A DNA stretch of 30,724 nucleotides from a virus: positions 1 through 30,724 of the IMG/VR virus record IMGVR_UViG_3300032322_000655; one strand, given 5' to 3'. The notes under the pieces are model-generated. The model saw only the letters and a list, made by a program, of their open reading frames with translations. It was not told the DNA's origin and ran no database searches. A program made the translations under genes and the position numbers. Positions 1-30,724 of the stretch are shown here, piece by piece. The first letter of the stretch is position 1; every line of letters begins with the position of its first letter.

Positions 1-94
1 TAATAGGAAAGGTGGTGTCAGGGACACGCGCCAATGGAGATTGGCCCCAGTCCTTGACCTGAGTGCTGACGAATAGACGTGACCGCCTACTCAT
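1..94 (-). CDS. 5' part of a cysteine-rich small protein that continues across the window ends
   Basis: An ATG at 94 overlaps the TAA stop of the preceding virion gene (TAATG) and opens a frame with no stop down to base 1. If base 1 is joined to base 30724, the frame continues without interruption to the TAA at 30555-30557. That gives 264 nt, or 87 residues. This segment encodes the first 31 residues plus one base; they are basic at the start and otherwise featureless. The TAATG coupling is the same style as the rest of this operon, which supports translation. I do not recognise the protein. The alternative is that this is a chance open frame at a contig edge. Confidence 0.55.
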   Translation of the reverse strand, partial: MSRRSRLFVSTQVKDWGQSPLARVPDTTFPI

Positions 95-456
95 TAGGCG
101 ATCCTGTTGACGTAGCCGTGGATCGTGATGACGTTAGCCGTCGCAGCGAAAGCCGAAACTGTGGTTGCTGCTGATCCGGTGCCCGTCAGAGTCAGACCGG
201 GGGCGATGAGGACGAGGCCAGACTGCGCGGGGATGGTGACCTTGATGTGGTCATCGGGCGAGGTCGTGCCACCGAACTCAACTGTCAGAAGTCGGGCCGA
301 GGTGTCTGAGTTGTACGCATAGAGCCACACCTCATCCACCGTGGTCGCGCTGGTCCCGGTCGCGTGGATCGTGGTGCCGGTGGTCGCCGTTGCGGCGACC
401 TTGATGCCCCTGCCCCGAGTGGACCCACTAAGGAGGGTCTTGGTGAATTGAGCCAT
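94..456 (-). CDS. Small virion-associated protein downstream of the collagen-like fibre
   Basis: A 120-residue protein rich in Thr, Ala and Gly with alternating small and beta-branched residues, suggesting an all-beta fold. It starts 11 nt after the stop of the collagen-like fibre gene, with a GGAGAAT-type ribosome binding site, so it is almost certainly translated from the same late message. Small beta-rich proteins of this type often follow fibre genes in actinobacteriophages and are usually taken to be minor structural or fibre-tip proteins. I see no catalytic motif, signal peptide or membrane segment. The structural role is inferred from position and composition only. Confidence 0.6.
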   Translation of the reverse strand: MAQFTKTLLSGSTRGRGIKVAATATTGTTIHATGTSATTVDEVWLYAYNSDTSARLLTVEFGGTTSPDDHIKVTIPAQSGLVLIAPGLTLTGTGSAATTVSAFAATANVITIHGYVNRIA

Positions 457-467
457 GTGGATTCTCC

Positions 468-2602
<2,135 letters not shown>

Positions 2603-2606
<4 letters not shown>

Positions 2607-2962
2607 CGAGTTACCTCCGCGCTAATCGTTGCCCTGCCCTCAAGCAAACGGGTGACCTCGCCACCCGCCGAAACCATCTCCAAGTCATAGACGTACTGAC
2701 CCGGTGACAGTGCCGCCGTATCCGTGGCCGTCACCGTGATAGCGATGGTCCCCGCAGACCCGCCCAACGCCATGCGCCCGTTACTGGTGGACACCTCCAG
2801 CGCCACGGTAGGGGCGGCAGTGTTTGAGCGAACCTGCATCCGGCCCGTGTAGCTCGTCAGGTTCACGTTCGTGGCGGGGTCCCCGGTGCGCCACGTAAAC
2901 GTTCGATCAAAACTGGCGCCCTGATAGATAGTGAAGTCGTATCGGCCCGGTTCCTGCATCAT
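2603..2962 (-). CDS. Small tail/fibre-associated protein
   Basis: A 119-residue protein with the pattern [17 protein letters not shown] near the N terminus, followed by an '[11 protein letters not shown]' segment. This combination recurs in many phage proteins encoded between tail-tip and fibre genes, where it probably forms a beta-sandwich linking domain, comparable to the N-terminal part of baseplate upper proteins. It overlaps both neighbours by 4 nt (ATGA at each end), placing it firmly in the tail-tip and fibre operon. No enzyme motif is visible. Family placement is from remembered sequence pattern; the exact structural role is inferred. Confidence 0.65.
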
Positions 2963-4572
2963 GCCTCCAACGCTTCAATGCGGGCGGTTAGGTCAGTGAT
3001 CTGCTGCTGTTGCTCGCGGACGACGTAAACCAAGGCCGCGAGGATGGGGCGGTCCTCGACTGCGGACGGCAAGCCCTCGTCGTCCCAGTTCGCTGCCCAG
3101 GGGAACTTGGCGGCCACGTCCTCGGCGATGAAGCCGAGTGAGCGGGCGTCGGCGTCAGCAGGTGACAGGCTGCGGAACTCCGTAGGCGTAAGGCTCAGTA
3201 CGTCGTATGGGTCAACGCTGGGGTCAAAGTCTGCGAGTTTGTCGGCTGGTACGCCCTCAAGGTCGTCTGTGAGCGGCGTAAGTTCGTCCTTGAGTCTTAC
3301 GGTTGACGTTGACTTGAGCAGCTGCGCGGACGCGCCCACGCGAACGTTCGCGGCGTTGGCGGTCGTGGCCTCGTCAATGCCGTAGGAAAACACTGCGCCC
3401 GCAAGGCTAATTCGCAGGGCTGAGTTGACGGCTGGGCTTAGGCCGAGGTCGACGCCACCGCTCCAGTAGATGAAGGCATCAGGGTTTGCGAACTCACTGC
3501 CAATTTTGCGACCGCCAAAGATGTTTCCTCTAATGCCAAGTCCATCGGGGGCGCCGATGCTGACGTATGAGGCATCACCCTCCATGAATCCTTTTCGGAC
3601 GTTAGAGGAATTGTAGAACTCAATTTGCCCGTTGTTAGTTCCGCTTGCAGTGATTTCAACGCGCCGCCCGCTAGCCGCGGTACGCAATGTCTTGCCAGTC
3701 AAAGTGTTGGTGTCAATGCGATCGGCAGAAATGATGCCTGCCGTAATCTTGTCTGCGCTGATTGAAGCAATTTGCGCGTTGCGGATTGCTGCATCTCCAA
3801 TAACAGCGGACCCCGCCGCGATTGAGCCAGCGGCGAGCTGAACCGATGTGATGCAGTTGGCTGAAAGGCTGTCAGACCCCCACGCCTGAGTGACCCACGT
3901 GGAACCGTTCCATCGTTTGTGGATGATTGACGTACCTGAGGACGAGTCCAGCCAAATGTCACCCGCGACGGGGGAGCTTGGCTGAGTGGTGCCGACTGTG
4001 GTGGTGATGCCACCGATTTGGCGGGCATTGAAAGACACTGCGCCGCTGCCAATAGTAGCGGTTCCGTAGTCCGACGACGTGGTCAAACCTGTTTGGCTTG
4101 ACGCCGCCGTCGACGGGTCCGTGCGATTATCCGCAGGGTCAACGCCAACCAGGCGCACGTAGTAGGTAGTGCTCGCCGTAAGGCCCATGATGGTGAAGAA
4201 ACCCGCAGCGCCGTCTAGGCGACCGGCAAGGGTTGACGTGGACGGTGTGAACGTGGCACCAGAGGTGGCGTAGTGGACCTCGACGTAAACGCCCGACGGG
4301 TACGTGTCGCCGTTAGCGTTCTTGCCGTCCCAGGAAACCCGCAGCCCTTGGACGGTTCCCGCCAGAGTCGGGGTTGACGGGGCGATGAAGTCCACCGGGG
4401 CAGGGATGACAGGGTCCGGCTCAATGCCAGGGCCGCCATCCCCAGGCGTCGGGTCAGGGGACTGCGGGTCAGTGCCCGCCCCAGCCACTGAGCCAATCGA
4501 GGTCATGGAAACGAGCTGCGCGAGCTTCTGTTCCCACAACTGAGGAGGGCGCCGGAAGTTACCGTCAGGCAT
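2959..4572 (-). CDS. Tail fibre/spike with FN3-like domain and C-terminal S74 intramolecular chaperone
   Basis: A 537-residue protein. A Pro/Asp/Gly-rich linker (about 33-60) precedes a fibronectin type III-like domain (about 62-165, ending in the characteristic TTYYVRLVGVD). A long beta-rich shaft follows, with tail-spike-like segments (SADKITAGIISADRIDT). The C-terminal ~115 residues match the S74 chaperone domain: S423-T-V-R-L-K428 has the Ser...Lys spacing of the autocleavage dyad, then GFIAEDV, then a terminal coiled coil (EQQQQITDLTARIEAL). In this family the chaperone drives trimer folding and then cuts itself off at the Ser. A mature shaft of about 422 residues is therefore expected. 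It overlaps the upstream tail-tip gene by 8 nt. Confidence 0.82.
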   Translation of the reverse strand: MPDGNFRRPPQLWEQKLAQLVSMTSIGSVAGAGTDPQSPDPTPGDGGPGIEPDPVIPAPVDFIAPSTPTLAGTVQGLRVSWDGKNANGDTYPSGVYVEVHYATSGATFTPSTSTLAGRLDGAAGFFTIMGLTASTTYYVRLVGVDPADNRTDPSTAASSQTGLTTSSDYGTATIGSGAVSFNARQIGGITTTVGTTQPSSPVAGDIWLDSSSGTSIIHKRWNGSTWVTQAWGSDSLSANCITSVQLAAGSIAAGSAVIGDAAIRNAQIASISADKITAGIISADRIDTNTLTGKTLRTAASGRRVEITASGTNNGQIEFYNSSNVRKGFMEGDASYVSIGAPDGLGIRGNIFGGRKIGSEFANPDAFIYWSGGVDLGLSPAVNSALRISLAGAVFSYGIDEATTANAANVRVGASAQLLKSTSTVRLKDELTPLTDDLEGVPADKLADFDPSVDPYDVLSLTPTEFRSLSPADADARSLGFIAEDVAAKFPWAANWDDEGLPSAVEDRPILAALVYVVREQQQQITDLTARIEALEA

Positions 4573-6382
4573 TCAGCACCTCCAACTCAGGCTGGAATCG
4601 GACGTTCTTGCCGTCATGCACCATGGCGATGGTCAGCACGCGGGCCTTCAATGTTCCGGTTCCTGTGGCGTTGGGAACGGACACGACGTCGCCCACGGAG
4701 AAGTTCACGTAAGGGGCCGCGCCCGCCTTGACGATGGCTTCAACCCGTGTGGCGACCAGTTGCACCTGTCCGGTACGGGCCAGCACCTTCTGAGCTGTGC
4801 CCCTGGCGGTGTCCTCATCGCGCATGTTGCCGTACTCAAAGTAGGTTTCGCGGCGGCCGTTGGTGTCGGCATTGGCCGCCGTCTGAGTCCAGCCTTCCTT
4901 GGTGCGGATGAGGGCTTGTGTCTTGAGCTTGGGCTCAGATCGTGTGGCATAGGCCATGAGGTTGTCCTCAAGGGCCAGGGTCACTGTGGCCGATACGTCC
5001 GAGCCACGGGACTCCCACGCATCTAGGCGGCACGTGGTCGGGTTGACCCAGAAGTCGTGGCCGAGGTCGACCATGGTGTCCAGCACCTGCAACAGGGACA
5101 TGCCTACCTTGACGGTGATGTCCACCTTGGTTGACCACGAGCCGCTGGTGGGTGCGGCCTGACTAAACCCGTAGGTGAACTTGGAGAAGCGGTACACGCC
5201 TCGGGTCGTGGCCTCTTCCATGAGGGTCCGCAGAACCATGGCGGGCAGATGCTTAGGCGCGGTGGTCGTGACTTCCCAGCCGGTGGCCCGGGACCTCAGG
5301 ATCAGGTCGGTGGGCTTGTTGTTGTCGTTGAGTTTCCACGCCGAGAACAGGAAACCGGCGGTGGAGTCAGCCACGAGCCGCAGGCCGATCTTGGCGTCCG
5401 CGGTGATGTTGACCGCCGATCCGTCCGAGGTGGTCGACAACTTGAAGTCGTCGTCTGTGACGTTGACAAGAAAGTAGTCGTTTCCTTTGGTCAGGCCCGT
5501 GCCGGACTTGGAGATGTCAAACACGCGGACCTTGGACCCGGCCGCGAGGCCGTGGTTGGACGCGGACACCTTGTCGTCCGATGCGGATATGGACAGGTCC
5601 GTGCGCTCCCACGGCTTGTCATTTCTAACGCGGGCCGCGACCGTGTGCGTACCCTTGCCGAGGCGGGTCACAAACTTGGTGAACTGGGCGTATGACGGGG
5701 CCGTCTCATTGAAGCGACTGGTGTCCATCACGAGCGTGCCGTCAAGGTAAACCTGGCCGAAGTTGTCAAAGGAGGCCCACATGGCGAGGCGCGTGGACTC
5801 AGTCAGGGTGAACGTGGCACGGAACCAGTTGTTGGTGCCGCGCTCTACGAGGGTGCTGGGGTTGGTTGACCAGATCCATGCAGCGGCGGGGTCAATGGCC
5901 CGCCACTTCACGGGCAGGTTGTTGCGGGCGGTGGCGTCGTTGCGCCACACGGTTGTCTGTGGCGTGGTCCACGTGTAGTCGGACTTCCATGCCCCGTCGG
6001 CGGCGGCGTAGTTGAAGGGCCGCTCGTCGGAGCTGAAGTCGGCGACGCCGCCCTGGGCGAAGGTAACGGCGTCGTCCAGCCACGCTAGGAGTCCGCGCCC
6101 TGACGCTTGAAGGGTGAGTTGTCCGTTGGCGTTGGCGAGGTCCCGCTCAAGGATCTCAACAAACCACGCAAACCTAGCCGTGCCCTGGTACAGGACACGT
6201 ACCACGGCGTCCTTGGTGAGCAGGGCGACGTCGGCACTTGAGGACATCGGGACCTGCACTTGTCCGTATCCGGTGGCGTTGAACTCGTCAGAGAACTCGG
6301 CCGCCAGCACCTGAGACAGGGTGCCCAACTTGGTGGTGTTGGTCGGGTCATAAACCTCAAGGGTCAACCCGTCAGAGGACAT
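4565..6382 (-). CDS. Tail-tip protein of the Gp37-like family with inserted beta domains
   Basis: About 605 residues from the ATG at 6382; a GTG at 6391 would add three residues. The N terminus ('LEVYDP...LGTLSQVLAAEFSDEFNATGYGQ') and the C terminus (GDVVSVPN..., 'VLTIAMVHDGKNVRFQPELEVL') match the siphovirus Gp37-like tail proteins of actinobacteriophages. These form the tail-tip hub or fibre base. Between about residues 120 and 255 there is a PA14/lectin-like insert (FGQVYLDGTLVMDTSRF, THTVAARVRN). A second short beta insert at about 260-335 begins 'VSASNHGLAAGSKVRVF', a pattern often seen in virion appendage proteins. The inserts may bind host surface glycans; that part is inference. Confidence 0.78.
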   Translation of the reverse strand: MSSDGLTLEVYDPTNTTKLGTLSQVLAAEFSDEFNATGYGQVQVPMSSSADVALLTKDAVVRVLYQGTARFAWFVEILERDLANANGQLTLQASGRGLLAWLDDAVTFAQGGVADFSSDERPFNYAAADGAWKSDYTWTTPQTTVWRNDATARNNLPVKWRAIDPAAAWIWSTNPSTLVERGTNNWFRATFTLTESTRLAMWASFDNFGQVYLDGTLVMDTSRFNETAPSYAQFTKFVTRLGKGTHTVAARVRNDKPWERTDLSISASDDKVSASNHGLAAGSKVRVFDISKSGTGLTKGNDYFLVNVTDDDFKLSTTSDGSAVNITADAKIGLRLVADSTAGFLFSAWKLNDNNKPTDLILRSRATGWEVTTTAPKHLPAMVLRTLMEEATTRGVYRFSKFTYGFSQAAPTSGSWSTKVDITVKVGMSLLQVLDTMVDLGHDFWVNPTTCRLDAWESRGSDVSATVTLALEDNLMAYATRSEPKLKTQALIRTKEGWTQTAANADTNGRRETYFEYGNMRDEDTARGTAQKVLARTGQVQLVATRVEAIVKAGAAPYVNFSVGDVVSVPNATGTGTLKARVLTIAMVHDGKNVRFQPELEVLNA

Positions 6383-6806
6383 ACGACCCACCGGACTTAA
6401 AGCCGCCGTCCATCAGCCGGAAGTCGATCGCGACGCGGGCAATGTGCGGCGCTTCCCAGTTCACGTTCCAGGCCAGGAAGCGCGCCGACGCGGTTGAAGT
6501 CGTGGCCCCGATCACGCGGGTGATGGTGACCGTGGACCCCGACCCGAAAGCCGCCGTGGCGAGGGCCTGCAACTTGGTGATGGCGTCGCTACGGCGGGCC
6601 GCGTCATCCACGCCCGTGCCCACGATGACGGCGCCAATGCTCCACGTCTGCGGCCCGTACCACGGATTAGCCGCCACTACCCCATCGCGGCCGGGGACGA
6701 CGTAATCGTTCTGAACGGGCGGTGGGATGACGACCGGGTCAAGAGTCTGAAGCGACGTGACCAGGCTGGTGATGTTGGTGGCGCCAATGCTGTATGTCTC
6801 AGACAC
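6372..6806 (-). CDS. Distal tail protein-like (Dit-like) protein
   Basis: A 144-residue protein encoded directly after the tape measure gene (8-nt overlap) and before the tail hub, which is the standard place for a distal tail protein. The sequence begins with a short strand-turn-strand region, then VPGRDGVVAANPWYGPQTWSIG, a pattern consistent with the N-terminal ring domain of short Dit proteins. It ends with a strand ending in RLMDGGF. The protein would form the ring closing the tail tube and anchoring the hub. The role is inferred from order, length and pattern. Confidence 0.7.
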   Translation of the reverse strand: MSETYSIGATNITSLVTSLQTLDPVVIPPPVQNDYVVPGRDGVVAANPWYGPQTWSIGAVIVGTGVDDAARRSDAITKLQALATAAFGSGSTVTITRVIGATTSTASARFLAWNVNWEAPHIARVAIDFRLMDGGFKSGGSYVL

Positions 6807-8664
6807 TTAGACCTGCCACAAATGAGAGACGCCGCAGGGCTCGTGGTACGGAATCCTCGGCGCGCTCGCCGGGGGCCGACTGGACCGTGATGCCGCCATT
6901 GATGATGACGCCGCCGCCCATGCTGCCGCCGTTGTTGAGATTGTTGAGGGTGCCGACACCGAGCCGCCTGACTGTGTCCGCGTTGAGGACGTACTCGCCG
7001 CGCGACAACATTGCGGGCACGTTGTCGGATGCGTGAGTGCCGAGAGCTGCGCGGACCATGCCGCCGGTCGCGTACACGGGACCACCCGTGGCGATAGGCC
7101 GACCACCCGGTGTTGTCTCGGGTACGTCAAAAGTGATCTTGATGGGAATGTTGGTGGGGATTGTTTCCATCGCCTGCTTGAGCTTCTCGGCTTCAAGCCG
7201 GGCACCGCCGATCTTCCCCGCGGCTTCCTCGGCGGCGGCCGCGACATCCGGCGGCAACTTGATTCCCGTGCTCTGGGAGACCGCGGCGATCTTATCGAGC
7301 GCGCCCTTGTAGAACTCTGCCGCAGCGGTCGGGTCATCAAACGACGTAGCTGCGTCGTTGGCGGCGGTGACAACGTCAACGAGACCTTGCTTAGTCGGGT
7401 CAGCGACAAAATCTTTGATGGCCTGCTTGTATGCCTGCAACGCCTCGTAATGTGAGACGGCATCGTCAACACCGGCAATCGCCGCCGCCACGGCCCCTAG
7501 CCGCGACGCCGTGATCTTGGCATTGGTGGCGATTGACGCCATGGCGGACGAGTAGCGCCACGTCGAGTCGGTAGAGGTATCGGTTGCCTCGGTCACGGCG
7601 ACGATGTCACCGTCAAGAAGTTGCGCTGCTTTGCCGCTGGCAATCATGCGCTCGGTCTGTGTTTTGACCGTGGCGGCGTGGATCTCGGCCTCTCGGGCCG
7701 CGTCCGCCTGCGACTGGGACAGAATCGTCAGACCCTGTATGACGGCATACGCGGGGTCAATGAACCGGCGCACGGCGCTGATGCTGGTGCCCAGCCAATC
7801 GGGCATCATGTCGCCCGCACTGTTGACCCAGCCCATTATGGTTCCGAGGCCCGACAGTGCATTGGCAAGCGTGCCGATGTCCCTGCCGAACTGCTCGGCC
7901 TGCGGCTGCAACTCGCGCAGGATCTGGGCTAGATCACCAGACCCCTCGGTGGTGCCTTGCAGACTGTCAAGGAATCCCTTGCCGAATGACTCTTTCAGCT
8001 CATTGAAGCCGTCTTGAAGGCGCTTGATCTGGCCCTCTAGGGTCCGTGCTGCGGCGGCGGCAGAGCCGCCGAAACGGTCCTCTAGGGCGCCCATGATCTT
8101 GTTGAGGTCACCCGACTTGAGGGCAGCCTTGTCTAGGCCAGGGACAAGTCGACCCAAAGCCGTAGTCTGACCACCCACTGCCTTGGCGACGGCCGCTGCC
8201 ACAGACTGCAAATCGCGGCCCGACCCCACCGACGTGTCCACGGCGACGGCTAGCAGGCTTTGTGCCTGGACCGCGTCCTTGGTCGCGCCCACGATTGTCA
8301 TTAGGGCGGGCCGCAGTTCATCGTCGGCCATACCCGTGGCGAACCGCAGGTTGTCAATGAACGTGTTGACCTGAGGCATGGCGAAGCCTTGCCCCACGTT
8401 GTCTAACGTCTGCTTGAGCAGGGCAAGTTGACGCTCCTCGGCCATGGCGGCCTTCACGCCGTCAACACCGAGCTTGACCGCAAATGCGCCCGCGGCTGCG
8501 GCCGCGCCTAGAAGGGCGGGTCCGGCAACGGACTTCAGAGTGGCGCCGATTGCCGCCATCTTGCCTCGGAAGCCTTCCGCGTTGCGGACGGCATCCATCA
8601 TGCCCGCACCAAATGACTTGGTGTTAGCGACAAGGGTGACGGTGAGGGTACGACCACCAGCCAT
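6799..8664 (-). CDS. Tape measure protein
   Basis: 621 residues, the second longest product of the window. The start is set at the ATG at 8664, four bases after the upstream stop and behind GAGAGGGG, rather than the longer frame to 8703. The N terminus (LTVTLVANTKSFGAGM) is the usual beginning of actinophage tape measures. Next come a hydrophobic Ala-rich segment (AGPALLGAAAAAGAFAVKLG) and long helical stretches with tape-measure patterns such as 'VAAAVAKAVGGQTTALGRLVPGLD' and 'LEGQIKRLQDGFNELKESFGKGFLD'. The C-terminal part has the 'GEYVLNADTVRRLGVGTL' motif common in these proteins. By the usual proportionality of about 1.5 angstrom per residue, the tail would be near 90-100 nm. No lysozyme or peptidase domain is visible. 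Confidence 0.92.
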   Translation of the reverse strand: MAGGRTLTVTLVANTKSFGAGMMDAVRNAEGFRGKMAAIGATLKSVAGPALLGAAAAAGAFAVKLGVDGVKAAMAEERQLALLKQTLDNVGQGFAMPQVNTFIDNLRFATGMADDELRPALMTIVGATKDAVQAQSLLAVAVDTSVGSGRDLQSVAAAVAKAVGGQTTALGRLVPGLDKAALKSGDLNKIMGALEDRFGGSAAAAARTLEGQIKRLQDGFNELKESFGKGFLDSLQGTTEGSGDLAQILRELQPQAEQFGRDIGTLANALSGLGTIMGWVNSAGDMMPDWLGTSISAVRRFIDPAYAVIQGLTILSQSQADAAREAEIHAATVKTQTERMIASGKAAQLLDGDIVAVTEATDTSTDSTWRYSSAMASIATNAKITASRLGAVAAAIAGVDDAVSHYEALQAYKQAIKDFVADPTKQGLVDVVTAANDAATSFDDPTAAAEFYKGALDKIAAVSQSTGIKLPPDVAAAAEEAAGKIGGARLEAEKLKQAMETIPTNIPIKITFDVPETTPGGRPIATGGPVYATGGMVRAALGTHASDNVPAMLSRGEYVLNADTVRRLGVGTLNNLNNGGSMGGGVIINGGITVQSAPGERAEDSVPRALRRLSFVAGLSV

Positions 8665-8668
8665 TAGG

Positions 8669-9166
8669 TCAGCCCCTCTCGAACTTTGCCTTGATGCGGT
8701 CAACGGCCTTCATCCACTCGCGCAGAGCGGCAGGCTTGTATCGCTTCATGTCCTTGATCCAGCCCGTACCGGACCCGAATGCGGCTGGGAAGCCGTGTCC
8801 GCGTCGTTCCCGGTTGGCGAGCTTCTTGGTGCCGCGGAACGTGCCGCGTCCGCCTCGTCCGCTTGATCCCTCAGATGACGGGAAACGGACGTTGGATGCC
8901 GACGCGCCACCGCTGAACACTCGCCGAGCCGCACCGATCTGGATAGACGGGATGCGGTCGGACTTCTTGACTCTGATGGACTCAGCGATACGCGGGCCCC
9001 AGGGCCCTGCCTTCATGGCCGCCCCATGCCACGCCTCGTACATGGGTCCGCCTGCGATCTCCGCACTGGCGTCGCGCAGCTCTTGCTGGGCCTCGGCTGG
9101 CAGTTTGCGGAGGTCGCGCATGAGTCTGTCTAGGCCGTAGACGCGGATCTCTGCGGCCTGGGGCAT
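8669..9166 (-). CDS. HK97 gp10-like / tail completion-type protein
   Basis: A 165-residue basic protein. Its N-terminal 'IRVYGLDRLMRDLRKLPAEAQQELRDASAEIA' resembles the HK97 gp10-like head-tail joining family, as do the later Gly/Arg-rich region (SGRGGRGTFRG) and a C-terminal helix. It begins 3 nt after the frameshifted tail assembly chaperone frame ends. In most siphoviruses the gp10-like gene lies before the tail terminator, so the position between chaperone and tape measure is unusual. The call rests on the helical N-terminal pattern and basic character. A minor tail protein is the main alternative. Confidence 0.6.
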   Translation of the reverse strand: MPQAAEIRVYGLDRLMRDLRKLPAEAQQELRDASAEIAGGPMYEAWHGAAMKAGPWGPRIAESIRVKKSDRIPSIQIGAARRVFSGGASASNVRFPSSEGSSGRGGRGTFRGTKKLANRERRGHGFPAAFGSGTGWIKDMKRYKPAALREWMKAVDRIKAKFERG

Positions 9167-9169
9167 GGC

Positions 9170-9352
9170 TCACGACCTTTCGTTGAGAATCGTTGCCATG
9201 GTTTCCAGCATGGAAGGATCTTCTAGGGCCAGAACTGATGGCGCTATTCCGGTGGCGACAGCGAGGGCCGCTATGGCGTAGTGCTCGCTGCCGGTTCCGT
9301 AGGAGGGTCCGGCTCCTTCTGGGTCTCGTAGTCCTCGACTGCGGCGAGCCAT
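9170..9352 (-). CDS. Tail assembly chaperone, second frame (expressed by -1 frameshift)
   Basis: This frame lies at -1 relative to the upstream chaperone ORF and overlaps its last 27 codons or so. Its C-terminal segment (AIAALAVATGIAPSVLALEDPSMLETM) is the typical second half of actinophage tail assembly chaperones. A TGA two codons upstream of the ATG at 9352 means that any shift must occur between about 9355 and 9271. No textbook heptamer such as GGGAAAA is present there. The best candidate is C CCT CCT (9301-9307 on the minus strand). In this class, the long fusion product coats the tape measure together with the short product. Independent initiation at the ATG is less likely. Confidence 0.7.
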   Translation of the reverse strand: MARRSRGLRDPEGAGPSYGTGSEHYAIAALAVATGIAPSVLALEDPSMLETMATILNERS

Positions 9353-9549
9353 GTATCAAACTCGTCAGTGGTGCGGCCGCCACGCTTGAGGGCGTGCCAG
9401 CCGAGCCACATGAGGTGTTCCTCATGCATGTCGCCAGTGAATGATGAGATGACTGAGACGCCGTATTTCCGCTCAAACATGATGCGGTCAATCGGCAGGA
9501 CTCGGACGTCTACTACGGTCCCGTCCGCGTACTTGAACTCAAGGTTCAT
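9271..9549 (-). CDS. Tail assembly chaperone, short form
   Basis: 92 residues, starting at the ATG at 9549 behind an AAGGGGG ribosome binding site. The sequence pattern FKYADGTVVDVRVLPIDRI...FERKYGVSV, then a helical HALKRGG...FDTWL region, matches the N-terminal chaperone of actinobacteriophages. It sits between the tail tube gene and the tape measure gene, as expected. The last third (acidic and Pro-rich, EPDPPTEPA) overlaps the second frame and is replaced in the frameshift product. It acts during tail assembly and is not expected in the virion. Confidence 0.8.
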   Translation of the reverse strand: MNLEFKYADGTVVDVRVLPIDRIMFERKYGVSVISSFTGDMHEEHLMWLGWHALKRGGRTTDEFDTWLAAVEDYETQKEPDPPTEPAASTTP

Positions 9550-9568
9550 TGGTTACCCCCTTGGGTGT

Positions 9569-9961
9569 TTAGGAGAAGGTGCCGTCAGTGACCGCGCCGG
9601 TCACCTGGAGATTGATGTTGAGAGTGACCACGGCGCCGACGGCCGAGGACATCTCAATGTTGGTGATGAGAGCGGAGCCGGACGCCTTGACCTTGCCGCT
9701 GCCGCTTCCGGCGGGGCCGTACTCCCAGGTCTGGGACGTGCCCTGCCAGCCCATAATGGTGGAGTACACGGTCGCGTCGAACATGCCCGACAGGGTGATG
9801 CTGGCGTCCTTCAGACCGGCGACAAACGTCTTAGATGCAGAGTTGAAAGCCGACGTCTCTGCGGTATCGGCCGTGCGCGACACGCTGATGCTGTTGAGAT
9901 ATGCGGAGAGGTCGGTGCTCGCGATCTTGAAGTACGAGTCCTTACCGTGAACAAATGCCAT
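9569..9961 (-). CDS. Tail tube protein, short paralogue
   Basis: A 130-residue protein whose first ~60 residues align with the start of the upstream 232-residue tail protein (compare MAFVHGKDSYFKI with MSFTHSKNSRICF, and DTAETSAFNSASKTFVAGLKD with the equivalent segment). Both share the tail tube pattern 'T-DA-TF-G/VSGL.D..I..SG.F', and both end the common part in a VGAVV strand. It starts 12 nt after the larger paralogue ends and precedes the chaperone. Either of the two could be the main tube subunit. Tandem tube paralogues may make a mixed or capped tube, which is inference. Confidence 0.78.
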   Translation of the reverse strand: MAFVHGKDSYFKIASTDLSAYLNSISVSRTADTAETSAFNSASKTFVAGLKDASITLSGMFDATVYSTIMGWQGTSQTWEYGPAGSGSGKVKASGSALITNIEMSSAVGAVVTLNINLQVTGAVTDGTFS

Positions 9962-9973
9962 TTCTGTTGCTCC

Positions 9974-10672
9974 TTATCGGCGGGCGAGTGAGGTGGTGAA
10001 GGTTGCGGCGGCGCCAACCCCAGTGAGGGTCCAGCTCGCCCGCAGGTAACGGTTGACGGTTCCCGCGACCTCAACCCTCTGGGAGGTGGCCGCGGTTGCC
10101 GTTGCGAAGGTCACGAGATCAGTCCACGTGCTGTTGTTGGTGGAGTGCTGGACCTTCACAATCAGGGTCCCCGAGCAGGCGGGGACGTGCAGGGTAGCCA
10201 CGGCGCCGTTGCTGGTGCCAGCGGCGTCCGTGTGAGCGGTGCCATTGCCGCCCGCCGTGACCTCGGTCAAGTCCGCGAGGCTGACACCCACATCAAACTT
10301 GCCGTCGCCCTGGATGTTCATGTTGGCGGCGACCACGGCGCCTACGGCCCCGGTTACCTCATAGGTGACCTGTCGACCTGCCACAACAAACACGGGCTTG
10401 CTCGTGGCGAAACCGTCAGGAGCCACACTCACCGGGGAATTGGTGGCCGCCCCAAAGGTTGCCACGGACGGTGTGTCCCACAGGGGCTCAAACAAGCCCG
10501 AGCAAGAGATGGTTGAGTCGAGCAGGCCGGACACGTAGGTCTTGTCTGTGGCGTCTAGAGGTGTCGCGTCAGCGGTCTCAGCGACTGAGGAGGTCGTCAC
10601 TCCCGTCAGGTAGGCGGCAAGCGCCGATGAGCCGAAACAGATCCGGCTGTTCTTGGAATGCGTGAAGCTCAC
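9974..10672 (-). CDS. Major tail tube-type protein with C-terminal Ig/discoidin-like domain
   Basis: 232 residues. The N-terminal ~145 form a tail tube-like domain (YVSGLLDSTISCSGLFE, then VTYEVTGAVGAVVAANMNIQ). After a Gly/Thr-rich linker, the C-terminal ~85 residues form a separate beta domain (LIVKVQHSTNNSTWTDLVTF ... VNRYLRASWTLTG). That domain type often decorates actinophage tail tubes and may contact cell-surface sugars. It overlaps the tail terminator gene by 4 nt (ATGA). Given its length and position immediately after the terminator gene it is a good candidate for the major tail protein, with the smaller paralogue downstream as partner. Confidence 0.78.
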   Translation of the reverse strand: MSFTHSKNSRICFGSSALAAYLTGVTTSSVAETADATPLDATDKTYVSGLLDSTISCSGLFEPLWDTPSVATFGAATNSPVSVAPDGFATSKPVFVVAGRQVTYEVTGAVGAVVAANMNIQGDGKFDVGVSLADLTEVTAGGNGTAHTDAAGTSNGAVATLHVPACSGTLIVKVQHSTNNSTWTDLVTFATATAATSQRVEVAGTVNRYLRASWTLTGVGAAATFTTSLARR

Positions 10673-11076
10673 GCGATCACCTCCACTGAGAACTCAATGC
10701 CCAAGTAGTCCGCCTCGCCGTATCCGTAGATGCCGACGCCGGAGGCGGATCTGACTGCCACACTGTCGGCGGCACCGCCCAGGGTCCGGTCGGACTCAAT
10801 GGCGGCTTTGATGGAACGGTCGCCTGTGCCGGAGGCATAAGCGAACAGGGACTTCTGTGCCGTGCGCTCGGATGCTCGTGCGACGAGGACACGCACCGTG
10901 AACGTGTAGAGGTCGGCGCCGCGCGCCATGACCTCGTCATATTCAACGGTGGTGGGTGGTCCGACGATGGCGCACGGGATGGGCACCGTGTCAAGGATCT
11001 CGCGCTGGACCCTGAGCTTGCTGACGGTTGCCAGGTTGGTGGCGAGACCGTCAATGATCGCGTCAATCTCGGCCAT
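10669..11076 (-). CDS. Tail terminator-like protein
   Basis: 135 residues from the ATG at 11076, two bases after the upstream stop. The longer frame to 11274 reads through the connector gene in another frame and has Arg/Pro-rich, non-protein-like sequence, so it is rejected. The pattern 'IDAIIDGLATNLATVSKLRV', 'IPCAIVGPPTTVEYDEVM', 'YTFTVRVLVARASERTAQKSLF' and the final '...LGIEFSVEVIA' strand is the usual form of siphovirus tail terminators in actinophages. These cap the tail tube and join it to the head. The gene sits directly before the tail tube gene, which agrees. Confidence 0.75.
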   Translation of the reverse strand: MAEIDAIIDGLATNLATVSKLRVQREILDTVPIPCAIVGPPTTVEYDEVMARGADLYTFTVRVLVARASERTAQKSLFAYASGTGDRSIKAAIESDRTLGGAADSVAVRSASGVGIYGYGEADYLGIEFSVEVIA

Positions 11077-11078
11077 GG

Positions 11079-11678
11079 CTAGGCCAGTCCGAGGCGGCGG
11101 AACGGCTCGCACAGCATCCGCGCGTCTGGGTGTAGTCCTCCTGGGAGGCGCATTGGCGCGAGCATGTCGGAGCCGCCCATGACCCCGAGCGGGACGTCGC
11201 GGGACTTGAACAGGCGCACGGACTGGAGTACGCAAGCGTCGCGGATCTGCTGCGGGATCTCGGGCCAGCCCCACACGCCGGACACCCGCACCCAGCCGGG
11301 TGGCTGCGGGAACACGGTGGACGGCTTGGCGAGCAGTTGGGTGTACGGCTGCGCGGGCACGAGCGTCACGGCATTGACGGGCTGCTTGATAACGCTTGAC
11401 GCGCCGAGGCTGGTGAAGGTCTCGGCGTATCCGGCGTACTCAAACTCCACGTCGGTCAGCGTGACCAGATCGTCCACGAGGACGACTCGACCGTTGGCTC
11501 GGTACAGGCGTGAGACGGGGGCCGCCGTGGTCCCGATCTGCCCAAAGTACCTGTCGCAGTATTGGTCAATCGCTCGGGAGGCCGACCCGATAATCCCGTT
11601 CAGCACGACGTCGTCGTTGTCGTCGCTGATGCGGAGGGCGTCCTTGACGTCCTCAAGGATTGCGTAAGTGGAGGCCAT
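11079..11678 (-). CDS. Head-tail connector (gp6-like adaptor)
   Basis: 199 residues from the ATG at 11678 (MASTYAILEDVK), four bases after the preceding stop. The N-terminal 'YAILEDVKDALRISDDNDDVVLNGIIGSASRAIDQYC' is the classic helical opening of head-tail adaptors of the HK97 gp6 / SPP1 gp15 group. A beta-rich middle and a C-terminal helix (IRDACVLQSVRLFKSRD) follow. The protein would form the ring under the portal. I see no separate stopper (gp16-like) gene, so this protein or the following ones may cover that role. Confidence 0.8.
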   Translation of the reverse strand: MASTYAILEDVKDALRISDDNDDVVLNGIIGSASRAIDQYCDRYFGQIGTTAAPVSRLYRANGRVVLVDDLVTLTDVEFEYAGYAETFTSLGASSVIKQPVNAVTLVPAQPYTQLLAKPSTVFPQPPGWVRVSGVWGWPEIPQQIRDACVLQSVRLFKSRDVPLGVMGGSDMLAPMRLPGGLHPDARMLCEPFRRLGLA

Positions 11679-11682
11679 GAGC

Positions 11683-11883
11683 TTAGGCGGTCGCGGTGCG
11701 GCGGTTGGCTCGTGGGCGGGCGGCGGTCTCTGGGGCGGCAACGGCGGCGACTTCAACCTCGGGCGCGCTGGTGGCAGCGGTGGCGCCTAGGCGCTTGAGT
11801 TCCGCGTCAATGGCGGCGACTCGATCCTTCAGTCCCCGGCGCGCACAAAGCGACCGTTCCGACTTCAGTGCCTCAATGTCCAC
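11683..11883 (-). CDS. Small protein between major capsid and connector
   Basis: 66 residues from a GTG at 11883, which has a good AAGGAG site seven bases upstream. An out-of-frame ATG lies between them. The N-terminal half is a charged helix (ALKSERSLCARRGLKDRVAAIDAELKRLG), and the rest is Ala/Val/Pro/Arg-rich and probably disordered. Short proteins of this style are often found just after the capsid gene in actinophages. Whether they are structural is not known to me. It lies downstream of the large hairpin at 11915-11960. Confidence 0.65.
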   Translation of the reverse strand: MDIEALKSERSLCARRGLKDRVAAIDAELKRLGATAATSAPEVEVAAVAAPETAARPRANRRTATA

Positions 11884-11914
11884 GTCATGCTCCTTGCTTG
11901 TCGGGGGAGGGTGG

Positions 11915-11960
11915 TGCTACCCGGCCCGCGTCGGGGGTATTGGGCGCGGGCCGGGTAGCA
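11915..11960 (-). terminator. Perfect 16-bp stem-loop after the major capsid gene
   Basis: Bases 11915-11930 and 11945-11960 are perfect inverted repeats of 16 bp with a 14-base loop. A second smaller hairpin (11965-11971 with 11974-11980) lies between it and the capsid stop at 11990. In the direction of transcription no U-tract follows, so this may be a partial terminator or an mRNA-stabilising hairpin that raises capsid protein output relative to downstream genes. Hairpins at this site are a known way for phages to set capsid stoichiometry. Confidence 0.7.
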
Positions 11961-11989
11961 GTCACGGGGTGGTCACCCCGCTAGGCGGT

Positions 11990-13285
11990 TCACGCCCAGG
12001 GGTTGACCAGGCCGGTGCCGCCGATCACGGCCACGGACTTTGCGTAACGAGCGACCATCGCGTTGTACACGTATGCGCGGAAGAGCACCGTGCCCGTGTT
12101 GGCGAGGGTCTCGCGGAACGCTTCCAGGCGCGGCGCCGACTCGGCGAACACCACGTCGTCGGCCTTGAGGACGATGATGCGGTCCTCGTCGGTGCCGGTG
12201 CCGAGGTTGGTCGGGATGTTGGCGTCCACGAAAACGGGGATGCCCTGGATGTCGCCGACGTAGCCCTCGGACGACACACCCTCCTGGGTGCCGACGGCGT
12301 TGAAGCGGCCGTTGGCGGCAGGGGTGATGAGCGGCCGCTGGCTGGAATCCACCGACGCCAAGAAGAAGCCCCATCGGCGAGGGTGCATCAGGATGCGAGT
12401 CGGTGCCGCAAACCGGTTGGTGTGGACCTGCTGGATCGCGTTAGCAATCTGGCTGTACAGCTCGCCCACCGTCGGCGATGCGTCGGTGTAGGTCACCGAG
12501 ATCGCGTTCTGGGTGCTCAGGAGGCCGTACTTGCCGGTGGCGTTGGAGGTGAGGCCCCACACGTCCTGAGCGCGGGCGGTGTCGGCGGCGAGATCCTGCA
12601 AGATCACGCCGTCGAGGTTGACCGGGCTCTGCTCAATGAGCTGGACCGAGAGCTTCTGGATGCCACCGATGGTGTGGACCGCAGCCGTGCGCGTCGCGGT
12701 GACGGCGTCCGACTCGTTGAAGCCGGTGTTCTGCGAGGACTGGGTCGCGGCAACGGTTCCGGTCGTGATGGCCGGGTAGTTGAGCGAGTCGGTCCCAGCC
12801 GGGAGAGGCTGCTTGTCGAGCTGGTCAATAGAAACACGGCCCGCACGAGCGAACGTGATCCACGCACTCGTCAGATATGCGGGCGGGACAAAGTCTCCAC
12901 CCGACGTATCGGTCGTGTTGAGTGCGCGGGCCTCCGCGTTGTTGCGGTGGAGGCGATCCATCGCCTCGCGGTCGCCGCGGGTGTTGGCCGCGAACAGGTC
13001 ACGGAACCATGACCGCTCGCCGTCGGCGCGGTAGGTGGACGGCTCGGACACGACCTGGACCGATGCGGTCTGGGCGGACGTGAACGAGCGGGACTGGGCA
13101 GCGTCGAGGGCGTCCATCTCGGAGATGCGCTCGGTGAGAGCGTCGGCGGCCTCGCGGGCCTCCTTGACGCTGGCGAGCTCCTCGTCGGTGATGTCGCGGG
13201 CCTCTGCCTCGGCCGTCTCAACGACGGCCCGAGCCTCGGCCAGCTTCGCCTCACGCTGCGCGATGAAGGTATCGCGGACAGACAT
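11990..13285 (-). CDS. Major capsid protein, HK97 fold
   Basis: 431 residues from the ATG at 13285, which has AAGGGAG upstream; the longer frame to 13621 is not protein-like. Residues 1-60 or so form a charged coiled coil (the delta or scaffolding region normally cut off by the prohead protease). A linker follows, then the HK97 core beginning near 'DTSGGDFVPPAYLTSAWITFARAGR', with 'SLNYPAI', 'VSVQLIEQS'-type spine helix segments and 'ILMHPRRWGFFLA' in the P/A domain. The C terminus is 'YVYNAMVARYAKSVAVIGGTGL'. Its built-in N-terminal coiled coil fits the absence of a separate scaffold gene. It follows the protease gene by 112 nt, one of the few spacers in this operon. Confidence 0.92.
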   Translation of the reverse strand: MSVRDTFIAQREAKLAEARAVVETAEAEARDITDEELASVKEAREAADALTERISEMDALDAAQSRSFTSAQTASVQVVSEPSTYRADGERSWFRDLFAANTRGDREAMDRLHRNNAEARALNTTDTSGGDFVPPAYLTSAWITFARAGRVSIDQLDKQPLPAGTDSLNYPAITTGTVAATQSSQNTGFNESDAVTATRTAAVHTIGGIQKLSVQLIEQSPVNLDGVILQDLAADTARAQDVWGLTSNATGKYGLLSTQNAISVTYTDASPTVGELYSQIANAIQQVHTNRFAAPTRILMHPRRWGFFLASVDSSQRPLITPAANGRFNAVGTQEGVSSEGYVGDIQGIPVFVDANIPTNLGTGTDEDRIIVLKADDVVFAESAPRLEAFRETLANTGTVLFRAYVYNAMVARYAKSVAVIGGTGLVNPWA

Positions 13286-13397
13286 GCAGGTCTCCCTTAC
13301 GGAGTTGAAAGTGGATTGGTGGACTGTCGTCAGGTGGTGGCCGTGGTGCCCTGACCTGGGCTCCGGTGGCTCCGGCGTGACGTTTGTTCCCGGCTGG

Positions 13398-14546
13398 TCA
13401 GGCCAGGTACAGGCGCGCGACCTCAAGGTTGCGCGCGACCCGGGACTCTGTGGCCTCGGGAGTCTGTGAACGCATCGGAACCGTGGCGATGCCGAGCGAG
13501 GAAGCGAGCTGCCAGCGCCAGCCCTGGTGGGCGTCAATGCGCTCGTCAAGGAAGTTGGCAAGCCCGGACTGGTCGGCCTCGTCGGCTGCTTCACGGGAAC
13601 GCCGCAGGCAGTCAATGACAAGGTCGTTGGCGGTCATCAGGTCGGCCGCGAGAGTGCGGGCGTCCATGGACACCGGGGAGTCGTCAATGGTGCGGGCGCC
13701 TAGGATCTGGGGGAGCGTGGACACTGGTACGCCGCCGACCTTGCGGATGTTCTCCGCCAAGGGATCAATGGACTCGTAGGTGTCCTCGTAGATGTGCCCG
13801 AACAGGTCGTGATACTGGGCAAAGTCAGCGCCGACGACGTTCCAGTGCGCGGCGTGCGCCCGGTAGTACAGGCTGAACACGTCGGCGAGGGTGGTGTTGA
13901 GGTAGTCGGGCAGTGACCGGGCGGCGACCATGTCGTCAACCTCGTCGGTGTCCGGCATGTCCTCGGCGGTGTCATCCATCTCGGGGGCCATGTCGTCGAG
14001 GACGCGGAGGATCGTTTCGCGGGCCTCAGGGGACACGGCGCCGGAGCGCACCTCGGCGAGGGCCAGGTCGAGGTCGCGCAGGCCGACAGAGGTCTGCTCG
14101 TACCACGGATAGGTGACCACCGAGACGTCCATGAGGCGGACTTCCAGCAATTCGCGGTTGCGGGTCTCGGGGTCAATCTGGTCACGCACAGGGATGAAAG
14201 AGAAACTGCACTGGTCGATATCCGACCGTGCCATCGCGGAGACCAGCTCCTGCACCGTGGGATTGCTCATGTCAAGGTCGGGGGCGTCCATGAACAGGCC
14301 GCGCTCGTCGACCGTGAGGGTGAGGGTGCCGGACTTGGTGCGGGCGATGGGGACGCCGTCGTGGTTGACGAGCAGTCGTACATCGTCCTGCTCGGCGAGG
14401 GTCTTGGTGAACGCGGAGGAGCGGATCACCTCACCGTGGGCGGGCGTATCGAACAGGGCCGCGTAGCCTCGCAGCCCGACCTTGCCGTCGGCCTCACGGA
14501 CTTCCCACCCCGCTTCAACGCTGCGGCGCTCCATCTTGTCCATCAT
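13398..14546 (-). CDS. Prohead protease fused to a Dps-like ferritin domain
   Basis: 382 residues, about twice the usual length. Residues ~5-165 are an S78-type prohead protease: LRGYAALFDTPAHGEVI near the start, H62 in NHDG and S114 in CSFSF as likely catalytic residues, and DVSVVTYPWYEQT at the end of the domain. An acidic linker (~184-206) follows. Residues ~212-352 are a Dps-like four-helix domain. H234 (HWN), H246, D261 and E265 match the Dps ferroxidase residues His51, His63, Asp78 and Glu82 of E. coli, with the same spacing. The conserved AERxxxLGG-type segment (AENIRKVGG) is present, as is a terminal helix. A ~30-residue tail closes the protein. The start overlaps the portal stop (ATGATGA). 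It is encoded between portal and capsid, as expected for the protease; the fusion is the oddity. Confidence 0.88.
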   Translation of the reverse strand: MMDKMERRSVEAGWEVREADGKVGLRGYAALFDTPAHGEVIRSSAFTKTLAEQDDVRLLVNHDGVPIARTKSGTLTLTVDERGLFMDAPDLDMSNPTVQELVSAMARSDIDQCSFSFIPVRDQIDPETRNRELLEVRLMDVSVVTYPWYEQTSVGLRDLDLALAEVRSGAVSPEARETILRVLDDMAPEMDDTAEDMPDTDEVDDMVAARSLPDYLNTTLADVFSLYYRAHAAHWNVVGADFAQYHDLFGHIYEDTYESIDPLAENIRKVGGVPVSTLPQILGARTIDDSPVSMDARTLAADLMTANDLVIDCLRRSREAADEADQSGLANFLDERIDAHQGWRWQLASSLGIATVPMRSQTPEATESRVARNLEVARLYLA

Positions 14547-15898
14547 TCTTGACCTGTTCCCTTGGTCGGACCCCCATTGGCGTCTGCCGGAACTACGGTG
14601 ACCGGATGCACCTCCGCGTATCCCAAGTCCGGCAGACCGAGAAGTTTCAAGGCATCGTGCGGGTCGTACCCTGCACGGACGAGCACGCCGACCGCATTGA
14701 TGCGCGCGGTCGTGTCGGCGACGTTGGCCGTGTCCAGCGGCGGCAAGTTCTCTAGTGCGCGCATCTCGTCCGTGGTCAGGAGTGGCGTGCCTGTGGCCTG
14801 TTGGATCTGGGCCGCCGTAAGGTAGGACTGGTAGCGGGTCTGAAGGTCTGCGCGCAGGATGGCGCCCGTCTTGAACCGGGCAATCTGTCCCTCGGGGAGG
14901 AGCCGCGTGAGGGACTCCTCAAGGCGGTGAATCCACGGGCCAAGGCTGAACGCGAGGAAGTCCGCCACGCGCGCTTCACGGTTCTGATACGTCAGCTCGT
15001 TGGACGACCCCGTCGACACTTCCAGCATGGACGGGCTGATCCCGAACACGCGGGCGACCTGGGCTGTGCTCCACGACTGAGCCTCAATGAATTGAGATTC
15101 TTGCGGCGCCACTTGGATGGCCTCGTACTTCAGTCCGGCGCCCAAGATCGCGGGCTCGCGGCGACCCTTCACCGCGTTCATAAACCGGGACTTGATCGTG
15201 GAGGCTTGCTCCTCGGTGACCGCCTGCTCGGTGGACAAGATGGCGGCGGGCACACCGCCCTCACCGAACCACTGCGCCCCGAACTTCTCGGCCGCCAGAC
15301 CCTGCCCGATGGTCTGCTTGGCGTACTCGATAGGGGACATGCCGACCCAGTGACCGGGCAGCATGAGACCGGGAACGTGCCAGATGTCGCCGCCCTGACC
15401 CCACGCCTCGTGGCGTTCACGGGCCCCGTTGACGTTGACGTAGAACACCTTGCAGCGGCTGGTCTGGTCCCACTCGGGGTGGACCTTGTCCGGTGCCAGG
15501 ATCTCAATGCGGGTGGCGTATCCGCGCTGATCCCAGTCCACGACCTGCCCGTATGCGTTTCCGCGCAGGAGCAGAGACGTGAGGACCGACTCCATCCACG
15601 ACGACCTAGGCACGAGTGCCGACGGGTCCGACAGGAGCGCAGGCGCCGGGGAAACGGCCTCCGAGATACCACCGTGATACCTGACACCCTCGACCGGCAT
15701 CTGCCCGATGGCGCCCGTGATGAGTCGCACGCACGACCACACGGCGGCGTGCCGCATAGACGTCTCGGCGGACACGTTCACACCTGAGAACGTCATCGTG
15801 CCGGGCTGCTGAGAGTTCAGCGGGAACGGGGGATACCCCGACCACGGAACATCGTTGCGTACCTCAGGAGCCCCCACGAGGCGACGTAGCAGGCTCAT
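14543..15898 (-). CDS. Portal protein
   Basis: 451 residues, typical length for HK97-type portals. Recognisable features are 'MRHAAVWSCVRLITGAIGQMPVE' near the N terminus, LLLRGNAYGQVV, GDIWHVPGL, the 'EYAKQTIGQGLAAEKFGAQWF' helix, and FGISPSMLEVS followed by 'ELTYQNREARVADFLAFSLGPWI'. The C-terminal crown region has 'TTDEMRALENLPPLD'. The portal forms the dodecameric DNA channel and docks the terminase. The gene overlaps both the small membrane protein gene upstream and the protease downstream by ATGA-type junctions. Confidence 0.93.
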   Translation of the reverse strand: MSLLRRLVGAPEVRNDVPWSGYPPFPLNSQQPGTMTFSGVNVSAETSMRHAAVWSCVRLITGAIGQMPVEGVRYHGGISEAVSPAPALLSDPSALVPRSSWMESVLTSLLLRGNAYGQVVDWDQRGYATRIEILAPDKVHPEWDQTSRCKVFYVNVNGARERHEAWGQGGDIWHVPGLMLPGHWVGMSPIEYAKQTIGQGLAAEKFGAQWFGEGGVPAAILSTEQAVTEEQASTIKSRFMNAVKGRREPAILGAGLKYEAIQVAPQESQFIEAQSWSTAQVARVFGISPSMLEVSTGSSNELTYQNREARVADFLAFSLGPWIHRLEESLTRLLPEGQIARFKTGAILRADLQTRYQSYLTAAQIQQATGTPLLTTDEMRALENLPPLDTANVADTTARINAVGVLVRAGYDPHDALKLLGLPDLGYAEVHPVTVVPADANGGPTKGTGQE

Positions 15899-16035
15899 TC
15901 ACGCTCCATCAAGAAACTCAAGGCCAGCAAACCGACACCGGCGATAGCGAAACCCGCAGCGGTGGAGAACATGAAACCGCCCACCGCGACCAACGCCACG
16001 CCGAGCACATCCAGCACAAGCGACACGCGGCGCAT
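15895..16035 (-). CDS. Small two-helix membrane protein between terminase and portal
   Basis: A 46-residue ORF found by hand translation. The ATG at 16035 has a GAGAGGGG site just upstream, and the TGA overlaps the portal ATG (ATGA). The sequence starts MRRVSLVLDVLGVALVAVGG and continues with a second hydrophobic stretch (AAGFAIAGVGLLALSFL), ending in charged MERE. This predicts two short transmembrane helices in a hairpin. Its placement in the otherwise gapless terminase-portal junction supports translation. Tiny membrane proteins at this site occur in actinophages; their function is unknown to me. A longer frame in the same place (to 16114, Arg/Cys-rich) is a shadow. Confidence 0.72.
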   Translation of the reverse strand: MRRVSLVLDVLGVALVAVGGFMFSTAAGFAIAGVGLLALSFLMERE

Positions 16036-16046
16036 ACCGGCCCCTC

Positions 16047-17453
16047 TCACCACACCGACATGGCAACGTCAACCGGCTTGGTCGACGTCGCCTCCGAATA
16101 CGCACGCAACGCAACAGTCGCCGAGATCAAGGTCGTGATCTCCGAAACCGAATCCTTACGCGCCCAAGCCCACGCATCCCCGAGCGGACGCTTCCTGGCC
16201 GCCGATACAGCGGCCGTCAACTCAGGCTGCTCACGGTGCCGCACCCGGCCCTCAACGACGGCGTCATAGAACGCGCCGCAGCCCTGGGCAATGTCACGCG
16301 CCGACATGAGCAGAAGCGGGACGCCGAGCTGCTCCAGCTCAGGGATCAGTGACCCGCACGGCCCGCCAGGGTCCACCCCAATGGCGAGAGCCCCGTGGTT
16401 CTGCACAAGTTCCGCAAGCCGAGGCGCGACCCAAGCGGTGCCGCGGCGGTAGTCCACGACCTCGACGCCGTGCAGCCCATCGGACCTGGCGCCCGCCGCA
16501 GAGATAGAAGCCCAAGCCCGGTCAAAGGACACGTCCGGCGCGAACACCACCGGGTCCTCAATCTCCGACCTCGGGTCGGAGCACGCCTGCCACGCATCCA
16601 TGGGAATGACCCAGTCAGCGCCCGACGCCTCGTCGTCCCACACCCCCAGGCGTTCACGCCGGAACTCACCCAACGGCAACGCCGCCAACTCACGCTCAAT
16701 GAAGTCAGGCTCAATGCGGATGCCCAGAGCAGGGTTGGCCTGAGCCCACGCCTCCCGGTCATCCACCGCGACATCCGGTTGCGCCGACCACTCAAAGTAC
16801 GCCAGCGCCGGATCGCCACCCGACCGGCCACGGTCCCGCACCACCATGAGCTGGGTCGAGTCCCGCTTACCCGCGCTGGACGTGTACCAGACCTGAGGAT
16901 TGGGGCGGGCCGACAGGGTCGGCAACAGGGCACCCATCGCCGACGCCGACAAGGCGAAACTCTCGTCAAGGATCGTGCAGTCCGCGCTGAAACCTCGACC
17001 GCTACCGGCGCCCGTCCTAGCGACAAAGCGGAGACGCGCGCCGCCCTTCAGCTCAATGCCTTCCTCCCCATGGGAGGTCCGCACCCGAGCGACCCGCTTC
17101 CGCAACTCGTCGGAGTTATCCACAAGGAAGTGGATACGGCGGAACGCCTCCTGGGCAGTCTTAAACTCGTGGGCGCTGTGAAGGATCAGTTGCTCACCAA
17201 ACAGGAACAGGCCCGCCAACTCGCGCGCCTCAAGGATGCCGTTCTTGCCGTTCTGGCGAGGCGAGATCACGGCCACCTCAAACGCCGACCACTTACCGTC
17301 GGCGCGCTCCCCGCAACCACCCTTCAGAACCAACTGTTGCCACGGGTCAAGGTGCAACCCGACAGACGCGGCCAGTTCAATGGCCTCGACCCCCGACGAT
17401 GAAACCGCCTCGGGGACGCTGCTAACTCGCGGCCTTTGCGCGCCTCGCGGCAC
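16047..17453 (-). CDS. Terminase large subunit
   Basis: The likely start is the GTG at 17453, giving 468 residues and a 32-nt overlap with the upstream gene. A GTG at 17528 would add 25 Arg-rich residues from the upstream frame. The motor domain has an atypical Walker A (SPRQNGKN, about residues 64-71) and Walker B CTILDE (D163, E164), with the coupling motif region YTSSAGKRDS afterwards. The C-terminal RNase H-like nuclease has candidate metal ligands in FAPDVSFDRAW, IGVDPGGP and the final GDAWAWARKDS. The protein pumps DNA into the prohead through the portal and cuts the concatemer. The start is the uncertain part; the function is not. Confidence 0.9.
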   Translation of the reverse strand: MPRGAQRPRVSSVPEAVSSSGVEAIELAASVGLHLDPWQQLVLKGGCGERADGKWSAFEVAVISPRQNGKNGILEARELAGLFLFGEQLILHSAHEFKTAQEAFRRIHFLVDNSDELRKRVARVRTSHGEEGIELKGGARLRFVARTGAGSGRGFSADCTILDESFALSASAMGALLPTLSARPNPQVWYTSSAGKRDSTQLMVVRDRGRSGGDPALAYFEWSAQPDVAVDDREAWAQANPALGIRIEPDFIERELAALPLGEFRRERLGVWDDEASGADWVIPMDAWQACSDPRSEIEDPVVFAPDVSFDRAWASISAAGARSDGLHGVEVVDYRRGTAWVAPRLAELVQNHGALAIGVDPGGPCGSLIPELEQLGVPLLLMSARDIAQGCGAFYDAVVEGRVRHREQPELTAAVSAARKRPLGDAWAWARKDSVSEITTLISATVALRAYSEATSTKPVDVAMSVW

Positions 17454-17673
17454 GCTTGCGGTTGAGCTCGTCAACGCGGCTCGTTTCCTTCGGGTCGGGC
17501 AGCGCCTCCAGTTCCGCCATGACCTCACGCAACTGGCGAGTCAAAGAGGGGACGTCCCGATCAGCGGTTTCTAGTTGACGCGCCAAGAGATTCCGTAGAG
17601 CCTCCAGCGTTCCGCGCCTATCACCGTTGGCCGCGTGATCCGAAAGTGTCTTCACGGGCTTCCTACGCGCCAT
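17422..17673 (-). CDS. Putative terminase small subunit
   Basis: An 83-residue, highly charged helical protein from ATG 17673. It has 'RRGTLEALRNLLARQLETADRDVPSLTRQLREVMAELEALPD' and a Lys/Arg-rich tail (RKRAARRAKAA). This pattern, helix pair plus basic C terminus, and its position directly before and overlapping the large terminase gene match the short small-subunit proteins of several actinophages. It would recognise the packaging site and load the large subunit. No clear helix-turn-helix is visible, so the assignment rests on context and pattern. Confidence 0.62.
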   Translation of the reverse strand: MARRKPVKTLSDHAANGDRRGTLEALRNLLARQLETADRDVPSLTRQLREVMAELEALPDPKETSRVDELNRKRAARRAKAAS

Positions 17674-17761
17674 GGCGGGGCACTCCAGTTCTCGTGGGGA
17701 GAGAAGGCGGAAAGGCGCGGGGGTTTTCCGTGCCCGCGTCTCTAGAAAAATCGGACATATC

Positions 17762-18028
17762 TCACCACCGGCGTGAGGGGGAGCGCCGTGCGGTGCTTGG
17801 GTCGCGGTCCTGGCGGCGGCTGTTACAGCTTAGGCAGGCCGGTCGCAGGTTCCCTGGATCGTTGGCGAGGTCCATGCGCCCGGTCTGGCGTAGCACCCTG
17901 AGGGGTATGACGTGGTCCACTGTTGTCGCGCCTGGTTGTCCGCAGAGCCAACAGATGTTGGAGTCTGCGAGGACTTGGGCGCGGGCTCGGCGGAAGGGTC
18001 TGGTGTAGCGCCCGTCACCTTTAGCCAT
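17762..18028 (-). CDS. HNH endonuclease
   Basis: 88 residues. A Cys4 zinc site (C26, C29, C65, C68) frames the HNH motif: D38-H39 in VDHVIPL, N60 in PGNLRPACLSCN, and N69. The flanks are very basic. HNH proteins of this size beside terminase genes are common in siphoviruses, and in studied phages they work with the terminase to produce or stimulate DNA cleavage at packaging. This gene starts within the end of the preceding small ORF (8-nt overlap) and is followed by an 88-nt spacer before the small terminase gene. A free-standing homing-type nuclease is the alternative. Confidence 0.88.
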   Translation of the reverse strand: MAKGDGRYTRPFRRARAQVLADSNICWLCGQPGATTVDHVIPLRVLRQTGRMDLANDPGNLRPACLSCNSRRQDRDPSTARRSPSRRW

Positions 18029-18194
18029 GGCGCATGAGCCGGAGGCGTTGGTCGAGGAGTTGGTCTACCCAGCGGTGCCACATCTTGTCTCGTGGTGTGA
18101 GTGTTGTGGAGGACCAGAGCAGGGCTTCGTCGATCTCTTGTATGCGGATGGGCGGCTCGGGTAGGGCGGGCCGCGTGGTGGTCGCGACGGCCAT
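18021..18194 (-). CDS. Small protein leading the late operon
   Basis: 57 residues from the ATG at 18194, which has GGGAGGAG right upstream; a TTG at 18206 would add four residues. The sequence has an N-terminal Ala/Thr/Pro-rich stretch and then a helical, Trp-containing part (EIDEALLWSSTTLTPRDKMWHRWVDQLLDQRLRLM). It is the first gene after the candidate late promoter and leader hairpin and overlaps the HNH gene. I do not recognise it. A short helical partner of the HNH/terminase system is possible but unproven. Confidence 0.62.
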   Translation of the reverse strand: MAVATTTRPALPEPPIRIQEIDEALLWSSTTLTPRDKMWHRWVDQLLDQRLRLMRHG

Positions 18195-18212
18195 CGCTCC
18201 TCCCAAATGCGG

Positions 18213-18238
18213 AAGCCCGGTCAGTGGTGACCGGGCTT
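18213..18238 (-). terminator. Perfect 11-bp stem, 4-base loop hairpin in the late leader
   Basis: Bases 18213-18223 (AAGCCCGGTCA) pair perfectly with 18228-18238 around a GTGG loop. It lies between the stop of the zinc-ribbon gene (18285) and the first late gene (18194), just downstream of a TTGACA promoter. It has few U residues after it in the minus direction (CCGCATTTGG). It could end read-through from the early operon, act as a leader attenuator, or both. Confidence 0.6.
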
Positions 18239-18258
18239 GGGCATACTACGCCGAGGTC

Positions 18259-18288
18259 ATTGTGCCCGGTGTTTGTGTGTGTTGTCAA
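18259..18288 (-). promoter_or_regulatory. Candidate late (structural operon) promoter
   Basis: On the minus strand a perfect TTGACA (18283-18288) is followed after 18 bases by CACAAT (18259-18264), four of six matches to the -10 consensus. The predicted start lies near 18252, ahead of the leader hairpin and the first late gene at 18194. The -35 overlaps the stop codon region of the upstream gene, and the surrounding bases are AT-richer than the genes on either side. No other strong promoter is visible before the terminase genes. Confidence 0.5.
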
Positions 18289-18944
18289 ACGGCTAGGTGG
18301 TTGATGACTAGGCCGAGGCGCCTGAGGTCGTGCTCGTCCCAGGTTTCTCCGCAGGTCTGGCAGGACACGGACATGCCGCCGTATCGGTCCTGATACAGCT
18401 TGCCGCCGCATTCGCCTGTCTCGGGGTGGACAACGGGGCAGGTGCCGACGGGCCTAGGTGCGTGGTCGCCGATGGCTGAGTGGAGGGCGGACTTGACGTC
18501 GCGGATCTCTTTGGCGAGCTCGTCTACCCAGGTCTGGCAGATGATCCAGTCGAGGTGGCCGAGGATGAGGTTGGCCTCACTGGTGACGGTGGTGGGGTGT
18601 TGGCGCCTGAGGTGGCGTTCCTCGCGGACGAGGGCTGCCCAGGATTCAAGGATGGCGAGGACGGGGACGATGTCGCCTGGGTGCTGGGAGACGGTGCGCC
18701 GGTCTAGGAGGGCGACGACGTCAAGGCGGATGGGGGCGGGTGGGTCGACCCGCTTGCCCTTGACTTGGTGGCCGTCGTCTACGGCGGTTCCGGGCTCGTA
18801 GAAGTGGGGGAGGAGGGCGTAGGTGGTGACGATGTCGTCGATGGTTTCGCGGAGCCAGGAGTGGTGGTGGCGGCACACGTGGGCGCTGTGGAGGGCCGTT
18901 TTGGGTTCCCGGTGGGGTAGTAGGCAGTTGGTTTGGTGGCTCAT
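18285..18944 (-). CDS. Zinc-binding protein of unknown function
   Basis: 219 residues. The N terminus has C7 and a CRHHHSW motif (Cys and His at about 23-27) that may bind a metal. A long helical middle follows (DVVALLDRRTVSQ, 'ILGHLDWIICQTWVDELAKEIRDVKSALHSAIGD'). Near the C terminus there is a clear zinc ribbon (CPVVHPETGECGGKLY ... CQTCGETW) followed by a short helix with LRRLG, the arrangement of a small DNA-binding module. Similar proteins occur near the replication genes of actinophages without assigned function. It is the last gene of the replication operon, after a 117-nt spacer with pentamer repeats. A DNA-binding or late-regulator role is inference. Confidence 0.7.
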   Translation of the reverse strand: MSHQTNCLLPHREPKTALHSAHVCRHHHSWLRETIDDIVTTYALLPHFYEPGTAVDDGHQVKGKRVDPPAPIRLDVVALLDRRTVSQHPGDIVPVLAILESWAALVREERHLRRQHPTTVTSEANLILGHLDWIICQTWVDELAKEIRDVKSALHSAIGDHAPRPVGTCPVVHPETGECGGKLYQDRYGGMSVSCQTCGETWDEHDLRRLGLVINHLAV

Positions 18945-19015
18945 GGGGTGCTCTTTCCCTCACGCGCGGTGCTTAGTTTGGTAGTCCTACTGAGGTGACC
19001 ACTCTCTCCTCTCAG

Positions 19016-19040
19016 TCCTCTCCTCTCCTCTCCTCTCCTC
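19016..19040. repeat. Five perfect TCCTC pentamers (GAGGA on the minus strand)
   Basis: TCCTC repeats five times without change at 19016-19040, inside a longer CT-rich tract starting near 19002. On the transcribed strand this is a pure-purine GAGGA array lying between the replication protein stop and the zinc-ribbon gene. It looks like many overlapping Shine-Dalgarno sequences with no start codon close by. Slippage during replication is the likely origin. Confidence 0.85.
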
Positions 19041-19041
19041 T

Positions 19042-19131
19042 GCATTGCGCTAGGCATTGCTCTAGGCATTGCTTACCTCCGATGCTGTAGGCATTGCTGT
19101 AGGCAATGCTGTAGGCATTGCGTTAGGCATG
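19042..19131. repeat. 12-bp tandem repeat spanning the 3' end of the replication protein gene
   Basis: Units of the form GCATTGCNNTAG recur at 19042, 19054, 19066, 19091, 19103 and 19115, with a partial copy at 19127 and an interrupted unit near 19078-19090. The copies inside the gene code for a repeating Met-Pro-Thr-Ala motif on the minus strand. The copies beyond the stop at 19062 continue the same repeat in non-coding DNA, so the array crosses the stop codon. Confidence 0.85.
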
Positions 19132-19481
19132 GTGTGGCGCTTGCCCCAGCGGGCCTCGGCCATCGCCTTCATCCGGGCGGTGCGCTTCTCGGTCTCGGCG
19201 TTGGTTTGCTGGTAGTCGGCCCAGTCGTGGATGACCCAGCCGCCTGGGCAGGCCCGCCACAGGCCCACGTCAACGAGGCGGTCGGCGTCGGAGGGTCGGG
19301 CGTGGATCATGGGTAGGGCGGGGGAGGGGATGAGCCCGTCGGTGCCTTGCTCTCCGGCGTAGGACAGGGAGCAGACGTACACGAAAGCGGCTCGGTGCCC
19401 GTCCTTCATGGCGAGGAGGGTGAGGATCTTCTGGTTGCGGGGCATGGCGGTGTCGAGCCGTACCCAGGCAAGGGTGCTCAT
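19062..19481 (-). CDS. Short winged-helix replication initiator-like protein
   Basis: 139 residues. The first ~95 match the N-terminal winged-helix domain of phage replication or replisome-organiser proteins of Gram-positive hosts: 'WVRLDTAMPRNQKILTLLA', 'AAFVYVCSLSYAGEQGTDGLIP' and GWVIHDWADYQQT. Family members usually continue for another 100-200 residues with a loader or DnaD-like part. Here the protein runs into basic TARMKAMAEARWGKRH and then a low-complexity MPTA repeat before stopping. It overlaps the upstream gene by 4 nt. It may be a naturally minimal initiator or a version shortened by the repeat array. It is probably the only origin-binding protein of this genome. Confidence 0.68.
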   Translation of the reverse strand: MSTLAWVRLDTAMPRNQKILTLLAMKDGHRAAFVYVCSLSYAGEQGTDGLIPSPALPMIHARPSDADRLVDVGLWRACPGGWVIHDWADYQQTNAETEKRTARMKAMAEARWGKRHTMPNAMPTALPTAMPTASEVSNA

Positions 19482-19858
19482 GGCGTCACCTCCGCACGCC
19501 TAGCCATCATTGCGGCCTGCTTGCGCTCAAACAGGTCCTGTAGCGGTGCCTGCATGTCTGCGATGTGCTGCCAGATGCGGTAGGCGGTCTGGCGTCCAGC
19601 CCTAGTTGAGATAGGCATGTTGCGTATGGCGTGCTGGACGTCTAGGAGCGCACGCTCGTAGACGTCGCATAGGCAGTCATCTCCGCAGAGTGAGCACTCG
19701 TTCTGCCATTCATTGGTCCATGTGTGGTCACCGACATCGGGCCAGTCCAAGATGATGGCGCCATCGTCAGTCTTGCCGTAGATCGTGATGTCTTGCTCTG
19801 CATCACCTCGGCATGAGCTGGACATGGGGCAAGCGTCAAAGTGGAATACGTCAGCCAT
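19478..19858 (-). CDS. Cysteine-containing hypothetical protein
   Basis: 126 residues from the ATG at 19858 (ATGA overlap with the SSB stop); the longer frame to 19972 is Arg/Gly/Pro shadow sequence. The N-terminal half has scattered Cys (C9, C15 region) and a C-S-L-C-G-D-D-C-L-C cluster near residues 54-63 that looks like a metal site. The C-terminal half is helical (VYERALLDVQHAIRNM, AYRIWQHIADMQAPLQDLFERKQAAM). I do not recognise the family. The position between SSB and the replication protein suggests a DNA-metabolism role, which is inference. Confidence 0.65.
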   Translation of the reverse strand: MADVFHFDACPMSSSCRGDAEQDITIYGKTDDGAIILDWPDVGDHTWTNEWQNECSLCGDDCLCDVYERALLDVQHAIRNMPISTRAGRQTAYRIWQHIADMQAPLQDLFERKQAAMMARRAEVTP

Positions 19859-20301
19859 CAGAAGGGCGCCTCGTCGAGGCCCAGGGCGCCGTGGGCCCAC
19901 GGGTCGTCCGCGGCCGGGGGAGTGGCCTTGCCGCCACCCTTGCCCGCCTTCTGGATCTTGGCGGTGGCCCACCGCAGGTCGGGGCCGACGGCGTCGGCGG
20001 TGATCTCGTAGTCGGTGCGCTTATCGCCTTCCTTGGTCTCCCAGGTGCGGGACGCGACCTTTCCGACCGCGATGACCCGGTTGCCCTTGGCGAGGGTGTC
20101 GCCAATGTGCTCGGCGAGTTCGTCCCACGCGGTCACGGACCAGAAAGTGGCGTCTCCGCCGTCCTTCCATGTGCCGTTGTCGTCCTTGACTCGTTCACTG
20201 ACGGCTACGCGCAGTTTGGCGACGGCCTTGCCGGAGGCGGTGAAGCGGACCTCGGGGTCGGCGGTGAGGTTGCCGACGATGGTGATGATGGGTTTGCTCA
20301 T
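19858..20301 (-). CDS. ssb: Single-stranded DNA-binding protein
   Basis: 147 residues with a standard bacterial/phage OB fold: ITIVGNLTADPEVRFTASG at the N terminus, FWSVTAWDELAEHIGDTLAKG and VIAVGKVASRTWETKEG in the middle, and a Gly/Lys-rich linker. The C-terminal tip, LDEAPF, keeps the acidic-plus-PF pattern that recruits host replication and repair proteins. It would coat single-stranded DNA during phage replication and RecT-mediated recombination. The start overlaps the stop of a 53-residue ORF (ATGA). Confidence 0.95.
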   Translation of the reverse strand: MSKPIITIVGNLTADPEVRFTASGKAVAKLRVAVSERVKDDNGTWKDGGDATFWSVTAWDELAEHIGDTLAKGNRVIAVGKVASRTWETKEGDKRTDYEITADAVGPDLRWATAKIQKAGKGGGKATPPAADDPWAHGALGLDEAPF

Positions 20302-20459
20302 GGTGTCTCCCCTGGGGTGTAGTGGTGGTCGGTGTAGTGCTCTGTCCAGCCGTAGACGCCGCCGAGGCCGTCAAGGCCGCAGAGGAGGCAGGACCATCTC
20401 TGGTACAGCTTTGGGCGTTGCTTACCTGCGGGGTGGCGTGGGCTGATGGGTGAGGTCAT
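20298..20459 (-). CDS. Small Cys/His protein between XRE regulator and SSB
   Basis: A 53-residue ORF found by hand translation. Its ATG at 20459 overlaps the stop of the regulator gene (ATGA), and its own TGA overlaps the SSB start (ATGA), so it fills the gap exactly. The N-terminal third is basic (SPRHPAGKQRPKLYQRW), and a CLLCG pair plus HYTDHHY could make a single small zinc knuckle. Without it the operon would have an unexplained ~155-nt hole. The function is unknown to me. Confidence 0.68.
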   Translation of the reverse strand: MTSPISPRHPAGKQRPKLYQRWSCLLCGLDGLGGVYGWTEHYTDHHYTPGETP

Positions 20460-20896
20460 GTAGTCGCCTGACCTAGGGCCGAGGCGCCGCGCAGACGCTC
20501 GTAAAGGTTGAGGGCGTCCTCAAGGATCGCGTTCACGTTGCGGAGCTCATGGACGGCGATGCGGTCAATGGCCGCACGGATACCGGGCTCCAAGTACAGC
20601 GGCACAGAGTGTGTGTGTGACTGGACGGGCGGGACGTTCTCAACGGTGTCCGGTGTCGGCAGTCGGATCGGCTCACCGCCTTGAACCACGTGAAGGAAAC
20701 TGCCTGACGCCCAGTTGAATGCCTTCTCTATCGCGGTGCGGGTGCGCCAGTTATGCACCATGTGGGGGTGGCGCGGCTGCTCTAGGTTCTTGATCGTCGA
20801 CACGGACAGGTCGCACTGGTAGGCCAACTGTTCTCGTGACATGCGTCGGTGTTCCCGCTCTCCGCGGACGACGGTTGCGAGGTGGGCAAGGCTCAT
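20456..20896 (-). CDS. XRE-family (Cro/CI-like) transcriptional regulator
   Basis: 146 residues. Residues ~3-60 form a helix-turn-helix of the XRE type: VVRGEREHRRMSREQLAYQC, then LSVSTIKNLEQ as recognition helix, and a final helix ending AIEKAFNWASGSF, which also occurs in actinobacterial regulators. After a Pro/Val-rich linker (~78-95) a short C-terminal helical part follows (IRAAIDRIAVHELRNVNAILEDALNLYERLRG), resembling a ribbon-helix-helix or dimerisation segment. It is embedded in the replication operon by ATGA overlaps, so it is expressed together with it. That fits a Cro-like or operon autoregulator better than a maintenance repressor. Confidence 0.82.
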   Translation of the reverse strand: MSLAHLATVVRGEREHRRMSREQLAYQCDLSVSTIKNLEQPRHPHMVHNWRTRTAIEKAFNWASGSFLHVVQGGEPIRLPTPDTVENVPPVQSHTHSVPLYLEPGIRAAIDRIAVHELRNVNAILEDALNLYERLRGASALGQATT

Positions 20897-21240
20897 GCGG
20901 CACCTGGCCTAATCAGGGACTCCCACACGCGCACGGGGCGGGCGTGGCAGGCCGGTCGGGCACTAGGCGTATATCGGTCGGTCGGTCGGACGTACCCGAG
21001 GCGGGCGGCCTGCCGCATCACAGCCCCGAGGGCTCGGGGCTCGTGGGTGGCGGCGACCTCGCCGACGGTCTGCCAGATGTCGTCCGTGGTCAGCTCGGCC
21101 TGGGACACCGCCAGCATGTAGATGACGTCCAAGGTCTGCTCAACCCAGTCAGGGTCGGCGTGCTCGGCGACGCGGGTCACGGCCTCATCACGGGCCGCCA
21201 TCGCGGCGGCCAAGTCGAGGAGGTCGCCCTGCCCGGTCAC
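20893..21240 (-). CDS. Winged-helix-like actinophage protein
   Basis: 115 residues. The N-terminal half is helical. The segment LTTDDIWQTVGEVAATHEPRALGAVMRQAARLGYVRPT looks like a winged helix in which the second helix would read DNA, and it ends in HARPVRVWESL. I recall this pattern from small actinophage proteins near RusA and WhiB genes, annotated without function. It overlaps both neighbours by 4 nt. A DNA-binding accessory role in replication or regulation is inference. Confidence 0.68.
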   Translation of the reverse strand: MTGQGDLLDLAAAMAARDEAVTRVAEHADPDWVEQTLDVIYMLAVSQAELTTDDIWQTVGEVAATHEPRALGAVMRQAARLGYVRPTDRYTPSARPACHARPVRVWESLIRPGAA

Positions 21241-21497
21241 AGGATCGCCTCAAGGAGAAGGCGACGGCGCTCGGCGGTCACCCACGGCGGGTCCTTGAGG
21301 ATGTACCGCTCTAGGTCGCGGGCACGCTCCCGCACGGCTTCCCCAAACGCGGCCGCGCTCTCCACGTTGCGGACCTCACGGCGGACGTTGTCGTCGGTGT
21401 CCCGCAGGATGCGCCAGATGGCACGGCGGGCCTTCTCCCGCTGCGCGGGGGTGAGTTCGCGTAGTTCGCCGGGGGTGGGCATGAGTACGGGCATCAC
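21237..21497 (-). CDS. Small helical protein, unknown function
   Basis: 86 residues, starting at the GTG at 21497 (GTGA overlap with the WhiB stop) or the ATG immediately after it. It is mostly charged helices: LTPAQREKARRAIWRILRDTDD, REVRNVESAAAFGEAVRERARDLERYIL, then WVTAERRRLLLEAIL. No metal site, membrane segment or catalytic motif is visible. Position in the regulator cluster (XRE, winged helix, WhiB) suggests a protein- or nucleic-acid-binding accessory role, but I cannot name one. Confidence 0.65.
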   Translation of the reverse strand: MMPVLMPTPGELRELTPAQREKARRAIWRILRDTDDNVRREVRNVESAAAFGEAVRERARDLERYILKDPPWVTAERRRLLLEAIL

Positions 21498-21754
21498 GCC
21501 ACCGCCTTAGCGTGCTTGCGGAGGGCGTTGCGCTGCGACGCGATCATGCCGCCCCAGATGCCTTCCCGCTCAGGTGTGCGGAGGGCGTGCTGTAGGCAGT
21601 CCCGCTTCACTGGGCAGCCGCCGCATATCTCTAGGGCGAGGGCGCGGCCGGGGTCGTGTGGGTCCTCGATCCACCACAATTCGGGGTCGTATGGCGCGCA
21701 GGCGGCGCTGGTGGCCCAGTCGTCACGGATGAGGATGTCATGGAGTCGGCTCAT
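21494..21754 (-). CDS. whiB-like: WhiB-family transcriptional regulator
   Basis: 86 residues with the full WhiB signature: four cysteines for the 4Fe-4S cluster (C19, then C44-x2-C47-x5-C53), a beta-turn GIWGG (65-69), and a basic C-terminal helix (SQRNALRKHAK). WhiB proteins are confined to actinobacteria and their phages and bind the sigma factor to change promoter choice. Phage copies can interfere with host WhiB functions such as septation and superinfection. It starts behind a GGGGAG site and overlaps the end of rusA by 17 nt. This gene is the best host marker in the window. Confidence 0.95.
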   Translation of the reverse strand: MSRLHDILIRDDWATSAACAPYDPELWWIEDPHDPGRALALEICGGCPVKRDCLQHALRTPEREGIWGGMIASQRNALRKHAKAVA

Positions 21755-22190
21755 AGATGTTCTCCCCGATTGGTGTTACGCGGATGAGCGCGCCGCGAGG
21801 GTTCGCGATGGTGGCGTACCGCTTGCGCGCTGAGAGGTCGACGACGAGGGAGTCGTCGGTCAGAACGGACGCCTGGACGAGGGCGTCAAGGGTGGAGCGG
21901 ACGAGCTTGTCTATGTCGCCCACACTGCGGGTGCTCGGGAACAGGGGAGCGATGGGCTTGAGTTCACCGCTCGCCCGATAGTGACCCTGAGGCCTCTGGA
22001 AGAAGAACGCGAGAAACACGTCCACGGGCCGGTCCAGTAGAAGGCCGACGTGGCCGTGGCGTTGCAGCTCAGTGACGACGGCCTCACGCCACGGCGTGAC
22101 CTTCTTAGACGCCTCGACCATGATGCCGCGCCCGACGTGCCGCTTGCTGCCTTGCGGCGCGGGGTAGCCCAGGACTCTCATGGAGATCAC
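21738..22190 (-). CDS. rusA: RusA-family Holliday junction resolvase
   Basis: 150 residues from the GTG at 22190 (GTGA overlap with the integrase stop); an ATG at 22181 is an alternative. The N terminus has the RusA-like 'VLGYPAPQGSKRHVG'. The active site is visible as GDIDKLVRSTLDAL (D92, D94, K95) and LTDDSLVVDLSARKRYA (D112, D113), corresponding to the three Asp and one Lys needed for cutting four-way junctions. It would resolve branched DNA before packaging. It fits with RecT and SSB in the same operon. Confidence 0.92.
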   Translation of the reverse strand: MISMRVLGYPAPQGSKRHVGRGIMVEASKKVTPWREAVVTELQRHGHVGLLLDRPVDVFLAFFFQRPQGHYRASGELKPIAPLFPSTRSVGDIDKLVRSTLDALVQASVLTDDSLVVDLSARKRYATIANPRGALIRVTPIGENIYEPTP

Positions 22191-22975
22191 AGGCCCGCCA
22201 CCGCTTCACGTCGCTCGGTGTCGGTGACGGCCGTATACCTCTCGGTTGTCGCGATGGAGGCGTGCCCAAGCAACTCCTGGGTGGCGCGCAGGTTCCGTGA
22301 CCCGGCGTACACGCGGGTAGCGAAACGGTGCCGCAGCGTGTGCGTTGACAGTCCCGGCCCGAGGTACGGCTTGACCATGCGGCCGAGCGTGGTCGGGGTG
22401 ACGGGCTTGTCCCCGTTGGGGAACAGATACCCGCCCTTGGCCTTGGCCTCAGTCATCGGCTCAACGAGGGCGTCGGCAATCGGCACGATGCGGGTCCGGC
22501 CACCCTTCCCGGTGATCCGCAGCGTCATGGCCTCTAGGTCGATCATGTCGGCGTGCAGTCCGGCGATCTCGGCGCGGCGTAGACCGGCGTAGGCGCCGAG
22601 CAGGATGGCGACACGGCTGCGCGGGTCGGCGCTGGCGAGGGCGTGCTCCAGCACCGACTCCGGGCACGGCTTAGGCGCACCCGGTGGCACACGCACGGCC
22701 ATCGTGTCGGACGCGGGATCGTCGGGCCGGTGCCCCATCTTCCGCGCCCACGAGAAGAACGTCGTCAGCGCCGAGCGTGCCGACCGGCGCGTAGCGGGCT
22801 TCCACGTCGGGTTATGCGACAACCACTCCACGATCTCCTGCGACGTACACGTCACGAGGTCGTGCGTGGCACCGAAACGCTGAAGGTAGTTGCGCTTCAG
22901 TGCGCGCGTGCCGGGGGACATGGAGCCCGCCTGACAGTAGGCGTCGTAAAGGTCAATGAGTTCACGATTGGACAC
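22187..22975 (-). CDS. int: Tyrosine recombinase (integrase)
   Basis: 262 residues from a GTG at 22975 with a perfect AGGAGG seven bases upstream; the longer frame to 23098 is Ser/Arg/Pro-rich and not credible. The N-terminal SAM-like core-binding domain (~1-100) is followed by the catalytic domain with Arg (AGLRRAEIAGL), Lys region (ITGKGGRTRIVP), HTLRHRFAT, LLGHASIATTERY and the nucleophile Tyr within TERYT. There is no extra arm-binding domain, so it is a short integrase or Xer-like enzyme. It is locked in the operon by overlaps at both ends, without the adjacent intergenic DNA where attP usually lies. Confidence 0.92.
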   Translation of the reverse strand: MSNRELIDLYDAYCQAGSMSPGTRALKRNYLQRFGATHDLVTCTSQEIVEWLSHNPTWKPATRRSARSALTTFFSWARKMGHRPDDPASDTMAVRVPPGAPKPCPESVLEHALASADPRSRVAILLGAYAGLRRAEIAGLHADMIDLEAMTLRITGKGGRTRIVPIADALVEPMTEAKAKGGYLFPNGDKPVTPTTLGRMVKPYLGPGLSTHTLRHRFATRVYAGSRNLRATQELLGHASIATTERYTAVTDTERREAVAGL

Positions 22976-23186
22976 GGTCAGCCTCCTGACGGTCGGCGCT
23001 CTCGGCGAGGAAGGGAAGGAGCTCGTGGACGGCCTCGGCGCATCGCGGGTCCGCGAGCGTGTTGCCGAATAGGTAGATGGCTCGGGCAACCCGTTCACGT
23101 TCCTCGGCGAGGACGGTGGCGCGGGTGCTGCGGATGGCCGTCTCGACGGCGTCGGCTACTTGCTTGGAGTTGTAGAGGGTGCTCAT
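22962..23186 (-). CDS. Small helical protein before the integrase
   Basis: 74 residues from the ATG at 23186, behind AAGGAG and overlapping the lysozyme-like stop (ATGA). The longer frame to 23267 is rejected. The sequence is one helical run: YNSKQVADAVETAIRSTRATVLAEERERVARAIYLFGN, then AVHELLPFLAESADRQ. It overlaps the integrase start by 14 nt. It is too short and lacks the winged-helix signature of known excisionases, but its position makes a directionality factor worth considering. Otherwise unknown. Confidence 0.66.
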   Translation of the reverse strand: MSTLYNSKQVADAVETAIRSTRATVLAEERERVARAIYLFGNTLADPRCAEAVHELLPFLAESADRQEADRVQS

Positions 23187-23659
23187 CGGGCGCACTCCTT
23201 GGGATAGATGGATCGCGCGTAGGAGTAGGGCTGCCAGATCAGAGCCCATTGGGTTGCGCTTGACCACATTGAGTAATGGGTGGTGTCCATGGCGCGCCCG
23301 TCTGAGGTCAGACCCCAGGGCCGCCAGTAGGTGCCGCGTTGACTGATGTGCCGGTACACGATGCGGGACTGCCGCTCAGGGTTGAGCATCGCCGACCGCG
23401 ACCACCACGAGTTGCCGGAGTGCGCGGACGTCTGGACCTGCCAGATGCCAAGCGCACCCGTGTACCACGGCGACGACTCGTCAAGGTTCTGGTGCTTGGA
23501 CTCGCGATGCGTTATGGCCCAAGCAATGACGTTGCGGTCGCCGCGGAAGCCCGCGTTCCACAGCATCAGGGCCGTGCGGTCCTTGCACTTGGCTGGCGGC
23601 TCCGGCTTGGCCTTGGGTGGCATCGCGAGGACGAGACCCAACGCCATCTCGGCGATCAC
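23183..23659 (-). CDS. Lysozyme-like / lytic transglycosylase-fold protein
   Basis: 158 residues from the GTG at 23659 (GTGA overlap). After a short hydrophobic segment (MALGLVLAM) and a Pro/Lys linker, the sequence has the lysozyme-like motifs of a transglycosylase: VIAWAITHRESKHQ, with E53 as the likely catalytic acid, then WYTGALGIWQVQ, and later NPERQSRIVYRH. Cys25 and Cys156 could form a disulfide, suggesting export. It lies in the recombination operon, far from the endolysin and holin. The hydrophobic start may be a weak signal. Resuscitation-like, entry or second-lysis roles are all possible. Confidence 0.72.
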   Translation of the reverse strand: MIAEMALGLVLAMPPKAKPEPPAKCKDRTALMLWNAGFRGDRNVIAWAITHRESKHQNLDESSPWYTGALGIWQVQTSAHSGNSWWSRSAMLNPERQSRIVYRHISQRGTYWRPWGLTSDGRAMDTTHYSMWSSATQWALIWQPYSYARSIYPKECAR

Positions 23660-23931
23660 AGCGGGTCCTCGCGGTCCGGCTCACCCAGGTCGGGGGAGTC
23701 GTCCAGGCGGGCCCACACGGCTGCCTTCATGCGCCGCACCCGGTCCTCTTGCACGGCCGGGTCCATGGCAGCGATCTCGGCGGCGGCGAGCCGCAGCTCG
23801 CGGGCGATCTCGGCGTACTCCAGCGCGGCGCGCGTGGAGTCGTACCCGAACTTCTGCCCAAAGTCGACCGCCAGTTTCGCGGCCTTCTCCTGATTCTCCG
23901 CCATCACGAGCAGGTCAGCGACGCCACTCAT
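23656..23931 (-). CDS. Helical hypothetical protein
   Basis: 91 residues that read as continuous amphipathic helix: VADLLVMAENQEKAAKLAVDF, STRAALEYAEIARELRLAAAEIAAM, VQEDRVRRMKAAVWARL, followed by an acidic tail (DDSPDLGEPDREDP). No Cys/His cluster or membrane segment. It overlaps the membrane protein gene upstream and the lysozyme-like gene downstream by 4 nt each. Such short coiled proteins in actinophage operons have no assigned function that I know. Confidence 0.65.
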   Translation of the reverse strand: MSGVADLLVMAENQEKAAKLAVDFGQKFGYDSTRAALEYAEIARELRLAAAEIAAMDPAVQEDRVRRMKAAVWARLDDSPDLGEPDREDPL

Positions 23932-24197
23932 CGCTCACCGTCCACGCTGCGACCGGGCATCACATGGACGTTGGACGCCCGTGACCGCTCCGGCTTCACG
24001 TTCCCTGACGCGTCGCGGGACTCCTGCATGTAGTACGCCAGCTCCAGCACGCACCACGCCGCAATCCAAACGGGCACACCCCACGCCAGACCGACAAGGA
24101 TGTTGAACACAGGCGCGTCGGTGTGCCCCGCGCCCAAGCCGGTCGCGATACCGCCAGCGATCAGCGCCCACGTGAACCGCCGCTCTGCCGACCTCAT
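23928..24197 (-). CDS. Two-helix membrane protein
   Basis: 89 residues with two hydrophobic segments, WALIAGGIATGLGAG (~10-24) and FNILVGLAWGVPVWIAAWCVLELAYY (~31-56), separated by a short turn. A polar, basic C-terminal tail of about 30 residues follows. The arrangement is that of a small inner-membrane hairpin protein. It lies between recT and the helical protein with ATGA overlaps. Early-operon membrane proteins often serve superinfection exclusion or host takeover, but nothing here proves that. Confidence 0.7.
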   Translation of the reverse strand: MRSAERRFTWALIAGGIATGLGAGHTDAPVFNILVGLAWGVPVWIAAWCVLELAYYMQESRDASGNVKPERSRASNVHVMPGRSVDGER

Positions 24198-25045
24198 GCC
24201 GACACCTCCTTCTTGAGGGCGGCACGTGCCTCCGCAGCCCGAGCCGCCACATCCACGTCAGGCGCGGCCTCGGGGGTGAACGGCGGCGGGATCGGTGTCG
24301 CGGACTTCAACGCCTCGCCTTTGCGGGTGATGTCGTCGCCGTACCGGTCAAGGACGTCAGCGGCCTTGGCCTCGGCCCACAGGCGCCGCAGGCTCGCCAC
24401 GTCGCTGGTCCGGGCAATGTCCCGAGCCCAGTCACGCTCCGGCGTCAAGGTGTCCTCCTCGACCACCTCGGCGTCCACGATGTCGACGGGCTCCGGTGCC
24501 GCGGGTGCCTCGGCAAGAACCATCTCGCCGTCAGCGTCCACACTCACGGTGGCGCCCAACTCCTCGGGCGTGTACGCGATCCCGCTCAACGCTTCCTGGC
24601 AGGCATCACGCGCCACCTCAGAGATCGCACGCGCCTTGAGCATCGCGGCCGGGTAGGACTTCCACACACCCTTACCGGCAAGCCCTGCGGCCTTGGCCCG
24701 ATCCAGCGTCCACTCGGAGCGGAACGTAAAGCCGGGATCGTCGGCGCGGATGATCTCCGCCTTGGCGTAGGTATCGTCACCCTCAACCCGCAGAATGTGG
24801 CCCGCGCGCCGCACCAGCGCCGACATCAGGCCCGCCGACATGGACGCCTTGCCGTCAATAATGTGAACGCCCTGGACCGCCGACATCACCGGGATGCCGA
24901 GGGCGTCGGCCGTCTCCATCGCCACAAGCAGATTGGCGGGCTGCGACTGATACGCCTTAGGCAACAGGCCCGCCTGCGCCAAGTGCTTGGCGTAGGTCAC
25001 CTTGGCCTCCAGGGTGGAGGCGTCAACACGCACGAGGTCGGTCAT
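24194..25045 (-). CDS. recT: RecT-family single-strand annealing protein
   Basis: 283 residues. The N-terminal two thirds match the RecT-like recombinases of actinophages: LLPKAYQSQPANLLVAMETADALGIP, VHIIDGKASMSAGLMSALVRRAGH, WTLDRAKAAGLAGKGVWKSYPAAMLKARAISEVAR, then GIAYTPEELG. An acidic linker (~185-205) and a helical C-terminal region (ASLRRLWAEAKAADVLDRYGDDI) follow. It anneals complementary single strands during phage recombination. The usual partner exonuclease is not next to it; the exonuclease at 26651-27415 belongs to a different group. It overlaps its neighbours by 4 nt. Confidence 0.92.
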   Translation of the reverse strand: MTDLVRVDASTLEAKVTYAKHLAQAGLLPKAYQSQPANLLVAMETADALGIPVMSAVQGVHIIDGKASMSAGLMSALVRRAGHILRVEGDDTYAKAEIIRADDPGFTFRSEWTLDRAKAAGLAGKGVWKSYPAAMLKARAISEVARDACQEALSGIAYTPEELGATVSVDADGEMVLAEAPAAPEPVDIVDAEVVEEDTLTPERDWARDIARTSDVASLRRLWAEAKAADVLDRYGDDITRKGEALKSATPIPPPFTPEAAPDVDVAARAAEARAALKKEVSA

Positions 25046-25320
25046 GGCAACTCGACCCCCGCGCGAGCGGCCACAACACCCAGGCCGGTCTGGAGGTTAT
25101 GGATCAGCCATGAGGCGGCGGCCTTGGACAGGGTTTCGTAGGTGCCGTCCCAGTCCTTGCCGAGCACGAGGCCGCAGGAGTCATCCCACGTGGGCGGGTT
25201 GCCCGCGGTCCTCTTGAGGTAGCGCAACTGCTTGAGCTGCGCGGCGGTGACGCGCTCCAGGGCGGCGTAGGTCATATTGCCGCCGATGGGCACGTTCTCG
25301 GGATTCTGTGGTGGTGCCAT
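25042..25320 (-). CDS. First gene of the recT operon, hypothetical
   Basis: 92 residues from the ATG at 25320, with GAGGGGG upstream; the frame to 25392 crosses the leader hairpin and is rejected. The sequence has a Pro/Asn-rich start, then 'YAALERVTAAQLKQLRYLKRTAGNPPTWDD', CGLVLGKDWDGTYETLSKAAASWLIHNL. The LKRTAGNPPTWDDS...LTK-like pattern is reminiscent of short proteins accompanying RecT in actinophages, but I cannot name a function. It is the promoter-proximal gene of the operon that runs to 18285. Confidence 0.65.
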   Translation of the reverse strand: MAPPQNPENVPIGGNMTYAALERVTAAQLKQLRYLKRTAGNPPTWDDSCGLVLGKDWDGTYETLSKAAASWLIHNLQTGLGVVAARAGVELP

Positions 25321-25360
25321 CTCGACCCCCTCGGGTCCGTTGCAGCGGATTCGGGAAGAG

Positions 25361-25402
25361 GGGCGGGCGCGGTGTGAAAGAAAGGAAGCCACCGCGCCCG
25401 CC
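25361..25402 (-). promoter_or_regulatory. Perfect 13-bp stem-loop in the recT operon leader
   Basis: Bases 25361-25373 (GGGCGGGCGCGGT) pair exactly with 25390-25402, with a 16-base purine-rich loop on the plus strand (pyrimidine-rich, CTTTCTTTC, on the transcribed strand). It ends about 40 bases before the first start codon. No U-tract follows on the minus strand, only CTCTTCCC. A leader attenuator, antitermination signal or stability element are the options. Confidence 0.65.
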
Positions 25403-25406
25403 CAGG

Positions 25407-25432
25407 GCCGACCTCCGGGGGGACAGAGGTCG
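25407..25432 (-). promoter_or_regulatory. Second leader hairpin, 8-bp stem
   Basis: CCGACCTC (25407-25414) and GAGGTCGG (25425-25432) are perfect complements around a 10-base loop. It lies five bases from the 13-bp hairpin, so a transcript from the right would fold two stem-loops in a row directly ahead of the recT operon. Confidence 0.55.
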
Positions 25433-25697
25433 GACAGGTGCTAGGCGCGGGGTGAGTCCCAGGCGGTCACAATTCGGACACGCCGGACAATCGGTGCTCG
25501 CATTAGTTCCCCCGGTCTGCCTATGCTCCGCGTGAGGGTCCTAAATGCCGATAACGTACATTTTCGACAGTCAGGACACGCACACGGGTTGCGGTCATGT
25601 CAAGAGCCGACCTTAGTGCGTGACCGGTCAAAGTCAAGGACCCTCATTGGGCGTGCCGCAGAGCGCGGCTCGGCCCACAGGAGGGGAGTGGACAGAC

Positions 25698-26051
25698 ATG
25701 CCATACGCGAGGACGGACGTCCGGCAGGCTTTGAGCATGGCCCGTGAGGCGGGCAAGCCGGTCGAGGGATTGTTCGCCGGGGATCGGGAGACGGCTCTCC
25801 AGCTTGAGCGGTGGGGCTTTCTGCCGGTCAATCGTGACGCCGTGGACAAGCGGATACAGGACTGGTACGTCAGTCAGGGACTAGCCGTCAGGGGTGGCGA
25901 CACACCCGAGGCGACATCCGACACGCGCGGCGACACTCCCGCAGACACGCCCGGCGACACTCCCGAGCGGTCGCGTGTGGCGCTGGAGGCGGCGGAAGCG
26001 GCTTTGGCTGCGGCGTCGGCGGCGCTGCGGTTGGCGCGACTGTCGGCATAA
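25698..26051 (+). CDS. Plus-strand hypothetical protein with GDTP repeats
   Basis: 117 residues from the ATG at 25698 with AGGAGGGGAG upstream; the in-frame start at 25620 lacks a good site. The first ~66 residues look like a folded domain (TDVRQALSMAREAGKPVEGLFAGDRETALQLERWGFLPVNRDAVDKRIQDWYV). Then comes a low-complexity stretch with repeated GDTP (67-90) and an Ala-rich C-terminal helix (VALEAAEAALAAASAALRLARL). It stands alone against the prevailing direction, opposite the recT operon and closed by a strong convergent terminator. That genomic position is typical of a lysogeny or immunity gene, but I see no classical helix-turn-helix. Confidence 0.7.
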   Translation: MPYARTDVRQALSMAREAGKPVEGLFAGDRETALQLERWGFLPVNRDAVDKRIQDWYVSQGLAVRGGDTPEATSDTRGDTPADTPGDTPERSRVALEAAEAALAAASAALRLARLSA

Positions 26052-26059
26052 ACAGGGGT

Positions 26060-26105
26060 GCGCCCCCGCTCACCTGAGCGGGGAGGTCTCAGGGAGCGGG
26101 GGCGC
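26060..26105. terminator. Convergent terminator with two alternative stems
   Basis: GCGCCCCCGCTC (26060-26071) pairs exactly with 26094-26105 as a 12-bp stem. The same left arm can instead form a compact 8-bp hairpin, CCCGCTCA (26065-26072) with TGAGCGGG (26075-26082). It lies between the plus-strand gene ending at 26051 and the minus-strand gene ending at 26119, so it can serve both directions. The two folds exclude each other. Confidence 0.7.
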
Positions 26106-26118
26106 GGTCTGTGGGGTG

Positions 26119-26349
26119 CTATTCCTCGTCGTCGTACCAGGGCTCGGGCTCGGGCGCTGGTGCGATCTCGGTGTGTGCGGTGAAGCCGAGCGGGTGCCGC
26201 TCGGGGGTGACGTCTACGTCGGGCTCGTCCTTGGGTAGGGCGAGGGCGATGGAGGCGGCGTGGCGCATAAGGCTGCGGACTTGGGCGTAGTCCAGCTCTA
26301 GGCCGGATGTCGTCACCTCCACGCCGCCGATGGCGATGGTGACTTTCAC
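26119..26349 (-). CDS. Small hypothetical protein, end of the lysis-side operon
   Basis: 76 residues. The first ~40 are a strand-rich start (KVTIAIGGVEVTTSGLELDYAQVRSLMRHAASIALAL), and the rest is acidic, Pro- and Glu-rich (APEPEPWYDDEE). It overlaps the preceding DUF6378-like gene by 4 nt and ends just before the convergent terminator, so it is the last gene of its transcript. I do not recognise a family or function. Confidence 0.62.
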   Translation of the reverse strand: MKVTIAIGGVEVTTSGLELDYAQVRSLMRHAASIALALPKDEPDVDVTPERHPLGFTAHTEIAPAPEPEPWYDDEE

Positions 26350-26636
26350 GCCCAGACCTGGGTCGTCTCGTAGTCGATCTGTGAGGCGAGCGCGGAATAC
26401 CCGCAGGCGTCTACCCAGTCGTCGGGGTTCTGGCGTCCGGCTGTGGCCCTAGCGAGTTTGAGGGCGACCATCATGGCGGCGACGGTGCGGGGTGGGACGG
26501 GCTCGGGTAGGTCGAGTATGGCGCCCCACATTTGGCCGATGCGGCGGGCTTCTGTGGGGTAGTGGCCGTGGGATTGGGCTCGGTCTCCGGCGACGAGGTC
26601 GGCGGCGGTGTAGAGGGTGCGCTGCGCGGCGTCCAT
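26346..26636 (-). CDS. DUF6378-like small protein
   Basis: 96 residues from the ATG at 26636, with GGGGAGA upstream; the long frame to 26942 runs through the exonuclease gene and is rejected. The pattern DRAQSHGHYPTEARRIGQMW ... PPRTVAAMMVALKLARATAG ... DDWVDACGYSALA matches a small phage protein family that I remember as DUF6378 (D-R-x-x-x-x-G, LK-x-AR, DD..D-GY). The conserved acidic and His residues and the helical build suggest a nucleotide-pyrophosphohydrolase (MazG-like) relative, but that is inference. It follows the exonuclease gene by 14 nt. Confidence 0.7.
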   Translation of the reverse strand: MDAAQRTLYTAADLVAGDRAQSHGHYPTEARRIGQMWGAILDLPEPVPPRTVAAMMVALKLARATAGRQNPDDWVDACGYSALASQIDYETTQVWA

Positions 26637-26650
26637 GTGTTCTCCCCTGA

Positions 26651-27415
26651 TTATGCGATGCGTGTCTGGCCGTTCTTGAGGACTTTGTTCCAGGCGCCGC
26701 AGTCCTCGCACACGAGTTTGGGCCACGCGCTGGTGCGGGTGTAGACGGTTCCTGCGGGTGTGAGGTCGGCGCTGTCGCAGGCGTAGCAGTTGCTCATCTC
26801 GCCGGACCATAGGCCGATGTGTGGGAGTTTGATCCAGGCGCGCAGGCGCATGAACAGTGCCTCGGTGATGCGGACGTCGGTGGCGTTGTAGTCGCGGAAG
26901 AGGTCCCACGCCTCGGGGTCGTTGGCGAGGACCCGGTTCCATAGGGACTGTCCGCCGGTTTCCACTTTGGTGTCAAGGCCGAGGCGGTCGGTGACGTAGC
27001 CCAGTTTGTTGCTGGCGAACTTGAAGTTCTGCTTGTTGACGCGGTACAGGTCCACGTTCTGGTAGGGCGATGGTGGGCCGTAGTCGGCGGACACCCATTC
27101 CCGGTTGAGGTGGGGCATGTCGAAGCTGACGTGGTTGTATCCGACGACGATGTCGGCCTCGTTGACCATGGTCCATATCTCGGCGAGCATCTGGTCGCGG
27201 CCGTGGTGGTATTCGGAGTAGAAGGCGACGTCGGGGGAGTCAAGCCATTTGGCTGCGACGCACAGGACGCGGCTGGGTTGGATGACTTGGGTGACGCCGA
27301 TGTTCTGGTCGTACAGACCCCAGGCGTACACGATGTTGGGGCTGGTTTCGATGTCGAGGGTGAGGACTTTGGGGTCGGCGGGTTCTAGGGCGAGTAGGTC
27401 GTCGACAAGGGTCAT
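26651..27415 (-). CDS. DEDDy 3'-5' exonuclease with C-terminal zinc ribbon
   Basis: 254 residues. Exo I motif is LTLDIETSP (D21, E23), Exo II is VGYNHVSFDMPHL (D99), and Exo III is YNATDVRI (Y176, D180), as in the proofreading-type DnaQ/Pol fold. The C-terminal ~45 residues form a zinc ribbon (C210-x2-C213 and C236-x2-C239). No polymerase domain follows, so it is a stand-alone nuclease. The likely job is trimming or degrading single-stranded DNA or RNA primers, perhaps host DNA. It overlaps the upstream HTH-like gene by 4 nt. Confidence 0.85.
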   Translation of the reverse strand: MTLVDDLLALEPADPKVLTLDIETSPNIVYAWGLYDQNIGVTQVIQPSRVLCVAAKWLDSPDVAFYSEYHHGRDQMLAEIWTMVNEADIVVGYNHVSFDMPHLNREWVSADYGPPSPYQNVDLYRVNKQNFKFASNKLGYVTDRLGLDTKVETGGQSLWNRVLANDPEAWDLFRDYNATDVRITEALFMRLRAWIKLPHIGLWSGEMSNCYACDSADLTPAGTVYTRTSAWPKLVCEDCGAWNKVLKNGQTRIA

Positions 27416-27684
27416 GCTTCCTCGTCTGGTCGGGGACAGGAGCAGCCGCCGCCGCGTGTGCGGCGACGGTGGTGGCCGATCTGGGAGGCGTTGACCTCGT
27501 ATCCGTTGCGGCCGAGGGCGGCGGCGATCTGCGGGGCTTGGACGCTGGTCTCGTCTAGTAGCCGGTTGAGGGTGTCACGTTCCTCGGGGCTCATGCTCCC
27601 GAGGATCGTGGCGAGTCGGCAGGGTTGCCCGCCGGGTTTCGGTTTGGCCTTCTCTAGTTGGGTTAGGTCGTCTAGCAGTGCCAC
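27412..27684 (-). CDS. Small putative DNA-binding protein before the exonuclease
   Basis: 90 residues. An N-terminal charged helix precedes the segment SPEERDTLNRLLDETSVQAPQIAAALGRNGYEVNASQIGHHRRR, which reads as a helix-turn-helix with a following basic patch, and a Cys pair (GGGCSCPRP) closes the protein. I remember the same small protein pattern (LDDL..-EK ... L-x-H-RR ... C-x-C) from many actinophages, next to similar nucleases. The exonuclease start overlaps its stop by 4 nt. A DNA-targeting partner of the nuclease is an attractive but unproven reading. Confidence 0.7.
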   Translation of the reverse strand: MALLDDLTQLEKAKPKPGGQPCRLATILGSMSPEERDTLNRLLDETSVQAPQIAAALGRNGYEVNASQIGHHRRRTRGGGCSCPRPDEEA

Positions 27685-27706
27685 GGTTACCTCCCCGGTG
27701 TGTGGC

Positions 27707-28366
27707 CTATCGCCCGATGAGGCTCTTGAGTCGGTTGGCGATCCGGCGCCTGCGGACGGCGCGACGCCAGAAGGAGGTGGGGACCAGGGTGTCGTTCTTG
27801 CGGCCGCGGGTGGGCAGCCACGGGCCGCCGAACTTGGGTCCGCCGTCGGTGTAGTCGGCGTGCCGCAGGATGGACTTCTCGTCCACGTCCATGAGCTCTA
27901 GCAGGGCGCACGCGAGGCGGGTGAAGGACTCTACCTGTTGTGGTGTGATGCCGTCGGTGTCGGTGATCTTGGCGTCGGTGCGGGCCGAGGTGCCTTTGGA
28001 TTCAAGCTCTACGCCGAACAGGTACTTGTTGCCCTGGTCCTTGGGGACGATGCCGGAGCCGATGGTGACGGGGCCGCCTGCTCCGGCGTGGTAGGCGCCT
28101 CGGGCGGCAATGATGGTGACGAGGCCGTCTCTGCCGATGTTGCAGTGGGCTGCGCGGACTGGGTACAGGTCATTGTGGACCTGCCACGGCAGTGACGGGT
28201 TGTTGCCACGTGCCCCACCATTGGCGGTGTGGTGGGCGACTAGGCCCATGCTCGGACTGACGCCAAAGGGGTCAATGGCGGCGGAGTCCCAGCCCTCGTA
28301 GTACACGACGTTGACCTTGTGCTTCTTGAGTGCGGCCTTGAGTTGCTTGGCCGTGTACGTCCTCAC
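27707..28366 (-). CDS. Endolysin, N-acetylmuramoyl-L-alanine amidase
   Basis: 219 residues from a GTG at 28366 (GTGA overlap with the holin stop). It has an amidase_2/PGRP fold: GLVAHHTANG (H45, H46), a Trp-rich NPSLPWQVHNDLYP segment, ARGAYHAGAG (H93), and ILRHADYTDGGPKFG (H169). The usual third zinc ligand, in a K-x-D-P motif, is not clearly present after H169; the segment here reads GGPKFGGP. The C terminus is a basic helix (FWRRAVRRRRIANRLKSLIG) rather than a LysM or other binding repeat. It would cleave the host wall after holin action. Confidence 0.88.
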   Translation of the reverse strand: MRTYTAKQLKAALKKHKVNVVYYEGWDSAAIDPFGVSPSMGLVAHHTANGGARGNNPSLPWQVHNDLYPVRAAHCNIGRDGLVTIIAARGAYHAGAGGPVTIGSGIVPKDQGNKYLFGVELESKGTSARTDAKITDTDGITPQQVESFTRLACALLELMDVDEKSILRHADYTDGGPKFGGPWLPTRGRKNDTLVPTSFWRRAVRRRRIANRLKSLIGR

Positions 28367-28632
28367 TTGGTGGGCTCCTGATCCTCGTCGGGGAACACGT
28401 CAAAGCGGTCGTCGGGGATGGCGCCATGTCCGAAGGCGTAGTCCACCGGATTGAGCCATCGCACCACGGCCGGGAGCGATGCCGAAAAAGCCGCTGCCAC
28501 CCAGAGCTTTAGATCCGCGGAGTCAACGGCAAAGATGTTGGCGCCGTCGGCGATGAACATGGTGAGGATGATGGCGAGAAACGTGCGGAGCCATGAGGCG
28601 ATGGGTGAGGTGGCAAGCCACTCTTGAAACAT
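28363..28632 (-). CDS. Holin
   Basis: 89 residues with two membrane segments, 'WLRTFLAIILTMFIADGANIF' (~14-34) and LWVAAAFSASLPAVVRWLN (~43-61), and a charged C-terminal tail (DDRFDVFPDEDQEPTK). The pair 'ASWLRTFLA...' and 'LPAVVRWLNPVDYAFG' is a common actinophage holin pattern. It precedes the endolysin with a GTGA overlap. It would form pores that release the endolysin at lysis time. Confidence 0.85.
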   Translation of the reverse strand: MFQEWLATSPIASWLRTFLAIILTMFIADGANIFAVDSADLKLWVAAAFSASLPAVVRWLNPVDYAFGHGAIPDDRFDVFPDEDQEPTK

Positions 28633-28640
28633 GAGGTCTC

Positions 28641-28952
28641 CTAGTTGCTGACGGCCTGGATAACGAAAGCGATCACGGCCGCTTCAATGGGCACGATGAG
28701 TGAGATGAGGATGCCGACCCAGGTCATGGACTTGCGTTGCCGCTCGGCGAGTTGGGCGTCGCGCTTCTTCTCAATGGCTTCAATGTCGTCGCGGGTGGCG
28801 AGGCCGTGGAGGGATGTCTCTACCTCGCGGAGGCGGCGCTCGTGGTCCTCTAGGTCATCTGACTGGCGGCGGTGAAGTGTGAGCAGTGTGTCGAGCTTGC
28901 CCTCTAAGCGGGCCAGCATGACGCGGAGCTGCTGCTCGTCCTCAGTCGGCAT
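28641..28952 (-). CDS. Coiled-coil protein with C-terminal membrane anchor (lysis cassette)
   Basis: 103 residues. An N-terminal coiled coil (LRVMLARLEGKLDTLLTLHRRQSDDLEDHERRLREVETSL) and a second charged helix (EAIEKKRDAQLAERQRK) lead to one C-terminal membrane segment (WVGILISLIVPIEAAVIAFVIQAV). The build matches second holin or accessory membrane proteins found directly upstream of holins in actinophages. It overlaps the end of the glycosyltransferase gene by 11 nt and precedes the holin by 8 nt. A regulator or partner of the holin is likely. Confidence 0.75.
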   Translation of the reverse strand: MPTEDEQQLRVMLARLEGKLDTLLTLHRRQSDDLEDHERRLREVETSLHGLATRDDIEAIEKKRDAQLAERQRKSMTWVGILISLIVPIEAAVIAFVIQAVSN

Positions 28953-30006
28953 TGGTGTCCTCGCGCTGGGTGTAGTGGGTGAGGTTGTCCGCCAACCGGG
29001 GGTTGGTGGGGTCTAGTGCGGCGGCTTTGGTGCCGTAGTGGGTGGCTAGTTCTGGGTTGCCGAGCCAATGGGCGGCGAGGGCGGCGTAGTCGAGTGGTGC
29101 GGGGCCCCAGGCGTCGGGCTCGCACAGGTATTCCAGGGGTTGCTCGGTGATGGTGAGGGCACGCTCGGCGGCTGCGAGGCATAGGCGCCACTGGCGGGTG
29201 TCGTGGAAGTGGCGGGCGAGGTCGACCCAGGGCTCGCGGCGGTGTGGTGCCTCGGCGGTGGCTTTGAGGAGCCACTGCTCGGTGTTGTCGGGCTGGAGTT
29301 GCGCGAGGTAGCGCATGGCCTTTGACCGCTCGGCGTCCCAGGTGGCGGTGGGCAGGGACAGGTAGCGGTGAAACTCGGTGACGGCGTCGTCGCTGCGACC
29401 GGCGAAGTGCAGCTCGCGGGCGTAGTAGTAGGCGTTCCGGTCGTCGGCCGGGTCCTCGGCTACCGACTGCGCGAGCAGGGGCAGGTATTGGGAGCGGGAC
29501 TTGGTGGCGTCGGGGAAGTGGTGTATCTGGAGTGATACCCAGCCTTGGCGCTCTTCTATGAGCGGTGTGATGACCTCATGGACTGGATGACGCCATACGT
29601 ATCCGTGACGATTATGGATCTTGTCGCCGCCATACACAAGTCCCGGTGACCCGTCGGGGTTCCATGACCATGTGTAGCGGTAGCGGGGCCTAGTCCAGCC
29701 TTCTCGGTGCGCGGTCTCTAGGGCGTCGCGCCAGCCGGGTACGAGTACCTCGTCTAGGTCTAGTGCGATGCAGTAGTCCACATCGTCGGGGACGAGGGCG
29801 AGGGCGGTGTTTCTGGCGTTATCGAACCGCCACGGCTTGATGAGTCTTTGATGTGTGGTGACGCCCATGTCCTGGGCCAGCTCGGGTGTGCCGTCGGTGG
29901 AGCCGGTGTCCATGAGGACGATGTGGTCGGCGTCGATGGCGGAGGAGGCCCACCGCTCTACGTGTTGGGCCTCGTCTTTGGCTATGGAGTAGACGGCGAC
30001 TTTCAT
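28942..30006 (-). CDS. Family 2 glycosyltransferase with TPR-like C terminus
   Basis: 354 residues. The N-terminal GT-A domain starts VAVYSIAKDEAQHVERW, with LMDTGSTDGTPELA and the metal-binding D-L-D motif at D83/D85 (IALDLDEVLVPGW). WRHPVHEVI and IHHFPDATKSRSQYL follow. From about residue 170 on there are TPR-like helix pairs (YYYARELHFAGRSDDAVTEFHRYL, WLGNPELATHYGTKAAALDPTN). The same layout occurs in phage and bacterial protein glycosyltransferases. It is the first gene of the lysis-side transcript. The substrate is unknown: a virion protein such as the Thr-rich collagen fibre, or host surface glycans, are the main options. Confidence 0.82.
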   Translation of the reverse strand: MKVAVYSIAKDEAQHVERWASSAIDADHIVLMDTGSTDGTPELAQDMGVTTHQRLIKPWRFDNARNTALALVPDDVDYCIALDLDEVLVPGWRDALETAHREGWTRPRYRYTWSWNPDGSPGLVYGGDKIHNRHGYVWRHPVHEVITPLIEERQGWVSLQIHHFPDATKSRSQYLPLLAQSVAEDPADDRNAYYYARELHFAGRSDDAVTEFHRYLSLPTATWDAERSKAMRYLAQLQPDNTEQWLLKATAEAPHRREPWVDLARHFHDTRQWRLCLAAAERALTITEQPLEYLCEPDAWGPAPLDYAALAAHWLGNPELATHYGTKAAALDPTNPRLADNLTHYTQREDTNAD

Positions 30007-30113
30007 GCTTCCCCTTTGTGTTCCCCTGGTGGCACGTCATGGGCGCCTCCGTCCTCGGCGCGGAAGGTACGGAAGCGCCTTGTGTAACGGTCTGGTGTCG
30101 GTGTGACAGAAGT

Positions 30114-30150
30114 GTAGACCGGTCTACCGACGCTCGGTAGATTGCTCTAC
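30114..30150. promoter_or_regulatory. Two copies of a GTAGA-N4-TCTAC operator
   Basis: The first copy (30114-30127, GTAGACCGGTCTAC) is a perfect 14-bp palindrome; the second (30137-30150, GTAGATTGCTCTAC) has identical 5-base arms with a different centre. Their centres are 23 bases apart, about two helical turns. Between them CTACCGA (30124-30130) and TCGGTAG (30134-30140) form another inverted repeat. The first copy covers the -35 and the second the -10 and start of the plus-strand promoter. Confidence 0.72.
30115..30143 (+). promoter_or_regulatory. Promoter for a leaderless plus-strand transcript
   Basis: TAGACC (30115-30120, four matches to the -35 consensus), a 17-base spacer, and TAGATT (30138-30143, -10). 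The ATG at 30151 follows seven bases later, so transcription would begin at or next to the start codon. No ribosome binding site is visible, which agrees with leaderless expression as is common for actinobacterial regulators. Confidence 0.55.
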
Positions 30151-30408
30151 ATGGGGGAAAGTCCGAAACCGCGCAGCCTTCACCAGCTGTGGGTCACCAT
30201 GCACAGGGTGGGCGCTGACGTCCTAGAGAAGCGCATCACGAGGCGTCAATACGATGCCGTATTCGCCCAGGTGGAGGCTGAACTGGCCGCCCAGGGGTGC
30301 ACGTTTCTTGATCTGCTTGACTTGCCTGATGAGTCGCCTGGAGGCGGTGGGCAGGCGGTGGAACGCGGCCCGCGACAGGGAGCGGGTGCTGGCCGCCGAG
30401 TTGTATGA
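30151..30408 (+). CDS. Plus-strand small protein under operator control
   Basis: 85 residues from the ATG at 30151. The first ~60 look like a folded helical domain (LHQLWVTMHRVGADVLEKRITRRQYDAVFAQVEAELAAQGCTFLDLL). After about residue 62 the sequence turns Gly/Arg-rich and overlaps the next ORF, so the last part may not be meaningful. The promoter upstream has two palindromic operators. The product is a candidate small regulator, but no helix-turn-helix is obvious in this frame; the helix-turn-helix lies in the overlapping next frame. Either two overlapping genes or one protein joined by a +1 shift would explain this. Confidence 0.6.
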   Translation: MGESPKPRSLHQLWVTMHRVGADVLEKRITRRQYDAVFAQVEAELAAQGCTFLDLLDLPDESPGGGGQAVERGPRQGAGAGRRVV

Positions 30409-30511
30409 CGCCATCCGCGAGGCCGTCGACGGCGGGATGACTGAGGCGGAGGCGGCCAGGGTGGCGGGTGTGGACCGCATGACGGTCCGCCGCGCGTTGG
30501 GGAAACGCTGA
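30329..30511 (+). CDS. Helix-turn-helix protein
   Basis: 60 residues from the ATG at 30329. The second half, AIREAVDGGMTEAEAARVAGVDRMTVRRALGK, is a clear helix-turn-helix like those at the C terminus of small-serine recombinases and simple repressors. The first half is a charged helix. No good ribosome binding site precedes the ATG, and it overlaps the preceding ORF by 80 nt in the +1 frame. It may be made by coupling or frameshifting from that ORF. Such a protein is a good candidate for binding the GTAGA operators upstream. Confidence 0.65.
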   Translation: MSRLEAVGRRWNAARDRERVLAAELYDAIREAVDGGMTEAEAARVAGVDRMTVRRALGKR

Positions 30512-30531
30512 CCGCAACGCAGCGGTTAGCG
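30506..30531. terminator. Hairpin at the convergent junction of plus unit and structural operon
   Basis: CGCTGACCGC (30506-30515) pairs with GCGGTTAGCG (30522-30531) over 10 positions, one of them a G-U pair, with a six-base loop. It includes the stop codon of the plus-strand HTH gene and lies 23 bases from the end of the oppositely directed ORF at 30555. There is no U-tract. Confidence 0.5.
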
Positions 30532-30554
30532 ATGTCGGGCCGTCAATTGGCAAG

Positions 30555-30724
30555 TTAGAGACTTTGGGCGATCACGCCGTCAGCGATCTCCTCGCAGCCG
30601 CAGCAAGCGAGGTCACGGCACCAGTCCACATGGTCGCCGCCTCTTGGCAGGTCGGGCAGGACGTACTTGGCCCGCTCGTCTGCCCTGACCCTGGCGATGA
30701 GCGGACACATGCAGGCGTAGCCGA
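30555..30724 (-). CDS. 3' part of the cysteine-rich protein crossing the window ends
   Basis: An open frame running from the right edge to a TAA at 30555-30557. It encodes GYACMCPLIARVRADE..., then LPDLPRGGDHVDWCRDLACCGCEEIADG. Six cysteines in C-x-C, C and CC-x-C groups with a nearby His suggest a zinc or iron-sulfur site. The frame is still open at base 30724 and continues in frame into 1-94 if the ends are joined, giving 87 residues in total. It would be the last gene of the structural operon. Function unknown. Confidence 0.6.
   Translation of the reverse strand, partial: GYACMCPLIARVRADERAKYVLPDLPRGGDHVDWCRDLACCGCEEIADGVIAQSL

Follow-up and report, generated by a model that had tools for sequence, protein, structure and literature searches.

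Closest Described Systems

Dps mini-ferritins assemble into 12-mers, cages of about 9 nm. Members of the group (PF00210), such as 1n1q, Listeria innocua 1qgh and the E. coli protein, share a five-helix fold that includes a BC helix, and a set of HW...H...D...E ligands. In HK97-type phages, the capsid protein carries the scaffold as a fused part and the protease works in the procapsid (PMC10275583). Encapsulins, which are thought to be descended from such phages, house ferritin-like proteins; in Family 1 encapsulins with ferritin-like cargo, the shell has the HK97 fold and the cargo is found near a short, conserved C-terminal peptide (PMC8346489).

The locus described here lies in the window, by which we mean the whole stretch of DNA analysed, a complete IMG/VR record of 30,724 bases. 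It encodes a Dps domain with the fold, BC helix and ligands of the mini-ferritins, but this domain is fused to a protease, is flanked by acidic sequence instead of a basic tail, belongs to a family that varies at the Asp67 position, and falls short of the cut-offs set for NCBIfam's named Dps equivalogs, NF041388, NF006975 and NF052461 (57.7, 45.2 and 43.5 bits, with cut-offs of 170, 114 and 300, respectively). The protease shares its domain, its family score and the terminase-portal-protease-capsid gene order with HK97-type S78 proteases (PF04586, TIGR01543), from which it differs by a 140-residue passenger placed before a conserved C-terminal peptide. The likeness to encapsulins is one of analogy only: the shell is that of a phage capsid accompanied by portal, terminase and tail genes, the putative cargo is of the Dps type, and the carrier would be a maturation protease. 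The capsid protein matched PF05065 with 56.6 bits and Linocin_M18 with 15 bits, below the cut-off of 24.3, and is not placed in an encapsulin family by these profiles.

Gene Order and Domains of the Fused Protein

On the minus strand of the window, the genes follow the order terminase large subunit, portal, protease-Dps, major capsid, tail terminator, major tail protein, tape measure and fibres, and an integrase and RecT are encoded at higher window coordinates. The virus is probably a temperate siphovirus. Its major capsid protein is closest to those of mycobacteriophages (39%), which suggests an actinobacterial host. The features of the head region are as follows.

16047..17528, minus strand: terminase large subunit (PHROGs)
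14543..15898, minus strand: portal protein; its stop overlaps the start of the protease-Dps gene
13398..14546, minus strand: S78 prohead protease–acidic linker–Dps–C-terminal peptide in one gene (382 aa, ATG start, TGA stop)
14079..14501, minus strand: Peptidase_S78 domain, residues 16-156 (Pfam PF04586, E 1.5e-32)
13914..14060, minus strand: acidic linker, about residues 163-211; the Dps cassette is present or absent here in close relatives
13494..13913, minus strand: Dps/ferritin-like domain at residues 212-351, with five helices, one of them the BC helix (profile and predicted structure)
13401..13469, minus strand: conserved C-terminal peptide, residues 360-382, ...EATESRVARNLEVARLYLA; retained whether or not a relative has Dps
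11990..13285, minus strand: major capsid protein (PF05065), its ATG start placed at 13285 from the DNA letters

The protease-Dps gene sits between the portal and major capsid genes, and its reading frame (13398-14546) runs uninterrupted for 382 aa with no internal stops. The S78 match scored 113.5 bits in Pfam against a curated cut-off of 21, the TIGR01543 prohead protease model was passed with 83.7 bits (cut-off 59), and PHROGs assigned the protease part to phrog_80, head maturation protease. H62 (in NHDG) and S114 (in CSFSF) are invariant across four relatives and form a candidate catalytic pair, these being the residues that we take to be catalytic in S78 proteases. Downstream in the same frame, Pfam placed Ferritin PF00210 at residues 214-351 (E 5.4e-19, exceeding the curated cut-off) and PHROGs placed phrog_3636 ('DNA binding protein') at residues 209-351 (E 1.9e-25), while the top match of the fused protein among PDB sequences was Dps 1n1q (3.7e-15). 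The first-pass annotation, made from the letters of the sequence, had read the gene as a prohead protease fused to a Dps-like domain and had proposed a profile search of the Dps part. These results confirm that an S78 prohead protease and a complete Dps are joined in a single polypeptide.

Predicted Fold and Ferroxidase Ligands

In an AlphaFold model of the full-length protein, the S78 and Dps domains were predicted with pLDDT of about 89-98, and the linker and tail were uncertain. The Dps part consists of helices at residues 212-236, 242-269, 278-284, 296-323 and 327-350 (pLDDT about 93-98 for the greater part of its length); the helix at 278-284, which corresponds to 78-84 in the domain-only model, is the short BC helix that Dps proteins typically have and lies in the long B-C connection. 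When the Dps part was modelled alone from a clean domain alignment, the same fold was obtained (pLDDT 92.4, pTM 0.85). The leading Foldseek matches were Dps crystal structures, with 1n1q aligning at a TM of 0.93 over the target and an rmsd of 1.3 A, and the Dps helix bundle originally placed at residues 212-352 is therefore upheld for the predicted monomer.

The codons of the ferroxidase ligands, and of the one position that departs from E. coli Dps, are listed below.

13845..13847, minus strand: H234, equivalent of E. coli Dps H51 (89/89 relatives; the residue lies within some search patterns)
13809..13811, minus strand: H246, equivalent of H63 (89/89)
13797..13799, minus strand: G250, equivalent of Asp67, not conserved (fixed-spacing count)
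13764..13766, minus strand: D261, equivalent of D78 (89/89)
13752..13754, minus strand: E265, equivalent of E82 (89/89)

H234, H246, D261 and E265 align without gaps, and with exact spacing, to H51, H63, D78 and E82 of E. coli Dps, and the same assignment follows from alignments to PDB Dps sequences. The H-x11-H-x14-D-x3-E spacing was present in 89/89 related Dps domains, a count that is partly ascertained for H234, which falls in one search pattern, and not for H246, D261 and E265, which lie outside all patterns of the alignment-based scans. Among non-Dps ORFs of these loci, the spacing occurred once in 1.85 million residues, and a chance origin is therefore negligible. A chance four-helix resemblance is likewise ruled out by this rarity together with the PDB, Pfam and Foldseek matches. 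Only 8/167 positions are invariant in the 89 sequences, namely W235, F242, G328, W345 and the four ligands. Each Dps ferroxidase site is built by two subunits; both half-sites are retained, as such a site requires. Glycine at the Asp67 position, which had been noticed at the outset, is an ordinary substitution in this family, since the position varies widely (n=89: E 26, G 22, A 11, Q 9, S 9, N 5, D 4, K 2, L 1). The ligand assignment made from the sequence thus stands, and supports a Dps domain that looks ferroxidase-competent.

Charge offers a clue to what the domain may do. Linker residues 163-213 carry a net charge of -11 and the Dps domain one of -12, and the 25 residues that precede Dps have a median charge of -3 among 87 fused domains. 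The basic DNA-binding tail that is present in some Dps only was absent from the linker, domain and flanks, all of which are acidic. DNA coating is disfavoured on this ground, and the early suggestion that the domain shields DNA by binding it has lost support. Fe(II) oxidation is the activity to which the conserved residues point instead.

The Dps Segment as a Cassette

A second contig is identical to the window over 13,609/13,609 bases (the fused gene is identical in L002 and L010), and probably represents the same virus. Homologous fusions, with proteins 72-76% identical to that of the window, were found in two other contigs (L011 and L338). Since these are joined by 86 distinct ORFs that combine Dps and S78, a sequencing or frame error is excluded. 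Nothing was found in favour of an assembly or frameshift artefact that fused two separate genes, and its likelihood is negligible.

Comparison of close relatives revealed that Dps is an in-frame cassette, present or absent between the acidic linker and the conserved C-terminal peptide. The S78 domains of L345 (on the same contig as L011), which has Dps, and L342, which lacks it, are 94% identical; those of L338 (with Dps) and L335 (without) are 89% identical. The flanks are kept in both states, reading ...ALAEVRSGAVSPEAR... on the left and ...PEATEPRAARxxxIARxLYL... on the right, and a C-terminal end of the [E/I/V/D]AR..L type was present in 35/39 complete relatives. A helix at residues 369-381 of this peptide was predicted by AlphaFold with low confidence. 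In L348 and L357 another segment, with no family identified, precedes the C-terminal peptide.

In L349 and L352, single or double zinc ribbons follow S78 in the place of Dps, and are followed by an EARALL-type C-terminal peptide.

Zinc ribbons and other segments at the Dps place mark the protease tail as a site of passenger exchange, and from the sequences the region between the linker and the C-terminal peptide has the look of a cargo slot. The C-terminal peptide might direct the protein to the shell, as targeting peptides do in encapsulins (PMC8346489; an analogy).

Rough dN/dS values were obtained by a simple counting method for the window, L338 and L011. Those of Dps (0.23-0.32) lie near the values of S78 (0.15-0.20) and below those of the linker (0.40-0.55), which indicates purifying selection on the Dps part. 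The view that conserved ligands argue against a relic is strengthened by these values and by the invariance of the ligands in the whole set of relatives.

The cassette arrangement bears on whether Dps is a structural passenger, an oligomerisation or core-building module that would bring proteases together or occupy the procapsid without any iron chemistry. Dps proteins do form 12-mers, the domain sits like a spacer between the linker and the C-terminal peptide, and other inserts occupy the same place. Such a role would, however, leave the metal ligands, invariant in 89/89 domains, unexplained; close relatives function without any insert, and the major capsid protein, whose N-terminus is coiled-coil-like and resembles the HK97 delta domain, appears to carry a scaffold-like segment of its own. 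We consider this explanation decidedly unlikely, and the purely structural scaffold that was among the roles first suggested is less well supported than before.

Spread and Repeated Origin of the Fusion

IMG/VR was scanned with alignments of the Dps domain, and the scans yielded 334 relatives and at least 551, respectively. The loci retained from them contained 86 distinct ORFs in which Dps and S78 share a reading frame. Dps comes first in 68 of these and S78 in 18, one of which has two Dps domains in tandem; these counts are samples from at most the best 80 loci per collection scan and not prevalences. Clustering of the 86 ORFs at 90, 70 and 50% identity left 48, 25 and 17 groups, respectively, and the domains of fusion representatives were confirmed by Pfam and PHROGs. 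Dps was also fused to an XkdF-type S78_2 protease (L223), to a phrog_9427 protease with DUF6321 (L078), and, in L298, L314 and L204, to proteins without a recognised head domain. Three UniProt entries from uncultured Caudovirales named 'Prohead protease' (A0A6J7WIS1, A0A6J7WPK9 and A0A6J7XDU5), found through BFVD, contain the same Dps fold and are 38-48% identical.

Several of the loci hold larger or composite proteins. A 1,740-residue polyprotein (L195:1741-6960) combines portal and head maturation protease matches with Dps, and an ORF of at least 1,690 residues that runs off its contig (L088:3139-8208) has an N-terminal S78 and two tandem Dps domains with intact ligands. Dps is joined to a 'minor head protein' family match and a zeta-toxin-type kinase domain at L210:5638-8031. 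A recurring phrog_2859 domain ('MAETYRPPKGVQDEAKRALAWIADG...') adjoins Dps and protease domains in L012, L026, L195, L006 and others, and Hva1_TUDOR (PF11160) is found inside protease polyproteins, with or without Dps, in L012, L026, L187 and L379. Two ORFs of about 640-690 aa (L298:887-2800 and L314:4936-6990) have a central Dps and no other recognised families, and are possibly divergent head proteins.

No INPHARED record, out of 50,697 phages, covered the fusion. Among ca. 85,000 prokaryote species genomes, phage-type Dps was present only in three short MAG contigs (L090-L092), two of them with Dps fused to S78. The early remark that this is not a standard architecture therefore holds for isolated phages, but the fusion recurs in uncultured ones; the viruses concerned are known almost only from environmental DNA. 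The literature searched, which covered few subscription journals, contained no description of a Dps-head protease fusion. The components are each known, and the architecture, its recurrence and its cassette behaviour appear to have gone unremarked.

In a tree of Dps domains, metagenomic phage Dps grouped apart from the sampled bacterial Dps, and free and fused forms were interspersed. At least seven changes between the fused and free states are needed on this tree, which has 128 rows, few columns and many open forks, and on which the INPHARED Dps occupy long, uncertain branches. One ancient fusion, inherited vertically, was rejected both for all fusions (p-AU 0.006) and for the S78-first group (3.9e-6). 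We conclude from the tree that the Dps-protease fusion arose more than once. Repeated independent fusion, together with purifying selection and invariant ligands, also speaks against a selfish or neutral hitch-hiker, i.e., a Dps cassette inserted by recombination and tolerated by the protease; the presence or absence of Dps among near relatives is what such an element would produce, but we regard it as very improbable.

Stand-Alone Relatives

Not every member of the family was found beside head genes. Of 58 stand-alone Dps genes, 10 were located at a protease and 20 had a recognised head gene in the locus, while no head gene was detected for 38/58 within the flanks fetched. The proposition that all family members belong to head modules is therefore not supported, and some may be plain auxiliary genes. 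In two loci (L006 and L183), a free Dps gene overlaps the stop of a protease gene of a different family, with the gene for the major head protein downstream of it. The stand-alone Dps of Synechococcus phage S-SRM01 and of Lactobacillus and Aeromonas phages is likewise a phage-encoded Dps fold, but it is free, encoded beside non-head genes and distant (about 25-35% identity), whereas that of the window is fused.

These genes are relevant to an auxiliary role in defence against reactive oxygen species (ROS), according to which Dps would be made with the protease, cut free, and act in the host cytoplasm, any presence inside the head being incidental. Freshwater phages carry ferritin among ROS-defence genes that have been interpreted as help to the host (PMC6802176), many relatives of the window's Dps are short free genes with no head gene detected nearby, and the free Dps of isolated phages adjoins non-head genes. 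A free gene would suffice for this purpose, yet fusions to protease-type head proteins arose repeatedly, and even a free Dps gene can overlap a head protease gene. An auxiliary role of this kind appears unlikely for the fused protein.

Proposed Role in the Procapsid

Since the head protease acts within the procapsid, a domain that is part of the protease chain is expected to be found there as well. Judging from the sequences, we consider it probable that Dps is a ferroxidase cargo that the protease brings into the procapsid. The mini-ferritin inside the capsid that was first envisaged has gained from the repeated fusions to protease-type head proteins and from the order of protease and Dps genes, and its placement there is still best viewed as a likely arrangement. 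We infer that the domain is encapsidated, forms 12-mers, survives maturation, oxidises iron and benefits the phage.

The protease would enter the procapsid by its usual contacts, possibly with the involvement of the C-terminal peptide. The Dps domains, enclosed along with it, would pair or build Dps cages, which may then be released by proteolysis or remain tethered. Cages of the usual Dps size would be too large to exit through capsid pores unless degraded; head proteases can digest themselves and their partners, and Dps might be destroyed or freed early. The Dps site would bind Fe(II) and oxidise it with peroxide or oxygen. Fenton reagents would in this way be removed beside the packaged genome, or the enzyme could guard assembly or enter the host at infection.

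The recurrence of the fusion suggests that an iron or oxidation-protection enzyme is loaded into phage heads. More tentatively, and with rather less than even confidence, we propose that head proteases of uncultured tailed phages serve as cargo vehicles: the site ahead of the conserved C-terminal peptide would accept in-frame passengers (Dps, zinc ribbons and other domains), which would be brought into the procapsid in this way. With Dps as the passenger, the virion would be an HK97 shell filled with ferritin and would match the encapsulin-ferritin compartment on the viral side, with several origins.

If Dps is present in the virion, the particle carries an enzyme against iron and peroxide damage, and this would bear on what reaches the host and on the survival of phage DNA where water is sunlit or rich in iron. 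Encapsulins would then have a viral parallel, and phage ferritins read as host-protecting (PMC6802176) would in part have to be re-read as components of the particle. Passengers set behind a head protease and ahead of its C-terminal peptide would also amount to a natural design for cargo loading.

Other Genes of the Window

A glycosyltransferase (phrog_13126, E 5e-106) is encoded at 28942-30006 on the minus strand, at the end of the record. The minus-strand gene at 26346-26942 matched the PHROGs family 'phosphofructokinase' (phrog_474, 1.5e-20), a name that is doubtful for a protein of 198 residues. A collagen-like tail fibre of 712 residues, with many low-complexity matches, is encoded at 468-2606 on the minus strand.
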